A stretch of 64,000 nucleotides of DNA from Palleronia pontilimi (GTDB taxonomy: Bacteria; Pseudomonadota; Alphaproteobacteria; Rhodobacterales; Rhodobacteraceae): the NCBI RefSeq assembly GCF_016412875.1, contig NZ_JAEKPD010000010.1, positions 62,001-126,000 on the forward strand, in the 5' to 3' direction. The notes under the pieces are model-generated. The model saw only the letters and a program-made list of their open reading frames with translations. It was not told the origin of the DNA and did no database searches. Positions 1 through 64,000 of this stretch are shown here, piece by piece. A program made the translations under genes and the position numbers. How positions within the stretch are numbered: position 1 is the first letter of the stretch; each line of letters opens with the position of its first letter.

Positions 1-327
1 GCCGCAGACGCCGTGACCCGACGTGCAGCCATTGCCCAGCCGCGTGCCGTAGCCCACCAGCAGGCCCGCGACGATCAGGAGCAGCGGGTTGATGGTGGCA
101 TGGGTGTCCGCGCCGCCCGCCAGGTACGCGGCAAGGCCCGGCACAACGACGACGCCCGCGATGAACAGGGCGCGGCCCTGCCAGACGACCGAGCCCACGC
201 TTTGCCACAGACCCGCGATGACGCCCGAGGCGCCCATGATCCGGCCGTCGCCCAGCAGGTAGATCGCGGCGGCGGTGCCGATCATCAGACCGCCCAGCAG
301 GCCGCATATCCAGTCCATCGGGATCAT
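1..327 (-). CDS. YeeE/YedE family sulfur-compound transporter, N-terminal part
   Basis: This reading frame runs off the left edge of the window, so only the first 109 codons are visible. It encodes a hydrophobic membrane protein with alternating Gly/Ala/Leu-rich segments and a small loop ending in [17 protein letters not shown]. That Cys-containing signature is typical of YeeE/YedE (DUF395) proteins, which import thiosulfate or related sulfur compounds through the inner membrane. The ATG at 327-325 overlaps the TGA of the upstream acetyltransferase gene (ATGA), which implies translational coupling in an ffh-GNAT-yeeE operon. The second half of the protein, or a separate second subunit, lies outside the window, so full-length and two-subunit versions cannot be told apart. 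Confidence 0.85.
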
Positions 328-851
328 GCGGCCCCCACGGGATGCATCCAGACCTCGCAGCCGGGATCATGGGCGGCGCGGGTGCCGTCGGTCGCCGCGC
401 CCAGCTTCGCGGCCAGCGCCCGGGACGGCGCGTTCTTCGGGTCGATGTAGCTGACCAGCCGGGCGGGGGTCAGCGTGGCCAGGGTCCAGTCGCGCGCTGC
501 CATCGCGGCCTCGAATCCGAAGCCCCGGCGCTGCGCGCCCGGATAGGTCACCCAGCCGATTTCCAAGTCCGCGTGATGCGGCGGGAAATGGGGGCCGACG
601 AACCCGACCGTTTGGGCCGTGTCGCGCGTGTCGGCCCAGAACCAGCCATAGCCCTTGAGCACCCAGTGCCCGACCATCGACGCGAACCAGCGATAGGCGG
701 TGGGCCGATCCAGCGGTCCGCCCACGAAGGCGGCGTCGGCCGAGCCGTAGAAGGCGGCAAAAGCCCCGAAATCCGACTCGACCGGGGGGCGCAGGGCCAA
801 CCGTTCGGTCGTCAGCACGGGGCCGGGGATATGGTGCGGGGCAGTGGTCAC
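324..851 (-). CDS. GNAT family N-acetyltransferase (RimJ/RimL-like)
   Basis: This 175-residue protein has the RimJ/RimL-type GNAT layout. It opens with '[10 protein letters not shown]', a beta strand typical of the family. The acetyl-CoA binding loop follows around '[12 protein letters not shown]', and the late motif '[16 protein letters not shown]' is also characteristic. The acceptor substrate cannot be read from the sequence; relatives acetylate protein N-termini or small amines. It starts with GTG at 851-849, overlapping the ffh stop (GTGA), and its own stop overlaps the ATG of the yeeE-like gene. It is therefore probably made from an ffh-driven transcript. The co-operonic position with ffh gives no clear functional hint. 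Confidence 0.85.
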
Positions 852-2344
852 TTCTTCTTCCCGAAGCCGGACAGGCCGGGGGGCAGGCCGCCCGCGCCAC
901 CGCCGAAGGGGTTGCCGCCCATACCGGGCATGCCGCCGACGCCGCCGAGTTTGCCCATCTGGGCCTGCGCCTGCTTCATCTGCTCTTCGGACGGGCCGCC
1001 CTTGCCGAACATTCCGGCCATGGCCTTTTTCAGCATGCCGCCCTTGCCCATTTTCTTCATCATATCGGCCATTTGCCGGTGCATCTTCAGAAGCTTGTTG
1101 AGGTCGGAAACCTCCAGCCCCGCGCCCCTGGCGATGCGCTTCTTGCGGCTCGCCTGCAGGATCTGGGGGTTGGCGCGTTCCTTCTTGGTCATGGACTGGA
1201 TCAGGGCGATCTGGCGCGTCAGCACCTTGTCGTCGAGGCCCGCGTCCTGCACCTGCTTGGCCATCTTGCCCATGCCGGGCAGCATGCCCATCATCCCTTC
1301 CATGCCGCCCATCTTGATCATCTGCTCAAGCTGCTGGCGCAGGTCGTTCATGTTGAACTGACCCTTCTGGAAGCGCTTCATCATGCGCTCGGCCTGTTCG
1401 GCCTCGATCGTGGCCTGGGCCTTTTCGACCAGCGCCACGATGTCGCCCATGCCGAGGATGCGGCCCGCGATGCGCTCGGGCTCGAAGGTCTCGAGTGCGT
1501 CCATCTTCTCGCCGAGGCCCACGAACTTGATGGGCTTGCCGGTCACGGCGCGCATGGACAGGGCCGCACCGCCGCGCCCGTCGCCGTCCATCCGCGTGAG
1601 CACGACGCCGGTGACGCCGATCTTGTCGTCGAACTCGGTGGCGACGTTCACCGCGTCCTGGCCGGTCAGACCGTCCACGACCAGAAGCGTCTCGCGCGGG
1701 TTGGCGACGTCGCGTACCTCGGCGGCCTGGGCGATCAGCTCTTCGTCGATGTGAAGGCGGCCCGCGGTGTCGAGCATGTAGACATCGTAACCGCCCAGCG
1801 TGGCCTGCTGCTTGGCGCGTTTGGCGATCTGGACGGGCGTTTCGCCCTTCACGATGGGCAGCGTGTCGACGCCGATCTGCGTGCCCAGCAGTTGCAGCTG
1901 TTCCATGGCGGCGGGGCGGTTGGTGTCGAGCGACGCCATCAGCACGCGCTTGCCGTCGCGATCCTTCAGCCGCTTGGCCAGCTTCGCGGTCGTCGTCGTC
2001 TTGCCCGAGCCCTGCAGGCCCACCATCAGGATCGGGGCGGGCGGGCTGTCGATCTTCAGCTTGCCGGGCTCGGCGTCGTCGCCGCCCAGCACGTGCACCA
2101 GCTCGTCGTTGACGATCTTCACGACCTGCTGGCCGGGGGTGACGGATTTCGTGACCGCGGCGCCGGTGGCCTTGTCCTGCACCGCCTTCACGAAGTCGCG
2201 CGCCACGGGCAGCGAGACGTCGGCTTCCAGCAGCGCCACGCGCACCTCGCGCAGGGCGGTTTTCACGTCGTCTTCGGACAGCGCACCCTGCTTGGTCAGC
2301 CGGTCGAAGACGCCACCCAGGCGATCTGACAGATTCTCGAACAT
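848..2344 (-). CDS. ffh: Signal recognition particle protein Ffh
   Basis: Ffh is the SRP54 GTPase. With 4.5S RNA it targets nascent inner-membrane proteins to FtsY and the translocon. The 498-residue protein has an N domain (about 1-90), a G domain with the P-loop GLQGSGKTTT at 109-118 and the G3 motif DTAGR near 190, and a Met/Gly-rich M domain (about 310-498). The M domain contains many MxxMG repeats and binds signal peptides and SRP RNA. I chose the start at 2344 (MFENLSDRLG) because it matches the family N-terminus and follows the Shine-Dalgarno AAAGGAT; the open frame extends 19 codons upstream without support. The leader upstream is rich in hairpins. Confidence 0.97.
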   Translation of the reverse strand: MFENLSDRLGGVFDRLTKQGALSEDDVKTALREVRVALLEADVSLPVARDFVKAVQDKATGAAVTKSVTPGQQVVKIVNDELVHVLGGDDAEPGKLKIDSPPAPILMVGLQGSGKTTTTAKLAKRLKDRDGKRVLMASLDTNRPAAMEQLQLLGTQIGVDTLPIVKGETPVQIAKRAKQQATLGGYDVYMLDTAGRLHIDEELIAQAAEVRDVANPRETLLVVDGLTGQDAVNVATEFDDKIGVTGVVLTRMDGDGRGGAALSMRAVTGKPIKFVGLGEKMDALETFEPERIAGRILGMGDIVALVEKAQATIEAEQAERMMKRFQKGQFNMNDLRQQLEQMIKMGGMEGMMGMLPGMGKMAKQVQDAGLDDKVLTRQIALIQSMTKKERANPQILQASRKKRIARGAGLEVSDLNKLLKMHRQMADMMKKMGKGGMLKKAMAGMFGKGGPSEEQMKQAQAQMGKLGGVGGMPGMGGNPFGGGAGGLPPGLSGFGKKK

Positions 2345-2369
2345 CCGAGATCCTTTCAAAGTGTGACGA

Positions 2370-2487
2370 ACCTGATCCGCAGATAAGGTCCGACCGGCCA
2401 AACGACAAACGCTCCCACGGGCGCAACGCGCTGGTGGGAGGCGATCCCCGTGCAGACCACGGGGACCGGAAGCGGTCTCACTTCCGG
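2370..2487 (-). promoter_or_regulatory. Hairpin-rich region upstream of ffh (candidate structured leader or small RNA)
   Basis: Four stem-loops lie in a row in the 198-nt gap before ffh. ACCTGATC (2370-2377) pairs with GATAAGGT (2382-2389) with one mismatch. CTCCCAC (2412-2418) pairs with GTGGGAG (2434-2440). TCCCCGTG (2445-2452) pairs with CACGGGGA (2458-2465), an 8-bp stem with a 5-nt loop. CCGGAAG (2466-2472) pairs with CTTCCGG (2481-2487). The arrangement is more than one terminator would need. It could be the terminator of the upstream membrane-protein gene plus a structured ffh 5' leader, or an independent small RNA. The minus strand is inferred from the flanking genes. Confidence 0.45.
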
Positions 2488-2542
2488 AACTTGGGCAGCT
2501 GGCTATGCCGTTGTCCCGGTCGTGTCAAGGCCGCGATGGATC

Positions 2543-3016
2543 CTAGTGGCGCTGGTCCTGCGCGGCCGAGGTGACGGCGTCGAACGCGTCTTCGCGCTGC
2601 TGTTCGATGTCGTCCTCGAGATCGGCCAGGTCGTCCGCCACACCTTCGAACGACACGCTGTCGCCGGATCCGGCCCAATCGTCGCGGTATTCGCGGACGG
2701 TATCGCGGATCTTCTTCGGCCCGATCCACGCGGCGAGTGCCGCGGGGACGACCAGGATCGCGCCGACGATCGCGGCGATACGGCCGATCCGCGCCAGATC
2801 CTCGTTTCGGCTTGAATGGATGTGCAGATCTTCGCCCAGCTCGTTCAGCCGCGCGGTCAGGCGTTTCAGCTGCCCTTCCACGGAATCGTCGTGCCAGAGG
2901 TCGCGCACCTGTCCGGGAAGGCGACGCACCCTGTCGGGGCCTGCGGCAGCCGCGAGTGCTGCGGGAATGGCCAGCGCGGCGGCGGCCAGGGCGATATTGC
3001 GGGTCAGCGGTGACAT
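2543..3016 (-). CDS. Small membrane protein with two hydrophobic segments and an acidic tail, unknown function
   Basis: I do not recognise a named family. The 157-residue product has an Ala-rich hydrophobic segment at about 5-25 and a second at about 80-102 (IGRIAAIVGAILVVPAALAAW). A charged stretch separates them, and the C-terminal tail is acidic and Gln-rich (about 125-157, with 'DLADLEDDIEQQ'). This suggests a protein anchored in the inner membrane with both tails on one side. Start 3016 is preferred over 3046 because AAAGGGA lies 8 nt upstream of it. It reads toward the hairpin region and ffh. Confidence 0.7.
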   Translation of the reverse strand: MSPLTRNIALAAAALAIPAALAAAAGPDRVRRLPGQVRDLWHDDSVEGQLKRLTARLNELGEDLHIHSSRNEDLARIGRIAAIVGAILVVPAALAAWIGPKKIRDTVREYRDDWAGSGDSVSFEGVADDLADLEDDIEQQREDAFDAVTSAAQDQRH

Positions 3017-3256
3017 GGTCGTGTCCCTTTCTCGGAAGCGTTTCATGTCGTGGAAACGGAAGCTGCACCCAACGGTTCCGCACCGGGATCAAATGAAGGG
3101 CGGCATCCGCCGCGTGTCATGCGGCGCAAGGCGACGCAGCGATCGGCGTGAATGCCACGTGCGCTCTGGCCCGCCGTACTGCCAGCGATTTACACCCGGA
3201 TTGCGCAGACTTAGGGTGCGATCCGACATTTCGTGTTCATGGATGCACGTTTACCG

Positions 3257-4159
3257 ATGACGAAGATCGCCTGGGATGAGATCCGAACCGCCTTTCACGT
3301 GGCCCAGATCGGTACGGTGTCGGGCGCGGCGTCGGAGCTGGGCGTTCACCACGCCACGGTCATCCGCCATATCGACGCGCTGGAAGCAACGCTGGGCGTG
3401 AAACTGTTCCAGCGGCATCCGCGCGGCTACACCGCCACCGAAGCCGGGCTGGACGTCCTGCAGGTCGCGCAGGCGACTGAGGACCAGTTCGCGCAGCTGG
3501 TCAGCCGCGTGAAGGGGCAGGGGGATACGGTTGGCGGCGAGTTGATCGTGACGTCGCTTGCCTCGATTTCAGAATTCCTGACGCCTGCGCTGGTGGCGTT
3601 TCAGCAAGAGCATCCGGACGTGATCGTGCGATCGCTGACCGGCGAGCGGTTGTACCGATTGGAATACGGCGAGGCGCATGTGGCGATCCGGGCGGGCGCG
3701 CGTCCGTCCGAGCCCGACAACGTCGCCCAAAAATTCGGCACCGAGGCCTACGCGCTCTATGCCTCGGACGACTACGCCGCGCGGCACGGTCTGCCCGCGT
3801 CCGACGAGGATCTGAAGGACCACAGATTCGTGTCGCATGACAGCGAATCGATGCAGGCGCCGTTCTACCGGTGGCTGAACAAGACGGTGCCGCCCGAGTC
3901 GCGCAGGTTCCGCATCAATGACAACCGGGTGGCCCGTGATGCGATCCTGGCCGGTGCGGGACTGGGGTTTTTGCCTGTTTTCGAAGCCGGGAAGATACCC
4001 GGAATCGTGCAGGCGCTTCCACCGCGACGCGAATGGTCGGCGCCCATGTGGATCGTGACCCATGTGGATCTGCATCGCACCACGAAGGTTCAGACCTTCC
4101 TCAAATTTCTGAAAAAGCGGGCTGCGGATTGGCCGGGCGTCGATGATTCCGACGTGTGA
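3257..4159 (+). CDS. LysR family transcriptional regulator
   Basis: A 300-residue LysR-type regulator. It has an N-terminal winged helix-turn-helix (about 5-65, 'IGTVSGAASELGVHHATVIRHIDALEATLG', given here by its ends IGTVSGAA and IDALEATLG), followed by a periplasmic-binding-protein-like effector domain (about 90-290). The frame is open from 3233, but the ATG at 3257 (MTKIAWDEIRTAF) matches the usual family N-terminus. No start has a clear ribosome binding site. LysR genes often control a divergent neighbour; here that is the membrane protein at 2543-3016, about 240 nt away. The effector and targets are unknown. A 6-bp hairpin (3108-3126) lies in the shared upstream region. Confidence 0.88.
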   Translation: MTKIAWDEIRTAFHVAQIGTVSGAASELGVHHATVIRHIDALEATLGVKLFQRHPRGYTATEAGLDVLQVAQATEDQFAQLVSRVKGQGDTVGGELIVTSLASISEFLTPALVAFQQEHPDVIVRSLTGERLYRLEYGEAHVAIRAGARPSEPDNVAQKFGTEAYALYASDDYAARHGLPASDEDLKDHRFVSHDSESMQAPFYRWLNKTVPPESRRFRINDNRVARDAILAGAGLGFLPVFEAGKIPGIVQALPPRREWSAPMWIVTHVDLHRTTKVQTFLKFLKKRAADWPGVDDSDV

Positions 4160-4344
4160 TTAACGATTTCGCAACCCTATCGCCCACGAATTGAGCGTTT
4201 TTTTGCCGGTTATTCGCGGTTGCAGCAAGAAACCCCGCAAAATTGTGTCGTAGCCGCATCAATGCCCGGAACGGCGCTTGCATCGCGCAAAACAGGCAAG
4301 TAGGGATTTGTCATCAAGCAGAACACTTTCCTTAAGGGGACAAC

Positions 4345-4671
4345 ATGACCATGAAGACGCTCATCGCTGGCACGGCCACCGCCTTAGTCCTGTTCACGCA
4401 AGCCGCTACCGCCGGTAGCCTGGCGCCCGCAGTCGACTGCAACCAGACGCCGGACGCGCCCGAATGCGCCGTTGTCACCCTGGCGCCGACGCCCAGCTCG
4501 GCTTCTTCCGCTCCCGGTCTTGGTGGTGCAGGCACCGCTGCCGCCGTCGCCGGTGGCGTTCTGGCCCTGGCCGCGATTGCCGCGCTGGCCAATGACAACG
4601 ACAGCAACGACACGACCGAAGAAGACACGGACGCCGTCGAAGATCACGACAGCGACGACAGCGACGGCTGA
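4345..4671 (+). CDS. Small exported or membrane-anchored protein with acidic C-terminus
   Basis: An unrecognised 108-residue protein. A signal peptide is visible (MTMKTLIAGTATALVLF, cleavage likely after ATAG near residue 24). Two cysteines follow (C32 and C41, which could form a disulfide), then a Ser/Ala/Gly linker and a hydrophobic Gly-zipper-like segment (about 60-82). The C-terminus is almost entirely Asp, Glu, Ser and Thr (about 83-108). The layout fits a small envelope protein with one membrane segment and an acidic tail. AAGGGGA precedes the ATG at 4345 with good spacing, and an intrinsic terminator follows at 4711, so it appears to be a single-gene transcript. Confidence 0.75.
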   Translation: MTMKTLIAGTATALVLFTQAATAGSLAPAVDCNQTPDAPECAVVTLAPTPSSASSAPGLGGAGTAAAVAGGVLALAAIAALANDNDSNDTTEEDTDAVEDHDSDDSDG

Positions 4672-4710
4672 TTGGTCGCGCCCGCAACGCGGGCTATGCG
4701 AGGAATACGA

Positions 4711-4737
4711 AAAGGGCGTCCCGCGGGCGCCCTTTTT
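4711..4737 (+). terminator. Rho-independent terminator
   Basis: AAAGGGCG (4711-4718) pairs with CGCCCTTT (4728-4735) around a 9-nt loop and is followed by a T run. It closes the transcript of the small acidic exported protein that ends at 4671. Confidence 0.85.
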
Positions 4738-4827
4738 GTTTGCGGCCATTGGGAATCGCAGGAACCCTGCGCGGCGCCTGACGTTAAGGCCGAGAAACGA
4801 TAAACAACCGCCAAAAGGGACACTGTC

Positions 4828-4896
4828 ATGAACCGGATCATCTATCTCGTCGGACTCGTCGTCATCGTCGTCGCCATCGTGAGCTTCGTGCTCTAG
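4828..4896 (+). CDS. 22-residue single-pass membrane peptide
   Basis: This tiny gene encodes MNRIIYLVGLVVIVVAIVSF followed by VL. It is one uninterrupted hydrophobic helix with a single positive charge at the N-terminus, which predicts an inner-membrane peptide with the N-terminus inside. AAAAGGGA lies 7 nt before the ATG, an excellent Shine-Dalgarno. The gene sits alone between the terminator at 4711-4737 and the convergent arsR gene. Its TAG stop is shared with the arsR stop through the palindrome CTAG at 4893-4896. Function is unknown; known bacterial peptides of this size often modulate membrane enzymes or transporters. Confidence 0.65.
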   Translation: MNRIIYLVGLVVIVVAIVSFVL

Positions 4897-5240
4897 GCCT
4901 CGTCCGAGTCCGCAGTCGGAAGCAGCGATTGCGCTGCCAGGAACCGCTCGAATTCGTCCAGATTGATCGCATCGAACTGGCCGAATCCCTGCATCCAGAC
5001 CGACACGGCGCGCAGCCCGCCTGGCTGCAACTTGCACCAGACCACCCGGCCGCGGCGCTCTTGCACGATCAGGCCCGCCCGGCCGAGGATGGCCAGATGC
5101 TTCGATATCGCGGCAAGCGAGATCTCGAACGGCTCGGCCACATCCGTCACCGCCATATCGTCTTCCAGCAGCATTGACAGAATCCGCCGCCGCGTCGGGT
5201 CCGCCAGTGCGGAGAGGACAAGATCGAGCGGATCGGACAT
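4893..5240 (-). CDS. ArsR family (winged helix) transcriptional regulator
   Basis: A 115-residue ArsR/SmtB-type repressor. 'LSALADPTRRRILSMLLE' marks helix 1-2, 'ISLAAISKHLAILGRAGLI' the recognition helix, and 'VQERRGRVVWCKL' the beta wing. It lacks an obvious metal-binding CxCxxC cluster. It more resembles the SdpR/YgaV-like helix-turn-helix proteins with a C-terminal extension ending in 'FDAINLDEFERFLAAQ'. The start at 5240 (MSDPLDLVL) fits the family better than the in-frame ATG at 5255; neither has a clear ribosome binding site. It is divergent from the atp operon across a 200-nt gap. Its ligand is unknown. Confidence 0.87.
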   Translation of the reverse strand: MSDPLDLVLSALADPTRRRILSMLLEDDMAVTDVAEPFEISLAAISKHLAILGRAGLIVQERRGRVVWCKLQPGGLRAVSVWMQGFGQFDAINLDEFERFLAAQSLLPTADSDEA

Positions 5241-5440
5241 GGGGCCGATTGCCATCGCGCCGGGGCCCGGTCAAGCGTCACTTAACGTGTTGGTTGAATA
5301 TCACGGGGCCGCAGGGCGGCCCATGCTGCGCCTGATTTCAGAATTTATGATCGACTATTCAATGTGTTACGCGTCATTCCTGCGACCTTGACGCCAGCGG
5401 CGGGTGGTCTTAGGAAGACTACGTCGAAAGGGGGCTGCAA

Positions 5441-5767
5441 GTGGTCGATGACGTCACTCGCGAGCGGATGAAGGCGCTGGAACAGCGGCTGGCCGCGGCG
5501 CGCAAGACGCAAGAGCCCAAGCCCCGTTCGGACGAACACTACTCCATGGCCAACATGGCCTGGCGCATGGTGACGGAACTGACCGCCGGTCTGCTGATCG
5601 GCTTCGGCATCGGGTACGGGCTGGATTATGCCTTTGGAACGATGCCGCTGTTCCTCGTCATCTTCGTGCTACTTGGACTGGCAGCGGGCGTGAACGTGAT
5701 GCTGCGCACCGCGAAAGAGATTGGAACGGAGGCCGAGCGCGCGACCTCCGAGACGAAGGAAGACTGA
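5441..5767 (+). CDS. atpI: ATP synthase accessory protein AtpI
   Basis: AtpI is a small membrane protein that helps assemble the c-ring of F-type ATP synthase. The 108-residue protein has a charged N-terminal helix and two transmembrane segments (about 47-67 and 71-90). The motif '[17 protein letters not shown]' is typical of the AtpI/F0F1-ATPase subunit Z group. It begins with GTG at 5441, preceded by AAAGGGGG. It is the first gene of the F0 operon and is followed after 2 nt by atpB. The operon promoter must lie in 5256-5440, but I see no clear -35/-10 pair. Confidence 0.9.
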
Positions 5768-5769
5768 CC

Positions 5770-6525
5770 ATGGCGACCGAGACCGAAGGCGGCAGCGGCC
5801 TGAACATTCACCCCATGGACCAGTTCGTGGTCCAGCCCCTGTTCTCGGACGGGCCGGTGGGCATGTTCACCGTCACCAATGCCACGCTCTGGATGGCGAT
5901 CGCGGTGGTTTGCACCGCACTTTTGCTGGTTCTGGGCAGCCGCGGCCGCAGCGTGGTGCCGAGCCGCGCGCAGTCGGTGGCCGAGCTTGCCTACGGCTTC
6001 GTGCACAAGATGACCGAGGACGTGACCGGCAAGGATGGGTTGAAGTACTTCCCCTATATCATGACGCTGTTCATGTTCATCGTCATGGCCAACAGCCTGG
6101 CGCTGCTGCCCATGTCCTTCGCGCCCACGTCGCACATCGCGGTCACCGCCGTGCTGGCGCTCTTCGTCTTCATCGGCGTCACGGTGCTGGGCTTCGTCAA
6201 GAACGGCGCGTCTTTCCTGGGCCTCTTCTGGGTCAGTTCGGCGCCGCTGGCGCTGCGGCCCGTCCTGGCGGTGATCGAGCTGATCTCGTATTTCGTGCGG
6301 CCGGTCAGCCACTCGATCCGACTTGCAGGCAACATCATGGCGGGCCACGCCGTGCTGAAGGTGTTCGCAGGCTTCGCCGGGGCGCTGGGCATCTTCGCCT
6401 TCGTGCCGGTGCTGGCGATCACGGCGATCTACGCGCTCGAAGTGCTGGTCGCCTTTATCCAGGCCTACGTCTTCACCATCCTCACATGCGTCTATCTGAA
6501 GGACGCGCTGCATCCGCATCACTAA
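5770..6525 (+). CDS. atpB: ATP synthase F0 subunit a
   Basis: Subunit a forms the two proton half-channels beside the c-ring. The 251-residue protein has the expected multi-span topology. '[16 protein letters not shown]' carries the essential arginine (the R of SIRLAGN) that faces the c-subunit carboxylate. The C-terminal membrane helix '[21 protein letters not shown]' (shown in part: [11 protein letters not shown]) is also family-typical. Length is normal for alphaproteobacteria. It follows atpI by 2 nt and precedes atpE. Confidence 0.96.
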
Positions 6526-6583
6526 TGGGATCGCGGGGGATCGCCCGCGCCCGACGAAAACTTCCAATCCAAGGAGAATGATT

Positions 6584-6820
6584 ATGGAAGGCGATATCGC
6601 AAACATGGGTCAATTCATCGGTGCCGGCCTGGCCGCCATCGGTTCGGGCGCCGCCGCCATCGGTGTGGGCCACGTGGCCGGCAACTTCCTGTCGGGCGCG
6701 CTGCGCAACCCGTCGGCCGCCGCCGGTCAGACCGCGACCCTTTTCATCGGCATCGCGTTCGCCGAAGCGCTCGGGATCTTCTCGTTCCTGGTCGCGCTGC
6801 TGCTGATGTTCGCCGTCTGA
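6584..6820 (+). CDS. atpE: ATP synthase F0 subunit c
   Basis: This 78-residue hairpin of two transmembrane helices forms the proton-driven rotor ring. Helix 1 is Gly/Ala-rich ([19 protein letters not shown]), the polar loop carries 'RNPSAA', and helix 2 holds the proton-binding Glu in '[13 protein letters not shown]'. The ATG at 6584 was chosen because AAGGAG (6571-6576) has a 7-nt spacing to it. The earlier in-frame ATG at 6578 would be only 1 nt from it. Confidence 0.96.
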
Positions 6821-6900
6821 GCGATCTCGACACGCCGCAGACGCTGGGTGGGCCATCGGGGCCCGCCCGGTCGTGACACCGGACATCGAGGAACAGACAG

Positions 6901-7452
6901 ATGGCAACCGAACCCACCACAGCGGTCCTGACACCGGGCGATGCGTCGGCTGACGGCAGCGGCATGCCGCAGCTGAACTTCGACACGTTCCCGAACCAGA
7001 TCTTCTGGCTGCTGGTCGCGCTGGCCGCGATCTATTTCGTGCTGTCGCGCATCGCGCTGCCGCGCATCGCGTCCGTCCTGGCCGAACGGCAGGGGACGAT
7101 CACCAACGACATCGCGGCCGCCGAAGAGCTGAAGCACAAGGCCGCCGAGGCCGAGAAAGCCTACGAGAAGGCGCTGGCGGATGCCCGGGCCGAGGCGAAT
7201 CGCATCGCCGAGGAAACGAAGGCCGAGATGCAGGAAGAGCTGGACAAGAAGCAAGCGAAGGCGGAAGCCGAGATTGCCGCCCAGCAGGCCGAGTCCGAAA
7301 AGCGCATCGATGAAATCCGCGCCAACGCAACGGCGTCGGTCGAAGAGGTCGCCAAGGCGACCGCGCAATCCGTCGTCGCCGCGATGGGCTTCGAGGCCGA
7401 GCAGGACCGCATCGATCAGGCCGTCGACCAGCGCCTGAAGGAGAGTGCGTGA
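6901..7452 (+). CDS. atpG: ATP synthase F0 subunit b' (second b-type stator subunit)
   Basis: A b' stator subunit of 183 residues, with one membrane helix at about 33-53 ([17 protein letters not shown]) followed by a long charged coiled coil that connects F0 to F1. The N-terminal Thr/Pro/Gly-rich extension before the membrane helix is typical of b' in photosynthetic and related alphaproteobacteria, where b and b' form a heterodimer. It lies between atpE and the b subunit gene and its stop overlaps the next ATG (TGATG). Naming varies: atpG, atpX and atpF2 are all used for b'. Confidence 0.92.
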
Positions 7453-8015
7453 TGCATCGTCTGACACTCACCGCGGCCCTGGCGCTGCCCATGCCCGCCC
7501 TTGCGGCGGCAGAAGGCACGCCGTTCATCAGCCTGAACAACACCGACTTCGTGGTGCTTCTGGGCTTTTTGATCTTCATCGGCGTGCTGGTCTATTACCG
7601 CGTGCCGACCATGCTCGTGGGGCTGCTCGACAAGCGGGCCCAGGGCATTCGCGACGACCTGGCCGAAGCGCGCGCCCTGCGCGAGGAAGCGCAGTCGCTG
7701 CTGGCCTCCTACGAGCGCAAGCAGAAGGACGTGCAGAACCAGGCCGACCGCATCGTCGCGGCCGCGAAGGAAGATGCGAAGGCCAATGCCGAGAAGGCGA
7801 AGAAGGACCTGGAAGCGACGCTCGAGCGGCGGATCCAGGGGGCCAAGGAGCAGATCGCCAGCGCCGAGGAAGACGCGGTGCGCAATGTGCGCAACCGGGC
7901 CGTGGCGGTCGCCATTTCTGCGGCGCGCGACGTGCTGAGCCAGAAGATCGACGGCGCGAAGCAGGACGCGCTGATCGACGACGCCATCAAGACGGTGGAC
8001 GCCAAGCTGCACTGA
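7452..8015 (+). CDS. atpF: ATP synthase F0 subunit b
   Basis: The b stator subunit, 187 residues. An N-terminal hydrophobic stretch resembling a signal peptide (ALALPMPALAAA) precedes the membrane helix (FVVLLGFLIFIGVLVYY) and a long Ala/Glu/Lys coiled coil. The ATG at 7452 overlaps the b' stop and has AAGGAG 8 nt upstream; a GTG at 7449 is in frame but less well placed. It is the last gene of the F0 operon. A strong terminator follows at 8041. The F1 genes are not in the window, matching the split F0/F1 operons of Rhodobacteraceae. Confidence 0.94.
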   Translation: MHRLTLTAALALPMPALAAAEGTPFISLNNTDFVVLLGFLIFIGVLVYYRVPTMLVGLLDKRAQGIRDDLAEARALREEAQSLLASYERKQKDVQNQADRIVAAAKEDAKANAEKAKKDLEATLERRIQGAKEQIASAEEDAVRNVRNRAVAVAISAARDVLSQKIDGAKQDALIDDAIKTVDAKLH

Positions 8016-8040
8016 CGGACCCTTTATCGCCAGACAAGAA

Positions 8041-8074
8041 AAGGCCCGGACAAGGAATTGTCCGGGCCTTTTTT
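8041..8074 (+). terminator. Rho-independent terminator of the F0 operon
   Basis: AAGGCCCGGACA (8041-8052) pairs perfectly with TGTCCGGGCCTT (8059-8070) around a 6-nt loop and runs into a T tract. It is the strongest intrinsic terminator in the window and ends the atpI-B-E-b'-b transcript. Confidence 0.93.
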
Positions 8075-8119
8075 CGTGTTTCCGAAAGGGGCGGGCGCGA
8101 CATGCGCGCCCGCGCCGCC

Positions 8120-8773
8120 CTACTGGTTGATCGGGCGGATGACGATCTGCACCCGGCGGTTCTGGGCACGGCCGTCGGGGGTGGCATTCGACGCGATGGG
8201 CTGCGATTCGCCGTAGCCGACGGAGGACAGGCGACCCGAGGCCACGCCGTTTTGCAGCAGGATCGACGTGACGGCCCGGGCGCGACGCTCGGACAGTTCC
8301 TGGTTGTAGGCGGCCGATCCGGTGTTGTCGGTGTGGCCCTGCACTTCGACCAGCGACGACGGATAGCGGTTGAGGCTGGCGGCCAGAACCCGCAGATCGC
8401 CCACCAGGCCGCCGCTAACCGACGCGCTGTCGGTGGCGAACAGGATATCCTGCGGCATCCGCACGATCAGCTCGTTGCCGGTGTTGATCACGTCGATCTC
8501 GCCGTTGGCGAAGCCGTTGCGCAGGTCGGCGGCCTGGCGGTCCAGGAAGGTGCCGACGACACCGCCGGTGCCCGCGCCGATTACGGCGCCGACGGCGGCG
8601 TTCTTCAGGCGGTCTTCGGATTCGCGCGTAGCCCCGGCCAGCGCGCCCACGCCCGCGCCGATCAGCGCACCGGTGGTGGCGTTGCTACGCTCTCCCGTGG
8701 TCTGGTTGACGCAGGCGCCCAGTGCCAGAAGGCTGGCGGATGCCAACAGAAGCGGCGTTTTCAATAAGCTCAT
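8120..8773 (-). CDS. OmpA-family peptidoglycan-binding lipoprotein (YiaD-like)
   Basis: A 217-residue outer-membrane lipoprotein. It has a signal peptide with lipobox LALGAC (C21), then a glycine-zipper region (about 33-80, GALIGAGVGALAGA and AVGAVIGAGTGG). The C-terminal OmpA domain (about 105-215) carries the peptidoglycan-binding core 'VEVQGHTDNTGSAAYNQELS' and 'RRVQI'. Such proteins tether the outer membrane to the cell wall; the zipper may insert in or associate with membrane. The gene stands alone and its upstream region holds two adjacent inverted repeats (8798-8834), so it may be specifically regulated. Confidence 0.92.
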   Translation of the reverse strand: MSLLKTPLLLASASLLALGACVNQTTGERSNATTGALIGAGVGALAGATRESEDRLKNAAVGAVIGAGTGGVVGTFLDRQAADLRNGFANGEIDVINTGNELIVRMPQDILFATDSASVSGGLVGDLRVLAASLNRYPSSLVEVQGHTDNTGSAAYNQELSERRARAVTSILLQNGVASGRLSSVGYGESQPIASNATPDGRAQNRRVQIVIRPINQ

Positions 8774-8797
8774 GGTGTCCTCACTTGGATATTCGAA

Positions 8798-8834
8798 AAG
8801 ATGTGCACATCTTGGCGCGCACTATAGGGTGCGC
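8798..8834. promoter_or_regulatory. Two adjacent palindromes upstream of the OmpA-type lipoprotein gene
   Basis: AAGATGTGCACATCTT (8798-8813) is a perfect 16-bp palindrome. It is directly followed by GCGCAC (8817-8822), a 6-nt spacer, and GTGCGC (8829-8834). The 8-mer TGCACATC from the first palindrome recurs at 8844-8851. The sites are 25-80 nt upstream of the ATG, where a dimeric regulator would act. The binding protein is unknown. Confidence 0.5.
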
Positions 8835-8903
8835 ACCGGGCAATGCACATCGTTTCGCCACGTCGGCGCTTTCTTGCCCGAAACTTTCGCGTGACCGGGC
8901 AGA

Positions 8904-9746
8904 TCAGCCGTCGAAACCGGTCGCCGCCGCCTCGTGGGCCAGCATCACGCGTTTGACCGGCAATCCCCAATGGTAGCCGCCCAAGCCCCCCGACGCGCGC
9001 ACCGCCCGGTGGCAGGGGATGAGCCACGAGATCGGATTGCGGCCCACCGCCGTGCCCACCGCGCGGACGGCCTTGGGGTTGCCGATGGCCTGCGCGATTT
9101 CGCCGTAGGTGGTGACGTGGCCCGAGGGGATGTTCAGCAGGGCCTCCCACACCTTGATCTGGAAGGGCGCGCCGATGAGGTGCAGTCGGTTCTGCGCGCC
9201 GGGCGTGATGGCGGCTTGCAGGTGGGGGGCGAGCGCGTCGTCGTCCCGGTTGAACGCCGCGGCGGGCCAGCGGGACCGCATGTCGTCGAGCGCGGCGGCG
9301 TCGCCGGTTTCCTGGGTGAAGGCAAGCCCGCAAAGCCCGCGTTCGGTCGCCATCCCGAGCATCCGCCCGAACGGACCGTCACCGAAGCCGTAGGTGATTG
9401 TCAGCCCGTCGCCCTTGCGTGCGTATTCGCCGGGGCTCATGGCTTCCCACCGCACGAACAGGTCGTGCAGCCGACCCGCGCCCGACAGCCCCACGGCGTC
9501 TGCGGTGGCAAGCGTCGTGAACCGCGCGTCCAGAAGTCGCTTGGCATGGCCGAGCGTCAGGAATTGCTGGAACCGCTTGGGGCTGACGCCGACCCAGCGG
9601 CTGAACAGGCGCTGGAAATGCTCGGGGCTCAGGTTCATTTCGGTCGCGATCTCGGGCAAGGTCAGGTCGCGGCCATCGTCACTGTCGATCAACTCGATCG
9701 CGCGGCGCATGAGCGGCCAGTAATAGGTCTGTTCCGGGTGGTCCAT
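8904..9746 (-). CDS. ada: Ada-like bifunctional AraC-type regulator / O6-alkylguanine-DNA alkyltransferase
   Basis: A 280-residue protein with an AraC-type helix-turn-helix (about 30-110, 'LTLPEIATEMNLSPEHFQRLF') fused to an Ogt-like methyltransferase domain (about 115-280). The suicide cysteine is C245 in 'IPCHRAVR', and 'GHVTTYGEIAQAIGNPKAVRAVG' (in part) supplies the Arg finger region. It lacks the N-terminal Zn domain of E. coli Ada that repairs methylphosphotriesters, so phosphotriester-triggered activation is not expected. The start at 9746 has ACAGGAG. It lies 83 nt downstream of the ImuA-like gene on the same strand, so it may be read from the SOS promoter at 10455. Confidence 0.9.
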   Translation of the reverse strand: MDHPEQTYYWPLMRRAIELIDSDDGRDLTLPEIATEMNLSPEHFQRLFSRWVGVSPKRFQQFLTLGHAKRLLDARFTTLATADAVGLSGAGRLHDLFVRWEAMSPGEYARKGDGLTITYGFGDGPFGRMLGMATERGLCGLAFTQETGDAAALDDMRSRWPAAAFNRDDDALAPHLQAAITPGAQNRLHLIGAPFQIKVWEALLNIPSGHVTTYGEIAQAIGNPKAVRAVGTAVGRNPISWLIPCHRAVRASGGLGGYHWGLPVKRVMLAHEAAATGFDG

Positions 9747-9829
9747 GGCGGGCTCCTGTCTGTGGGCGATGGATACGCCGAACGCCGCCCCCCGCGCGAC
9801 CCGGATATTGCGCGAAACGCGCCTGGCGC

Positions 9830-10438
9830 TCAGCTCGCCAGCGGCGCGTTGCCCAGCAGGCAGGCCGCGGACAGGCGGCGCACCAGCGGCGGCGCGGTGC
9901 GGGCGCGCTGCCGGTCCAGAAGCCAGGCGGGCCCGTCGGTGAAATCGGGCGTCATCTTCCACCGCGTCTCGACCCCCGGCGCGCCGCCCTCGGGCGTCAT
10001 CAGCAGGCCCAGCGGCGGCGCGCCCGCCTGGGCGGCGCCCGCCTCGGCCGCAAGATGCATCCGGCGCACGGCGGTCAGCGACGGCGGGCCCGGCAGATCG
10101 GCGATCATCAGCGGCACGGCGCCGCTGCGCAGCGTTTCCTCGGCGCACCACAGCACGTCGCGGTCGTGGCCCACATGGACATAGACCAGCCGACCGGGAT
10201 CCAGCCAGGCCGCGAATCCGTCGGGATTGGGCGCCACATTCGCGCGGGCAGGCGCGATCCAGAAGACCGGGCCGGTCATCCGCGCCGCGATGGCCAGCGC
10301 CAGCATTCGGCGCGACAGGCCGCAAAGCTCGTGCACCCGTCCCAGCGCCAGCCGCAGATCGCCGGCGATGGCCACGCCGGGCGCGGCATCGGGGCGGTGG
10401 GGGCCGCGGGTCAGCAGGTGGGCGGGCAGGGCGTTCAT
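9830..10438 (-). CDS. ImuA-like (RecA/SulA-related) mutagenesis accessory protein, without adjacent imuB
   Basis: The 202-residue product resembles ImuA proteins of roseobacters. Supporting stretches are 'LALGRVHELCGLSRRMLALAIAAR' (given by its ends LALGRVHELCG and LALAIAAR), 'GPVFWIAPA', and 'VPLMIADLPGPPSLTAVRRMHLAAE' (in part). ImuA assists the ImuB-DnaE2 translesion polymerase. Neither partner is next to it here; an Ada-like gene follows instead. The start at 10438 (MNALPAHLL) is the first in-frame ATG. A LexA box is centred 24 nt upstream. The assignment rests on remembered family features and is weaker than the regulatory evidence. Confidence 0.7.
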   Translation of the reverse strand: MNALPAHLLTRGPHRPDAAPGVAIAGDLRLALGRVHELCGLSRRMLALAIAARMTGPVFWIAPARANVAPNPDGFAAWLDPGRLVYVHVGHDRDVLWCAEETLRSGAVPLMIADLPGPPSLTAVRRMHLAAEAGAAQAGAPPLGLLMTPEGGAPGVETRWKMTPDFTDGPAWLLDRQRARTAPPLVRRLSAACLLGNAPLAS

Positions 10439-10454
10439 GGGATCATGATGCAAT

Positions 10455-10469
10455 GTTCCGTCAATGTTC
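10455..10469. promoter_or_regulatory. LexA binding site (SOS box)
   Basis: GTTC (10455-10458), a 7-nt spacer, and GTTC (10466-10469) match the alphaproteobacterial LexA consensus GTTC-N7-GTTC exactly. The box is 16 nt upstream of the ImuA-like start and 72 nt upstream of the divergent aldo/keto reductase gene, so it could affect either, most simply the ImuA-like gene. Confidence 0.85.
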
Positions 10470-10541
10470 TCAAGTGTTGGTTTGGGTTCCTATCGCCGCG
10501 GCGGCGCGTTACCCCTTGGACAAGCAACAAGGGGCAGGGCC

Positions 10542-11582
10542 ATGGATCGCACGAAATTGGGACGCACGGGGATCGAAGTGTCGGGCTGGTGCCTTGGCTC
10601 GATGACCTGGGGCACGCAGACCGACGCGGTTGGCGCGCATGGGCAGATCGACCGGGCGCTGGACGCGGGCATCGACTTCATCGACACCGCCGAGATGTAT
10701 CCGGTCAACCCGGTCCGGTCCGAAACGGTCGGCAACACCGAAACGATCATCGGCGACTGGATCGCGCGGACGGGGCGGCGGAACGACGTCGTGCTGGCCA
10801 CCAAGTGCACCGGCCCCTCCGGCAACGTGCGCGATGGTGCGCCCATCAGCGGTGCGACCCTGCGCGACGCGCTGGAGGGATCGCTGCGCCGCCTGCGCAC
10901 CGATCACGTGGACCTTTACCAGCTGCACTGGCCCAATCGCGGATCCTTCCACTTTCGCCAGATATGGAAGTTCGATCCGACCGGGCAGGATACGGATGCC
11001 ATGCGTCAGAACGTCGATGACACCATGGGCGCGCTGGCCGACCTGGCGACCGAGGGCAAGATCCGCGCCTTCGGACTGTCCAACGACAGCGTCTGGGGCA
11101 CGATGCAGTGGCTGGACGCCGCCGCAAGACGGGATGGGCCGCGCGTGGCGACGATGCAGAACGAATACTCGCTGCTCTGCCGCCAGTACGACAGCGACCT
11201 GGCCGAGATGAGCCACCACGAGGACGTGACGCTGCTGGCCTTTTCGCCGCTGGCGGCGGGGCTTCTGACCGGCAAGTACCAGGGCGGCGCGATGCCGGAC
11301 GGCTCGCGCATGGCGATCAACGGCACCTTGGGCGGGCGCAAGACCGACCGGGTCTTCGATGCGGTCCCGGCGTATCTGGACATCGCGCGCGCTCACGGCA
11401 TGGACCCGGTGCAGATGTCCCTGGCGTGGACCCGCCAGCGGCCGTGGAACACCATCCCGATCTTCGGCGCGACGGATATGGACCAGTTGGAGCGTATTCT
11501 GTCCGGCCAGGACCTGGTCCTTGGGCCGGAGGTGCTGGAAGCCATCGACGCCGCCCACCGTGCCCATCCCATGCCCTTCTGA
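10542..11582 (+). CDS. Aldo/keto reductase (Tas-like)
   Basis: A 346-residue NADPH-dependent aldo/keto reductase of the Tas/YajO group. It has a TIM barrel with the catalytic tetrad residues in 'DFIDTAEMYP' (Asp, Tyr), 'VLATKCTGP' (Lys) and 'LYQLHWPNRG' (His), and a C-terminal cofactor-binding segment 'TIPIFGATDMDQL'. The start at 10542 (MDRTKLGRTGIEVS) matches the family; the frame is open 26 codons further upstream without support. The substrate is not evident. It precedes the carnitine-type cluster on the same strand with a 55-nt gap, so it may or may not belong to it. Confidence 0.9.
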   Translation: MDRTKLGRTGIEVSGWCLGSMTWGTQTDAVGAHGQIDRALDAGIDFIDTAEMYPVNPVRSETVGNTETIIGDWIARTGRRNDVVLATKCTGPSGNVRDGAPISGATLRDALEGSLRRLRTDHVDLYQLHWPNRGSFHFRQIWKFDPTGQDTDAMRQNVDDTMGALADLATEGKIRAFGLSNDSVWGTMQWLDAAARRDGPRVATMQNEYSLLCRQYDSDLAEMSHHEDVTLLAFSPLAAGLLTGKYQGGAMPDGSRMAINGTLGGRKTDRVFDAVPAYLDIARAHGMDPVQMSLAWTRQRPWNTIPIFGATDMDQLERILSGQDLVLGPEVLEAIDAAHRAHPMPF

Positions 11583-11637
11583 GCCTTGCACCGCCCGGCC
11601 GATTAGGGCCATCTGAGCGGGCAACGGAAGGATCCCC

Positions 11638-12077
11638 ATGCCGCTCGAGATGTCCCGCGAGGTTTTCATCACCTGTGCCGTGACCGGCGCGGGCAGCACC
11701 CAAGATCGCAGCCCCCACGTGCCCCGCTCGCCCAAGGCCATCGCCGATGCCGCCATCAACGCCGCGAAGGCGGGCGCGGCGATCGTGCATTGCCACACAC
11801 CTTCCTGGCCATGGTGAACGCGGTGCCCACGGGCTGGACGTTTTCGGCCTTCGGGCTGGGGCGGCACCAGATGGCTTACGTTGCGGCGGCGGTGCTGGCG
11901 GGCGGCAACGTGCGCGTGGGTCTCGAAGACAACTTGATGCTGGAGCGGGGCGTGCTGGCCACCAACGCGCAGCTGGTCGAACGCGCCGTCGGCATCGTCG
12001 AGCGGCTGGGCGCGCGGGTCATCGACGCTGACGCGGTTCGCGCCAAACTCGGTCTGAAGAAACAGGAAATGGCATGA
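11638..12077 (+). pseudogene. Beta-keto acid cleavage enzyme (BKACE, DUF849) with internal deletion and frameshift
   Basis: The N-terminal part reads from 11638 ([19 protein letters not shown]) to 'AGAAIVHCH' near 11796, as in intact BKACE enzymes. It then hits a stop at 11815-11817 after only 59 codons. From about 11797 a different frame carries the family C-terminus ('WTFSAFGLGRHQMAYVAAAV', 'GGNVRVGLEDN'), ending at 12077. About 160-170 residues of the usual ~310 are missing, including most of the barrel. Intact homologues cleave beta-keto acids with acetyl-CoA; beside a carnitine dehydrogenase the substrate would be 3-dehydrocarnitine. An assembly error is possible but a true deletion is the simpler reading. 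Confidence 0.85.
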
Positions 12078-12697
12078 CGCATCTGCTAGTCTATGGCGAC
12101 AGCAATTCCCACGGCTCTTTGCCGCGCAGCGCGTGGGGCGATCTGCCCCGCATGGACGACGCGACGCGCTGGCCCGGACAACTGGCGGCCGCGCTGGGGC
12201 AGGGGTGGAAGGTGACGGTCGAGGCCTTGCCGGGCCGCACCATCGCGCTCGACGATCCCGGCCACGGCGAGTGGCGCAACGGGCTGCGCGTGCTGCCCGC
12301 GGCCTTGCTCAGCCACGCGCCCATCGACATCGTGGCGATCATGCTCGGGACGAACGATCTGCAGTCAAAATACGGGATGCGCGCGCTCGACGTGGCCGAT
12401 AACGCGCGGCGGATGCTGCGCGAGGTGACCGTTCACATGCCCGGCGCCACCCGCTTGCTGATCGCGCCGCCGCCGCCCGTGGCCGCGGGACTATATGTCG
12501 ACTTCTACCATGACGCCCAGGCCCGCGGGGCGGGGTTGGCCGCGCATATGGGCCGCGTCGCCGCCGAAGAGGGCTGCGCGTTCTTCGACGCGGGCGGCGT
12601 GGTCAGCGTCGATCCCGAGGATGGCGTGCATCTGCGCCCGCCCGCCCACGCGGCGCTGGCCCGCGCGCTGACGCCCGTGATCCGGGGGCTGGCATGA
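12074..12697 (+). CDS. SGNH/GDSL-family hydrolase (arylesterase-like)
   Basis: A 207-residue SGNH hydrolase. Block I is 'VYGDSNSHG' with the catalytic Ser in GDSN, block II supplies the Gly in 'EALPGRT', block III is 'MLGTNDL' (Asn), and block V is 'DPEDGVHLRPPAH' (Asp and His). No signal peptide is visible, so it should be cytoplasmic. The substrate is unknown; the neighbourhood suggests an acyl-carnitine or other ester. Its ATG overlaps the BKACE stop (ATGA) and its own stop overlaps the next gene, so it is part of a tightly coupled operon. Confidence 0.9.
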   Translation: MTHLLVYGDSNSHGSLPRSAWGDLPRMDDATRWPGQLAAALGQGWKVTVEALPGRTIALDDPGHGEWRNGLRVLPAALLSHAPIDIVAIMLGTNDLQSKYGMRALDVADNARRMLREVTVHMPGATRLLIAPPPPVAAGLYVDFYHDAQARGAGLAAHMGRVAAEEGCAFFDAGGVVSVDPEDGVHLRPPAHAALARALTPVIRGLA

Positions 12698-13209
12698 AGG
12701 GCCTTCTGCCGCTGCTGGCCGCATTGCTGCTGGCCGCGTGCCTGCCGGGCGGCGGCGGCGACGACGCGGACGACCCGGTCACCCTGACGGTGAGGGCCGC
12801 GCCGGACGACCTGGAGGTGCCGGTCCCCCAGGATGCCGAAGCGGCCGAGGTGGACGCGCTGTCGCAAGACGACGCTGCCGACGTGGACGCGTCGTTGGAA
12901 GACGACACAGAGCCCACGGCCGCGTCCGAACCCGACGCGCCCGTGCAGATCCAACCGCCAGAGCCCCCCGCCTCGCCCGCGCAGCTGAAATGCGTGGCCG
13001 ATGGCGGTCGCTGGGCCCGGGCAGGCGAGGTGGGCTACGTCTGCTACCAGACCCCGCGCGACGCGAACAAGTTCTGCCGCTCGTCCGACGATTGCGAGGG
13101 CGCATGCCTTGCGAAATCGCGCACCTGCGCGCCGATCACGCCGCTGATGGGGTGCCACGAAATCCTGAACAGATCCGGGACAAGGTCCACACAATGCAGA
13201 AACTTCTGA
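12694..13209 (+). CDS. Lipoprotein with acidic linker and Cys-rich C-terminal domain, unknown function
   Basis: No named family is recognised. The 171-residue product has a signal peptide with lipobox LLLAAC (C16), a long Asp/Glu/Ala/Pro linker (about 20-105), and a compact C-terminal domain (about 110-171). That domain has eight cysteines in a pattern such as LKCVADGG, VCYQTP, FCRSSDDCEGAC, RTCAP, MGCHE and TQCRN, suggesting four disulfides in the periplasm. It overlaps the SGNH gene by 4 nt upstream and the lipocalin by 16 nt downstream. Being sandwiched between carnitine-type genes suggests a co-function, but none can be assigned. Confidence 0.75.
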   Translation: MKGLLPLLAALLLAACLPGGGGDDADDPVTLTVRAAPDDLEVPVPQDAEAAEVDALSQDDAADVDASLEDDTEPTAASEPDAPVQIQPPEPPASPAQLKCVADGGRWARAGEVGYVCYQTPRDANKFCRSSDDCEGACLAKSRTCAPITPLMGCHEILNRSGTRSTQCRNF

Positions 13210-13742
13210 CCGCAGCCCTCGTGGCATTCTCCATCTCGGGTTGCTCATCCGAAAATCCGCTGATCCCCGCCGCCAGCTACCGCGACACGGCCGTCAACAT
13301 GAGCTCGATCGCGCTGTTCGATCCCGCGGAATACGCGGGCCGCTGGTACGAGATCGCGTCCTATCCGGTGCCGTTCCAGCAGGGCTGCACCCAGACCCAA
13401 GCCGTCTATACGCCGCGCTCGCCGGGCGTGTTGGACGTGCGCAATTCGTGCCTGCGCGACGGCAAGCTGCAAAGTATCGCGGGCGAGGCGCGCCTGGCGG
13501 GGCCGGGGCGGCTGGCGGTCAGTTTCGACACCGTGCCGTTCCTGACCGCGCCCTATTGGGTGCTGTGGGTGGACGAAGGCTACCGCACCGCCGTCGTCGG
13601 CGTGCCGTCGGGCCGGGCGGGCTGGATCCTGAACCGGGATCCGCAGATCCCGGACGACCGGCTGGAGGCTGCGAAAGAGATCCTGCTCTTCAACGGCTAT
13701 GACCTGGCGGAATTGCAGATGACGCCGCAGGTCGCGCCATGA
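13194..13742 (+). CDS. Bacterial lipocalin (Blc-like lipoprotein)
   Basis: A 182-residue lipocalin with an export signal and lipobox SISGC (C17), so probably an outer-membrane lipoprotein. The lipocalin signature 'YAGRWYEIASYPVPFQQGC' begins the barrel, and 'APYWVLWVDEGYRTAVVG' and 'GWILNRDP' are the later conserved strands. Blc-type lipocalins bind lysophospholipids or fatty acids. The start at 13194 lies inside the end of the preceding lipoprotein gene. The stop overlaps the dehydrogenase start (ATGA), so the two are translated from one message. Confidence 0.92.
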   Translation: MQKLLTAALVAFSISGCSSENPLIPAASYRDTAVNMSSIALFDPAEYAGRWYEIASYPVPFQQGCTQTQAVYTPRSPGVLDVRNSCLRDGKLQSIAGEARLAGPGRLAVSFDTVPFLTAPYWVLWVDEGYRTAVVGVPSGRAGWILNRDPQIPDDRLEAAKEILLFNGYDLAELQMTPQVAP

Positions 13743-15175
13743 GCCGCGCGGCCATCGTCGGCGGCGGCGTCATCGGCGGCGGCTGGGCGGCGCGCTTTGC
13801 GCTGATGGGCTGGGACGTGGCGGTGTTCGATCCGTCACCCGACGCGCGCGAGGCGCTCGACGCCGTGATGGCGCGGGCGCGGCGCGCGCTGCCCGGCCTT
13901 TACGATCGCGCGCTCGGCGACGAAGGGCGCGTGACGCTGCACGACGACATGGCGCAGGCGTTGCAGGGCGCCGAGTGGATACAGGAAAGCGCGCCCGAGG
14001 ATCTGAAGCTGAAACAGGGCCTTATCGCCCGGATCGAAGAACACGCCGCGCCAAGCGCGATCATCGCGTCTTCGACCTCGGGCTTTCGGCCGTCGCAGCT
14101 GCGCGACGGCGCGCGGAATCCCGACCGCATCGTGGTCGCGCACCCATTCAATCCCGTCTACCTGCTGCCGCTGGTGGAGCTGGTCACCGAAGACGGCCCC
14201 TTCGCCACCCGCGCCGCCGAGATCCTGCGCGAGATCGGCATGGACCCGCTGCACCTGACCACCGAAATCGACGCGCACGTGGCCGACCGCCTGCTCGAAT
14301 CGATCTGGCGCGAGGCGCTTTGGCTGGTGCGCGACGGCATCGCCACGACCGAGCAAATCGACCGCGCCATCACCCACGGCTTCGGTCTGCGGTGGGCCCA
14401 GATGGGCCTGTTCGAGACCTACCGCATGGCGGGTGGCACCGGCGGGATGACCGATTTCCTGAAGCAGTTCGCCCCCGCGCTCGCCTGGCCCTGGTCGCGG
14501 CTGACGGACGTGCCGGAAATGGACGACGCGCTGGCCACCCGGATCGGCGCGCTATCGGATGCCCAGGCGGGCGGGCGCACGGTCGCCGAGCTGGAAGAGA
14601 CGCGGGACGACAACCTTGTGGGCATCCTGCGCGCGCTGCGCCATGCCGATTGGGGCGTGGGCAAGCATCTGAAAGAACACGAGAATAGCCGGGGCGCGCC
14701 GCCGATCGACTGGTCCCGGCCCATCGTCACCGCCGACCGGGTGGTGCCGCTGGACTGGACCGATTTCAACGGCCACATGACCGAATCGCGCTACCTGCTG
14801 GCCTTCGCCGACGCCACCGAGCGGCTGATGGAGTTCATCGGCTGCGACGACGCCTATATCGCCGCGGGCAGGTCGTTCTTCACCGCCGAGACGCATATCC
14901 GCCACGTCTCGGAAATCCACGCGGGCCACCGCTTCCGGATCGAAACGCAGGCGCTGCAATCCGAGGGCGCGAAGCTGCATGTCTTCCAGCGCATGCTCGA
15001 AGGCGACCGTCTGCTGGCCACCGGCGAGCACTTCCTGCTGCACGTGTCGCTGGAAACCCGTCGACCCGCGCCGCCGACGGGGGCCTTGGCCAGCGGGATG
15101 GCGCGCCTGGCGGAAGGGCATCGCGGCCTGCCATATCCCGAGGGCGCGGGGCGCGCGGTCGGTCAGCGTCCGTGA
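13739..15175 (+). CDS. lcdH: L-carnitine dehydrogenase fused to a thioesterase
   Basis: A 478-residue two-domain protein. The N-terminal part (about 1-315) is a 3-hydroxyacyl-CoA-dehydrogenase-type NAD enzyme with Rossmann motif 'IVGGGVIGGGWAA' and 'VVAHPFNPVYLLPLVELV' (in part HPFNPVYLLPLVE), typical of carnitine 3-dehydrogenase. The C-terminal part (about 330-478) is a hotdog thioesterase with 'DWTDFNGHMTESRYL'. In known fusions the first domain oxidises L-carnitine to 3-dehydrocarnitine and the second is thought to hydrolyse betainyl-CoA from the BKACE step. With the BKACE gene broken, this pathway would stall unless another copy exists. Confidence 0.88.
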   Translation: MSRAAIVGGGVIGGGWAARFALMGWDVAVFDPSPDAREALDAVMARARRALPGLYDRALGDEGRVTLHDDMAQALQGAEWIQESAPEDLKLKQGLIARIEEHAAPSAIIASSTSGFRPSQLRDGARNPDRIVVAHPFNPVYLLPLVELVTEDGPFATRAAEILREIGMDPLHLTTEIDAHVADRLLESIWREALWLVRDGIATTEQIDRAITHGFGLRWAQMGLFETYRMAGGTGGMTDFLKQFAPALAWPWSRLTDVPEMDDALATRIGALSDAQAGGRTVAELEETRDDNLVGILRALRHADWGVGKHLKEHENSRGAPPIDWSRPIVTADRVVPLDWTDFNGHMTESRYLLAFADATERLMEFIGCDDAYIAAGRSFFTAETHIRHVSEIHAGHRFRIETQALQSEGAKLHVFQRMLEGDRLLATGEHFLLHVSLETRRPAPPTGALASGMARLAEGHRGLPYPEGAGRAVGQRP

Positions 15176-16080
15176 CAGCCTGGCCCGGCGCCTGGATCGC
15201 CTTCGTTTTCGTCGCCGCTGGTGCGCAGACCCTCCGGTTCCTGTTGCAGCGCCAGTTGAACCGCACGGGGCTATCGGTGGGCGGGGCCACCTTTTCGCGC
15301 TTCATGTTCTCGTTCCCGATCATCGCGCTGGCCACCATCGCGGCCGGGCTGGTCTTCGGGCATGCCATCCCGTCCACACCTGCGCCATTCTGGGCCTATG
15401 CGCTGCCGGGCGGGATCGCCCAGATCCTTGCGACGGCCTGCGTCATCCGGATGTTTTCGCTCAGGAATTTCGCGGTGGGAATCGCGTTCAAGAAGTCCGA
15501 AGCGGTGCTGACCGCCTTCGTCGGCATCCTGATCCTGGGCGAATACGTGACGCCCGCGGCCTGGATCGCCATAGCCTTGGGCGTCGTGGCGGTTTTGATC
15601 CTGTCGCAGAAGGGCGAGGCCGCGTTTTCGTGGGCCGCCCTGCGCTCTCCGGCGACGGTTTTCGGCCTGACCTCGGGGCTGTTCTTCGCGTTCTCGTCGG
15701 TGCTCTACCGTGGGGCAACGCTGTCGCTGGAAGGACCGGTGCTGCTGCGCTCGGCCGTGACGCTGGCTTGCGTGACGGCGTGGCAGTCGCTGGCGCTGGG
15801 GCTTTGGCTGTGGCTGCGGGAGCCCGGTGAACTGGCCCGCGTCTTCCGCGCGTGGCGCGTCGCGGCGCTGGTGGGGATCACGTCGCTGATCGGATCCTAC
15901 TGCTGGTTCACAGCCTTCGCGCTGCAAAACGCGGCCTACGTCAAGGCCTTGGGCCAGGTCGAAGTGTTGTTTTCCATCGCCGCCACGGCGCTTTTGCTGG
16001 GCGAGCGGATCACCGCGCGCGAGCTCTGGGGCATCGCGGTGCTGACCGTGTCGATCCTGTTCCTGGTTCAGGTGGTGTAG
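15172..16080 (+). CDS. EamA/DMT-family permease
   Basis: A 302-residue inner-membrane protein with about ten hydrophobic helices in two EamA repeats. The loop 'AFKKSEAVLTAFVGILILGEYVTP' (in part KKSEAVLTAF) and the later 'ALGQVEVLFSIAATALLLGERI' (in part QVEVLFSIAA, LLLGERI) are typical. DMT-family proteins usually export small metabolites or amino acids. GTG at 15172 overlaps the stop of the dehydrogenase fusion (GTGA), so it is the last gene of the carnitine-type operon and may move its substrate or product. It overlaps the convergent Nudix gene by 13 nt. Confidence 0.9.
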   Translation: MTAWPGAWIAFVFVAAGAQTLRFLLQRQLNRTGLSVGGATFSRFMFSFPIIALATIAAGLVFGHAIPSTPAPFWAYALPGGIAQILATACVIRMFSLRNFAVGIAFKKSEAVLTAFVGILILGEYVTPAAWIAIALGVVAVLILSQKGEAAFSWAALRSPATVFGLTSGLFFAFSSVLYRGATLSLEGPVLLRSAVTLACVTAWQSLALGLWLWLREPGELARVFRAWRVAALVGITSLIGSYCWFTAFALQNAAYVKALGQVEVLFSIAATALLLGERITARELWGIAVLTVSILFLVQVV

Positions 16081-16772
16081 CCCTGCTCAAGCCGGGCCTT
16101 GGCGCGGGCCTCGTCCCCGTCGCGAAAATGCGGAACCTCGTCGGGCGGCGTCAGGTCGGGCAGGCGGGCGGCCACCTGGGCCAGAACGGCGCGGGTGACG
16201 AAGGGCAGATCGAGCGCGCGTGCCTCGGCGACGGGCACCCATTGCAGGTGGCGCAGCTCGTCGGACGCGTCCGTGAAATCGTCGGGATCGGTGACCAGCC
16301 GCGCGGCATCGGCCAGGAAGAACCGCGCATCGAAGCGGCGGGGCGGGCCGGGGGGCGTCACGGCGCGAAAGACGAAGCGCAGCGGCGACGGATCGGGGCG
16401 CAGGCCGCGCCGCGCGAAAGCGCGCCAATCGGGCGGGGCGTCGGGCCAGTAACCGGGCGCGCCCAGGATCTGGCCGGTTTCTTCCCAAAGCTCGCGGATG
16501 GCGGCGGCGGCTAGCGTGTGGGGGTCGGGGGCGCCCGGTTGCGCCATGCGGGCGCGACAGGCGGCGTGCAATTCGCCCGCGACGGGCTGCCCGGCATCGG
16601 TCGGATCGACCCGGCCGCCGGGGAAGACGAACTTGTTGGGCATGAAGACCGCCTTGCGGCCGCGCTGGCCCATCAGGACTTTCGGGTCGCCCCCGGGATC
16701 GCGGATCAGGACGACGCTGGCGGCGTCGCGAACCGGCGTTTCGTTCAAAACCCGTGCATCCGCCGCGCCCAT
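16068..16772 (-). CDS. Nudix hydrolase
   Basis: A 234-residue Nudix protein. 'VFPGGRVDPTDAG' begins the Nudix box. After an insertion of about 30 residues comes 'AAIRELWEETGQIL', which carries the metal-binding RELWEE core. The insertion is common in alphaproteobacterial members that are annotated as CoA or NDP-X pyrophosphatases; the true substrate is unknown. Start choice is uncertain. ATG at 16772 overlaps the upstream DUF983 gene by 28 nt, while a TTG at 16748 would overlap its stop more conventionally. It is probably co-transcribed with DUF983. Confidence 0.88.
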   Translation of the reverse strand: MGAADARVLNETPVRDAASVVLIRDPGGDPKVLMGQRGRKAVFMPNKFVFPGGRVDPTDAGQPVAGELHAACRARMAQPGAPDPHTLAAAAIRELWEETGQILGAPGYWPDAPPDWRAFARRGLRPDPSPLRFVFRAVTPPGPPRRFDARFFLADAARLVTDPDDFTDASDELRHLQWVPVAEARALDLPFVTRAVLAQVAARLPDLTPPDEVPHFRDGDEARAKARLEQGYTT

Positions 16773-17128
16773 TGGAACCCGACGACCATGCCCTTGATGC
16801 GCGGCAGCAGATACAGCGACAGACCCACGCAGGCCGTGCAGAAGACCGCCGCCAGCACGATGGGCTCGGGGCGGTAATGCACGAATCCCCAGTGCAGGAA
16901 GGGCGCCATCAGGTGGCCCACGATCAGGATCGTCAGGTACGCGGGCGCGTCGTCGGCGCGCGCGTAGGACAGGTCTTCGCCGCAGACGGAGCATTGGGTG
17001 CGCAGCTTCAGATATCCCTTCAGCAAGGGACCCGCGCCGCAATGGGGGCATTTGCGCCGAAAGCCGCGCGCCAGGGCAGGGCGCAGGTGGCGCTCGGTCT
17101 CGTGGGAGTTACTGGTATCGTCGAACAT
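16745..17128 (-). CDS. DUF983 membrane protein with zinc-ribbon-like N-terminus
   Basis: A 127-residue DUF983 protein. Two CxxC pairs ('CPHCGAG' and 'CSVCGED') form a likely zinc ribbon at about 27-50. The family motif 'ADDAPAYLTILIVGH' follows, and two membrane helices lie at about 65-85 and 90-110. The family is common in alphaproteobacteria and has no established role. It heads a short minus-strand unit with the Nudix gene, and is separated by 97 nt from the PleD-like gene, also on the minus strand. Confidence 0.88.
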   Translation of the reverse strand: MFDDTSNSHETERHLRPALARGFRRKCPHCGAGPLLKGYLKLRTQCSVCGEDLSYARADDAPAYLTILIVGHLMAPFLHWGFVHYRPEPIVLAAVFCTACVGLSLYLLPRIKGMVVGFQWARRMHGF

Positions 17129-17225
17129 GGTCTGTCCCGCTGGCTAGACAGGCTTGGTCTACCTTGGGACGGTCGCGCGCGATAGGGGACGGAGTGTCCT
17201 TGCGGCGGGATGTCGCAAACTAGCG

Positions 17226-18680
17226 TTAATGCGCCACACGGCCAGAGGTCGGGCCGGACGTGTCGCGCAGCGGCGCTTCGCCCGGCATCGCGGCGGCGGC
17301 GCGTTCGGTCTTCGGGGCTCTCACCGGGTCGGCCGCGATCACGCAATTGCGCCCGGCATCCTTCGCGCGGTAGAGCGCCGCGTCGGCCAGCGCCAGCATC
17401 CGTTCGGGCGCCGCGGACCCGCAGGCGGCACCCACCGAGACAGTGATCGGCAAGGCCGAGCCGTCCGGAGCCGGGACAGGCGCCGCCGAGACGGCGCGGC
17501 GCAACCGCTCGGCCGCGGCAAGCGCGTCGGCATCCGAGCTGCTGGGCAGGGCCACCAGGAATTCCTCGCCGCCGATGCGCGCCAGAAGATCGCCGTCGCG
17601 GATGCTGTCGCTCAGGCGGCGCGCGATCTGGGTCAGGACCATGTCTCCGGCCGCGTGGCCGCGGGCGTCGTTGATCGCCTTGAAATGATCCACGTCCAGG
17701 ACCAGAAGTCCGTAGGGGCGGCCGGTCTCGCGCGCCTGGCGGGCCAGATCCTCGAGATAGCGCATGGCGTAGCGGCGGTTGAAAAGTCCCGTCAGCGAAT
17801 CGTGCGCCGCCATTGCCAGCCCGGCTTCGACCGACGCGCGCAACGCATCGGCTTGACGCTTCAGGTGCAATTGCCTGTCGAGATGCAGCAAGACCTCGTC
17901 CGGCAAGGCATCGTCGCGCACCAGGTCGCTGGCACCCTGGTCCAGCGCGCGGGCCCCGTATTCGCGGGCGCGGGACGTGTATTCGACCACGATGCCTGCG
18001 CGCTTCGTGTCGCGGCGGGTGCGCAGCTCGGACAGCAGGGTCAGGTTGTCTTCCGCGTCCGCACCGCAGCACAGCATGAAGACCTCGGGCGCGCGATCCG
18101 GATCGTCGGTGGCCATCAGCGCCCCCATGGGCGTCAGGACCTCGAACTTGTGCGCGGACAGCGATCGGATCCTGCGGGCCGTCTGGCGGGCCCGCAACGG
18201 GTCGGAGGACACGATCGCCACCCGCGCTTGGGTGGCGAAACTGGCTTGATCCTCGGCGAAGCCGATCCGGGCGGCCGTCATCGAACGGCGCCGCAACTCG
18301 GCCCGCGTCTCCGAGGCGCGCAACAGCGCGCGCAGATGCGTCAGAAGCCAGGGGCGCTGCACCGGGCGGCTGACGAGGGCGGTGGCACCGGCGCGCAGCG
18401 CGTCCAGGCGCGCCTCGGGCGTGCCGTTTTCGATCATCATCAGGATGGGCGGCGCCGCGTCGCCCAGGACCGCGCGGGCGTGCGCGCAGAAATCGGACGC
18501 GCGCATGTCGGGCAGGGTGACATCCACGACGATGGCGTCGACGGTCTGGCTGGCCAGCGCCTCGAGCCCCTCTTGTCCTTGCGACACGGCCCGGGTTTCG
18601 TATCCTGCAACCCCCAGCATCGCTTTCAGCGCGATCCGATTGGTGGCCGTGGCATCGACAATGAGGATTCGGCGTGGCAT
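17226..18680 (-). CDS. pleD: PleD-like response regulator / diguanylate cyclase (REC-REC-GGDEF)
   Basis: A 484-residue protein with two receiver domains (about 3-122 and 152-272) and a GGDEF domain (about 290-455) that makes cyclic di-GMP. The active site is GGEEF at 370-374, and RDGD at 361-364 is the product-inhibition (I) site at the canonical 5-residue spacing. REC1 keeps the phosphoacceptor D53, but the second acidic-pocket residue is Ala (A10 after D9) and the conserved Lys is Arg (R105). REC2 looks degenerate, as in Caulobacter PleD. A C-terminal 30-residue tail is Ala/Pro-rich. It is divergent from the DUF3572 gene. Confidence 0.9.
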   Translation of the reverse strand: MPRRILIVDATATNRIALKAMLGVAGYETRAVSQGQEGLEALASQTVDAIVVDVTLPDMRASDFCAHARAVLGDAAPPILMMIENGTPEARLDALRAGATALVSRPVQRPWLLTHLRALLRASETRAELRRRSMTAARIGFAEDQASFATQARVAIVSSDPLRARQTARRIRSLSAHKFEVLTPMGALMATDDPDRAPEVFMLCCGADAEDNLTLLSELRTRRDTKRAGIVVEYTSRAREYGARALDQGASDLVRDDALPDEVLLHLDRQLHLKRQADALRASVEAGLAMAAHDSLTGLFNRRYAMRYLEDLARQARETGRPYGLLVLDVDHFKAINDARGHAAGDMVLTQIARRLSDSIRDGDLLARIGGEEFLVALPSSSDADALAAAERLRRAVSAAPVPAPDGSALPITVSVGAACGSAAPERMLALADAALYRAKDAGRNCVIAADPVRAPKTERAAAAMPGEAPLRDTSGPTSGRVAH

Positions 18681-18771
18681 CCGGACCTTTCGGGAAGGTT
18701 AAGCATCTTGGTCGAATTTAACCTCGGCCAAGAGGATTAACAAAGTCTTATCGTTTCTATGGAAATTTTAA

Positions 18772-19068
18772 ATGAAGCGGAACACCGCCTATTCGAGGGA
18801 CGCGGCCGAAACGCTGGCCATCGACGCGCTTGGCTGGATCGCGTCCACGGACGATCTGCTCGACGCCTTCATGGGGGCCAGCGGCGTGGGCCGCGACCAT
18901 CTGCGGGACCGGCTTGACGATCCCGATTTCCTGGCAGCGATCCTTGATTTCCTGCTGATGAACGATGCTTGGATCACCGGCTTTTGCGACGCGCGTGACT
19001 TGCCATACGAGGCCCCCGCCTCGGCCCGGGCGGCCCTTCCGGGCGGCGCGCAAGTGCACTGGACCTGA
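18772..19068 (+). CDS. DUF3572 family protein
   Basis: A 98-residue, mostly helical, acidic protein. 'AETLAIDALGWIASTDDLLDAFMGASGV' (in part AIDALGWIA, LDAFMGASGV) and 'ILDFLLMNDAWITGFCDA' (in part FLLMNDAWITGFC) identify the DUF3572 family of alphaproteobacteria. The function is unknown. GGAAA lies upstream of the ATG. The gene is divergent from pleD across an AT-rich 91-nt gap with several TTAA motifs. Presence beside cyclic-di-GMP genes is a recurrent neighbourhood, which suggests but does not prove a signalling link. Confidence 0.88.
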   Translation: MKRNTAYSRDAAETLAIDALGWIASTDDLLDAFMGASGVGRDHLRDRLDDPDFLAAILDFLLMNDAWITGFCDARDLPYEAPASARAALPGGAQVHWT

Positions 19069-19220
19069 CATCGGATCGACGGCGCAGGGATCGGTCGGAC
19101 TTGCCGCACTGGAGGATTCGGTCGCGCCGACGGATGTGCAGGCCGCGCCTGCTGAGCTGCGCAACGAAATCTTAACGCGCCGCGTGCTAGGGCTTTTCGC
19201 ACTTCGTGGGAGGTTTCTCA

Positions 19221-19823
19221 ATGCACGGCCTGATAAACCGATCGCTGCAGAATTTCGTACAGGACGTCTATGGCCCCGAGGTCTGGACAGATGTCGTGGC
19301 GCGCGCCGAGCTCGAATTCGACGAGTTCGAGGCCATGCTGACCTATGACGACGATCTCAGCTTCTCGGTGCTCCAGGCCACCTGTGACCAGTTGTCCAAG
19401 CCGCGCGAGGTGCTGCTGGAAGATCTGGGAACCTACCTTGTCACCCATCCCAACACCTGGCGCATCCGGCGCCTTCTGCGGTTCGGCGGCGCGGATCTGA
19501 TCGATTTCCTGCTGTCGCTGGACGATTTGGCCGATCGCGCCCGCCTGGCGGTGCCCGATCTCGTCCTGCCCCAGATCCATGTGATCAGCGGTGCGGGCGA
19601 CGGTGCGCGGTATATCCTGCGCTGCGAGGAGGTCGGATCGGGGATGGAATACATCGCGCTGGGCTGCTTGCGCGCGATGGCGGACGATTACGGTGCGCTG
19701 GCCATGGCGCAACTGATGGATCCGCTCGACGACGCCGATACCTCGCCGCGGATCGAAGTGACGCTTCTGTCCACCAAGTTCGCCGCCGGGAACCGGTTCG
19801 AACTGACCGGCGAGGTGCATTGA
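19221..19823 (+). CDS. H-NOX-like (heme NO-binding fold) protein lacking the usual heme ligands
   Basis: A 200-residue protein with the H-NOX N-terminus ('MHGLINRSLQNFVQDVYG') and the family order of later motifs. Heme-binding H-NOX proteins need a proximal His in L-D-x-x-H-x8-P and a YxSxR motif. Here the first is 'LDDLADRARLAVP' with A104 in the His position, and the second reads Y131-I-L-R-C135. I therefore infer that heme is not bound in the standard way; it may sense another ligand or act as a partner protein. GGGAGG precedes the ATG. Its stop overlaps the next ATG (TGATG), coupling it to the diguanylate cyclase. Confidence 0.82.
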   Translation: MHGLINRSLQNFVQDVYGPEVWTDVVARAELEFDEFEAMLTYDDDLSFSVLQATCDQLSKPREVLLEDLGTYLVTHPNTWRIRRLLRFGGADLIDFLLSLDDLADRARLAVPDLVLPQIHVISGAGDGARYILRCEEVGSGMEYIALGCLRAMADDYGALAMAQLMDPLDDADTSPRIEVTLLSTKFAAGNRFELTGEVH

Positions 19824-20872
19824 TGTCAGGGGTGAAGCTGGGTGCGGGCGCGCTCGATACGCTGCTTCCCATGCACCTGCGGTTCGACGACAGGGGCATC
19901 GTCCGCCATCTTGGACCGGGACTTGCGCGGTTGGCGGGCAAGCGAAAGATCGTCGGGCAGCCTGTCCTCGATGCCTTCCAATGGACGCGCCCCTCGGGCA
20001 TCGACACTCTGCAGACGCTGCTCAGCGTCGCCGGACAGCGTCTGCGGCTGAATTTTCGTGCGGGCCGACGGGTGCGCCTGCGCGGCATCGTTCAACCCAT
20101 GGAACAAGGTGCCGGTGGGATCATCGACCTGGCGCTGGACCTGTCGGAATTGCGCGACCTGGGCGGGGCGCCGCTGACGCGCCGGGATTTCAGCCCCACC
20201 GATCCAACGGTCGATATCCTGTACCTGATCGAGGCGAACAACGCGGCCATGGCCGCAAGCAGGCGCCTGATCGACCGGTTGCAGGGCGCCAAATGCCAGG
20301 CCGAAACCCAGGCCTTCACCGACATGCTGACGGGTCTGAGCAACCGGCGCGCGCTGGACCGGGTGCTCGACCGCCTGGTCGAAAGCGGCGAGCCCTTTTC
20401 GCTGACCCATGTGGATCTTGATTTCTTCAAGAAGGTGAACGACACGCTGGGCCACGCGGCCGGCGATTACGTCCTGACGGTCGCGGCGACCCGGTTGCGG
20501 GATGCCACCCGCCAGACGGATACGGTCGCGCGGGTGGGGGGCGACGAATTCGTGGTGCTCTTCCGCGGTCTCACCGATCCCAACACGCTGAATATCATCG
20601 CCGGGCGGATCATCTCGAGCCTCGAGCAGCCGGTGAATTTCGAAGGCAAGACCTGTACGATCTCGGCCAGCCTCGGCACCGCCATCTCGACCCACTATTC
20701 GTCCCCGGACGTGGACCGGATGATGGCCGATGCCGATGCAGCGCTTTACACGGCGAAGCGGGCAGGGCGCGGGCAGTATCGCATCGCCGCGCCTGACACC
20801 CTGCAGGACAGCGCGGGAAACGATGACCGCCCCGCACTGTCGCGCTCGGATGACGCCGCCGCGCGGCCCTAG
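19823..20872 (+). CDS. HNOBA-like / GGDEF diguanylate cyclase
   Basis: A 349-residue protein. The N-terminal part (about 10-115) resembles the H-NOX-associated (HNOBA) sensor fold. A short helical linker (about 130-165) follows, then a GGDEF domain (about 165-325) with active site GGDEF at 239-243. RQTD at 230-233 is the inhibitory site at the canonical spacing, so feedback by cyclic di-GMP is expected. No membrane segment is visible. Its ATG overlaps the stop of the H-NOX-like gene. H-NOX proteins regulate cyclases in trans in other bacteria, so the pair is likely a two-protein signalling unit. Confidence 0.87.
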   Translation: MSGVKLGAGALDTLLPMHLRFDDRGIVRHLGPGLARLAGKRKIVGQPVLDAFQWTRPSGIDTLQTLLSVAGQRLRLNFRAGRRVRLRGIVQPMEQGAGGIIDLALDLSELRDLGGAPLTRRDFSPTDPTVDILYLIEANNAAMAASRRLIDRLQGAKCQAETQAFTDMLTGLSNRRALDRVLDRLVESGEPFSLTHVDLDFFKKVNDTLGHAAGDYVLTVAATRLRDATRQTDTVARVGGDEFVVLFRGLTDPNTLNIIAGRIISSLEQPVNFEGKTCTISASLGTAISTHYSSPDVDRMMADADAALYTAKRAGRGQYRIAAPDTLQDSAGNDDRPALSRSDDAAARP

Positions 20873-21678
20873 GAGCCGCCGTCGATCTGCGATGCCATGA
20901 TGGCGATCGCCTGCTGGTACACGGTTGCCGCGTTCCATTCCTGGATCACGCGGAAGTTCGGCTGCCCCTGCTGATAGCCCTGTCCCGGACGCCAGCCCTT
21001 CTGGCGCAGGAAATTCGCGGTCGAGGCCAGAGCATCGGTCACGTTCGTCAGATCGACGCGGCCATTTCCGTCGGCATCGACGCCGTATTGCAGCACGTTG
21101 CCGGGCAGGAACTGGGTGTGCCCGACCTCGCCATGTTTCGCACCGCGCGTATTGGCCGACAGCGCGCCGCGATCGACCAGCTTCAGCGCGGCCAGAGCGT
21201 GCGGCGTGAAGAAGCCCGAGCGGCGGCAATCATAGGCCAGCGTGGCGATCGACGACACCACGTTGCTGTCGCCCATGAAGCGGCCAAAGCCGGTCTCCAT
21301 CCCGTGGATCGCCAGGATGACGCCCGCGGGCACGCCGTATTGCCGCTCGAGCGTGGCGTAGAAGCCGGGGTTCTGCGCGCGGCGCTGGCGCCCCTGGCTA
21401 ACGATCGTGGGCGCGCCGCGCACCTGCATGAACTTGTCGAGCGAGTATTTGAAGCTTTTCTGGTTGCGATCCGCGTTGATCGTAGACTGCGCGTAGCTTG
21501 TCGCGGCCAGCGCCTGCAATCCGCGCTGACCCACGCCCGCGCGCGCGGCTTCCTGGCCGAAAGCGGTCTTCCAGGCCTCGTAGCCGCCCGCCGAGTTGCC
21601 GCATTGCGCCGCGTGTGCAAGGCCGGGCAGCGCGGCCAAGCTGGCGACAAGGGCGGTAATCTTGAAAATCGGTCTCAT
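20869..21678 (-). CDS. Lytic murein transglycosylase (MltB-like, SLT_2 family)
   Basis: A 269-residue exported enzyme. The signal peptide (KITALVASLAALPGLAHA) is probably cleaved near residue 23. The catalytic Glu lies in 'AIHGMETGFGRFMGD', and 'HTQFLPGNVLQYGVDADGNG' (in part TQFLPGNVL) and 'LASTANFLRQKGWRPGQGY' (in part ANFLRQKGW) are SLT_2 motifs. It cleaves glycan strands of peptidoglycan to 1,6-anhydro ends. There is no lipobox, so it is periplasmic and soluble. GGGGAT precedes the ATG. Its stop and that of the convergent diguanylate cyclase share the palindrome CTAG (20869-20872). Confidence 0.92.
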   Translation of the reverse strand: MRPIFKITALVASLAALPGLAHAAQCGNSAGGYEAWKTAFGQEAARAGVGQRGLQALAATSYAQSTINADRNQKSFKYSLDKFMQVRGAPTIVSQGRQRRAQNPGFYATLERQYGVPAGVILAIHGMETGFGRFMGDSNVVSSIATLAYDCRRSGFFTPHALAALKLVDRGALSANTRGAKHGEVGHTQFLPGNVLQYGVDADGNGRVDLTNVTDALASTANFLRQKGWRPGQGYQQGQPNFRVIQEWNAATVYQQAIAIMASQIDGGS

Positions 21679-21774
21679 CTCTACATCCCCAAATGGTAAT
21701 TCGCGACAAGCTACAACGTGCGCGGGCGCAGGCCAAGGGTGTGCGCGCTGAGGCCGCGGGCTAGGTCATGCGGT

Positions 21775-22653
21775 ATGACGAGGATTGCAATCATCGGGGC
21801 CGGGATGGCCGGTCTGACCGCGGCGCGCCACTTGCTGGATGCGGGCGCCGAGGTGACGGTTTTCGACAAGAGCCGCGGTGTGGGCGGCAGGCTTGCCACG
21901 CGCCGCAGCGACGTGGGCGCGTTCGATCACGGTGCCCCGCTGGTGCAAGGCGATGGCGCAGGCTTCGCAGAGGCGATGGACGGGTTGGCCAGTGCCGAGC
22001 GTCACGGCGACGGCTGGCGCGGCCTTCCCGGGATGAGCGGTTTGCTGAAGCCATGGCTTGCGGGCGCGATCCACGTGCCCGGCTGCCGGATCGTGCGGAT
22101 CGAGAAACGCGTGTTGGTCGACGAGACCGACGCGCGCCACGGCCCTTTCGACGCGGTGATCGTCGCCGTTCCCGCGCCGCAAGCGCTTGATCTGACGGGG
22201 CAGGACGCGCTTGCCCAGGTCGTCATGGATCCGGTCTGGACGGTCCTTGCGGCGTGGGACGGGGCCGGTGCCGAGGATCCCGATCCGGTCGCTCCGCTCG
22301 ACAAGATCCTGCTCCAGCGCGGTCCGGGCTTCCGATGGATCGCCCATGCCCGCGCGGAGTGGAGCCGCGCCAACCTGGAACGCACCAAGGCAGATATCGC
22401 GGCCGAGCTTCTGACCTCGCTGGTGCGGGCGCTGGGACAGGTCGAGGCGCCGATCCACCTGGACGCGCATCGCTGGCGCTATGCCCGCGTGGCCCGTCCC
22501 CTGGGCGCGCCGTTCCTGGATTGCGGCGATGGCGTGCTGGCGGGCGGCGACTGGGCGCTCGGGCCCGATGCGGGACACGCCTTCGCCAGCGGCCGCGCGA
22601 TGGCGCGCGAGATCGCATCGCGCACCCTGTCCGCCGCGGATCAGGTCGGCTAA
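21775..22653 (+). CDS. FAD-dependent oxidoreductase (renalase-like amine oxidase fold)
   Basis: A 292-residue flavoprotein. The N-terminal dinucleotide-binding motif is 'IAIIGAGMAGLTAARHL', followed by 'VTVFDKSRGVGGRLATRR', the renalase/PhrB-like signature. The C-terminal 'GDWALGPDAGHAFASGRAMA' (in part GGDWALGPDAG) closes the FAD site. The substrate is unknown. The start at 21775 (MTRIAIIG) places the Rossmann motif at the N-terminus; the frame is open 19 codons upstream without support. It ends 9 nt before selU and may be co-transcribed with it. Confidence 0.87.
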   Translation: MTRIAIIGAGMAGLTAARHLLDAGAEVTVFDKSRGVGGRLATRRSDVGAFDHGAPLVQGDGAGFAEAMDGLASAERHGDGWRGLPGMSGLLKPWLAGAIHVPGCRIVRIEKRVLVDETDARHGPFDAVIVAVPAPQALDLTGQDALAQVVMDPVWTVLAAWDGAGAEDPDPVAPLDKILLQRGPGFRWIAHARAEWSRANLERTKADIAAELLTSLVRALGQVEAPIHLDAHRWRYARVARPLGAPFLDCGDGVLAGGDWALGPDAGHAFASGRAMAREIASRTLSAADQVG

Positions 22654-22662
22654 AAGCCGCCC

Positions 22663-23700
22663 ATGGAATTCGCCCCCGACAGCCTTCAGGCCCTGCGCGA
22701 TGCGCCCGTCGATACCGTGATCGACGTGCGCTCGCCCGCCGAATTCGCCGAGGATCACGTCCCCGGCGCCATCAATCTGCCCGTGCTCAGCGATGCCGAG
22801 CGGGCGCGCGTGGGCACGATCTACGTCCAGCAAAGCCCTTTCCTTGCGCGCAAGATCGGGGCCGCGCTGGTGGCGCGCAACGCCGCGGCCCATATCGATG
22901 GACCACTTGCAGGCCATGACGGCGGCTGGCGTCCGCTGGTCTATTGCTGGCGCGGCGGGCAGCGGTCGAACAGTTTCGCGGGGATCCTGGGGCAGATCGG
23001 CTGGCGCGTGTCGGTGCTGACGGGCGGCTATCGCAGCTACCGTGGGCTGGTGAAGGCGCAGCTCTATGACCGGCCCTTACCGGCGCGCGTGGTGCTGCTG
23101 GACGGCTACACTGGCACCGCGAAGACCGAGCTTTTGCATCTCGTGGCCAAGCGCGGCGGCCAGGTCATCGACCTGGAGGGTCTGGCCAATCATCGCGGCT
23201 CGCTCTTCGGCGCGATGGGCGAGCAGCCGTCGCAGAAGGGGTTCGAATCGCGGCTGGCGGCGCAGGTCATGGCGCTCGATCCCGACCGCCCCGTGCTGGT
23301 TGAGGCCGAGAGCAGCAAGGTCGGTCAGCGCATCGTGCCGCCGTCGCTGTGGGCCGCGATGGGCGACGCGCCACGGATCCGGATCGAGGCGCCATTGGCC
23401 GCGCGCGCGGCCTACCTGCAAGGGACCTACGCCGAGATCGGGGCAGATCCCGCGCGCCTTGACCAGACGCTGGAAGCCCTGATCCCCCTGCAGGGCCACG
23501 CGCGCGTGGCGGTCTGGCGGGCGCTGGCCGAAGCGCGCGACGGCGTGGCGCTGGCGTCAGAGCTGATGACGCATCACTACGATCCGCGATACGCACGGCA
23601 GGCGGGCGCGGCCGATGTCACGCTGCGCACGCCGGTTCTGGATGCGGACGGGCTGGCGGCGCTGGCCGACCGGATCATGGACGAGCTGGCGAAGCTCTAG
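22663..23700 (+). CDS. selU: tRNA 2-selenouridine synthase
   Basis: SelU (MnmH/YbbB) converts 2-thiouridine at the tRNA wobble position to geranylated thiouridine and then to 2-selenouridine using selenophosphate. The 345-residue protein has an N-terminal rhodanese domain with the catalytic Cys C95 in 'LVYCWRGGQRS', and a C-terminal P-loop domain with 'LDGYTGTAKTEL' at about 147-157 (a GxTGxxKT loop). Length is normal. The selenophosphate synthetase gene is convergent and only 6 nt away, which fits a dedicated tRNA selenation locus. Confidence 0.94.
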   Translation: MEFAPDSLQALRDAPVDTVIDVRSPAEFAEDHVPGAINLPVLSDAERARVGTIYVQQSPFLARKIGAALVARNAAAHIDGPLAGHDGGWRPLVYCWRGGQRSNSFAGILGQIGWRVSVLTGGYRSYRGLVKAQLYDRPLPARVVLLDGYTGTAKTELLHLVAKRGGQVIDLEGLANHRGSLFGAMGEQPSQKGFESRLAAQVMALDPDRPVLVEAESSKVGQRIVPPSLWAAMGDAPRIRIEAPLAARAAYLQGTYAEIGADPARLDQTLEALIPLQGHARVAVWRALAEARDGVALASELMTHHYDPRYARQAGAADVTLRTPVLDADGLAALADRIMDELAKL

Positions 23701-23706
23701 AGCGGG

Positions 23707-25863
23707 TCAGGCCAGCACGATGCGGACCGGTCCGTCGGTGATCGCGCCGATCAGGGCCGGGGTGTAGCCTTTATCCGTGAGCGCGGCCAGCACCGCGTCG
23801 CTTTGGCCGGGTGCGATCGCGGCCAGCAGCCCGCCCGCCGTCTGCGGATCGAACAGGATCTCGTCGGCCTCTGTTTCAAGCCCGTCGATCCGCCCGGCCA
23901 GGTGGCGGTTCGCCGCGTGCAAGGTCGAGCGCTGGCCCGCGTCGAGCAGCGCGCGTGCGCCGTCCATGAAGGGCAGCGCGGCCCGGTCGATCCTGGCCCC
24001 GACGCCTGCGGCGTCGAGCATGCCCATCAGGTGCCCGGCCAGCCCGAACCCGGTCACGTCGGTCATCGCGTGGGCGTCTCCGAGAACCGCCGCGGCGGCG
24101 ATCTGGCTTTGCGCCATAGTGCGCAACGCCTGCGCCTCGTCGCAGCCGCGGGCCCGCAGGGCCATGGCGGCGGCCATCAGGACGCCCGAGCCGAGCGGCT
24201 TGGTCAGCACCAGGTGATCCCCCGCCCGGGCGCCCGCAAGCTTGATGGCGGGCCGGTCGAGCAGGCCGGTGACGGCGAAGCCGATGGCCAGCTCGGCCCC
24301 GGTGGCGGTGTGGCCGCCGACGATGGCCGCACCCGCCCCGTCGAACACCGCGCGCGCGGCATCCATTACGTCGCGCAGGGTGCGCGCCTCGAGCGCGGGG
24401 GCGGCGCGCGGCAGGGTCAGGATCGGCAGGGCGGCTTGCGGTGTGGCGCCCATGGCCAGGCAATCGCCAAGCGCGTGATGCGCCGCGATATGGCCCATCA
24501 GGCGCGGATCGTCGGTGACCGCGCGCACCTGGTCGACCGTGATGGCCTGTCGCGCGGCGCCGATCCGCAGGATCGCTGCGTCGTCGCCGATGCCTTCTTC
24601 GATGTCGTCGCGGGCCGTGCGGTGATGGGCCAATGCCGCGCTGAGCGTCGCCTGGCCGACCTTCGCCGCGCAGCCGCCGCAGGGCGCCTGGTCGGTCAGC
24701 GCGTCCAGGCCCGCGGCGTGCTCGGATGGGGGCTCGGTATTCATGGCGGGCAGATCGGCGAGCCGTGACATGAACGTGCGGTCGATATGGTCTTTCCAGC
24801 GCCACAGAAGCGGGCCGGACAGGCGCAGGCCCAGCTTGTCGGCAACGGCGGATTTTTGGCCGGTCGAGATCAGCTTCAGGTAATCGCGCTGGGGCCGGTA
24901 GTAGGACCATCTGCCCGCGCCCATGGCCGCGCGGAAGTTCCGCGTCAGGATCGGGGCCTGGCGGACCGCGAAGACCCCCGCCTTGGGTCGCGGCGCGAAG
25001 CCCATATGCGCGCAGTCGCCCGCCGCGAAGATGGCACGGTCCGAACTGCGCAGGGTGTCGTCGACGGTGACGAAGCCTTCGTGCAGGTCCAGCCCCGTTT
25101 CGGCCAGCCACGCGTAGGGCCGCGCCCCGGCCGCACCGGTGACGAAGCGGGCGGGAATGGTCCGGCCGTCTGCAAGCAGGACGTGCGTGGCCTTGATCTC
25201 GGACACCTCGGCCCGCTCGATCAGCGTCACGTCGTGGCGCTGCATCGCGTGCCTCAGGGCCCGTTCGGCGCCGCGGCCGACACCGCTCAGCGCGGCGGAG
25301 CTGTCGATGACGGTGACCGGCGCGCCGCCCGCCCCGAAGGACATGGCCATCGCCAGCTCGACTCCGGCCACACCCCCGCCGATCACCGCCTTGGGCGCGG
25401 CGCGGTCGGGGCCGTCCAGATGGGACGCCCATTTGGATGCGAAGCGACCCAGCGGCTTGGCGGCGACGCCGTGCGCGTCGAAGCCCGGCAAGTCGGGCAT
25501 GTCCGAATGGATCCCGATGTCGATCGAGGCCACGTCATAGGCGACGCGACGCGGGCCGAGAAGCGCATCCTCCACCGCGATTTCGCCCGCGGCGCGGTCG
25601 ATGCCGGTGGCGTGTCCCAGGATGATCCGTGCGCCGGCGAACCGGGCCAGCCGCATCAGGTCGATCTCGAGCGTGTCGCGGTCGTAATGACCCGCGACGA
25701 AGCCAGGCAGCATGCCCGTATAGGGCGCGGTGGGACCGGGGTTGATCAGCGTGAGCCGGGCACCGGGCAACGGGTCCATCCCCCAGGCGCGCAGCACCAG
25801 CGCGTGGGCGTGGCCGCCGCCGATCAGCACCAGATCGCGGGTGGCGGGCCAGGCGGGGGTCAT
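23707..25863 (-). CDS. selD: Selenide, water dikinase fused to an NADH dehydrogenase-like flavoprotein domain
   Basis: A 718-residue fusion. Residues about 1-375 form a pyridine-nucleotide-disulfide-type FAD oxidoreductase ('LVLIGGGHAHALVLRAWG' at the start, 'FAAGDCAHMG' later). Residues about 385-718 form SelD with the catalytic region 'APCGGCAAKVG' near 392-402, a Cys rather than Sec enzyme, and 'GIGDDAAIL' and 'IVGGHTATG' for ATP binding. SelD makes selenophosphate from selenide and ATP. The flavin domain may supply or channel reduced selenium or couple to a quinone, which is inference. The fusion is known in several bacterial groups. It converges on selU. Confidence 0.93.
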   Translation of the reverse strand: MTPAWPATRDLVLIGGGHAHALVLRAWGMDPLPGARLTLINPGPTAPYTGMLPGFVAGHYDRDTLEIDLMRLARFAGARIILGHATGIDRAAGEIAVEDALLGPRRVAYDVASIDIGIHSDMPDLPGFDAHGVAAKPLGRFASKWASHLDGPDRAAPKAVIGGGVAGVELAMAMSFGAGGAPVTVIDSSAALSGVGRGAERALRHAMQRHDVTLIERAEVSEIKATHVLLADGRTIPARFVTGAAGARPYAWLAETGLDLHEGFVTVDDTLRSSDRAIFAAGDCAHMGFAPRPKAGVFAVRQAPILTRNFRAAMGAGRWSYYRPQRDYLKLISTGQKSAVADKLGLRLSGPLLWRWKDHIDRTFMSRLADLPAMNTEPPSEHAAGLDALTDQAPCGGCAAKVGQATLSAALAHHRTARDDIEEGIGDDAAILRIGAARQAITVDQVRAVTDDPRLMGHIAAHHALGDCLAMGATPQAALPILTLPRAAPALEARTLRDVMDAARAVFDGAGAAIVGGHTATGAELAIGFAVTGLLDRPAIKLAGARAGDHLVLTKPLGSGVLMAAAMALRARGCDEAQALRTMAQSQIAAAAVLGDAHAMTDVTGFGLAGHLMGMLDAAGVGARIDRAALPFMDGARALLDAGQRSTLHAANRHLAGRIDGLETEADEILFDPQTAGGLLAAIAPGQSDAVLAALTDKGYTPALIGAITDGPVRIVLA

Positions 25864-25902
25864 GCGGGCGTATCCATGGGGCCGGGCATAGCGCGGCGGC
25901 GC

Positions 25903-26463
25903 TCAGGGGGCCAGCCACTGACCCGTGAAGTCGGCATCGCGCGCGTAAAGCGCCCGGCGGTGTTCGGGGCCCAGGTGGACGACGTCCAGGCTTTGCAGAT
26001 GGCAGACCAGCCGCGTCAGCCGATCCGGCTGGGGGGTCTTGTCGTAGGCGTCCGGCGACAGGATCGGCGCGCCGGTGGGGGGCGTGCCGCCGTAATTGCT
26101 ACGGGCCCCGTCCGAAAGCCGCGACCACAGACCGTCGGTGTCTTCGTCGATCTGCACATGGACGCGGGCGCGCAGTTGCAGGTCGGATTTGGGGTCCCAG
26201 AACAGCAGGCTGGCCAGCGGGGTCGCGCGCAGCTCGGAGACCTTGGTCGACGCCGTGTCGGTGTGCAGCTCGAGCGTTCGCGCCGATGGCGACGCGCCGC
26301 GCAGCACCAGCGTCCGTGCCTCGGCCCCGCCGCCCAGACCGACCGTCGCCAGCACGGGCCTGTGCAGCGGCGATTTCGCGTCAGCTGCCCCCCGGCCGAG
26401 CTTTTGCCAGCAGAAGTCCCACAGCTTGGTCAGGTCGTTGGCCCAGTCATCCATGGCGGTCAT
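25903..26463 (-). CDS. Pyridoxamine 5'-phosphate oxidase-like FMN-binding protein
   Basis: A 186-residue split-barrel flavin-binding protein. 'RPVLATVGLGGGAEARTLVLRGASP' (in part ATVGLGG, EARTLVLRG), 'STKVSELRATPLASLLFWDPKSDLQLRARV' (in part KVSELRATP, LQLRARVHV) and 'CHLQSLDVVHLGPEHRRAL' (in part LDVVHLGP) are family features. It is close to the Alr4036-like group of the PNPOx fold and is not a biosynthetic PdxH by this view. Its ATG overlaps the stop of the AttH-like gene (ATGA), so it is the last member of the ABC-exporter operon. Confidence 0.85.
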   Translation of the reverse strand: MTAMDDWANDLTKLWDFCWQKLGRGAADAKSPLHRPVLATVGLGGGAEARTLVLRGASPSARTLELHTDTASTKVSELRATPLASLLFWDPKSDLQLRARVHVQIDEDTDGLWSRLSDGARSNYGGTPPTGAPILSPDAYDKTPQPDRLTRLVCHLQSLDVVHLGPEHRRALYARDADFTGQWLAP

Positions 26464-27518
26464 CCATATCCTGTCATCTCCAGATAGCCGATGCCCGTAT
26501 GGCTGCCCGTCACGCGCACGGGGCCTTCCCAGTAGCTGACCGTAAGCGGCATCCAGCTTTGCGGATTGAGCGCCGTCACGGTCACGTCGAGGCCGCGGAC
26601 GGGCAGGCGGGCGGCCCATGTGGTGGGCACGTCGTTGCCGTTGACATCTGTCAACTCCAGCGGCTCGGCGCTGAAGGCCCCGTTGTCAAACGAGGTCGAC
26701 GCACCCTGCGCCGTGATCCAGGTCGACGCCGTGTAGACTTCGGCGCCGCGCAGCCGGTAGCCCATCACCTTGTCGCCGCTGTCCAGATGCAGCGAGAACC
26801 AGTCCCAGCCGCTTTGATCTTCGGCCAGCGGTTGCGACGACCATTCGCGGTCCATCCACGCCTTTCCGCTGACCTCGACCGCGCCGCCGGGCAGCGTCAG
26901 GCTGCCGTCCACGCGGTAGAAAGGCTGCGAATAGTAGTGGCTGGCCGCACCGACCGAGGATTTGACCGAGTAGCCGTTCGCGCCTTGCAGGATGAAGGGC
27001 TTGTCGGTCGCAAGCTGCAGATCGAAGGCGAAGTCGGTCCCGGCGGCGGTCAGGCGGACGTGGCCGATGTCGGGGCCGGACATGGACCAGTCGTCGATGC
27101 GCGCTTCGAAGGGCGCAAGCATGACCCCCGCCACGCCGATCCCGCCGCGCGAAAATCGCTCGGCGGCGAAGTGGCTGTCTTGGGTCGTCAGGGCGGCGTG
27201 GCCCATCCAGACCTGTGACGTGGCCCAACCGTCGGTGACGGGCGCGGGACGCAGCGCCGAGCGGAACAGCGTCCACTGGATGCCGTAGGGCGTGCCGTCG
27301 GGGCCTTCGAGGTTGGCGGTGACATACCACCATTCGATCCGGAAATCGGGATGCGGCGCGTGATCGGCGGGAAAGGTGATCGCGGTATCGGGCCGCGGCA
27401 GCGCGAATTCGCCCGCGGCCTGGCCCATGCCCGCGAAGCCCTGGGCGCTGGCCTTGGCGATCGGCAGCACGGCCAGGCCGGACAGAAGCCCGCGACGGGT
27501 CAGGCGGTTAGCGTTCAT
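26460..27518 (-). CDS. AttH-like lipocalin-fold protein (CrtC/hydroxyneurosporene synthase superfamily), Tat-exported
   Basis: A 352-residue protein with a twin-arginine signal peptide ('NRLTRRGLLSGLAVLPIAKASA', in part TRRGLLSGLA). Residues about 45-350 form the AttH/CrtC double lipocalin-like fold: 'DFRIEWWYVTANLEG', 'AWMDREWSSQPLAEDQSGWDWFSLHL' (in part MDREWSSQ, GWDWFSL), and 'GIGYLEMTGY'. AttH-type proteins are encoded with an FtsX/LolD-type ABC system, as here. The start overlaps the permease gene by 11 nt. It probably modifies or accepts a hydrophobic compound in the periplasm; no substrate can be named. Confidence 0.88.
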   Translation of the reverse strand: MNANRLTRRGLLSGLAVLPIAKASAQGFAGMGQAAGEFALPRPDTAITFPADHAPHPDFRIEWWYVTANLEGPDGTPYGIQWTLFRSALRPAPVTDGWATSQVWMGHAALTTQDSHFAAERFSRGGIGVAGVMLAPFEARIDDWSMSGPDIGHVRLTAAGTDFAFDLQLATDKPFILQGANGYSVKSSVGAASHYYSQPFYRVDGSLTLPGGAVEVSGKAWMDREWSSQPLAEDQSGWDWFSLHLDSGDKVMGYRLRGAEVYTASTWITAQGASTSFDNGAFSAEPLELTDVNGNDVPTTWAARLPVRGLDVTVTALNPQSWMPLTVSYWEGPVRVTGSHTGIGYLEMTGYG

Positions 27519-29907
27519 GGGCGAAGACCTTCAGCAACTCGTTGGGGGGCAGCCGCGACAGGCGGATCGCGGGCAGAAGCGCCGCGAACCCTGCCGCCAG
27601 CAACGAAAGCGCTGCCAGCCACAGCCAGTCGCGGGGAAAAAGCTGCATGGGCAGGCGCCAGCCGAATGCCTCGACATTGATGACGGCAAGCAGAACCCAG
27701 GCCAGTGCAAGACCCACGGGCAGGGCCGCGACGAAGGTCAGCGCGGCCAGCAGCAGGGCGCGCAGCAATTCGAGCTGGCCGAGCCGTGCGCGGGTCAGGC
27801 CCAGGGCCCAGACCGGGGCGAGCTGGGGCTGGCGCATGGTGGCGAGAGTCAGCAGCGACGTCAGGATCGCCAGCGCCGCGACCGAAAGCGTCAGGACGTT
27901 CAGCGCCGCGGTAACGGTGAAGGTGCGTTCGAACACGTCAAGCGACAGCCGCTTGATCGCCGCCTGGTCCGTCACCTGCGCGCCGGGGAATGCGGCCTGT
28001 AGGTCGCGGGCCAGCGCGTCGGTGTCGCCCGAGACGCGCAGTCCGTAGCGCAGATCCGGCGCTTCGGGAAACAGCGCATCGAAGCGCGACAGGCCGACCA
28101 TGGCCTGCCCCGTCGGGTTGCCGTAGTCGCTGTAGACGCCCGCGATCGTCGCCTCGGTCCAGCCGGGCAGGGCGATCGTATCGCCGGGCCACAGGGTTTC
28201 GCGGCGGGCTAGCTGTTCGTTGATCAGCACCGCCTCGCCGCTGGCCACGCGGTCCCGGACATCCGGCCCAGCCTCGATAAGCGGCCAGTTGTCGGTATAG
28301 GTGGGATGGTCGGCGATGCCGAAGATCTCGCCCGGTGCGCCGCCAAGCGTCGCGTCGACGCTGCGGATCGGCAGGATCGCGTCGACCCTGGGGTCCAGCC
28401 AGGCGCGCAGATCGGCGGCGTCGGCTTCAGATGGCGCGGTAACGTACAGCTCGGATGCCAGGCGCTGGTCGAGCCAGCCGGTGAACGTGGCCCGGAACGA
28501 GTTGACCATGGTGCCCACGCCGATATTCGCGGCCAGCGCCAGCAGCAGCGCCATCAGCGCCAGTGACAAGCCGGGAAGCTGCTGGCGGGTGTCGGCCCAG
28601 AACCATTGGGCCAGCGGACCCTTGGAAAGACGCGCGAAGGCCGCCAGCGTGACGCTCAGGAACATCGGCAAGGCCAGCGCCGCGCCGACCAGCAGCGCGC
28701 CCAGCAGGACGAATCCCGCCACCAGGCCGCCGCCCACCCAGCCCAGAAGGGCCGCGACGGCCAGCAATCCCGCCGATGCCATCGCCTGCAGGCGCATGGC
28801 CCGGTCCGATGCGCGCGCCCAGGCGCGGGGCTGCGCGGGCGCGAACAGGGGCAGGTGGGCCACTTTCCACAGCGATCCGGCCGCGGCCACGGCCGTTCCC
28901 AGAACCGCGATGGCCAGGCCCGTCGCCCACCAGATCGGGCGAAGCGACAGGGCGCCGTCGACTTCGGCGCCGTAGAGCCCGCGCAAGGTGGCCGCCACGT
29001 CGGGCAAAAGCAGCGTGGCGATGACGTATCCCAGCGCCACGCCGAGCGCGCCCGCGACCAGCGCCAGCACCAGCAACTCGGCCACCAGCAGGCCCAGCAG
29101 CAGCCGCGCGGGAAGGCCGAGCGCGCGCAGGGTTCGGAAGACGCCGCGGCGTTGCTCGAAGGCAAGGCCAATGGCCCCGCGCACGATGAAGAGGCCCACG
29201 GCGAAGCTGAGCAGGCCAAAGGCGGTCAGGTTCAGGTGGAACGAATCCGTCAGCCTTGCGATATCGTTGCCCGACCGCGCGGCGCGGCGGGCCAGGGTCG
29301 GGGCGACCTGCGACAGCGGCGGCGCGTTCAGTGCGGGTGGCGCCGCGATCACCAGCCGGTCGAACGTCTCGCGCTGCAACAGGCGCTGGGCAACGCCGAT
29401 ATCGGTATAGGCGACGGCATCGGGCATGTCGGCAAGCGACACGCGGGGCGGAAGACCGGCCGCGTCCGCAAGGCGCCGCTGGGTCGCCGGGCTGACCAGG
29501 AGCTGGCCGTCGCCCGCGACGAAATCGGGGCTGCCGCCGAAGGTGCCGATGCCCTCGGGCAGATCGTCCATGGGCAACGTGAAGAGGTCAATTCCGATGA
29601 CGTTGAGCGGGCCCGCGTCGGTGTCGACACGCCCTTCGATCAGCGGCGAGACCTGCCAGCCCGCGCGCCTGAGCGCCACGAAGGTGTCGAGCGTGATGTC
29701 GCCGCCGTCGCGCGCCACCAGGATATCCCGCTCACTACCTGCCAGCGTCCGCGCGGCGCGGTCGTAGCTGGCGCGCGCCTCGGCGTTGATGGCCTGGACC
29801 CCGGACCAGAGCGCGGTGGCGGTGGCGAGGCCCAGCATCAGCGTGACCAGCTGGAACGGGTGGCGCCACCAATGCGACAGCAGCGCGTGAAGCCCGGCCC
29901 GGATCAT
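27508..29907 (-). CDS. ABC transporter permease with two FtsX domains
   Basis: A 799-residue inner-membrane permease with ten hydrophobic segments: one near the N-terminus, a first FtsX core (about 225-400), a middle pair, and a C-terminal FtsX core (about 665-790). A large periplasmic domain with MacB-PCD-like features lies between. This is the LolC/E- or MacB-type III architecture used to extract lipids or lipoproteins or to export peptides. Its ATG overlaps the stop of the ATPase gene (ATGA), and it overlaps the AttH-like gene by 11 nt. The fused double-FtsX form matches permeases that pair with AttH. Confidence 0.9.
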   Translation of the reverse strand: MIRAGLHALLSHWWRHPFQLVTLMLGLATATALWSGVQAINAEARASYDRAARTLAGSERDILVARDGGDITLDTFVALRRAGWQVSPLIEGRVDTDAGPLNVIGIDLFTLPMDDLPEGIGTFGGSPDFVAGDGQLLVSPATQRRLADAAGLPPRVSLADMPDAVAYTDIGVAQRLLQRETFDRLVIAAPPALNAPPLSQVAPTLARRAARSGNDIARLTDSFHLNLTAFGLLSFAVGLFIVRGAIGLAFEQRRGVFRTLRALGLPARLLLGLLVAELLVLALVAGALGVALGYVIATLLLPDVAATLRGLYGAEVDGALSLRPIWWATGLAIAVLGTAVAAAGSLWKVAHLPLFAPAQPRAWARASDRAMRLQAMASAGLLAVAALLGWVGGGLVAGFVLLGALLVGAALALPMFLSVTLAAFARLSKGPLAQWFWADTRQQLPGLSLALMALLLALAANIGVGTMVNSFRATFTGWLDQRLASELYVTAPSEADAADLRAWLDPRVDAILPIRSVDATLGGAPGEIFGIADHPTYTDNWPLIEAGPDVRDRVASGEAVLINEQLARRETLWPGDTIALPGWTEATIAGVYSDYGNPTGQAMVGLSRFDALFPEAPDLRYGLRVSGDTDALARDLQAAFPGAQVTDQAAIKRLSLDVFERTFTVTAALNVLTLSVAALAILTSLLTLATMRQPQLAPVWALGLTRARLGQLELLRALLLAALTFVAALPVGLALAWVLLAVINVEAFGWRLPMQLFPRDWLWLAALSLLAAGFAALLPAIRLSRLPPNELLKVFAHER

Positions 29908-30560
29908 CGCTCGATAACGCCCTGGCGCAGGTGCAATTGCCGCTCCATCTTCGAGGCCAGGTCGCGGGAATGGGTGACGACCAGAAGCGCGGCCCCGGTA
30001 TCGCCCACCAGATCGAGCATCAGCGACAGCACTTCGGCGCCGCTGGTCTCGTCCAGGTTTCCGGTGGGCTCGTCGGCCAGGACCAGCCGCGGTCGCGCGG
30101 CCAGCGTCCGGCCGATGGCCACGCGCTGCTGCTGACCGCCCGAAAGCTGTTCGGGATATTTCGTGCGGTGGTCGGCCAGGCCCAGTCGGCGGGTCAGCTC
30201 GTCGGTCCAGTCCGCGTCATAGGTCCCGGCCAGCCGCGCCTGGAACGCGATATTCGCGGCCAGATCCAGCGACGGGATCAGGTTGAACTGCTGGAAGATG
30301 ACGCCGATGCTGTTGCGCCGCAGCTTGGCCCGGGCGCGGTCGTCCATGGTGGTGATGTCGGTGCCATCGAGCAGGATATGCCCGCTATCGGCGGTGTCGA
30401 GCCCGCCGATCAGGTGCAGCAGCGTGGATTTGCCCGATCCGCTGTCGCCGGTCAGCGCCAGGGTGTGACCGGCCTCGAGGCTCAGGTCGACGCCGCGCAG
30501 GACCGGCACGGGACCGTCCGCACCCGCGAAGGATTTCTTCAGCTTCTCGACTTTCAGCAC
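29904..30560 (-). CDS. ABC transporter ATP-binding protein (LolD/MacB-type)
   Basis: A 218-residue ATPase. Walker A is 'LTGDSGSGKSTLLHLIGG', the signature motif is 'LSGGQQQRVAIGRTL', and Walker B is 'LVLADEPTGNLD'. The family is the lipoprotein/macrolide export group that partners FtsX-type permeases. I chose GTG at 30560 (VLKVEKLKKSF) because AAGGGA lies 7 nt before it and it matches the family N-terminus; a GTG at 30590 would add ten unsupported residues. It is the first gene of the ATPase-permease-AttH-PNPOx operon. Confidence 0.9.
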   Translation of the reverse strand: MLKVEKLKKSFAGADGPVPVLRGVDLSLEAGHTLALTGDSGSGKSTLLHLIGGLDTADSGHILLDGTDITTMDDRARAKLRRNSIGVIFQQFNLIPSLDLAANIAFQARLAGTYDADWTDELTRRLGLADHRTKYPEQLSGGQQQRVAIGRTLAARPRLVLADEPTGNLDETSGAEVLSLMLDLVGDTGAALLVVTHSRDLASKMERQLHLRQGVIER

Positions 30561-30624
30561 GTTCTGGTCCCTTGCCCGATCTTTAGGCACGTAGGCGCAG
30601 GCGCGGAAGCGCCAAGGGGGTGCG

Positions 30625-31935
30625 TCAATCGACCGGAAGGCCCGAGGGCACGGCGCTGGGCTTGCCGAAGCGCGGTGTGGCGTGACTGGCCCCGGTCAGC
30701 GCGTGCAGAAAGGACTCGAGCGCCGTGATGTCCGCGTCGCTGAGGGCGATGGGCGCGATGTCGAGCGCCGCGCGGTGGCGGGCGGCCTGAAGCCGATCGG
30801 CGGCGGCGGCGAAATCCACGGCTGCAAGCCAGGGGGCGTCGGGCAGGCGTGCCAGCGCGGGCGTCCAGGCGTCCAGTGATGCCAGCGGATCTGCGTGGTG
30901 CGCGATGATCCCGCGCACGGTGGGATAGGCGCCGTTATGTCCGTAGGGAGCGGTCAGCGCCACGTTGCGCAGTGGCGGCGTGCGGAAGCGATAGGCATCG
31001 GCGAGATCGTCGGACTTGCCCATCCGGCCAACGTCGCGCGGCATCGGATCGAAGCGGCGCGTGCGGCCGGGGCCGATCTGTGGCAGGGCCAGCGCGTGGA
31101 ACTTCTGATCCGACAGAAGCGGGCCGGAATGGCAGCCATCGCAACCGGCGCGGCCGAAGAACAGGTCCATGCCGTCGCGCTGAAGCGGGGTGAGCGCGCC
31201 GGTATCGCCCGCGAGATAGGCATCGAAGGGCGTGTCGATGCTGCGGAACTCGGCGGCGATATATGCGCCGAGCGCGTTGCCGATCTCGACGATGGTGACC
31301 TGATCGGGCGCGTCGACGTGGTCGAAATGCTCGACGAAGAGCGCGCCGTAGCCTGGCGTCGTGCGCACCCGCTTGGCCAGGATCGGCCAGGCGGCGTCGA
31401 TGCGGTCATGGATCGCGCCCGCGATCTCGTTTTCGGACGGGTTGCCTGCCATCTCGAACTGGGCGGTCAGCGGGAACAGGGCCTGTGCGGCGAGCGGGGT
31501 GGTCAGACCGGCGGGCAGCCATTCCTCGGCCGGGGTGTCGAAGCCGTTGCCGTAGATGTCCGACACGCTCAGCCGGCCGTCGTGAAACAGCGTGTGGACC
31601 TGTCGCGCGCCCAGGTTCCACAGGGCCGGGGCGTTGCGCGGAATGCGTTTGTGGATGCGCCCGGATCCATGTCCGGGGCGCCGCTCGGGGCCCAGCCCGG
31701 TGCCGCCTTCGCCGATGCCCAGGCTCAGCCTGTCCGCGCCGCCGTGGTCCAGCGAATGGCAGGTCGCGCAGGCGATGTTGCGGTTGCCCGACAGCAGCTT
31801 GTCATGGAAAAGAAGCTGGCCGATCCGGGCCTGGCCCATGTCCACGGCCGGGAAGTCGGCATCGGTCAGCGGCGGCGGCAGGGGGCCAGCATGAAGCGGA
31901 AGTGCGGCGAGCAAAAGGGCGGAAACGCGGTACAT
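30625..31935 (-). CDS. Diheme cytochrome c peroxidase / MauG-family protein
   Basis: A 436-residue periplasmic protein with a signal peptide (MYRVSALLLAALPLHA). Two heme c sites are visible: 'CATCH' at 56-60 and 'CDGCH' near 265-269. Conserved CCP/MauG stretches are 'RIGQLLFHDKLLSGNRNIAC' (in part LFHDKLLSG) and 'RTPPLRNVALTAPYGHNGAYPTV' (in part PPLRNVALTAPYGHNG). Such enzymes reduce hydrogen peroxide or catalyse oxidations of protein partners. Chosen start is the ATG at 31935; the longer open frame upstream is not coding. The 5' end overlaps the divergent Sel1-repeat gene by 45 nt. Confidence 0.9.
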   Translation of the reverse strand: MYRVSALLLAALPLHAGPLPPPLTDADFPAVDMGQARIGQLLFHDKLLSGNRNIACATCHSLDHGGADRLSLGIGEGGTGLGPERRPGHGSGRIHKRIPRNAPALWNLGARQVHTLFHDGRLSVSDIYGNGFDTPAEEWLPAGLTTPLAAQALFPLTAQFEMAGNPSENEIAGAIHDRIDAAWPILAKRVRTTPGYGALFVEHFDHVDAPDQVTIVEIGNALGAYIAAEFRSIDTPFDAYLAGDTGALTPLQRDGMDLFFGRAGCDGCHSGPLLSDQKFHALALPQIGPGRTRRFDPMPRDVGRMGKSDDLADAYRFRTPPLRNVALTAPYGHNGAYPTVRGIIAHHADPLASLDAWTPALARLPDAPWLAAVDFAAAADRLQAARHRAALDIAPIALSDADITALESFLHALTGASHATPRFGKPSAVPSGLPVD

Positions 31936-32406
31936 GGCGCCATCTTGGCGATCTGGCTGGCGCTGCCAAGCCCCGCGCTGGCGAACCCGGTGGAAAATGC
32001 GCGCGACGCGATGGAGGCCGGGGAGTTCGACACCGCCATGGCGCTGCTGGAGGGGCCCGCCCGGTCCGGCAATGCCGACGCGGAAGAGCTGATCGGCATA
32101 CTCTACGCGCTGGGCCTGGGGGTCGAGCGCGACGACCGCCGCGCGTTCGAATGGTATCTGCGCTCGGCCATGAAGGGTCATCCCGGCGCGCAATCCGGCG
32201 TGGGCTGGTATTACGAGATCGGGCGGGGATTGCCCGCGCCGGACCTGGTACGCGCCTATATGTGGTACACGCTTTCGGCCATCGGCGGCGACCCCGACGC
32301 GGCGATTTCGCTGGAAGAGGTGGTCAAGAAGATGGACCGGGCGCAGATCGACGCGTCGCTGGCGCTGGTCGCGGACTACAAGGCGTGGATGTATCCGTTC
32401 CGCTGA
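31891..32406 (+). CDS. Exported Sel1-like repeat protein
   Basis: A 171-residue protein with a hydrophobic export signal (ILAIWLALPSPALA) and three Sel1-like TPR repeats (about 33-150), for example 'GNADAEELIGILYALGLGVERDDRRAFEWYLRSA' (in part LIGILYALGLGV) and 'GHPGAQSGVGWYYEIGRG' (in part AQSGVGWYYEIG). These form an alpha-solenoid for protein contacts in the periplasm. The ATG at 31891 gives a long, Lys-rich n-region. A TTG at 31945 would avoid the 45-nt overlap with the divergent peroxidase gene but leaves the signal without positive charge. Start remains uncertain. Confidence 0.75.
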   Translation: MKRKCGEQKGGNAVHGAILAIWLALPSPALANPVENARDAMEAGEFDTAMALLEGPARSGNADAEELIGILYALGLGVERDDRRAFEWYLRSAMKGHPGAQSGVGWYYEIGRGLPAPDLVRAYMWYTLSAIGGDPDAAISLEEVVKKMDRAQIDASLALVADYKAWMYPFR

Positions 32407-32436
32407 GTGTAGCGTTCGGACCGCGGATCCTGCCGC

Positions 32437-33081
32437 TCAGAACGGGTGATCTTGTCCGTCGAAGGTCTTGAAATGCCCGGTATTGTCGATCGAAAGCGCG
32501 TCGAACCGGTCGATCAGCCCCTTGGCCGAGCGTTGGGGCGTGATCGCCGCCGACGTGCCGCCCATTTCTGTCTGCACCCAGCCGGGATGGTAGATCCCGA
32601 CCGCCACGCCCGCGGGTTTCAAATCCACCGCGAGGTTGCGGCCCAGGTTGATCGCGGCGGCCTTCGACGCGCAGTAGATCAGGCCACCGCCCGACGCGAT
32701 CTCGGAGCTGCCGAGCTGGCTCGAGATGATGGCGATCTTGCCGCCCGCCGCCTTCAGATTGGGCAGCAGGGCCTGAATGCACAGGAATACGCCGGTGACG
32801 TTGGTGGCGAATTCCTGCGCCCACATCTCGGACGGATAGCCGGTCTCGAGCGACTCGTCCTTGTCGGCATAGATGCCCGCGTTGCAGACCAGCAGGTCGA
32901 GCGGCGCGTCGCCCAACGTATCGGCCATCGCGCGCACGGAACTGGAATCTGCCACGTCGAGCGTCAGGTAGCCGTCGCCACCCGCCCGCGATGTGCGCGT
33001 CACGGTGTCGCCGCGCGCGCCGAGCGCATCGGCCATGGCCGCGCCGATCCCGCGGTTGGCGCCTGTGATGAGGGCGTGCAT
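32437..33081 (-). CDS. Short-chain dehydrogenase/reductase (CsgA-like)
   Basis: A 214-residue SDR. The cofactor motif is 'ITGANRGIG' at the N-terminus, 'LLVCNAGIYA' the second conserved strand, and the catalytic Ser-Tyr-Lys set is 'IISSQLGS' and 'YCASKAAAINLGRNL'. It resembles the C-factor (CsgA)-like SDR group with short length. The substrate is unknown. AGGAGC precedes the ATG. It lies 11 nt downstream of the DUF1178 gene and is likely co-transcribed with it. Confidence 0.9.
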   Translation of the reverse strand: MHALITGANRGIGAAMADALGARGDTVTRTSRAGGDGYLTLDVADSSSVRAMADTLGDAPLDLLVCNAGIYADKDESLETGYPSEMWAQEFATNVTGVFLCIQALLPNLKAAGGKIAIISSQLGSSEIASGGGLIYCASKAAAINLGRNLAVDLKPAGVAVGIYHPGWVQTEMGGTSAAITPQRSAKGLIDRFDALSIDNTGHFKTFDGQDHPF

Positions 33082-33092
33082 GGGGCGGGCTC

Positions 33093-33497
33093 CTAGTTGG
33101 TCCGGGATTTCGGGATGAAGGGCAGAGGCGCGACGGGCACGCCGTCTTCGACCAGTCGGCGCACATCGGGCAGCGGCGCTTCGCCATAGATCGGGCGGTG
33201 CGCTTCCGATCCGTCATGCATGGCGCGGGCGCGCTTGGCGAAATCGGCGCCGACGTAATCGGCGGTTTTTTCGATATGGGCCTTCAGCCGGGCCAGCGGA
33301 TGCTCGGGGGCCGTGTCGGCGGGCAGGGTGTCGGCGGACGTCACGCGCGGCGCCATCATCGCTTTTTCGACCGTGTGCGATCCGCATTCAGGGCAGCTCA
33401 GCTGACGCGCGCCACGCAGGGTGTCGAAGGCCGCACCCGAGGCGAACCACGAGTCGAACGCGTGGTGGCGGTCACATTTCAAAGTGTAGCGGATCAT
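33093..33497 (-). CDS. DUF1178 family zinc-ribbon-like protein
   Basis: A 134-residue protein starting 'MIRYTLKCDRHHAFDSWFASG', with 'CPECGSHTVEKAMMAPRV' later (in part CPECGSHTV). These define DUF1178, whose cysteines (C8 and the CPEC pair) probably bind zinc. The function is unknown. The start at 33497 was preferred over 33506 because AAGGGG lies 9 nt before it, while it abuts the other. It sits between a Nudix gene and an SDR on the minus strand. Confidence 0.88.
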   Translation of the reverse strand: MIRYTLKCDRHHAFDSWFASGAAFDTLRGARQLSCPECGSHTVEKAMMAPRVTSADTLPADTAPEHPLARLKAHIEKTADYVGADFAKRARAMHDGSEAHRPIYGEAPLPDVRRLVEDGVPVAPLPFIPKSRTN

Positions 33498-33566
33498 GGC
33501 CCACATCCCCTTCGTCGTTATCCACCAGATAAGTCCCGGACCGAGGGATGCAATCGATGCGCGACG

Positions 33567-34040
33567 TCAGACCTTCACGGATTTGGGGTCGAAATGCAGC
33601 AGCATCCGGGCCAGTTCGGGCTCGTGCACCAGGCGTGCGGCCTTGCGCGGCGACACCCACCGGCGCGAGCGCTCGGAGGCTTCGGGCCATGTCTTGTGGA
33701 CCTTCTTCACCCTCAGCGGGAACACCGCCACCACGCAGGGGAGGTCGTCGCCCTCGAGCTCCTTGGTGTAGGTGAAGATGCCCAGCGGGTAATCGCTGAC
33801 CCGTCCGGTGACGCCCGCTTCCTCGAAGGCTTCGGTGGCGGCGGCTTCGGCGGGCGTGGCGCCATCGACGGGCCAGCCCTTCGGAACCACCCATCGTTTC
33901 GTGCGTCTTGTCGTCACGAGCAGGATTTGCAGCTTGCCGTCGCGCACGCGCCAACAGAGCGCACCGAATTGGGTTCGCACGTCGCGCTTGCCGCCGGACA
34001 GCAGTTTCATGGGGCGCGCCACGGGCTCACTCAGATCCAT
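33567..34040 (-). CDS. Nudix hydrolase
   Basis: A 157-residue Nudix protein. The Nudix box is present as 'GWPVDGATPAEAAATEAFEEAGV', given here by its key residues: Gly of GWPV, and EAFEEAGV with the metal-binding glutamates. 'RRTKRWVVPKGW' before it is typical of the diphosphoinositol polyphosphate / Ap4A-like subgroup. GGAGG lies 7 nt before the ATG at 34040. It is first in a minus-strand unit with DUF1178 and an SDR. Substrate unknown. Confidence 0.9.
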   Translation of the reverse strand: MDLSEPVARPMKLLSGGKRDVRTQFGALCWRVRDGKLQILLVTTRRTKRWVVPKGWPVDGATPAEAAATEAFEEAGVTGRVSDYPLGIFTYTKELEGDDLPCVVAVFPLRVKKVHKTWPEASERSRRWVSPRKAARLVHEPELARMLLHFDPKSVKV

Positions 34041-34177
34041 ATCAGGGCCTCCGGAAGGGCGGTATTCCCGCCACGTTGTTGTTATATGTCAGCAATCTAC
34101 GATACGAAGCGGCGAAATGCAAAGTTTCGCACATTGGCGTGCAAATACCGCAAGTGTGTCGGAAAGGATGGCGAAAG

Positions 34178-34696
34178 ATGGTTAAGCGCTGGTTAATCCT
34201 GGGACTTCTGGCGGCGGTCCCGGCGAACGCGGCCACGCTGGACGCCGATTGGCGCTTCGCATCGCTCGACGGCGGCACGATTGATCTGCGCGCCCATGAC
34301 GGTCCGATCCTGCTGGTCAACACCGCGTCGCTTTGCGCCTACACGCCGCAATACGACGCGCTCGAGGACCTGCATGCGGCATATGGTCCCCGTGGCCTGC
34401 TGGTCGTCGCGGTGCCGTCCAACGACTTCCGGCAGGAATTGCAGGACGAGGACGCCGTCGCCGAATTCTGCGAGGTGAATTTCGACCTGACGCTGCTGAT
34501 AACCGCGATCACGTCGGTCCGCGGGGAGGCCGCCCATCCGGTCTTCGCGGATCTGAAGGATGAATATGGCGTCGCACCGCGTTGGAATTTCAACAAGTTC
34601 CTGATCGACGACGGCAAGCTTGCGGGTAACTGGGGCGCGCCCGTACGGCCCGGATCGCGCGAGATCACCCGCGCGATCGAGGCCGCGCTGAAGTGA
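34178..34696 (+). CDS. Exported glutathione peroxidase-like thiol peroxidase
   Basis: A 172-residue peroxidase with an N-terminal export signal (MVKRWLILGLLAAVPANA). The peroxidatic Cys is C53 in 'NTASLCAYTPQYDALE', and 'PRWNFNKFLID' holds the conserved Trp and Asn. The catalytic Gln of the usual 'NQF' motif is replaced by Asp (D83 in 'VPSNDFRQE'), as in many periplasmic family members. It should reduce peroxides or disulfides in the periplasm with a thioredoxin-like donor. Its TGA overlaps the GTG of the deacetylase-like gene (GTGA), coupling the two. Confidence 0.9.
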   Translation: MVKRWLILGLLAAVPANAATLDADWRFASLDGGTIDLRAHDGPILLVNTASLCAYTPQYDALEDLHAAYGPRGLLVVAVPSNDFRQELQDEDAVAEFCEVNFDLTLLITAITSVRGEAAHPVFADLKDEYGVAPRWNFNKFLIDDGKLAGNWGAPVRPGSREITRAIEAALK

Positions 34697-35817
34697 CGGC
34701 GCCCCCGCGTTTCATCGGCTCGGAGATCTACCGCGGGTCCAGCTACGGGCCGCTGCACCCGTTGCGGGTGCCGCGCGTTTCGACCGTCATGGACCTGTCG
34801 CGCGCGCTGGGTTGGCTGCCGCGCGCGCAGTACCTGACCTCGCCGCGGGCCAAGCCCGCGTCCCTGGCCGCGTGGCACGATCCGACCTACCTGGCGGTGC
34901 TGCAACGGGCCGAGCGCGAGGGCCGGGTGACCGATGCCGAGCGCGCGCGCCACGGCCTGGGCACCGCGTCGAACCCCATTTATCCCGAGGTGTATCGCCG
35001 CCCCGCCACGGCGGCGGGGGGCTCGATCATGGCGGCGGGTCTGCTGAAGGATGGCGGCGTGATCTACAACCCCGGCGGCGGCACCCATCACGGCCTGCCG
35101 GACCGGGCAAACGGGTTTTGCTATCTCAACGATCCGTGCCTGGCGATCCTGGCATTCCGACGGCTGGGTCTGCGCCGGATCGCCTATGTGGATATCGACG
35201 CGCATCATTGCGACGGGGTCGCGCATGGTTTCGCGGACGATCCCGACGTGCTGATCCTGTCCACGCACGAGGAACGGCGCTGGCCCTTCACCGGCGCGAT
35301 CGACGAGCGGGGGGCGGGCAACATGTGGAACCTGCCGCTGCCGCGTGCGGCCCATGACGGCGACATGGCGGCGGTGCGCGACGGGCTGATCCTGCCCGTG
35401 GTGCAACGGTTCCGGCCCGAGGCGCTGATCCTGCAATGCGGTGCGGACGCGGTCAGCGAGGATCCCCTGTCGCGCCTGGCTATGTCGAACAACGCGCATT
35501 GGTCGGTGGTCGCGGCCCTGTGCGCGCTGACGCCGCGCTTGCTGGTGCTGGGCGGCGGGGGCTACAACCCGTGGTCGGTCGGGCGGCTCTGGACTGGCGT
35601 GTGGGCGACCTTGCGCGGCATCGACATTCCCGCGCGCTTGCCGGTCGCCGCGCAATCGGTTCTGCGGGCGCTGGAATTCAACGGCAACCGGCTTGGGCGC
35701 AACCCGCCCGAGCACTGGTTCACGACCCTGCGGGACCCGCCGCGCGACGGGCCCGTGTCGGACGCCGTGCGCGACAGGCTTGGCGTTCTGTCGGACCGGA
35801 TGCGGGTCTGGGCCTGA
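34693..35817 (+). CDS. Histone-deacetylase superfamily amidohydrolase (AcuC-like)
   Basis: A 374-residue zinc-dependent deacetylase. 'GGGTHHGLPDRANGFCYLND' contains the catalytic tandem His pair and the Gly-Phe-Cys loop. 'VDIDAHHCDGV' supplies zinc ligands Asp and His, a later Asp lies in 'CGADAVSEDPL', and 'LGGGGYNPWSV' carries the transition-state region. Bacterial members act on acetyl-lysine (AcuC) or acetylpolyamines; which applies here is not evident. GTG at 34693 overlaps the peroxidase stop. The AcuC partners acuA and acuB are absent. Confidence 0.92.
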   Translation: MTAPPRFIGSEIYRGSSYGPLHPLRVPRVSTVMDLSRALGWLPRAQYLTSPRAKPASLAAWHDPTYLAVLQRAEREGRVTDAERARHGLGTASNPIYPEVYRRPATAAGGSIMAAGLLKDGGVIYNPGGGTHHGLPDRANGFCYLNDPCLAILAFRRLGLRRIAYVDIDAHHCDGVAHGFADDPDVLILSTHEERRWPFTGAIDERGAGNMWNLPLPRAAHDGDMAAVRDGLILPVVQRFRPEALILQCGADAVSEDPLSRLAMSNNAHWSVVAALCALTPRLLVLGGGGYNPWSVGRLWTGVWATLRGIDIPARLPVAAQSVLRALEFNGNRLGRNPPEHWFTTLRDPPRDGPVSDAVRDRLGVLSDRMRVWA

Positions 35818-35833
35818 CGGGCGCCGCGCGCGC

Positions 35834-36508
35834 CTAGTTCTGCGGCATCAGGAAGATTTCGCGGATGGCGGCGCGGTCGGGGGCCGTGATGGCGTGCAGG
35901 ACCGCGTCGGCCACGTCTTCGGGCTTCAGCTTGTCGGGCTTACCCTCGTCGAAGAAGGGCGTGTCGACCATGCCCGGCGCGATGACCGAGCAGCGCCCGC
36001 CCCATTCGCGCATCTCGTCGGCCATGTTGCCCGCGTAGCCGTGCACGAACCACTTGGTCGCGCCATAGATCGACCCCGAGATGTGTATCCGCCCCGCGGC
36101 CGAGCCGGTCAGCACGAGCGTGCCCTTGGTTTTCTTCAGCTCTGGGATCGCGGCGCGGGCGGTCAGCAGCACGCCCATGATGTTCACGTCGATCATGCCG
36201 CGCATGTCGTCCAGGTCGCCTTCGACCGTGCCGGCCTTGTCCATGCCGCGCCCGGCATTGGCGAAGGCCGCGTCGAGCCCGCCGAAACGGTCGGCTGTCT
36301 GCGCCACGGCCTCTTGCAGGCGGGCGGGGTCGGTGACGTCGCCCTGCAACGCCAGCGCCGCTTCGCCGATCTCGGAGGCGAGCGTGTCCAGCTTTTCCTG
36401 GCTGCGCGCGAACAGCGCAACGTTCCAGCCCGCGTCCGCGGCGGCGCGCGCGGTCGCCGCCCCGATACCCGAGCTTGCGCCGGTGATGAAAAGTGTCTTC
36501 TTGGCCAT
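35834..36508 (-). CDS. Short-chain dehydrogenase/reductase
   Basis: A 224-residue classical SDR. '[14 protein letters not shown]' is the cofactor motif, '[11 protein letters not shown]' the NAG motif, and '[23 protein letters not shown]' (in part LTGSAAG, YGATKW) the catalytic Ser, Tyr and Lys. The YdfG/serine-dehydrogenase-like group is closest by appearance. The substrate is unknown. The gene is alone on the minus strand and converges with the deacetylase gene, leaving 16 nt between stops. Confidence 0.9.
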
Positions 36509-36663
36509 GTCGATGGGTTCCCTTGGCTATTTGGTGGCCAACGTGTCAGGGCGGCATCGGTTCACCGTCACCATCTAGGGGGTCGTCTTTCGGCCTACCC
36601 AAGCCCTGCCGCGGTGCCTATAGTGCTGGGGGAAGACACACGACCAAGGCCGAGGGAACGCAT

Positions 36664-37131
36664 ATGCGCTGTCCGTTTTGCGGAAATATCGACACCCAGG
36701 TGAAGGATTCGCGCCCCGCGGAGGATCACGTGGCGATCCGCAGGCGGCGGTTCTGCCCGGCCTGCGGCGGTCGGTTCACCACCTACGAGCGGGTGCAGCT
36801 GCGCGACCTGGTCGTCGTGAAGTCGAACGGTCGGCGCGAGGATTTCGACCGCGACAAGCTGGAACGCTCGGTCCGGATCTCGATGCAGAAGCGCCCGGTC
36901 GAGCCCGAGCGCGTGGACCAGATGATCTCGGGCATCGTGCGGCGGCTGGAATCCATGGGCGAGACCGACATCCAGTCCAGGGATATCGGCGAGATCGTGA
37001 TGGAAAGCCTGGCCCGCATCGACACCGTGGCCTATGTGCGTTTCGCCAGCGTTTACAAGAACTTCCAGGCCGCGGATGATTTCGAGAAGTTCATGGCCGA
37101 GCTGCGGCCCCCCGCACCCAAGGACGATTGA
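36664..37131 (+). CDS. nrdR: Ribonucleotide reductase regulator NrdR
   Basis: NrdR represses ribonucleotide reductase genes in response to ATP/dATP. The 155-residue protein has an N-terminal zinc ribbon (MRCPFCG and [14 protein letters not shown]) and an ATP-cone domain (about 48-140, '[18 protein letters not shown]', in part REDFDRDKL). Length is normal. GAGGGA lies before the ATG. The stop overlaps the ribD start (TTGA), the order nrdR-ribD being common in proteobacteria. Confidence 0.96.
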
Positions 37132-38213
37132 GCGACACCGAGTGGATGCGCGCGGCACTGTCGCTGGGGCGGCGCGGGCTGGGGCGCGTTTGGCCTAACC
37201 CCGCGGTGGGATGCGTGATCGTGAAGGCGGGCCGCGTCATGGGGCGCGGTTGGACGCAGCCGGGCGGACGACCCCATGCCGAAGCGGTGGCGCTGGCCCA
37301 GGCGGGCGACGCGGCGCGCGGGTCCACCGCCTACGTGACGCTCGAGCCGTGTGCGCATCACGGCAAGACGCCACCCTGCGCCCGGGCGCTGATCTCGGCG
37401 GGGGTGGCGCGCGTCGTCACGGCACTGGACGATCCAGATGCGCGGGTGGCCGGGCGCGGTCACGCGATGCTGCGGGCCGCCGGGATTGACGTGGTCACGG
37501 GCGTCTGCGAGGAGGCCGCGCGCGCCGATCAGATCGGCTTTCTGACACGGGTGACGCAGGGCCGGCCGATGCTGACGCTGAAGCTTGCCATGTCGCTGGA
37601 CGGGCGGATCGCCACGGCGTCGGGCGAGTCGCAGTGGATCACCGGATCGCAGGCGCGGCGCGCGGTCCATGCCGCGCGGCTGAACCACGATGCGGTGCTC
37701 GTGGGCGGCGGAACGGCGCGGGCCGACGATCCGCAATTGACCGTCCGGGACCTCGGCGCGCGGCACCAGCCGGTGCGGATCATCGCGGCGCGGCGTCTGG
37801 ATCTGCCAAAGGCCGGCAAGCTCGCGGCGAGCGCCGGTTCCGATCTGTGGCTGCTCCACGCCGAGGACGCGCCCGAGGGCCGACGCCGCGCCTGGCAGGA
37901 AGCGGGCGCGCGGCTGGTGCAGGTGCCGCTGTCGGGGGGCAGGCTGGATCCGGGCGCGTTGATGCAAGAACTTGGCGCTCGGGGATTGACGCGGGTGTTC
38001 TGCGAGGGCGGCGGCACCTTCGCCGCGTCGCTTCTGCAACTTGGCCTGGTGGATCGGTTGATGCTGTTCACGGCCGGAAAGGCCATCGGCGCCGAGGGGC
38101 AGCCGGGCCTGGGGGCTTTGGGGCTGTCCGCGCTGGCGGATGCGCCGCAATTCGTGTTGCGGGACGTGCGGGCACTGGGCGGCGACACGCTGAGCCTGTG
38201 GGACCGCGCCTAG
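37128..38213 (+). CDS. ribD: Bifunctional riboflavin biosynthesis deaminase/reductase RibD
   Basis: RibD deaminates and then reduces the pyrimidine intermediate of riboflavin synthesis. The 361-residue protein has a cytidine-deaminase-type domain (about 1-145) with zinc ligands in 'PHAEAVAL' and '[12 protein letters not shown]', and a C-terminal reductase domain (about 147-361) with '[17 protein letters not shown]' and '[13 protein letters not shown]'. TTG at 37128 overlaps the nrdR stop and gives the family N-terminus ([17 protein letters not shown]); ATG at 37146 is the alternative. The stop is shared with the convergent kpsC via CTAG (38210-38213). Confidence 0.94.
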
Positions 38214-40204
38214 CGCCAGAGCGACGCTCGGCTGGCGAGTAAACCTTGCGCCTTGGCCAGCAATCGGTTGGCGGGGCCGGGTGACGGGATGCGACCCGTG
38301 GCCAAACGCTCGACCACCACTTCGACGGGGCAGGCCTGCCGCGTGACGGGGTCGAAATAGCGCGGATAGTCGATCAGCGTGGCGTGGATCAGGGCGACCA
38401 GGTCAGGATGCGCGGCGCGGCGGGCGGGCACGCGGCCCAAGTCGCGGGTCAGGCCCCAGCCGCTGTAGAAGGGCGTGCCCAGGCAGGTGACGGGCAGGCC
38501 GCGCAGAAGCGCCTCGAACCCCAGCGCGGAAGTCATGGTCCAGACCTCATGCACCCGCTCCAGCACGTCGGCGGCGTTCTGGTGGGTCAGCACCCTGTCG
38601 GCCTGTGACGCGTCGATGGCACCGCCCCGCAGACCCGCTTCGACATCCGGGTGCGGCTTGTACAGGATCACCGCGTCGGGGTTGAGCGCGCGGGTGCGGG
38701 CCAGAAGCGTCGCGTTGTCGGCCACCGCATCCGTGCCCAGCCGGATCGAGGCGTCGTCGGCCACCTGCCCGGGCACCAGGATCCGGTGGCCCTCGGGCAG
38801 ATCGGACGGCGCGCTGCCCGCGAGGTTGTACTTCGTCAGCCTCAGTCGGTTCAGATCCGCGATCAGCCGTTCGGCGCGGCGACGCTGCGGCTGTTTGAGC
38901 GCGACGCTGTCGGCGAGTAACCGCTCCAACCGCGACGGGCGCGAGGGATCGTAATAAAGGCCCTCGGGGTCGACGACCAGAGACAGGGGCGGGGTCAGCT
39001 GGGCCCCCAGCCCGCGCGAGCGCAGGAAGCCGTCTTCGATGCGAAACGCGGGCGGGGTCTGCAGGGTGTCACGGTGCCGGTCGCCCCAGACCATCAGGGC
39101 GCGCCCGGTCTGCTCGGCGCGGGCCGAGGCGCGAGACGGGTCGTCTTCGAAGATCACGGGCGTCACGCTGCCAAAGGCCAGTTGCAGCGATTTGCGTTTC
39201 CACAGCCGCATGCCGCAGGCCACCCAGCCCGCGCGGTCTTCGCGCCAGGCCCGCGCGCTGGCCTCGAGCGTCGCGAGCACGTCTTCCAGCTCGCACAGGG
39301 CGTCGCGGAAGGGGTCGTACCAGGTCGGATACAGGAGCAGCGCGCCCGCCACGAGCTGCGCGCGGGTCAGCGTGCGCTCGCGTCGGGGCACGGGGTTTTC
39401 GTCCTGCGTCAGCCCCCAGCCGCCATAGAACGGCTGGCCGAAGATGCGCGGTCTGTGGCCCGCCAGGATCGCCTCGAACCCCATCTGCGAGCTGACCGAA
39501 TAGACCGCAACGGCGCCTTCCAGAAGCAACCAGGGCGAGACGGGCGCGTCGACGATCTGGGTCTTTCCGTCCAGATCGGCCTCGGAGTAATGGCCCGCGC
39601 GGAGCCGCTGCGCCGTCTCGGGATGGGTCTTGATGACGATCCGCACGCCCGGGTTTTCGATCCGGGCGAAGGCCAGCATTTCATCGAACAGCGCGTCGGA
39701 TGCGCCGCCATGGGTGATCGACGCATCGCCGCGGGTCTGGTCAATGACCAGCACGTAGCCCGGGTCGGGAACGGGCAGGGCAGGATCGACGGCGGCGTAT
39801 TTCGTCAGATGCGCGCGGCGCATCCAGTCGGTGGCGGCGCGCGCGCGATCCAGCAGCGCGGTGTCGTCCAGCGGGTCGGTGGCCAGCAGAGTTTCCAGGT
39901 CCGACGGCTGGGCGCTGTCGAAATGGGCGCCCTTGCGGTCGATGAGCAGGCCCAGTGGCGGCGCGCCGGTGCGGCCGGGATGCAGCGAGCGCAAAAACGC
40001 GTCCTCGATGCGGATCAGCGGCGCGTCGTAGCGGGCCGCCATCGCTTCGCCGCGATGCGCGGTGGGCGAGCGGCCCCAGACGCCGACGGCATCGTCCGCG
40101 CGCGGGATGCCGGTGGTCACGCGGTGGCCCGCCAGCGACAGGATGCGCCGGATGCGCGCGTTCAGGAAGCCGCCGTTATAGACGCGCAGGCGCTGGGGCG
40201 GCAT
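38210..40204 (-). CDS. kpsC: Capsular polysaccharide beta-Kdo transferase KpsC
   Basis: KpsC extends the poly-Kdo linker on phosphatidylglycerol that anchors group 2-type capsules. The 664-residue protein shows two tandem related modules. Module 1 runs from about 1 to 320 ('VWGRSPTAHRGEAMA', 'RIEDAFLRSLHPGRTGAPPL', in part EDAFLRSLHPG). Module 2 runs from about 350 to 650 ('MVWGDRHR', 'RIEDGFLRSRGLGAQL'). Each ends with a repeated 'QPFYGGWGLT'/'TPFYSGWGLT' segment. It lies downstream of the export lipoprotein gene on the minus strand. Capsule genes here interrupt the riboflavin genes. Confidence 0.93.
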   Translation of the reverse strand: MPPQRLRVYNGGFLNARIRRILSLAGHRVTTGIPRADDAVGVWGRSPTAHRGEAMAARYDAPLIRIEDAFLRSLHPGRTGAPPLGLLIDRKGAHFDSAQPSDLETLLATDPLDDTALLDRARAATDWMRRAHLTKYAAVDPALPVPDPGYVLVIDQTRGDASITHGGASDALFDEMLAFARIENPGVRIVIKTHPETAQRLRAGHYSEADLDGKTQIVDAPVSPWLLLEGAVAVYSVSSQMGFEAILAGHRPRIFGQPFYGGWGLTQDENPVPRRERTLTRAQLVAGALLLYPTWYDPFRDALCELEDVLATLEASARAWREDRAGWVACGMRLWKRKSLQLAFGSVTPVIFEDDPSRASARAEQTGRALMVWGDRHRDTLQTPPAFRIEDGFLRSRGLGAQLTPPLSLVVDPEGLYYDPSRPSRLERLLADSVALKQPQRRRAERLIADLNRLRLTKYNLAGSAPSDLPEGHRILVPGQVADDASIRLGTDAVADNATLLARTRALNPDAVILYKPHPDVEAGLRGGAIDASQADRVLTHQNAADVLERVHEVWTMTSALGFEALLRGLPVTCLGTPFYSGWGLTRDLGRVPARRAAHPDLVALIHATLIDYPRYFDPVTRQACPVEVVVERLATGRIPSPGPANRLLAKAQGLLASRASLWR

Positions 40205-40211
40205 CGGGGGA

Positions 40212-41345
40212 TCAGTTGCCCGACAGGCTGGCCAGCGAATTGGCCGATCCGGCGGTGCCGGTGATGGCCGCGAGCGTCTTTTGCCACTGGGCGTAGGGCG
40301 CTTCGGTCACGAACACCGTGTCGCCGTCGCGGATGGCGAAATCGCGCGCCTCGAACATGCCGTTGGGCTCGGTCAGGTCCAGCACGTAGACCATGCGCTG
40401 CGCGCCTTGAAGATCGTCGCGGGCAAGCACCTGCTCGGCAATTTCCTCGGCCTCGTTGCGGAAGACGAAGACACCGGTGGGATCGGCCAGGTTGGTGTTG
40501 AGCCCGCCGACCAGCGCGATAGCCTCGATGGCCGAGATCGTCTGTCGCTCGAACGGGACAAGCTGCTGGGTGCCGGTCGCGCCAAGCGCGGTGAAGCTGC
40601 GTTCGTCCTGTTCGACCAGGATGCGGTCGCCGCCCCGCAGGGCGATGTCGAAGCTGGGCACCTGGTAGAGGTCTTCGAACCACACCGTTTCCTGTTGGCC
40701 GTGGCGAATGACGGTGACCTGGGCCACGTCGGACGGGATGCCGATGCCGCCGGCGCGGGCCAGCATCGCCGAAAGGGTGCGGGTCGGCCGCTCGATCGCG
40801 TAGATGCCCTGTGCGCCGACCCCGCCGACCACCGACACCGTCGCGCCGTCGCCTTGCAGGCGGCGGACCTGGACCTGCGGTTCGGGGGTCTGCGTCTCGA
40901 GCCGGTTGGTGATGATCCGCCGGATCGCTTCGGGGGTGTTGCCCGCCGCGCGGATCCGTCCCGCGTAGGGCACGAAGATGAATCCGTCGCCATCGACCTG
41001 CACTTCTTCCAGCACCGATGACGGCGCGCCCTCGGGCACCAGAAGCCCGTCATCGACGTTTTCAAACACGGTCAGGCCCAGCGTGTCGCCGGCCCGGATC
41101 GTGTCCGATCCCAGCAGCCCCGCGTTCAGGAAGCTCTTGCTGAACCCCAGCGCGGGATAGACGGCGGTGGCGCGGGTGACGCGCGGATTGACGGAGACGA
41201 TGAAGGCATCGCCCTGCTTCTGGACCGAGCCCGCGTAGATTTCGCGCTTGTTCGGGCCGCTGCGCGGCAGGCCGCAGCCAGCGAGCACGGCGAGCATCGC
41301 TAGCGCGGCGACGGACTTCGCCAGGGCCGATTGTTGGATTTTCAC
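40212..41345 (-). CDS. Outer-membrane polysaccharide export lipoprotein (OPX/Wza-like)
   Basis: A 377-residue OPX protein. The signal peptide ends in lipobox LAGC (C24). A Poly_export domain follows (about 85-190, 'IRAGDTLGLTVFENVD', 'VQVDGDGFIFVPYAGRIRAAG' in part), with SLBB repeats (about 190-260 and 285-345). It forms the outer-membrane channel for capsule. The start is GTG at 41345 with GAGGAG upstream. It lies 7 nt before kpsC and 96 nt after kpsS on the same strand. The ABC transporter genes kpsM, kpsT and kpsE are not in the window. Confidence 0.9.
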   Translation of the reverse strand: MKIQQSALAKSVAALAMLAVLAGCGLPRSGPNKREIYAGSVQKQGDAFIVSVNPRVTRATAVYPALGFSKSFLNAGLLGSDTIRAGDTLGLTVFENVDDGLLVPEGAPSSVLEEVQVDGDGFIFVPYAGRIRAAGNTPEAIRRIITNRLETQTPEPQVQVRRLQGDGATVSVVGGVGAQGIYAIERPTRTLSAMLARAGGIGIPSDVAQVTVIRHGQQETVWFEDLYQVPSFDIALRGGDRILVEQDERSFTALGATGTQQLVPFERQTISAIEAIALVGGLNTNLADPTGVFVFRNEAEEIAEQVLARDDLQGAQRMVYVLDLTEPNGMFEARDFAIRDGDTVFVTEAPYAQWQKTLAAITGTAGSANSLASLSGN

Positions 41346-41441
41346 TGCCCGGTCTCCTCGACCTGTTTTATCTGCCTCGGTCTTTTTTCAGACAGGCTAC
41401 CGGGAAAGTCGAAAAAATGAAAGCGTTGCTTGCTTGCACGC

Positions 41442-42737
41442 TCAGGTTACGGCGCGCAACTGTTGCCGTGGGGCCGCTCGGCCCAGGGCCAGCGCGGCGT
41501 AAGGGTCGTCCGGGGCGAGCATCATGTCAACCACCTGTCTGAGCAATTGCCGACGGCCCTTCGCCGAATAGAACGACCCCGCGATCTGGCTGGTTTCCAA
41601 CAGGAACTGGCGATAATCGCGATAGGCCCGCGCGTCGGGACGGGTGGGCGTCGCGAAAAAAACGGGCAGCGGCTGGGTCGAGACGAATTCGGGCTTGGCA
41701 TAGACCGCAGCGCCGAACACCTTCAGCGGAAGTCCGCGCCACAGCACCTGCTGGGCGGCGGTGGAATTCACGGTGACGGCCGAGCGGGCATGGTCCAGAA
41801 GCTGCGCCAATTTCCCGCCGCGGACGTAGTGGACGCGGGAGGTGACGCCGAGTTCGCGCGCCAGCGACCGGATATGGCTGCGCAAATCGATCCGTCCGTC
41901 TTCCAGGGGGTGCGCCTTGAAGACCAGATGGTGGTGGCCCGGCGCACCTTGGGCGAACTGGGTGACGACCTGGTCCAGGAAGTCGGTGATCGTGTCGAAA
42001 GGCGAGTGGCTTTGGAAGTTGCTGTCATGTTCGAGCTGCAGCAACGCCAGGTGATAGGGAAAGCCGCCGTTCTTCACGCGCCAGGTGGCCACCACCCGGT
42101 CAGCCCAGAGCGCCGGCATCAGCAACAGCCGCTTGAGGTAGAGCCGGAATTCGGCCCGCACATCCAGCGCGCGGTGGGGCTGGAACCCGGCATAGGCGCG
42201 GTTCAACAACAGGACGTAGGCGTGATAGGCGGCGCCGTAGAATACGTGCTGGCGCATGTCGCCCCAATGGGCGGGCGCTTCTGGCTGGTCTGTCGTGGTG
42301 TCGGCCAGGATCTTTTGCATCTGCGGCAGGCCCAGATCCATCAGCGCCGAGTTCCCGTTCGAGCCGTCCCGCTCGTAGGTGACCCAGTAGGGACGCAGGT
42401 AGCCTTCCTCGAAGACGTGGATCGTCAGGTCGCGCGCGCGGGCGATCCGGACCGCTTCGGCGTGGATGCGGCGGGTATCGCCGTAAAGCACGATGTCGGT
42501 GATGGCGTGCTCGTCCAGAAGGGCGGCGCACCTGTCGGACCATGCCTCGGGCGGGCCTTGGAACGGAATGAAGCTGGCGGAATCGGACCAGAAGGCCTGG
42601 TCGCCGCGATTGAAGCCCACGCGCCAGCAGCGCGCGCCCGCCAAGGTCAGCATCTGGCCCAGCTTTGAGAAGAACGGCCCGTGCGGCCCCTGCAGGAACA
42701 GGAAGCGCCGCGTGGTGTCGGGTCGGGGCGTCTGCAT
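41442..42737 (-). CDS. kpsS: Capsular polysaccharide beta-Kdo transferase KpsS
   Basis: KpsS adds the first Kdo to the lipid anchor of group 2-type capsules. The 431-residue protein starts with 'FLFLQGPHGPFFSKLGQML', the KpsS signature, and has 'HVFEEGYLRPYWVTYERDG', 'VVFKAHPLEDGR'-like (here HHHLVFKAHPLEDGR) and 'TVNSTAAQQVLWRGLPLKVFG' (in part VNSTAAQQVLWRG). The ATG at 42737 gives MQTPRPDTTRR; an in-frame ATG at 42749 is possible because AAGG sits directly before it. It heads the three-gene capsule unit. Confidence 0.92.
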   Translation of the reverse strand: MQTPRPDTTRRFLFLQGPHGPFFSKLGQMLTLAGARCWRVGFNRGDQAFWSDSASFIPFQGPPEAWSDRCAALLDEHAITDIVLYGDTRRIHAEAVRIARARDLTIHVFEEGYLRPYWVTYERDGSNGNSALMDLGLPQMQKILADTTTDQPEAPAHWGDMRQHVFYGAAYHAYVLLLNRAYAGFQPHRALDVRAEFRLYLKRLLLMPALWADRVVATWRVKNGGFPYHLALLQLEHDSNFQSHSPFDTITDFLDQVVTQFAQGAPGHHHLVFKAHPLEDGRIDLRSHIRSLARELGVTSRVHYVRGGKLAQLLDHARSAVTVNSTAAQQVLWRGLPLKVFGAAVYAKPEFVSTQPLPVFFATPTRPDARAYRDYRQFLLETSQIAGSFYSAKGRRQLLRQVVDMMLAPDDPYAALALGRAAPRQQLRAVT

Positions 42738-42870
42738 GGGTGTCGGCATCCTTGCGCGGCTATAGCCGGGGAAGGAAAGCATGAAAAGGTGGCCAATCCG
42801 TGACCGCAGGCTTGAGCCACGGCACGGGGCGGGCCATATGCCGGGGAACACGAAGCCAGGGAGAGATGCC

Positions 42871-43473
42871 ATGTTCACCGGACTGATCACGGATGTGGGC
42901 GAGGTGGTCGAGGTCGACCGCCCCGGCGATCTGCGCGCGAAGATCGCGACGTCCTACGACGTGTCGAGCGTGCCGCTGGGGGCATCCATCGCCTGCGACG
43001 GCGTGTGTCTGACGGTGATCGAGACGGGCCGGGATCCGCGCCCCTGGTTCGCGGTCGAGATCAGTGCCGAGACGGTGTCGAAGACCAATATCGGCGCCAC
43101 CGGCTGGGCGCCGGGCACGAAGCTGAACCTGGAACGCGCCCTGCGCGTGGGCGACGAGCTGGGCGGGCATATCGTGTCGGGCCACGTGGACGGCGTGGCG
43201 CATGTGACGGCAATGCAAGACGTGGACGGCTCGACCCGCTACACCGTCGACGCGCCGTCCAAGCTGGCGAAGTTCATCGCGCCCAAGGGCTCGATCGCGC
43301 TGAATGGCACGTCGCTGACGGTGAACGAGGTCGACGGCACGACTTTCGGTGTCAACCTGATCCCCCACACCAAGCAGGTGACGACCTGGGGCCAGGTGAA
43401 GACGGGCGATCCGCTGAACATCGAGATCGACACCATGGCGCGCTACGTGGCGCGGCTGAGCGAGATGGGTTGA
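42871..43473 (+). CDS. ribE: Riboflavin synthase alpha chain
   Basis: The enzyme dismutates 6,7-dimethyl-8-ribityllumazine to riboflavin. The 200-residue protein has the expected two lumazine-binding repeats: 'MFTGLITDVGEV' with 'ACDGVCLTV' in the first (1-95), and 'GGHIVSGHVDGVAHV' with 'ALNGTSLTVNEV' in the second (96-200). GGGAGA precedes the ATG. It is separated from ribD by about 4.6 kb of oppositely oriented capsule genes. No FMN riboswitch is visible in the 133 nt upstream. A large palindromic element follows the stop. Confidence 0.95.
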   Translation: MFTGLITDVGEVVEVDRPGDLRAKIATSYDVSSVPLGASIACDGVCLTVIETGRDPRPWFAVEISAETVSKTNIGATGWAPGTKLNLERALRVGDELGGHIVSGHVDGVAHVTAMQDVDGSTRYTVDAPSKLAKFIAPKGSIALNGTSLTVNEVDGTTFGVNLIPHTKQVTTWGQVKTGDPLNIEIDTMARYVARLSEMG

Positions 43474-43481
43474 CCGCGCGA

Positions 43482-43536
43482 GGGGGCCGATTTTCTTGAG
43501 AAAATCGTGACGGAATTCTCGAGAATTCCGGCCCCC
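43482..43536. repeat. Compound palindrome (three-stem cruciform) between ribE and pgk, likely bidirectional terminator
   Basis: GGGGGCC (43482-43488) pairs with GGCCCCC (43530-43536). Inside lie two further palindromes: GATTTTC (43489-43495) with GAAAATC (43500-43506), and the perfect 18-bp palindrome GGAATTCTCGAGAATTCC (43512-43529). As RNA it folds as a three-way junction on either strand. It sits between the convergent ends of ribE and pgk. A related hairpin (GATTTTTC-GGC-GAAAAATC) occurs at 50392-50412. Confidence 0.75.
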
Positions 43537-44714
43537 TAGCCGCCGAGGGCCGCCACGCCGGGCAGCGTCTTGCCCTCCATCCATTCCAGGAACGCGCCTC
43601 CGGCGCTGGAGATATAGGTGAAATCGTCCGCCGCTTCGGCCTTGTTCAGCGCCGCGACCGTATCCCCGCCGCCCGCGACCGAGACCAGCTTGCCCGCCTT
43701 CGTCCGATCGGCGGCCATGCGCGCGGCCTGGTTGGTCGCGGTGTCGAAGGGGGCGATTTCGAAGGCACCCAAGGGGCCATTCCAGATCAGCGTCTTGCAG
43801 TTCGACATGGCCTTGCCGATGCGCTCGACGCTATCGGGCCCGGTGTCGAGGATCATCGCGTCCGCCGGGCAGGCATCGGCGGGCACCACTTCGCTGGCCG
43901 CGCCCGCCTTGAACTCGCGCGCCACGACCACGTCGTGGGGCAACAGGATCTCGCATCCGACTTCGTCCGCTTTCGCCAGGATGTCGCGCGCGGTGTCGGT
44001 CATGTCGTGCTCGGCCAGCGACTTGCCTACGTCATGGCCCAGCGCGGCCAGGAAGGTGTTGGCCATGCCGCCGCCGATCACCAGGTGGTTCACCTTGCGC
44101 ACCAGGTTGGCCAGGAGGTCGATCTTGGTCGAGACCTTCGCGCCGCCCACGACCGCCATCAGCGGCCGAGCGGGATTGCCGAGCGCCCGTTCCAGTGCGT
44201 GAAGTTCCTCGGCCATGAGGCGTCCCGCGCAGGCGGGCAGCAGGTGGGCGATCGCCTCGGTGCTGGAATGGGCACGGTGCGCGGCGGAAAACGCGTCGTT
44301 CACGTAGATGTCGCCGAGCGAGGCCAGCCGCTTGGCGAAGCCTGCGTCGTTCTTCTCTTCGCCGGGATTGAAGCGGGTGTTTTCCAGCAGCGCCACGTCG
44401 CCCGGCGCGAGCTTGCCCACCCGGTCGCCGTAATCGCCGTCGATGAAGGTCACGTCCTGGCCCAGTGCCTGCGACAGGGCGGGCACGATCTGGCCCAGCG
44501 ACATCTCGGGCACGACCTTGCCCTTGGGCCGGTCGAAATGGGCCAGCAGGATCGGGATGCCGCCCGCGGACTGGATGTCCTTGATGGTGGGCACGATGCG
44601 GTCGATGCGCGTGGTGTCGGTCACGCGGCCGTCTTCCACGGGGACGTTCACGTCCACGCGCACCAGCACGCGCTTGCCGTCCAGGTCCATGTCGTCGAGT
44701 GTCTTCCAGCCCAT
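43536..44714 (-). CDS. pgk: Phosphoglycerate kinase
   Basis: PGK interconverts 1,3-bisphosphoglycerate and 3-phosphoglycerate with ADP/ATP. The 392-residue protein has the N-terminal signature '[19 protein letters not shown]' (in part [11 protein letters not shown]), '[11 protein letters not shown]' for substrate, '[11 protein letters not shown]' in the hinge region, and 'WNGPLGAFE' with '[11 protein letters not shown]' for nucleotide binding. In the substrate loop the usual 'SHLGRP' reads 'AHFDRP', common in alphaproteobacteria. AGGGAG lies 8 nt before the ATG. The TAG stop overlaps the end of the palindromic element. Confidence 0.97.
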
Positions 44715-44855
44715 GCCTGCGTCTCCCTGTGTCGCGTCTGCCCGTTCATCGCGTGAACGTGCTCGGCGCGCAACCGCAAGCCGCGGGGTTTCGGCTTTTC
44801 ACCGCTGGGCGCTGGGCATAGAGTTCGCGCCAAATCCCATTCCGCAGGAGGAAAC

Positions 44856-45362
44856 ATGGCCGAGATCAAGGATCCCGAGAACACCATCATCATCGAGCTG
44901 AAGGACGGCCCCGTCCATATCGAGCTGCTGCCCGACGTGGCGCCCAAGCATGTCGAGCGGATGAAGGAACTGGCCCGCGCCGGTGCCTATGACAACGTCG
45001 TCTTCCACCGCGTGATCGACGGTTTCATGGCGCAGACCGGCGATGTGGCCAACGGCAATGCCGAGGATAATTTCGACATCCGCCGGGCGGGCACCGGCGG
45101 CTCGGAGCATCCCGATCTGCCCGCCGAGTTCTCGAAGCTGCCCCATGACCGGGGCACGATCGGGGCCGCGCGCTCGGCCAACCCCAACTCGGCCAATTCG
45201 CAGTTCTTCATCAACTTCAGCGACAACCATTTCCTGAACGGCCAATACACCGTCTATGGCCGCGTCATTTCCGGGATGGAGCATGTGGACAAGATCACCC
45301 GCGGCGAGCCGCCGATGAACCCGGACCGGATGCAGTCGGTCAAGGTGGCCGCCGATGCGTAG
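44856..45362 (+). CDS. Cytoplasmic peptidyl-prolyl cis-trans isomerase (cyclophilin)
   Basis: A 168-residue cyclophilin without signal peptide, so cytoplasmic. Active-site stretches are 'VVFHRVIDGFMAQTGD' (with the catalytic Arg), 'NSANSQFFINFSDNHFLNGQYTVYGRV' (in part SQFFINFSDN, LNGQYTVYG). The bacterial-type insertion 'GSEHPDLPAEFS' is present. It catalyses proline isomerisation during folding. It overlaps the next gene, an exported paralogue, by 8 nt, so both are co-translated. Confidence 0.94.
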   Translation: MAEIKDPENTIIIELKDGPVHIELLPDVAPKHVERMKELARAGAYDNVVFHRVIDGFMAQTGDVANGNAEDNFDIRRAGTGGSEHPDLPAEFSKLPHDRGTIGAARSANPNSANSQFFINFSDNHFLNGQYTVYGRVISGMEHVDKITRGEPPMNPDRMQSVKVAADA

Positions 45363-45885
45363 CCTGGCACTTGTCGGCGTCCTGCTGGCGTCCCCGGCGC
45401 TGGCGACGGGCATCGAGATCGAGCTGGGCGGCGGCGTGACCGGCACCGTCGCGATCGAGCTGTTCGAGGATGTCGCCCCCAACCATGTCGAACGGATCGC
45501 CGCGCTGGCCGAAAGCGGGGCCTATGACGACGTGGTCTTCCACCGCGTCATCGACGGCTTCATGGCGCAGACCGGCGACGTGCAGTTCGGAAAGATGGGC
45601 GGCGACATGGCCCGCGCGGGCTACGGCGGGTCGGACCTGCCGGACCTGGAGCAGGAGTTTTCCGACCGGCCGTTCGAGCGCGGCGTCGTCGGCATGGCGC
45701 GTTCGGGCAATTCGGTGGACAGCGCCAATTCGCAGTTCTTCATCATGTTCCAGCCCGCCCCGCACCTGAACGGCGACTACACGGTCGTCGGCGAAGTTAC
45801 TTCGGGGATGGAGGCGATCGACCAGATCCCGGTGACGGGGCAGGGCGATACGGTCGTCATGCAGGACGTGACCGTCATCGAGTGA
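45355..45885 (+). CDS. Periplasmic peptidyl-prolyl cis-trans isomerase (cyclophilin)
   Basis: A 176-residue cyclophilin with a signal peptide (MRSLALVGVLLASPALA), so probably periplasmic. It shares 'VVFHRVIDGFMAQTGDV' and 'SANSQFFIMFQPAPHLNGDYTVVGEV' (in part SQFFIMFQ, LNGDYTVVG) with the preceding gene. The pair clearly arose by tandem duplication, with one copy gaining export. A GC-rich hairpin without T tract follows at 45900-45922 and may slow transcription before the next gene. Confidence 0.93.
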   Translation: MRSLALVGVLLASPALATGIEIELGGGVTGTVAIELFEDVAPNHVERIAALAESGAYDDVVFHRVIDGFMAQTGDVQFGKMGGDMARAGYGGSDLPDLEQEFSDRPFERGVVGMARSGNSVDSANSQFFIMFQPAPHLNGDYTVVGEVTSGMEAIDQIPVTGQGDTVVMQDVTVIE

Positions 45886-45958
45886 TCTGACACTTGCGTG
45901 AGGCGGCTTGTCGGGCCGCCTCGCACCGCGCGATGCTTCGTGTGACGGAGGATCGCGC

Positions 45959-46918
45959 ATGCTGAAACGCCTGATGCTGCTACTGGCGCTGGCCACCCCT
46001 GTGCAGGCCAGCCCCGATATCTGGTCGCGCGAATGGCCGGACACCGACTTTTCCCAGACAACCGTGACGGACTGGTCCGAAATCAGGTCCGGCGGGCCGG
46101 GCAAGGACGGCATCCCGGCGATCCACGATCCCCGCTTCGCGCCCGTCGACACGGTGCAGGACCTCGATCCGCGAGAGCCGGTGCTGTCGCTGGCGCTGGA
46201 AGGCGAGACGCCGCGCGCCTATCCGATCCGGTACCTGATGTGGCATGAAATCGTGAACGATAGGATTGGCGACATGCCGGTGGCGGTGACGTTCTGTCCG
46301 CTGTGCAATTCCGGCAAGATCTTCGACCGGCGCGTGGACGGACGACTGCTGAGCTTCGGCGTGACCGGCAAGCTGCGCTATTCGGACATGGTGATGTACG
46401 ACCGCGAGACGCAAAGCTGGTGGCAACAGGCGGTCGGACGCGGCATCGTCGGCGAGATGACCGGCGCGCGGCTGACTGATCTGGCGGGCGTCATGGAAAG
46501 CTGGGAGCAATACCGCGACGCGCATCCCGACGGGCTGGTCATGCTGTCGCCCGGCTTCGCGCGCGATTACGGCCGCAACCCCTATGTGAACTACGATAGC
46601 GCGGCGCGGCCGTTCCTTTACGATGGCGATCCGCCGCCGCACGGGATCGCGCCGCTGGCGCGGGTCGTCGCCGTCGGGGGCCGTGCCTGGCCGCTGGAAC
46701 GGGTGCGCGCGGCGGGACGGATCGAGGAGGCGGGCGTGCGGCTTTCCTGGGAAGAAGGCCAGGCCTCGGCGCTGGATACGGGCCGGATCGGGCAGGGGCG
46801 CGAGGTCGGGACCGTCCGGGTGGTGGACGATGCGGGCATGAAGCTGCCCTACGACGTGATGTTCGCCTTTGCCTTCGACGCGTTCTTCCCCGACGGGCAG
46901 TGGATGCTCGGCCGCTAG
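45959..46918 (+). CDS. Exported DUF3179 family protein
   Basis: A 319-residue protein with a signal peptide ([17 protein letters not shown]). The DUF3179 core includes '[16 protein letters not shown]', '[13 protein letters not shown]' with a CxxC pair (C113 and C116 region), '[19 protein letters not shown]' and 'RNPYVNYDS'. The family occurs in diverse bacteria and archaea; the CPLC pair suggests redox or metal binding, but the function is unknown. GGAGG lies 8 nt before the ATG. Its stop is shared with the convergent selO stop by CTAG (46915-46918). Confidence 0.88.
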
Positions 46919-48330
46919 GTGCCGCAGAACGTGGCTTGCACGACCTCGTCCGGCGCGGGCGGCTCGCGGAAGTCGGGATGATCCGTGAACGGTGTCTTCA
47001 GCGCCGCGTGAAGCGCGTGGAACGGCGCAAGATCGTCCGCAAGTGCGGCTTGGATGACCTCTTCGATGCGGTGGTTGCGCGGAATGATCGCGGGATTGAC
47101 GCGGTCCAGGTCGGGCGCGATGTCGGGCCGGTCGTCGCCTCTGCGACGGTTCCACAGCTCGGCCCATTGATCGAACATCGCGGGGTCGCTGAACTGCGAA
47201 CGCGCGGCGCCGTCCGCCAGCCCGCGGAAGGTCAACGTGAAATCGGCCTGGCCCGCCGCCATCCTGTCCAGTAGCGATCCGATCAGGTCCGCGTCGCCAT
47301 CCCGCGGGGTATGCAGCCCCAGCTTGGCGCGAAACAGCGCCAGCCAGTGATCTCCGAAGCGGGTGGGGAAGGCGTGGATCATGGCGGTCGCGCGCTCGAT
47401 CGCCGGGGCTTCGTCGCCCAGAAGCGGAAGCAATGACGACGCCAGTTGCGCCAGGTTCCAGGCCGCGATGTCCGGCTGGCGGGCATAGGCGTAGCGGCCG
47501 AACTGGTCGATGGACGAAAACACCCGGTCGGGGTGATAGGCATCCATGAAGGCGCAGGGTCCGTAATCGATCGTGTCGCCCGCGACGCTCATGTTGTCGG
47601 TGTTCATCACGCCGTGGATGAACCCCACGCTCATCCACTTCGCCACCAGCTGCGCCTGGGCGTCGATTACCGCGTCGAGCAGCCCCCACGGGCCGTCCAC
47701 CTGCGGGTAGTGCCGCGCGATGACATGGTCCGTCAGCGCCTGCAGCGCCTCGACGTCCCCGCGGGCCGCGAAATACTGGAACGTGCCGACCCGGATATGC
47801 GAGCGCGCGACACGGGTCAGCACCGCCCCCGGAAACGGCGCTTCGCGCAGGACCGCGTCGCCGGTGGCGATGGCCGTCAGGGCGCGGGTGGTGGGAATAC
47901 CCAGTGCGTGCATCGCCTCGCTGACCAGGTATTCGCGCAGCACCGGGCCCAGCCAAGCGCGCCCGTCGCCGCCCCGGCTGAACGGCGTGCGGCCCGCGCC
48001 CTTCAGCTGCAGGTCGACCCGGCCAAGGGGGGTGTCGAGCTCGCCCAGCAGCACCGCGCGCCCGTCGCCCAGCTGCGGCACCCAATTGCCGAATTGGTGC
48101 CCGGCATAGGCTTGGGCGATGGGCCGCGCGCCATCGGGGACCGCGTTGCCCGCCAGGGCCGCGATGCCGTCGGCGCTGCGAAGCTGGTCGACATCGAGCC
48201 CCAGCTCGTGCGCGAGCTCGGTGTTCAACGCCAGAAGGCGCGGTGCGGCGACGGGTGTCGGTGCCTGTTCGGCGAAGAGCCGCGCGGGCAGACGGGCGTA
48301 GGAATTGTCGAAGGGCAGGGTCAGGGTCAT
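46915..48330 (-). CDS. selO: Protein adenylyltransferase SelO (YdiU/UPF0061)
   Basis: SelO is a pseudokinase that transfers AMP to Ser, Thr or Tyr of redox proteins. The 471-residue protein has '[23 protein letters not shown]' (in part [17 protein letters not shown]), '[20 protein letters not shown]' (in part [11 protein letters not shown]), '[13 protein letters not shown]' and 'DYGPCAFMD', all strong family signatures. The C-terminus is 'ATFCGT', with Cys near the position that is selenocysteine in animal SelO. It is not a selenoprotein here. AAGGAG precedes the ATG. It is divergent from the CBS gene. Confidence 0.95.
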
Positions 48331-48445
48331 GGGCGCTCCTTGCCACAGACATGTAGGAAATGCAGTCTCGTTCGGAAAGCCTTGGACCTGTGGGCTTTTG
48401 CGCTACGTCAATTCACCAGTCAGTGACCTTATTTGGAGCCCCAAG

Positions 48446-48985
48446 ATGAAAGCCGAAGAACGCAGCGGGATGCGGATCATGGACCGGGCCGAGTACAGCT
48501 CGAAGCCCAAGCCCCTGACCATGCTGAAGGATCGCAAGGTCGAAGAGGCCGTCGCCGCCATGTGCGACAAGAATTACGGCTCGGTCATCATCGTCGACGA
48601 CCAGGACAAGGTGACCGGCGTCGTGACCGAGCGCGACATCATGCGCAAGATCGTGAACCAGGGGCGGGACGCGAAATCCACCACCCTTGGCGAGATCATG
48701 ACCGCCGACCCGCGCCTGGCGCGCGAAACGGACGATGTGGTCGACTGGCTGCGCATCATGTCGAACGAGCGGTTCCGCCGCCTGCCGGTGGTGGATTCAG
48801 AGAACCGGATCAAGGCGGTGTTCACGCAGGGCGATTTCGTCAGCTATACTTGGCCGGACCTGATCAACCAGGCCACGCAGATGACGCGCGCGTCGCTGTC
48901 GCGGAACTTCCCCACCGTGCTGATCGGCGGCGGCATCATGCTGTACACGCTGGTGATGATCGTGGTGATCGCGGTCGTTCTATAG
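48446..48985 (+). CDS. CBS-domain-pair protein with C-terminal membrane anchor
   Basis: A 179-residue protein. Two CBS motifs (about 23-80 and 85-140) carry 'GSVIIVDDQDKVTGVVTERDIMRK' (in part VTGVVTERDIMRK) and 'RRLPVVDSENRIKAVFTQGDFV' (in part RRLPVVD). A hydrophobic helix (about 157-178, TVLIGGGIMLYTLVMIVVIAV, in part MLYTLVMIVV) anchors the C-terminus. CBS pairs bind adenine nucleotides and usually regulate an enzyme or channel. Membrane anchoring is unusual for a stand-alone pair. Its stop and that of the convergent GNAT gene form the palindrome CTATAG (48980-48985). Confidence 0.88.
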   Translation: MKAEERSGMRIMDRAEYSSKPKPLTMLKDRKVEEAVAAMCDKNYGSVIIVDDQDKVTGVVTERDIMRKIVNQGRDAKSTTLGEIMTADPRLARETDDVVDWLRIMSNERFRRLPVVDSENRIKAVFTQGDFVSYTWPDLINQATQMTRASLSRNFPTVLIGGGIMLYTLVMIVVIAVVL

Positions 48986-49420
48986 CGCCAGATGCGCGTG
49001 GTTCTGCGCGGAGACCTTGAAAAGCAGGCGCCGGAACAGCTTTTCCGGCGCGCCATCGGGCAGATCGGCCTGCAGCGATGCGATCCCGCCCGCGCGCAGG
49101 GTCTTGGCAACGCTGCGCAGCGCCTCGGACGCCATTTCGCGGCCGCGCACGGGGGGCCGGATGAAAAGCTCGTCGATGCGCGCGACCATGCCGCCGTCCT
49201 GAACGGAATATCCGAACCGCAGCAGCACGTAGCCCACCGGGCTGGAGGGCGGCCCGATCAGGTAGGCGGCGCCGGGCACCTGGCCGTCCAGAAGCGGGGA
49301 CAGCGCCATGGTGCGGGCGTCGTCGTCCAGCTTGATCTTCAACTCGGCGTGGCAGGCGGCCATCAGCTTGTCGAGCTTGGGCAGGTCATCGGGCGCGGCA
49401 AGGCGCAGTTTGGCCGACAT
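48980..49420 (-). CDS. GNAT family N-acetyltransferase
   Basis: A 146-residue GNAT protein. 'LRLAAPDDLPKLDKLMAACHAE' (in part LRLAAPDDLPKL) begins the fold, and 'RIDELFIRPPVRGREMASEALRSVAK' (in part IDELFIRPPVRGREMASEAL) is the acetyl-CoA binding motif. The acceptor is unknown. AAGGAT lies before the ATG at 49420. It lies 19 nt downstream of the nucleoside hydrolase gene on the same strand and may be co-transcribed. Confidence 0.88.
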   Translation of the reverse strand: MSAKLRLAAPDDLPKLDKLMAACHAELKIKLDDDARTMALSPLLDGQVPGAAYLIGPPSSPVGYVLLRFGYSVQDGGMVARIDELFIRPPVRGREMASEALRSVAKTLRAGGIASLQADLPDGAPEKLFRRLLFKVSAQNHAHLAL

Positions 49421-49439
49421 GATGTGATCCTTCGACGGT

Positions 49440-50372
49440 TCAGGCGTAGCGGCCCAGTCGCTCGGTCAGTAGGTCGAAAAAGCCCTGCGCGTCCAGATCC
49501 CCGATGAAATGAGCGTTGGGGGGCCGGTCGGTGACGCCCCACCAGTCGGCCACGGTCATCCCGCGCGTCAGATCCGAGCGCGTTTCAATGGCGACGTTGA
49601 TCTCGCGGCCCGAGAACAGATCGGGGCGCAGGCACCAGGCGATCACGGTGGGATCGTGCAGCGGCGCGCCCAATGAGCCGTATTTCTCCTTGTCGAACCG
49701 CTCGAAGAAGTCGGTCATTTCGGCCACCGCCGTGCCCACCCTGGTGCCGAGCCCGCGGAACGCATCGTTGCGGGCTTGCGTGACCAGCGCCTTGTGGGTG
49801 ACGTCCAGCGGCAACACGGTGATCGGTGCGCCCGACTTGAAGACGATATCGGCGGCCTCGGGGTCGACGTAGATGTTGAACTCGGCCGAGGGGGTGATGT
49901 TGCCGACCTCGAAATAGGCGCCGCCCATCAGCACGATCCGGGCGATGCGCGAGGCGATATCGGGGGCTTTGTTCAGCGCCATGGCGATATTGGTGAGCGG
50001 GCCGAGCGGGCATAGCGTCACCGTGCCCGGATCATGGACCCGCAGGGTGTCGACGATCCAGTCGACCGCGTGGGCGTCCTGCAGCGCCATGGTGGGTTCG
50101 GGCAGGGTGGGCCCGTCGAGCCCGGTCTTGCCGTGGACGTGTTCGGCGGTGACGAGCGGCTGGATCAGGGGCCGGTCGCAGCCCGCGAACACCTTTATGT
50201 CGGGACGCTCGGCCAGTTCGCACACGATGCGGGCGTTCTTCGCGGTCAGCGCCAGCGGCACGTTCCCGGCGACGGCGGTGATGCCCAGCACCTCGATCTC
50301 GGGGCTGGCCAGGGCCAGCAGGATGGCGACGGCGTCGTCCTGGCCGGGATCTGTGTCGATGATGACCTTCAT
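49440..50372 (-). CDS. Inosine-uridine-preferring nucleoside hydrolase
   Basis: A 310-residue nucleoside hydrolase. The calcium-binding motif 'IIDTDPGQDDAVA' starts the protein, with 'LVTAEHVHGKTGLDG' and 'PTMALQDAHAVDWI' next. 'VLMGGAYFEVGNITPSAEFNIYVDPEAA' (in part LMGGAYFEVGN, AEFNIYVDPEAA) and 'HDPTVIAWC' complete the active site. It cleaves N-ribosidic bonds for purine and pyrimidine salvage. GGAGAG lies before the ATG at 50372. It follows the M20 peptidase gene on the minus strand with a hairpin between them. Confidence 0.94.
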   Translation of the reverse strand: MKVIIDTDPGQDDAVAILLALASPEIEVLGITAVAGNVPLALTAKNARIVCELAERPDIKVFAGCDRPLIQPLVTAEHVHGKTGLDGPTLPEPTMALQDAHAVDWIVDTLRVHDPGTVTLCPLGPLTNIAMALNKAPDIASRIARIVLMGGAYFEVGNITPSAEFNIYVDPEAADIVFKSGAPITVLPLDVTHKALVTQARNDAFRGLGTRVGTAVAEMTDFFERFDKEKYGSLGAPLHDPTVIAWCLRPDLFSGREINVAIETRSDLTRGMTVADWWGVTDRPPNAHFIGDLDAQGFFDLLTERLGRYA

Positions 50373-50391
50373 GCAAGCTCTCCGGGGGGCG

Positions 50392-50412
50392 CGATTTTTC
50401 GGCGAAAAATCG
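50392..50412 (-). repeat. Perfect 9-bp hairpin between M20 peptidase and nucleoside hydrolase
   Basis: CGATTTTTC (50392-50400) pairs with GAAAAATCG (50404-50412) around a 3-nt loop. It begins directly after the M20 stop on the minus strand and is followed by a C-rich stretch instead of a T run. It resembles the inner stem at 43489-43506, so the two may belong to a dispersed intergenic palindrome family. It could attenuate or process the transcript before the nucleoside hydrolase gene. Confidence 0.6.
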
Positions 50413-51783
50413 TCACGCGATGGCAGCCAAGATGCGCGCCCAGGACCGCATGCCGCGGTGAAAGCTGTCCATGTCATATTTCTCGTTGGGCGAATGGATC
50501 TGGTCGTCGCTGCGTCCGAAACCGATCAGCATCGAATCGATGCCCAGGATCTTCTGCATGTGGCCCGCCACCGGGATCGAGCCGCCCGCGCCGACATAGG
50601 CGGCCGGTTTCGGCCACTCGGCGCTGAGCGCCTGGCGCGCGGCCTCGAAGGCGGGGTCCGAGATGTCCATCCGGCTGGCCGGGGCCGCGCCGTGGTCGTG
50701 GAAGCTGACCGTGCAGTCGGGCGGCATCGCATCGCGCACCATGGCGCGGAATGCTTCGCGGATCTTCAGTGGATCCTGCGCGGCCACCAGCCGGAAGCTG
50801 ATCTTGGCGCTGGCCCGCGAAGGCAGCACCGTCTTGAAGCCCGCGCCCGCATATCCGCCCTTGATGCCGTTGACCTCGCATGTCGGGCGCGCCCAGATCT
50901 GCTGCAAGGCGCTGCGGTCCGCTTCGCCCGCCGGGTGCGACAGCCCGACCGCGCCCAGGAAACTTTCGGCGTCGAAATCCAGCGCGTCCCATTGGCGCGC
51001 GACCTCGTCCGAGATCTCTTCCACGTCATCGTAGAAGCCGGGCACCGTCACGCGGCCCTGCGCGTCGTGCAGCCCGGCCAGCACCTTGGCCAGCACCCGG
51101 ATCGGGTTCATGGCCGGGCCGCCGAACGCGCCCGAGTGCAGGTCCTTCGACGGGCCCTCGATGGTCACTTCCTCGCCTAGCAGACCGCGCAGCATGGTCG
51201 TGATGGCGGGGGTCTGCGGATCGTAAAGACCGGTGTCGCAGATCAGGCCCAGATCGGCGGAGAGCAGGTCGCGGTTCTGCTCGAGGAAGGGCACCAGCGA
51301 CGGCGAGCCGGATTCCTCTTCGCCCTCGAACAGGAAGGTCTGGCGCGCGGGCAGGGTGCCGTGGACCGCTTTCCAGGCGCGGCAGGCCTCGACGAAGGTC
51401 ATGAGCTGACCCTTGTCGTCCGCCGTGCCACGGCCGCGGATCACCTTGCCGTTCGGCCCGTCCTCAACCACAGGATCGAACGGATCGCGATCCCAAAGCT
51501 CAAGGGGATCAATCGGTTGCACGTCGTAGTGGCCGTAGAACAGCAGCGACCGGCCGCTGTCTCCGCCGTGGCCCACGACCATGGGATGACCGGGCGTCTG
51601 ATGCGCCGTGGCGGTCACGCCGATGCTGCTGAGGTCCTGCACCAGCCAGCGCGCGGCGTCGGCGACGTCGGACTTGTAGGCCGGATCGGTCGAGATCGAC
51701 GGGATGCGCAGGAACTCCTGCAGCCGCGTGACTGCCTGATCGAGATCGGCGTCGAGTTTGGAAAGGACGGCATCAAGGCTCAT
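50413..51783 (-). CDS. M20 family metallopeptidase (dipeptidase)
   Basis: A 456-residue M20 peptidase. Zinc ligands and catalytic residues lie in 'LLFYGHYDVQPIDP' (His, Asp), 'GRGTADDKGQLM' (Asp), 'FLFEGEEESGSPSL' (catalytic Glu and ligand Glu), 'CDTGLYD' and, near the end, 'GRSDDQIHSPNEKY' (His). A dimerisation domain sits at about 190-345. It resembles carnosinase/CNDP-type dipeptidases. No signal peptide is present, so it is cytoplasmic. The start at 51783 has GGAGCG upstream. It is divergent from hemA. Confidence 0.93.
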   Translation of the reverse strand: MSLDAVLSKLDADLDQAVTRLQEFLRIPSISTDPAYKSDVADAARWLVQDLSSIGVTATAHQTPGHPMVVGHGGDSGRSLLFYGHYDVQPIDPLELWDRDPFDPVVEDGPNGKVIRGRGTADDKGQLMTFVEACRAWKAVHGTLPARQTFLFEGEEESGSPSLVPFLEQNRDLLSADLGLICDTGLYDPQTPAITTMLRGLLGEEVTIEGPSKDLHSGAFGGPAMNPIRVLAKVLAGLHDAQGRVTVPGFYDDVEEISDEVARQWDALDFDAESFLGAVGLSHPAGEADRSALQQIWARPTCEVNGIKGGYAGAGFKTVLPSRASAKISFRLVAAQDPLKIREAFRAMVRDAMPPDCTVSFHDHGAAPASRMDISDPAFEAARQALSAEWPKPAAYVGAGGSIPVAGHMQKILGIDSMLIGFGRSDDQIHSPNEKYDMDSFHRGMRSWARILAAIA

Positions 51784-51934
51784 GGGACGCTCCGTACGGG
51801 GATATCCGGCGAGCCTAGCAGCGGTTTCCGGGCCGTCCAGAGCGGCGCCCCGGGTTGAGACAAATTAGCCCCTGTGACCTGCCGGGTTTTCGGACTATCT
51901 AGCGATCAAATCAGATTGAGGATGCTGCAGACCC

Positions 51935-53158
51935 GTGACGTATGACGCCCAGATCGACGCCGCCCTTCAGAAACTGCACGACGAAGGCCGCTATCGCACC
52001 TTCATCGACATCGCGCGCGAGCGGGGCAATTTTCCCCACGCGACCTGGACCCGGCCCGATGGGACGACGCGACCCGTAACCGTCTGGTGCGGCAACGATT
52101 ACCTGGGCATGGGCCAGCATCCTGCGGTGCTTCAGGCGATGCACGACGCGCTGGATGCCGTGGGCGCCGGATCCGGCGGCACGCGCAACATTTCGGGCAC
52201 GACGATCTATCACAAGGCGCTCGAGGCTGAGTTGGCCGATCTGCACGGCAAGGAAGCGGCGCTGCTGTTCACCAGCGCCTACATCGCCAACGATGCGACC
52301 CTGTCGACGCTGCCGAAGATCCTGCCGGGGCTTGTCATCTATTCCGATGCGCTGAACCATGCGTCGATGATCGAGGGCGTGCGCCGCAACGGCGGTGCCA
52401 AGCGCGTCTTCCGTCACAACGACGTGGCGCACCTGCGCGCGCTGCTGGAAGCCGATGATCCGCAGGCGCCCAAGCTGATCGCGTTCGAAAGCATCTACTC
52501 GATGGATGGCGACTTCGGGCCGATCGCCGAGATCTGTGACCTGGCCGAAGAATTCGGCGCGCTGACCTATATCGACGAGGTCCACGCTGTGGGCATGTAT
52601 GGCCCGCGCGGGGGTGGCGTGAGCGAGCGGGACGGGCTTGCGGGGCGCATCGACATCATCAACGGCACGCTGGCGAAGGCGTATGGCGTGATGGGCGGCT
52701 ACATCGCGGCCAGCGCGAAAATGTGCGACGCCATAAGGTCTTACGCGCCGGGCTTCATCTTCACTACGTCGCTGACCCCGTCCACGGCGGCGGGTGCTGC
52801 GGCCTCGGTCCGGCATCTAAAAACCGACCAGCACCTGCGCGACGTCCACCAGTCGCAGGCACGGACGCTGAAGATGCGGCTGAAGGGCCTGGGTCTGCCG
52901 CTGATCGATCACGGCAGTCATATCGTGCCGGTCCATGTGGGCGATCCGGTGCACTGCAAGATGATGTCGGATATGCTGCTGGAAACCTACGGGATCTACG
53001 TGCAACCGATCAACTTCCCGACCGTGCCCCGCGGCACCGAGCGGTTGCGCTTTACGCCTTCCCCGGTGCATGGACCCGATGAGGTTAACGCTTTGGTAAC
53101 CGCAATGGATGCATTGTGGTCGCAATGTGCGCTAAATCGCGCCGATCTGGCCGGATAA
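51935..53158 (+). CDS. hemA: 5-aminolevulinate synthase
   Basis: HemA condenses glycine and succinyl-CoA to 5-aminolevulinate, the first step of tetrapyrrole synthesis in alphaproteobacteria (C4 pathway). The 407-residue PLP enzyme has the N-terminal '[21 protein letters not shown]' (in part [10 protein letters not shown]), '[11 protein letters not shown]', 'GTRNISGTT', '[12 protein letters not shown]', and the PLP-binding Lys in '[15 protein letters not shown]'. GTG at 51935 gives MTYDAQID as in homologues. I see no convincing FNR box in the 151 nt upstream. Confidence 0.96.
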
Positions 53159-53305
53159 AATACGGTCTGTCCGCAAAAGAAGTGTCCACGTGGGTTTAAC
53201 CTGTGCTACTTTCGCTGCAAAAGAGCGGCCCAAGGCTCGAATCGCGGTATGGACACCCGGTTTGGCCTGCAAAAGGGCACGGATTAGTTGCGAGGGGTGC
53301 GGGAC

Positions 53306-54544
53306 ATGATCGGGCGTTTCCGCCAGCAGGAACCGGAGGAGGTCGAGATCAAGGGTTTCGATGATTTCGATCTGCGACTTGGTGATGTCATGCGGGGCGA
53401 ACGCGCCACGCTCGGCAAATCGCTTCTCGACGTCCAACGCGAACTGAAGATCAAGGCGACCTACATCGCCGCGATCGAGAACGCGGACCCCTCGGCGTTC
53501 GAGACGCCCGGCTTCATCGCGGGCTACGTCCGCTCTTACGCGCGCTATCTCGAACTGGATCCGGACTGGGCCTTCAAGGCGTTCTGCGTCGAGTCGAACT
53601 TCGAGACCGCCCATGGCATGTCCGAAGCCGCGTCGTCCAAGCGCAAGGAGGCGCGCGCGGCGCAGCAGGTGCGCGATCCCTTCCTGGACTCGCCCCTGGG
53701 CTTCGTGCCGAAAGGCGACAGCTTCCTCAGCCGGATCGAGCCCAGTGCCATCGGATCCGTCTGCGTGCTCTTCGCGCTGATTGGCCTGATCGGGTATGGC
53801 GGCTATTCGGTGCTGAACGAAGTGCAGAAGGTGCAGCTTGTGCCGGTCGACCAGGCGCCGCAGGTGGTGGCCGATATCGACCCGCTCGACAGCGCGCGCC
53901 CGCTTGTCCCGCAGGACGACGATGCGACCCAGATCGCCACCGCCGCACCCGAGAATTTTGACCGCCTTTACCGCCCGCAGGCGCTTGACGTGCCGGTGAT
54001 GGTTGCGCGTGACGGTCCCATCGCCAATCTCGACCCGCGCCACTCGGGCACGTTCAGCGGGCTTGGGCCCGCGCCGACACCGCCCGACCTGCCGGGACAA
54101 GACGTCCAGATCGCCGATGCCGATATCGTGCAGCCCGGGATGGGCCTGCCGGAATCGGCCGTCCAGGTCGTCACCGAAGCCGTGCCCGAGGTCCTTCTGG
54201 TGGCCGTGCGGCCAAGCTGGGTCAGGGTGCGCTCGGCCGATGGCACCACGATCTACGAGCAGACCATGCAGGAAGGCGACACCTTCGTGTTGCCCGCCAC
54301 CGAAGAGCCCGCGACCCTGCGCACCGGGGAATCCGGCGCGATCTATTTCAGCCTGAACGGAACGGCTTACGGCCCGGCGGGCGGCAACGGGCAGGTGACG
54401 TCGAACCTGGCGCTCAGCGTCGAGAACCTGACCCAGACATACCAGACGGCCGATATCGCCGCCGACCAGGCGCTTGCCCGCGTCGTGGCCGAGTTGCAGG
54501 CGACGCCCGCCCCCCCGGTCAACGACGTCCCGGTCGCCGAATAA
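53306..54544 (+). CDS. RodZ-like helix-turn-helix membrane protein
   Basis: A 412-residue bitopic protein. It has an N-terminal RodZ-type helix-turn-helix (about 28-110, 'LGDVMRGERATLGKSLLDVQ', 'YIAAIENADPSAFETPGFIAGYVRSYARYL' in part), one membrane helix (about 150-170, GSVCVLFALIGLIGYGGY), a long Asp/Pro/Ala linker, and a C-terminal DUF4115-like domain (about 295-385, 'VAVRPSWVRVRSADGTTIYE' in part). RodZ links MreB to the elongasome. The start at 53306 has GAGGGG upstream. It precedes ispG, as in many proteobacteria. Confidence 0.88.
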   Translation: MIGRFRQQEPEEVEIKGFDDFDLRLGDVMRGERATLGKSLLDVQRELKIKATYIAAIENADPSAFETPGFIAGYVRSYARYLELDPDWAFKAFCVESNFETAHGMSEAASSKRKEARAAQQVRDPFLDSPLGFVPKGDSFLSRIEPSAIGSVCVLFALIGLIGYGGYSVLNEVQKVQLVPVDQAPQVVADIDPLDSARPLVPQDDDATQIATAAPENFDRLYRPQALDVPVMVARDGPIANLDPRHSGTFSGLGPAPTPPDLPGQDVQIADADIVQPGMGLPESAVQVVTEAVPEVLLVAVRPSWVRVRSADGTTIYEQTMQEGDTFVLPATEEPATLRTGESGAIYFSLNGTAYGPAGGNGQVTSNLALSVENLTQTYQTADIAADQALARVVAELQATPAPPVNDVPVAE

Positions 54545-54616
54545 GATCGCCGCACCGGTTGGCTTCGACGGTCCCCGACATTAGGTCTGGGACATTGTGC
54601 AAGCCCGGAGCCCTCG

Positions 54617-55744
54617 ATGTCGCTGAACGCCGTCCGTCCCTGGAAGAACATCTATCGCCGCAAGTCGCGCCAGATCATGGTGGGTCGCGTCCCAGTGGGC
54701 GGCGACGCCCCTATCGCCGTCCAAACGATGACCAATACCGACAGCGGCGATGCGGCGGCGACGTTGAAACAGATCGTCGATTGCGCCGAGGCGGGGGCCG
54801 ATATCGTGCGGGTGTCCTGCCCCGATGTCGCCGCCACCACGGCCCTGCGCGAGATCTGCCGCGAAAGCCCGGTGCCGATCGTCGCGGACATCCATTTCCA
54901 CTACAAGCGCGCCATCGAGGCCGCCGAGGCGGGCGCGGCCTGCCTGCGGATCAATCCCGGCAATATCGGCGACGACAGCCGTGTGAAGGAAGTGATCCGC
55001 GCGGCGAAGGACCACGGGTGCTCAATCCGGATCGGCGTCAACGCGGGCTCGCTCGAGCGGGATTTGCTGGAGAAATACGGCGAGCCGTGCCCGGATGCGA
55101 TGGTCGAGTCGGGGCTGGACCACATCAAGATCCTGCAGGACAACGATTTCCACGAGTTCAAGATCAGCGTGAAAGCCAGCGACGTGTTCCTGAGCGCCGC
55201 TGCCTACCAGGGCATCGCCGACGCGACCGACGCGCCGATCCACCTGGGCATCACCGAAGCGGGCAGCCTGAATGCGGGCACGGTGAAATCAGCCATCGGG
55301 CTGGGCAACCTGCTGTGGATGGGGATCGGCGATACGCTTCGCGTCTCGCTCAGCGCCGATCCTGTGGAGGAGGTGCGGGTGGGGTACGAGATCCTGAAAT
55401 CGCTGGGCCTGCGGCACCGGGGCGTCAACATCATCTCGTGCCCCAGTTGTGCGCGGCAGGGGTTCGACGTGATCAAGACGGTGGAGATCCTGGAAGACCG
55501 GCTGGCCCATATCAAGACGCCCATGTCGCTGTCGATCATCGGATGCGTGGTAAACGGGCCGGGCGAGGCGCTGATGACCGACGTGGGCTTCACCGGAGGC
55601 GGCGCGGGGTCCGGGATGGTGTATCTCGCGGGCAAGCAAAGCCACAAACTGTCCAACGAGCAGATGGTCGAACACATCGTGGAACAGGTCGAAGCGCGCG
55701 CGGCGCAGATCGAGGCTGAAACCGCGGCCGAGGCGGCCGAGTAG
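54617..55744 (+). CDS. ispG: 4-hydroxy-3-methylbut-2-enyl diphosphate synthase (flavodoxin)
   Basis: IspG (GcpE) is the [4Fe-4S] enzyme of the MEP isoprenoid pathway that forms HMBPP. The 375-residue protein has the N-terminal barrel ('[19 protein letters not shown]' in part, '[16 protein letters not shown]', '[10 protein letters not shown]') and the cluster-binding domain with '[10 protein letters not shown]' and '[10 protein letters not shown]' (three Cys ligands). A Glu/Ala-rich tail ends the protein. It lies 72 nt after rodZ on the same strand. Confidence 0.96.
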
Positions 55745-55797
55745 GGCGCCCCGTCCTCGGGAAGAATTCAGAAGTTAAGGTCGGGATTGTTGCCGGG

Positions 55798-56175
55798 TCA
55801 GGCGTCGCGCTCGGCGGCGAGCTCCTCGACATCCTTGAACTTGATCGACTCGCCGCAGCCGCAGGCGTCCGCGACGTTGGGATTGCGGAACTTGAAGCCC
55901 GATTCCAGCAGGCTGATTTCGTAGTCGATCTCGGTGCCGAACAGGAACATCTGCGCCATGGGCGCTATCATCACCCGCGCATCGCCTTGTTCGACAAGCT
56001 CGTCATGGGCGTCGATCTCGGTCACGTAATCCATGGTATATTCCATGCCCGCGCAGCCGCCCTTCTTCACGCCGATGCGCAAGCCCTGGTGGCCATCACG
56101 CGCCATCAGCTTGGCGATCTGCTTTTCGGCGGCCGGGGTGATCGAGACGGCCTGCTTGCCGGGGATACCGAACAT
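55798..56175 (-). CDS. A-type iron-sulfur carrier (HesB/IscA/SufA family)
   Basis: A 125-residue A-type Fe-S carrier. Conserved cysteines lie in 'VKKGGCAGMEYTMDY' and the C-terminal 'ADACGCGESIKF', giving the CX(n)CGC pattern that binds a cluster between monomers. It transfers Fe-S clusters to apoproteins. AAGGAAG precedes the ATG. Between it and the sufT-like gene upstream lies an acetyltransferase, all on the minus strand. SufA and ErpA assignments cannot be separated by this view. Confidence 0.92.
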   Translation of the reverse strand: MFGIPGKQAVSITPAAEKQIAKLMARDGHQGLRIGVKKGGCAGMEYTMDYVTEIDAHDELVEQGDARVMIAPMAQMFLFGTEIDYEISLLESGFKFRNPNVADACGCGESIKFKDVEELAAERDA

Positions 56176-56268
56176 GGGTCACTTCCTTCGTGGTCTGGGT
56201 CCAAGGTAAGCGTGCGGGCGACGCGTCTCAAGGGGGCGATTGTCGCGTGCCCGACGAATAAAATACCG

Positions 56269-56817
56269 TTACCGCGCGGGGTTGCCCTTCACGGTCGTGT
56301 GCGCGGGCACATCCCGCGTGACCACCGCGCCCGCGCCGATGATCGCCCCGTCGCCCACGGTGACGCCCGGCAGCACGATGGCGCCACCGCCGATCCACAC
56401 GTCATCGCCGATGGTGATGGGCGCGCCGTTTTCGAGCATCTTGGCGCGGCTCGGAGCGTCGCGCGGATGGTCCGCGGTCAGCAGTTGCACGTAGGGGCCG
56501 ATCGCCGCGCGGTGGCCGATGCGGATTTCGCAGACGTCCAGAAAATAGCAGCCATAATTGGCGAAGACATGATCGCCGATATGCAGGTTGAAGCCATAAT
56601 CCACGTAGAACGGCGCGCGAAGGGCCGGGGCCGCGCCGTAGCTGCCCAGCAGCGCGGCCAGAAGCGGGCCGCGGGCGTCTTCGCCGACGATGGTCTGGTT
56701 ATAGGCTCTGAGCAGGCTTTGCGCCCGGGTGCGTGCGGCGCTCAGTTCCGGGTCACCGGGATGGTAGAGCGCACCCGCCACCATCCGTTCGCGCATGGTT
56801 CGGGCGTCGCCCGTCAC
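56269..56817 (-). CDS. Maltose/galactoside O-acetyltransferase-like hexapeptide enzyme
   Basis: A 182-residue left-handed beta-helix acetyltransferase (Maa/LacA/NodL family). '[22 protein letters not shown]' (in part LYHPGDPEL) is the N-terminal signature. '[22 protein letters not shown]' (in part [14 protein letters not shown]) leads to the helix, and '[33 protein letters not shown]' (in part [12 protein letters not shown]) holds the hexapeptide repeats. It acetylates a sugar hydroxyl. GTG at 56817 overlaps the sufT-like stop (GTGA); ATG at 56796 is an alternative start. Confidence 0.9.
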
Positions 56818-57179
56818 ATGAAGCCCAGTTCCAGCCGGGCCTCGTCGGACATCATGTCCATGCCCCAGGGCGGCTCCCATGTCAGTTCCACGTCGACATG
56901 CTTGACGCCCGGCAGCGGCTCGATCGCCTCGGCCACCCAGCCCGGCATCTCACCCGCGACGGGGCAGCCGGGAGCGGTCAGCGTCATGGTGACGTGGACT
57001 TCGTTCTGGTCATTGATCTCGACGGTATAGACCAGCCCCAGATCGTAGATATTCACCGGGATTTCGGGGTCATAGACCGATCGGCACGCTTCGACGACCT
57101 GCTCGTGCAGGGGGTGGTCGGTCGAGGAGGGCTTGATCAGGGGGGCGCCTTCCATCTGGGGGGCGTCTGTGCTGCTCAT
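56814..57179 (-). CDS. sufT: SufT-like MIP18/DUF59 iron-sulfur assembly protein
   Basis: A 121-residue MIP18-family protein. '[22 protein letters not shown]' (in part [18 protein letters not shown]) and '[15 protein letters not shown]' with its conserved Cys are the DUF59 signatures, and '[22 protein letters not shown]' (in part [14 protein letters not shown]) is typical of SufT. It assists maturation of Fe-S proteins. The start at 57179 (MSSTDAP) has GGAAGGGA upstream; the frame is open 14 codons further. It is translationally coupled to the sugar acetyltransferase. Confidence 0.92.
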
Positions 57180-57258
57180 CGCGTCTGGTCCCTTCCAGCG
57201 GCTATTTCCGACGAAAGACATAAGGATTTGCCGCGTCCGCGTCCAGCCCCCGGTGGCG

Positions 57259-58923
57259 TCAGGCGGCCATCTCGTCCACAGCGCCCTTGGGAAGCATCGG
57301 TGCGCCGGTTTCGTCCTCGATCTCGCGGGCGGCTTTCAGGATCGCTTCGCGGATGTCGCATTCGGCCTGCCACGCATCGCCCTGGTTCGGAATCGGCGCC
57401 TCGAAGCGGACCTGCTTGCCGAACGCATCCTGGCCGGTGACGATCACGCGGCATTCATCCTTCGGCTGCACCCGGTCGTCGCGTTCGGTGATGTCCATGA
57501 AGCGCTGGCGCAGCGCGTCGACATCGGCCTCTTGCGCGAGGGTCAGCAGCGAGAACCGGACCGAGCCGCCATCGACCATCGAGTAATTCTCGAACTCTTT
57601 CGAGACGAAATAGCTGACCGGCACCACCTTGCGCTGGCCGTTCCAGGTCTTCAGCTGCACGAAGGTGAAGTGGATGCGCTCGACCGTGCAGAACGTGCCG
57701 TCGAACTGAAGCTGATCGCCGATGCGGGCCGAGCGGTTGATGGCGATCTGCAGGCTGGCCAGGATATTGCCCAGCACGGTGCGCGCTGCGAAACCCAGGA
57801 TCAGCGTGATCGCACCGGCCGAGGCGAGAAGCGAAAAGCCGAGGCTGCGGAACACGTTGGCCGAGGCCAGCACGATCCCCGTCCCGATCAGCAAGGCGAC
57901 CACGATCGCGACCCGACGCCCGGCGGTCATCAGAGTGGCCAGGTTGCGGATCGTGGAATTGTCGGGATCGGCCAGTTTTTCGCTGTCGAAGGTCACGATC
58001 CGGTCCAGCGCCGTGTCGATCACCGACAGCGCGAACAAGAGCACCGCCCCGGTATAGCCGATCAGGGTCAGCGGTGTCAGGATCGAGGCGACCAGGCCCG
58101 ACACCGTGAAGACCTTCAGGGCGGCGACCAGCACCACGGTCGTGACGACCGCGATCGTGATCGGCCAGCGCACGGCGCGCAGCGTCACGCGCTCCCAGTA
58201 GCCCTGCTGTTCGTGCGACATGCGGCGGAACGCGTGCCAGGTGACGTATCCCGATATCCAGGCGAGTGCCGCGATGATCGGCAAGCCGACCAGTTCCCAC
58301 ACCTTCAGGCCCAGTATGGTTTCGGCGCGCAGCCAGCCGGGCAGGTTGCGTTCCAGATCGCTGGGCCCGTAGGCGGCGTAGAGGTCGGGGATCTGGCTGA
58401 CGGTGCGCTGCGAGAAGACCCAGACCGGGTCGCCGCCCTCGGGCCGCACCCGGTTCAGCCGGATCGCCGCCTCGCGGTCGCCATCGTCGAGCACGCCGAT
58501 GAGGATGGAGCGGCGCGGCTCGCCTGCCATGGCGACGTTGCTGGATTGAACCGCGTTCAGCGCGTCGGGCCGTTCCAGCAGCAAGCGCCATGACAGGACC
58601 GCCTGTTGCTTCAGGATCAGGTTCAGCTGTTCGGCCAGGCGCGGACCCAGCACCGGTTGGTCGACCGGATCGAACGCGCTCAGATCCAGGGCGTGGGCCA
58701 TGGCGGGATCGCCCAGCTCGGCCAGGTCCAGAAACGTCTCGGCGGCCCCCTGGGGTGTGCGCAGATCCACGTAATCGGGGCGCGGCGGCAGGCCCGGGTT
58801 CAGCGTCTCTACCGTGAAATAGGTGCCGACGGGGCCGTCGGTGTCGGTCGATTGCGCGGTGAGCGGTCCGGACAGGCAAACCGCCAGGATCGCCGCGAGG
58901 ATGCGAAGATTGAAGTGTCCCAT
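57259..58923 (-). CDS. Exported-domain mechanosensitive channel of the MscS family
   Basis: A 554-residue MscS-type protein. A signal peptide (MGHFNLRILAAILAVCLSGPLTA, in part ILAAILAVCLSGP) is followed by a soluble periplasmic domain (about 30-200). Then come five or so membrane helices and the MscS core (about 365-480), with the pore-lining TM3 'ASAGAITLILGFAARTVLGNILASLQIA' (in part GAITLILGFAARTVLGN) and the beta domain 'IGDQLQFDGTFCTVERIHFTFVQL' (in part IGDQLQFDG). It should release solutes on hypo-osmotic shock. It lies 34 nt downstream of the RimK fusion gene and is likely co-transcribed. Confidence 0.9.
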   Translation of the reverse strand: MGHFNLRILAAILAVCLSGPLTAQSTDTDGPVGTYFTVETLNPGLPPRPDYVDLRTPQGAAETFLDLAELGDPAMAHALDLSAFDPVDQPVLGPRLAEQLNLILKQQAVLSWRLLLERPDALNAVQSSNVAMAGEPRRSILIGVLDDGDREAAIRLNRVRPEGGDPVWVFSQRTVSQIPDLYAAYGPSDLERNLPGWLRAETILGLKVWELVGLPIIAALAWISGYVTWHAFRRMSHEQQGYWERVTLRAVRWPITIAVVTTVVLVAALKVFTVSGLVASILTPLTLIGYTGAVLLFALSVIDTALDRIVTFDSEKLADPDNSTIRNLATLMTAGRRVAIVVALLIGTGIVLASANVFRSLGFSLLASAGAITLILGFAARTVLGNILASLQIAINRSARIGDQLQFDGTFCTVERIHFTFVQLKTWNGQRKVVPVSYFVSKEFENYSMVDGGSVRFSLLTLAQEADVDALRQRFMDITERDDRVQPKDECRVIVTGQDAFGKQVRFEAPIPNQGDAWQAECDIREAILKAAREIEDETGAPMLPKGAVDEMAA

Positions 58924-58957
58924 GCGGAGCAACGACGCGAAGCGCGCGCGGGTTCCC

Positions 58958-60358
58958 TCAGGCCGATTTCCTGGAGCGGCGGGCCTTGCGGACCGGCACA
59001 GGGCGCGCGCGCTTTTCGATCATGTCGTAAAGCATCCCGGCGATGTCCTTGCCGCTTGCCTTTTCGACCCCTTCGAGCCCGGGGGACGAATTCACCTCGA
59101 GCACCTTGGGCCCGTCAGCGGCGCGCAGCAGGTCGACGCCGGCCAGCCCCAGGCCGAACGCCTTTGCGGCCCGCTGCGCCGTCTCGCGCTCGGTCTTGGT
59201 GATGCGGACGGGGGCCGCCTGTCCGCCCAGGTGCAGGTTCGAGCGGAAATCGCCCGGGGCCCCGGTGCGCTTGATCGACGCCACGACCTTGCCGTCCATG
59301 ACCAGGCAACGGATATCTTCGCCCGCTGCTTCCTTGACGAATTGCTGCACCAGGAAATTGGCGCTTAGGCCGCGGAACGCGGTGATGACCGATTCTGCCG
59401 CCTTCTTGGTCTCGGCCAGGACGACGCCCTTGCCTTGGGTCGATTCCAGCAGCTTCACAATCAACGGCGCGCTGCCCACGAGCTCCATCAGGTTGCCCGT
59501 ATCCTTGGGCGACGCCGCGAAGGCGGTGGTGGGCATCCCGATCTTCTGTCGCGCGAGCACCTGGTGGGCGTGCAGCTTGTCGCGGCTGGCGGTGATGCCC
59601 GCGCTGCCGTTGATGCACCACGTGCCGATGGTTTCGAACTGCCGGATGATGGCGGTGCCGTAGGGCGTGATCGACGCGCCGATGCGCGGGATCACCGCGT
59701 CGTAGCGGGGCAGGCGCTTGCCGTCGTAATGGATATCGGGCGCCATGGCGTTCAGCGTCATGTAGCAGCGCAAGGTGTCGATGACCTCGACAGTGTGGCC
59801 GCGCTGCTCGCCTTCTTCCACGATACGCCGGGTCGAATAGCTCATGGTTTCGCGGCTGAGCACGGCGATGCGCAGAGCGCGGTCCGGCGCGACCTCGCGC
59901 ACCTTCGAGGACGAATAGACATCGTAATCCAGCCTGGGCTGGCAGAACGATTCGTTCGGCGACACGATCACGTTCTCGCTGAAGGCCTGGCGGCCGAGCA
60001 GCATCCGGTACTGCATCGCGCCGCGGTCGCTGAGGGTCAATTCCACCGGCCATTCGCGCCCATCCACCCGCATCCGCGTCTCGATGACGTAGCGCAGTTC
60101 CGCCTCGCCGTTGCTCGACGTCACTTCGCGGCGGTCCACCACCGGGGCCGAGCAGGCGATGGCAAGCTCGGGGCGGCTGGGGATGGGGTGCATGAGAAAC
60201 CGCACCTTGGGTCTGCTGGCGGCGCCGAAGGGCTCGATATCGGACGCGTGCAGCGCGCTGGTCTTCGCGCCGGTATCCACCTTGGCCTTGAGCGCGGGCA
60301 GGCCGAGATCGGGCAGCGACACCCATTCTTCCCATCCCAGTTTCAGCGGCTCAGACAT
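58958..60358 (-). CDS. rimK: Fusion of a retropepsin-like (RimB-type) protease domain with a RimK ATP-grasp ligase
   Basis: A 466-residue two-domain protein. Residues about 5-155 are an ATP-dependent-zinc-protease-like (retropepsin fold) domain with 'LKAKVDTGAKTSALHA', where D28-T-G is the catalytic motif. Residues about 165-450 are a RimK-type ATP-grasp ligase ('IAVLSRETMSYSTRR', 'PLIVKLLESTQGKGVVLAET' in part, 'EVNSSPGLEGVEK'). RimK adds Glu to the C-terminus of ribosomal protein S6, and RimB-type proteases remove the chain. Fusing them suggests a synthesise-and-trim enzyme. The tail is Arg/Lys-rich. AGGAGGG precedes the ATG at 60358. Confidence 0.93.
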   Translation of the reverse strand: MSEPLKLGWEEWVSLPDLGLPALKAKVDTGAKTSALHASDIEPFGAASRPKVRFLMHPIPSRPELAIACSAPVVDRREVTSSNGEAELRYVIETRMRVDGREWPVELTLSDRGAMQYRMLLGRQAFSENVIVSPNESFCQPRLDYDVYSSSKVREVAPDRALRIAVLSRETMSYSTRRIVEEGEQRGHTVEVIDTLRCYMTLNAMAPDIHYDGKRLPRYDAVIPRIGASITPYGTAIIRQFETIGTWCINGSAGITASRDKLHAHQVLARQKIGMPTTAFAASPKDTGNLMELVGSAPLIVKLLESTQGKGVVLAETKKAAESVITAFRGLSANFLVQQFVKEAAGEDIRCLVMDGKVVASIKRTGAPGDFRSNLHLGGQAAPVRITKTERETAQRAAKAFGLGLAGVDLLRAADGPKVLEVNSSPGLEGVEKASGKDIAGMLYDMIEKRARPVPVRKARRSRKSA

Positions 60359-60452
60359 GGACGACCCTCCTGCAGTTGGCCGCGTCTGTGCCACAGGGCG
60401 CGGGGCGGTGAAAGGGCTGGCGGGCGGTCGGGCGCTCTGCTTCAGTGTCGCC

Positions 60453-61271
60453 ATGGGCAATCGCGCGATGAAAGAGTTCTGGACGGGCGACGTGGGCGCG
60501 CGCTGGGTGCGCATGGCGCCGTTCCTGGACGCAGGCTTCGCGCAAGTGACGCAAATGCTGGTGACGCGCGCCGAACCGCTGTCGGGTCGGTCCGTGCTCG
60601 ATGTCGGCTGCGGGGCGGGCGCGCTCAGCCGCGCGGTGGCCTGCCAGGCGAAACACGTCACCGGCATCGACATCTCGGCCACGATGCTGGACGCGGCGCG
60701 CGCGCAGGCGCCCGCGAATGCCACGTATCTCGAGGCCGACGCGCAGACCGACAGGCCGCCCGGCGCACCGTTCGATGCCATCGTGTCGCAATTCGGCCTG
60801 ATGTTCTTCGACGACACCGTTTCCGCGCTGGCCAACCTGCGGGATGCCTGCGCCCCCGGTGCGCGCCTGACCTTCGCCACCTGGGCACGGGCCGAGGACA
60901 ATCCGTGGTTCCACATCCCCCGCGCGCTTGCGGTCCGGGCGACCGGCCCGCTCGACAGCGATCCCGATGCGCCGGGGCCCATGCGGATGCGCGACGTGCC
61001 CCGGGTCGAACGCTGGCTTCGCGACGCAGGCTGGCGCGATGTGACGGGCGAGACCCGCGCGCTGGACCTGATCCAGCCTGGCCCCCTGGACCAGGTCGCC
61101 TTCTTCGCCACGCAGGTTGGCGGCGCAAGCTCGGTGCTTGCCCATCACCAGGCCGACAAGGCCACCCGCCGCGCCGTCACCGCCGAAATCGCCGCTGCCT
61201 TCGCCGCCTACGACCGGAGCGATAGCGTCCACGTGCCTGCCACGGTGAATTTCTTCACCGCCGTCGCCTGA
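60453..61271 (+). CDS. Class I SAM-dependent methyltransferase
   Basis: A 272-residue methyltransferase. '[16 protein letters not shown]' is the SAM-binding motif I, '[18 protein letters not shown]' motif II, and '[16 protein letters not shown]' the post-II acidic segment. It resembles the UbiE/BioC-like group that includes COQ5-type enzymes, but the substrate is not evident. The ATG at 60453 ([10 protein letters not shown]) was chosen; ATG at 60468 is the alternative. It is divergent from the RimK fusion (94 nt gap) and precedes tgt. Confidence 0.88.
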
Positions 61272-61377
61272 CGCGCTCCGGCCTGCATCGCTGGTCCGCA
61301 AATCCTCCGGCGACCGGCTACCGCCCCGCGCCACATCGGCCTTTCGCGTGTCCCCGTTTCGGCCTAGACCGCGCGCC

Positions 61378-62505
61378 ATGACGCGCTTCAGCTTCGATCT
61401 GCACGCCACCGACGGCGCGGCCCGCACCGGCACAATCACGACGCCCCGCGGCGACATTCGCACGCCCGCCTTCATGCCCGTGGGCACGGCCGGGACCGTG
61501 AAGGCCATGCTGCCCGAATCCGTGCGCGCCACCGGCGCCGACATCTTGCTGGGCAACACCTATCACCTGATGCTGCGTCCCACCGCCGAGCGGATTGACC
61601 GGCTAGGCGGGCTGCACAAATTCATGAACTGGCAGCGCCCGATCCTGACCGATTCGGGAGGGTTCCAGGTGATGAGCCTGGCGGGCCTGAGGAAGCTCAC
61701 CGAGCGGGGCGTTACCTTCAAATCCCATATCGACGGCTCGATCCACGATCTGACGCCCGAGCGCAGCATGGAGATCCAGCGCCTGCTGGACAGCGACATC
61801 GTCATGTGCTTCGACGAATGTCCCGCGCTGCCCGCGACCGACGACGAGGTGGCGAAATCCATGCGCCTGTCCATGCGATGGGCGCAACGCTCGAAAGACG
61901 CGTTCGGCGACCGGCCGGGCCACGCGCTGTTCGGCATCCAGCAAGGCGGCGTCACCGAACACCTGCGCGCGGAATCGGCCGAGGCGCTTAAGTCCATCGG
62001 CTTCGACGGCTACGCCGTGGGCGGCCTGGCCGTGGGCGAGGGGCAGGAGGCCATGTTCGGCGTGCTCGACTACGCGCCCGCCATGCTGCCCGCCGACCGG
62101 CCGCGCTATCTGATGGGTGTGGGCAAGCCCGACGACATCGTGGGCGCCGTGAAGCGCGGCATCGACATGATGGATTGCGTGCTGCCGTCGCGCTCGGGTC
62201 GGACGGGCCAGGCGTTCACGCGGCACGGCGTGGTCAACATCAAGAACGCCCGCCACGCCGACGATCCGCGCCCCCTGGACGAAAACTGCGGCTGTCCCGC
62301 CTGCAGCAGCTATTCGCGCGCCTACTTGCACCATGTCTTCCGCGCGCGCGAGATGATCTCGGGGATGCTGCTGACCTGGCACAACCTTCACTATTTCCAG
62401 GACATCATGGCAGGCATGCGCGACGCCATAGCGGCCGGTGCTTTCGATGCGTGGGAGGCCGAATTTCACGCCGCGCGCGCCCAAGGAGATATCGCGCCGA
62501 TCTGA
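61378..62505 (+). CDS. tgt: Queuine tRNA-ribosyltransferase
   Basis: Tgt exchanges guanine at the wobble position of GU(N) tRNAs for preQ1 in queuosine synthesis. The 375-residue protein has '[16 protein letters not shown]', the catalytic region '[12 protein letters not shown]', 'FGIQQGGV', 'GGLAVGEGQ', '[19 protein letters not shown]' (in part [14 protein letters not shown]) with the nucleophilic Asp, and the zinc-binding '[16 protein letters not shown]'. Length is normal. The start at 61378 lacks a clear ribosome binding site. The queuosine pathway enzymes queA, queC-F are not in the window. Confidence 0.96.
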
Positions 62506-62560
62506 CGCAGGCCGCATGCCCCGGCGCCCGGCACGCGAACCGAAACGTGATCGACCCGTG

Positions 62561-62575
62561 AGCGGGACGCCCGCT
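62561..62575 (+). other. Short hairpin after tgt in the 290-nt intergenic stretch
   Basis: AGCGGG (62561-62566) pairs with CCCGCT (62570-62575) around a 3-nt loop, without a T run. It may be a weak Rho-dependent or structural stop for tgt. Other than this and the candidate heat-shock promoter, I see nothing else of note in 62506-62795. Confidence 0.35.
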
Positions 62576-62693
62576 TCGTGCAGCCGTCAAAACGCGGAAC
62601 TCGGGCGCCAGATTGCGGAGATTCTACCCATTGGGCGCTTGCGGGACAGGCTGCGAAAGGTCACAATCGTTGGCATCCCCGACCCGACAGATG

Positions 62694-62722
62694 GTTGAAG
62701 CGGCCCCCGACCGCCCCCAGAT
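62694..62722 (+). promoter_or_regulatory. Candidate RpoH (heat-shock sigma-32) promoter of lon
   Basis: GTTGAAG (62694-62700), a 14-nt spacer and CCCCAGAT (62715-62722) resemble the sigma-32 consensus CTTGAAA-N(11-16)-CCCCATNT, with differences at a few positions. It lies about 70 nt upstream of the lon start and on its strand. Lon is a classical heat-shock gene. Expression from this site has not been shown. Confidence 0.5.
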
Positions 62723-62795
62723 ATGCCCAGACCGGAGGATGTCTCAGGATCGCCGCCAAGTGGGATCGGACATCCTTGCCAAAAAGGAAAAGTAA

Positions 62796-64000
62796 ATGAC
62801 CGAGCACTCCTATCCCGTGCTGCCCCTGCGCGATATCGTGGTCTTCCCCCACATGATCGTGCCGCTTTTCGTGGGCCGCGAGAAATCCGTCCGCGCGCTG
62901 GAAGACGTCATGGCGGACGACAAGCAGATCCTGCTGGCCAGCCAGATCGATCCCAGCGCGGATGATCCGGACGAGGACGGCATCTATCGCGTCGGCGTGT
63001 TGGCCAACGTGCTGCAGCTTCTCAAGCTGCCCGACGGCACCGTGAAGGTGCTGGTTGAGGGCCGCACCCGCGTGAAGATCGAAAACTACATCCCCAACGA
63101 CAGCTTCTTCGAAGCGAACGCCATCGAGCTGGAAGAATCTCCCGGCGACCCGCAGGTCGTGGAAGCCCTGCTGCGGTCCGTCGGCGAAGAGTTCGAGCGG
63201 TACTCGAAGGTCAAGAAGAACATCCCCGAAGAGGCGCTGTCGGCCGTGGGCGAGACCCGCGAGCCCGCGAAGCTGGCCGACCTCGTGGCCGGTCACCTGG
63301 GCGTCGAGGTGGAACAGAAGCAAGGCTTGCTGGAAACGCTCGACGTGGGCGAACGGCTCGAGAAGGTCTATGGCATGATGCAGGGCGAAATGTCCGTCCT
63401 GCAGGTCGAGAAGAAGATCAAGACCCGCGTCAAAAGCCAGATGGAGCACACCCAGCGCGAGTATTATCTGAACGAGCAGATGAAGGCGATCCAGAAGGAG
63501 CTGGGCGATGGCGACGAAGGTTCGGGCGAATTGGCCGAGCTGGAAGCGCGGGTCGCCGAGACCAAGCTGTCGAAGGAAGCGCGCGAGAAGGCCGAGGCCG
63601 AGCTGAAGAAGCTCAAGAACATGTCGCCCATGAGCGCCGAGGCCACGGTCGTGCGCAACTACCTGGACTGGATGCTGTCGATCCCGTGGGGCACCAAGAG
63701 CCGCGTGAAGAAGGATCTCGATCGTGCCCAGAAGATCCTGGACGACGATCACTACAGCCTTGAGAAGGTGAAGGAACGGATCGTCGAATACCTGGCGGTG
63801 CAGCAGCGCAGCAAGAAGCTGAAAGGCCCGATCATGTGCCTTGTCGGCCCTCCGGGTGTGGGCAAGACGTCGCTGGGCAAATCGGTCGCCAAGGCCACCG
63901 GGCGTGAATTCATCCGCATCAGCCTGGGCGGCGTGCGCGACGAATCCGAGATCCGCGGCCACCGCCGGACCTATATCGGCTCGATGCCCGGCAAGATCAT
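62796..64000 (+). CDS. lon: ATP-dependent Lon protease, N-terminal half (runs off the window)
   Basis: The first 401 codons of Lon are present and the gene continues past the right edge. The N-terminal substrate-binding domain is visible at about 1-210 ('[26 protein letters not shown]', in part [15 protein letters not shown]). A coiled-coil region follows (about 195-260, '[17 protein letters not shown]'), then the start of the AAA domain with Walker A '[15 protein letters not shown]' near 349-363. The missing C-terminus carries Walker B, sensors and the Ser-Lys protease dyad. AAGGAAA precedes the ATG at 62796. Confidence 0.95.

Follow-up and report, generated by a model that had tools for sequence, protein, structure and literature searches.

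H-NOX Proteins without Proximal Histidine and Their Partner Cyclases

The annotation of a bacterial protein as H-NOX suggests that it is an NO sensor. For an H-NOX gene in Palleronia pontilimi, which overlaps the gene for a diguanylate cyclase, this annotation raises a question: what can such a protein sense or regulate when the histidine that ligates heme in ordinary H-NOX proteins is missing from its sequence? The gene lies in a stretch of 64,000 nucleotides, referred to here as the window, to which all coordinates refer. The reading as an NO sensor is unsafe in the Rhodobacteraceae, because the heme ligand was identified in just 17 of the 239 members of the class to which the protein belongs, the reported NO sensor of D. 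shibae among them. In PMC8738867, the Group 5 H-NOX proteins are described as having a proximal histidine in less than 10% of the members, mostly a proline instead, no conserved cysteine, and a signal that is not known. What these proteins sense is a published question, which can be put to the test where a cell has no more than two diguanylate cyclases, as in the organism analysed here.

The H-NOX Protein of the Window

The H-NOX gene (19221..19823, + strand) encodes a protein of 200 amino acids and is the one HNOB gene found in the genome. The Pfam profile PF07700 (HNOB) matched the protein with an E-value of 6.5e-22 and 78.6 bits (cut-off 25.5), and no NCBIfam match to the open reading frame was found. 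Among solved structures, Nostoc Alr2278 was matched by sequence (E 9.3e-15). An AlphaFold2 model, based on an alignment of 121 class sequences, reached a pLDDT of 93.4 and a pTM of 0.89. In a Foldseek search with this model, the Nostoc H-NOX was the top match (E 3.5e-13, TMq 0.79-0.80), with the beta subunit of sGC coming next. The protein is thus a member of the H-NOX/HNOB family with a complete predicted H-NOX fold, in agreement with the original prediction, which had recognised the fold and had named structure prediction as a check.

In the alignment with Nostoc Alr2278, which has no gap close by, His105 falls on Ala104 (codon GCC, 19530..19532, + strand). The proximal histidine of heme-binding H-NOX sensors is replaced by alanine, as had been stated before, and the GCC codon is one step away from the proline codon CCC. 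Two other histidines had been named as places where the proximal ligand might lie instead, and both were excluded, on grounds of conservation and by the alignment, in which H76 falls on Y77 and H120 on E121 of the Nostoc protein. The YxSxR motif, the propionate motif of heme-binding H-NOX sensors, is also absent. Its loss had been predicted correctly, but the residues said to replace it, YILRC, were read in a shifted register: Nostoc LHYQSTRAGL aligns with LRCEEVGSGM of the window protein, so that CEEVG (residues 135-139, 19623..19637, + strand) occupies the place of the motif.

The Partner Cyclase and the Surrounding Genes

The overlapping gene (19823..20872, + strand) codes for a protein of 349 amino acids, for which Pfam, the AlphaFold2 model and fold matches indicate a PAS/HNOBA-like domain, a signalling helix and a GGDEF diguanylate cyclase domain. 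Its possible start codon, the ATG at 19823, lies within the H-NOX stop codon, and in the sequence TGATG (19821..19825, + strand) the two genes share one nucleotide; the overlap had been noted originally. The GGDEF domain was matched in Pfam with 133.9 bits, and an RxxD I-site (RQTD) is located five residues ahead of the GGDEF motif. Both motifs were thus read as before, and by them the protein is predicted to be a product-inhibited diguanylate cyclase, the I-site being the basis on which feedback inhibition may be expected. Of the earlier designation as an HNOBA-GGDEF cyclase, the GGDEF part holds; the HNOBA profile PF07701 came close to its cut-off, with 22.3 bits against 23.4. The AlphaFold2 model (pLDDT 92.9, pTM 0.72) contains the GGDEF domain behind PAS-like strands and a long helix that spans residues 128-164. 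In the fold search, PAS-GGDEF-EAL and GGDEF proteins came out on top.

The adjoining PleD-like cyclase that had been described is present as a REC-GGDEF gene with a GGEEF motif (17226..18680, - strand), identified by Pfam, NCBIfam and the genome search. Two GGDEF genes were found in the genome, which is estimated to be 99% complete, and both are at this locus; the two EAL genes are located away from it. Upstream of the H-NOX gene, a DUF3572 protein is encoded (18772..19068, + strand; Pfam, 103 bits). On the other side, the stop codon of a lytic transglycosylase gene (SLT_2, 229 bits; 20869-21678, - strand) overlaps the stop codon of the cyclase gene on the opposite strand by four bases. The gene at 23707-25863 (- strand) encodes a fusion of Pyr_redox_2 and AIRS/AIRS_C domains, which we take to be a SelD-like part fused to an NADH-dehydrogenase-like part. 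It lies next to the gene for a rhodanese-domain protein (22663-23700, + strand), presumably resembling tRNA 2-selenouridine synthase. At 13739-15175 (+ strand), a 3-hydroxyacyl-CoA dehydrogenase is fused to a thioesterase-like domain.

Distribution of the Class and Its Proximal Residue

From a larger group of genomes, the census took the 394 that belong to the same family. HNOB was present in 296 of them, and the window protein was matched in 289, a few of these matches being canonical or very weak relatives. Beyond the matches listed, loci were retrieved for only part of the genomes. The 294 loci obtained gave 288 distinct sequences (one locus, L204, had no matching open reading frame), and four of these were too short to cover the proximal site, leaving 239 class members and 45 canonical H-NOX proteins. 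The class set is free of near-duplicates and includes four fragments of less than 150 residues; for L113 and L207, whose matches contain an internal stop, the open segment alone was used. A quick tree of 285 rows split the 239 class members from the 45 canonical proteins and Nostoc without error (SH-aLRT 95), L284 having been reassigned to the class by the tree.

At the proximal position, the class contains Pro in 177 members, His in 17, Gln in 11, Asn in 7, Ala in 6 and Arg in 6, and more rarely Ser (5), Gly (3), Glu (2), Thr (2), Val (2) or Asp (1). Histidine is absent from 222 of the 239 members, compared to its presence in 44 of the 45 canonical H-NOX proteins of the same family. The remaining canonical-type protein, L075, carries Gln at this position and has the YxSxR motif. 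In the genus of the window, 13 of 14 genomes matched the protein, and the 13 distinct class sequences contain Pro (9), Ala (2) or Val (2) and no His. For the best 80 of 570 named relatives, which overlap in part with the census genomes and so are no independent sample, a simple motif reading gave 59 Pro, 5 His and 14 other residues, with 2 unread. By their record titles alone, these relatives belong to Rhodobacteraceae or roseobacter-type bacteria, one being titled 'Alphaproteobacteria bacterium'. The window H-NOX is one member of a large class and not a one-off, and a heme-independent role, in line with the original proposal of a repurposed sensor-cyclase system that may respond to a ligand other than heme-bound NO, fits the rarity of the histidine across this class.

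Conservation of the Gene Pair

Of the 238 class members compared, 236 have 700 or more bases of sequence on their downstream side, and 223 of these are followed on the same strand, at most 800 bases away, by a homologous GGDEF open reading frame, which excludes a chance pairing. Split by the proximal residue, the 223 comprise 207 of 219 members without and 16 of 17 members with the histidine. For canonical H-NOX, such a gene was found in 7 of 45 cases. In partner reading frames of at least 290 residues, 206 of them from His-less members, the GGDEF motif is kept in 204 and the I-site in 203; the 16 from His-bearing members all contain both. Most often, the estimated cyclase start shares four bases with the H-NOX stop (126 pairs); in 32 pairs it shares one base, the type present in the window. 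HNOBA was detected at an E-value of 0.01 or better in 78 of 91 sampled partner cyclases. The cyclase is also located downstream in 79 of the best 80 of 570 named relatives. Upstream, synteny is only partial, since among the 73 named relatives (from the best 80 of 570) whose upstream flank reaches about 3 kb or more, 39 have DUF3572 and 27 a PleD-like gene on that side. In the census, where flanks are mostly short, DUF3572 was upstream in 17 of 197 loci with at least 600 bases there.

Conserved and Variable Positions

G70, P117 and G148 occur without exception, in the class as in the canonical set, wherever a row covers the column, and we infer by homology that G70 and G148 are the hinge glycines. 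Whatever the proximal residue, W22, E37, E67, D68, R83, R84, R87, R106, R151 and A154-G158 (ADDYG) are near-invariant in the class. In the canonical rows, W22, E37, E67, D68, R87, R106, R151 and D156 each occur in 0 to 4 of 45 (R87, R106 and R151 in 2, 0 and 2), A154, D155 and Y157 in 6 to 8 of 45, and G158 in 25 of 45; for R83 and R84, a residue is present in just 4 canonical rows, which makes the contrast weak there. Two blocks, RRLLRF (83-88) and ADDYG (154-158), stand out as near-invariant in the class; the former is comparable in few canonical rows, and the latter is partly common to canonical H-NOX.

No conserved cysteine was identified in the class, the top column, C135 at the place of the motif Tyr, reaching 55%. 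Among the columns with His, Cys, Met or Tyr in at least 40% of the His-less members, no clear replacement heme ligand was found. Of these columns, C135 alone differed with the proximal residue (128 of 221 His-less and 5 of 17 His-bearing members, p 0.04 uncorrected). The strongest companions of the histidine in 1069 tests were Trp at the position that Ser has in YxSxR (9 of 17 versus 20 of 220, p 2e-5), where the 4 supported independent pairs are too few for a test, and Ser at residue 8 (14 of 16 versus 71 of 218, p 2e-5).

History of the Histidine and NO Metabolism

Parsimony gave 15 changes of the histidine on the 285 rows and 14 on the class alone. Under a two-state model, His had a probability of 0.02 at the root of the class, and the fit with gains allowed (lnL -60.8) was much better than without gains (lnL -105.7). 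On a subset of 56 rows, a single His clade was not rejected (p-AU 0.29). One loss followed by regains, retention in one clade and many parallel losses are all compatible with these results.

NO metabolism was compared in 80 chosen genomes, 17 His-bearing and 63 His-less, with NirK and NnrS as the markers covered. In this weak test, neither marker was associated with the state of the histidine: NirK was over the cut-off in 3 of 17 and 9 of 63 genomes, and NnrS in 10 of 17 and 30 of 63. The window genome contains neither of the two, its NirK-like match being under the cut-off.

Proposed Function of the H-NOX Protein in Cyclase Control

The explanation we favour, giving it about an even chance, is that the window H-NOX regulates the adjacent cyclase as a subunit that does not depend on heme, probably restraining it constitutively. 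The protein would retain the H-NOX body with its two lobes, the hinge glycines and the proline that faces heme in other H-NOX proteins, and would probably contact the PAS/HNOBA domain of the cyclase by a class-specific surface, while a His-ligated heme would no longer be used. That hinge, proline and class surface are kept and the ligand is lost points to a regulator which acts on the cyclase by means other than a His-ligated heme. NO displaces the proximal histidine of ordinary H-NOX proteins (PMC7108781), and an H-NOX that lacks this ligand could therefore look like the NO-bound form, which inhibits the cyclase. Without the Fe-His bond, the window protein may sit in or near this NO-induced conformation. 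The level of c-di-GMP would be set by the amount of H-NOX or by another input, together with product inhibition at the I-site.

The probable direction of this control is taken from P. denitrificans. In PMC5588039, the hnoX mutant is described as partly biofilm-deficient with no BapA, and the dgcAB mutant as overproducing biofilm, opposite to hnoX; inhibition of DgcA by H-NOX was suggested by the authors. Besides these phenotypes, a heme-independent subunit is supported by the rarity of the histidine in the class as compared to canonical H-NOX, by the retention of the cyclase gene, GGDEF motif and I-site in His-less and His-bearing members, by the lack of a clear replacement ligand column, and by the H-NOX and PAS-helix-GGDEF folds, both predicted with high confidence. 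Against it stands the proposal of the same authors that NO stimulates the inhibition of DgcA, the absence of the histidine notwithstanding (PMC5588039), and the kept Pro117, with which a cofactor could still be bound. For the family as a whole, we consider it possible, but only tentatively, that its H-NOX proteins are mostly non-heme after an early conversion from an NO sensor to a subunit, fixed or differently liganded, of one of the cell's few cyclases, and that rare His-bearers like that of D. shibae kept or regained gas sensing. A further point against the favoured explanation is that NO sensing may be an ancestral or alternative role in the class, since the D. shibae member has the histidine and is a reported NO sensor.

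A somewhat unlikely alternative is that the protein has been re-purposed to sense another ligand for the cyclase, with a different small molecule in the pocket, either hydrophobic or anionic and held by the class arginines. The predicted intact fold with its kept hinge would suit such a sensor, as would the near-invariant R83, R84, R87, R106 and R151, of which the last three are rare in canonical H-NOX; however, no ligand is known, and the same arginines may instead form the interface to the cyclase. Less probable still is that heme stays bound, through a different residue or with no ligand from the protein, and that the pair remains an NO sensor. The invariant Pro117 is consistent with this, and the systems of D. 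shibae and P. denitrificans have been tied to NO (PMC7232146, PMC5588039). The lack of a clear compensating column and the loss of YxSxR argue against it, as does H76, which is equally frequent in members with and without the proximal histidine (11 of 16 and 147 of 214); so, as weak tests, do the missing link of the histidine to NirK and NnrS and the absence of both from the window genome.

A thiol or zinc redox sensor is very improbable. The model for it is the heme-free H-NOX of V. cholerae, which senses oxidants through Cys (PMC7108781), and C135 in 55% of the class might serve in the same way, but no Cys column exceeds this share and Group 5 is likewise described without a conserved Cys (PMC8738867). 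A vestigial, decaying sensor, suggested by the loss of ligand and motif, is hardly credible given a class signature and a gene pair that are near-invariant throughout the family, the matches in 289 of 394 genomes, nearly all without internal stop among the matches listed, and the phenotype of the P. denitrificans hnoX mutant (PMC5588039).

Comparison to Known Systems

The His-less H-NOX class and its cyclase neighbour have already been published (PMC5588039, PMC8738867); a literature search, with subscription papers mostly outside its scope, found no later study of His-less H-NOX. Our analysis adds that the cyclase neighbour, GGDEF motif and I-site are retained with or without the histidine, the neighbour counts as such not being claimed as new, and that the hinge glycines, the conserved proline and the class signature are near-invariant in both cases.

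The class shows the traits of Group 5. The histidine is mostly lost, chiefly to proline (177 Pro and 17 His in 239, with Ala in the window), its share of 7% agrees with the published figure, the top Cys column stays at 55%, and the glycine hinges G70 and G148 are invariant. For P. denitrificans and R. sphaeroides, H-NOX proteins without the axial histidine were reported, and in P. denitrificans the H-NOX gene overlaps a GGDEF gene (PMC5588039). The C. sphaeroides member of our set, L143, from a genome matched best by records of strain 2.4.1, falls into the class with Pro at the proximal position. Like Group 5 and the P. denitrificans HnoX-DgcA pair (Pden_3719/3720), most members of the class have no proximal histidine and no conserved cysteine but have the glycine hinges, and the overlapping GGDEF gene encodes an N-terminal domain. 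Two GGDEF proteins are present in P. denitrificans as in the window organism, the first together with H-NOX and the second bearing a receiver domain. The window differs in the alanine, a minority state, and in its two cyclase genes, which are close together and diverge; P. denitrificans is known here by its published description.

The H-NOX of D. shibae was reported to sense NO and to inhibit Dgc1 (PMC7232146 and PMC8846402). The D. shibae member of the class, L062, has the proximal histidine and is presumably Dshi_2815 by elimination, being the sole HNOB match in that genome. The genome was assigned to D. shibae DFL 12 by a 4-kb piece of its second contig (190,506 bases), which agrees in coordinates with plasmid NC_009955.1, a record of equal length, although other records, such as that of Sagittula sp. 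P11, contain this piece too. By the tree, L062 belongs to the same class with the same gene pair as the window, from which it differs in the kept histidine and its reported function as a heme NO sensor.

The canonical H-NOX proteins of Nostoc (Alr2278), Shewanella, Vibrio and Legionella share the fold, the hinge glycines and the conserved proline with the window protein, which in contrast is missing the proximal histidine and YxSxR and has the signature at 83-88 and 154-158. The H-NOX domain of the sGC alpha subunit is, as proposed for that of the window, a domain without bound heme that has a part in cyclase control, although it is eukaryotic, fused to its cyclase and coupled to another type of nucleotide cyclase.
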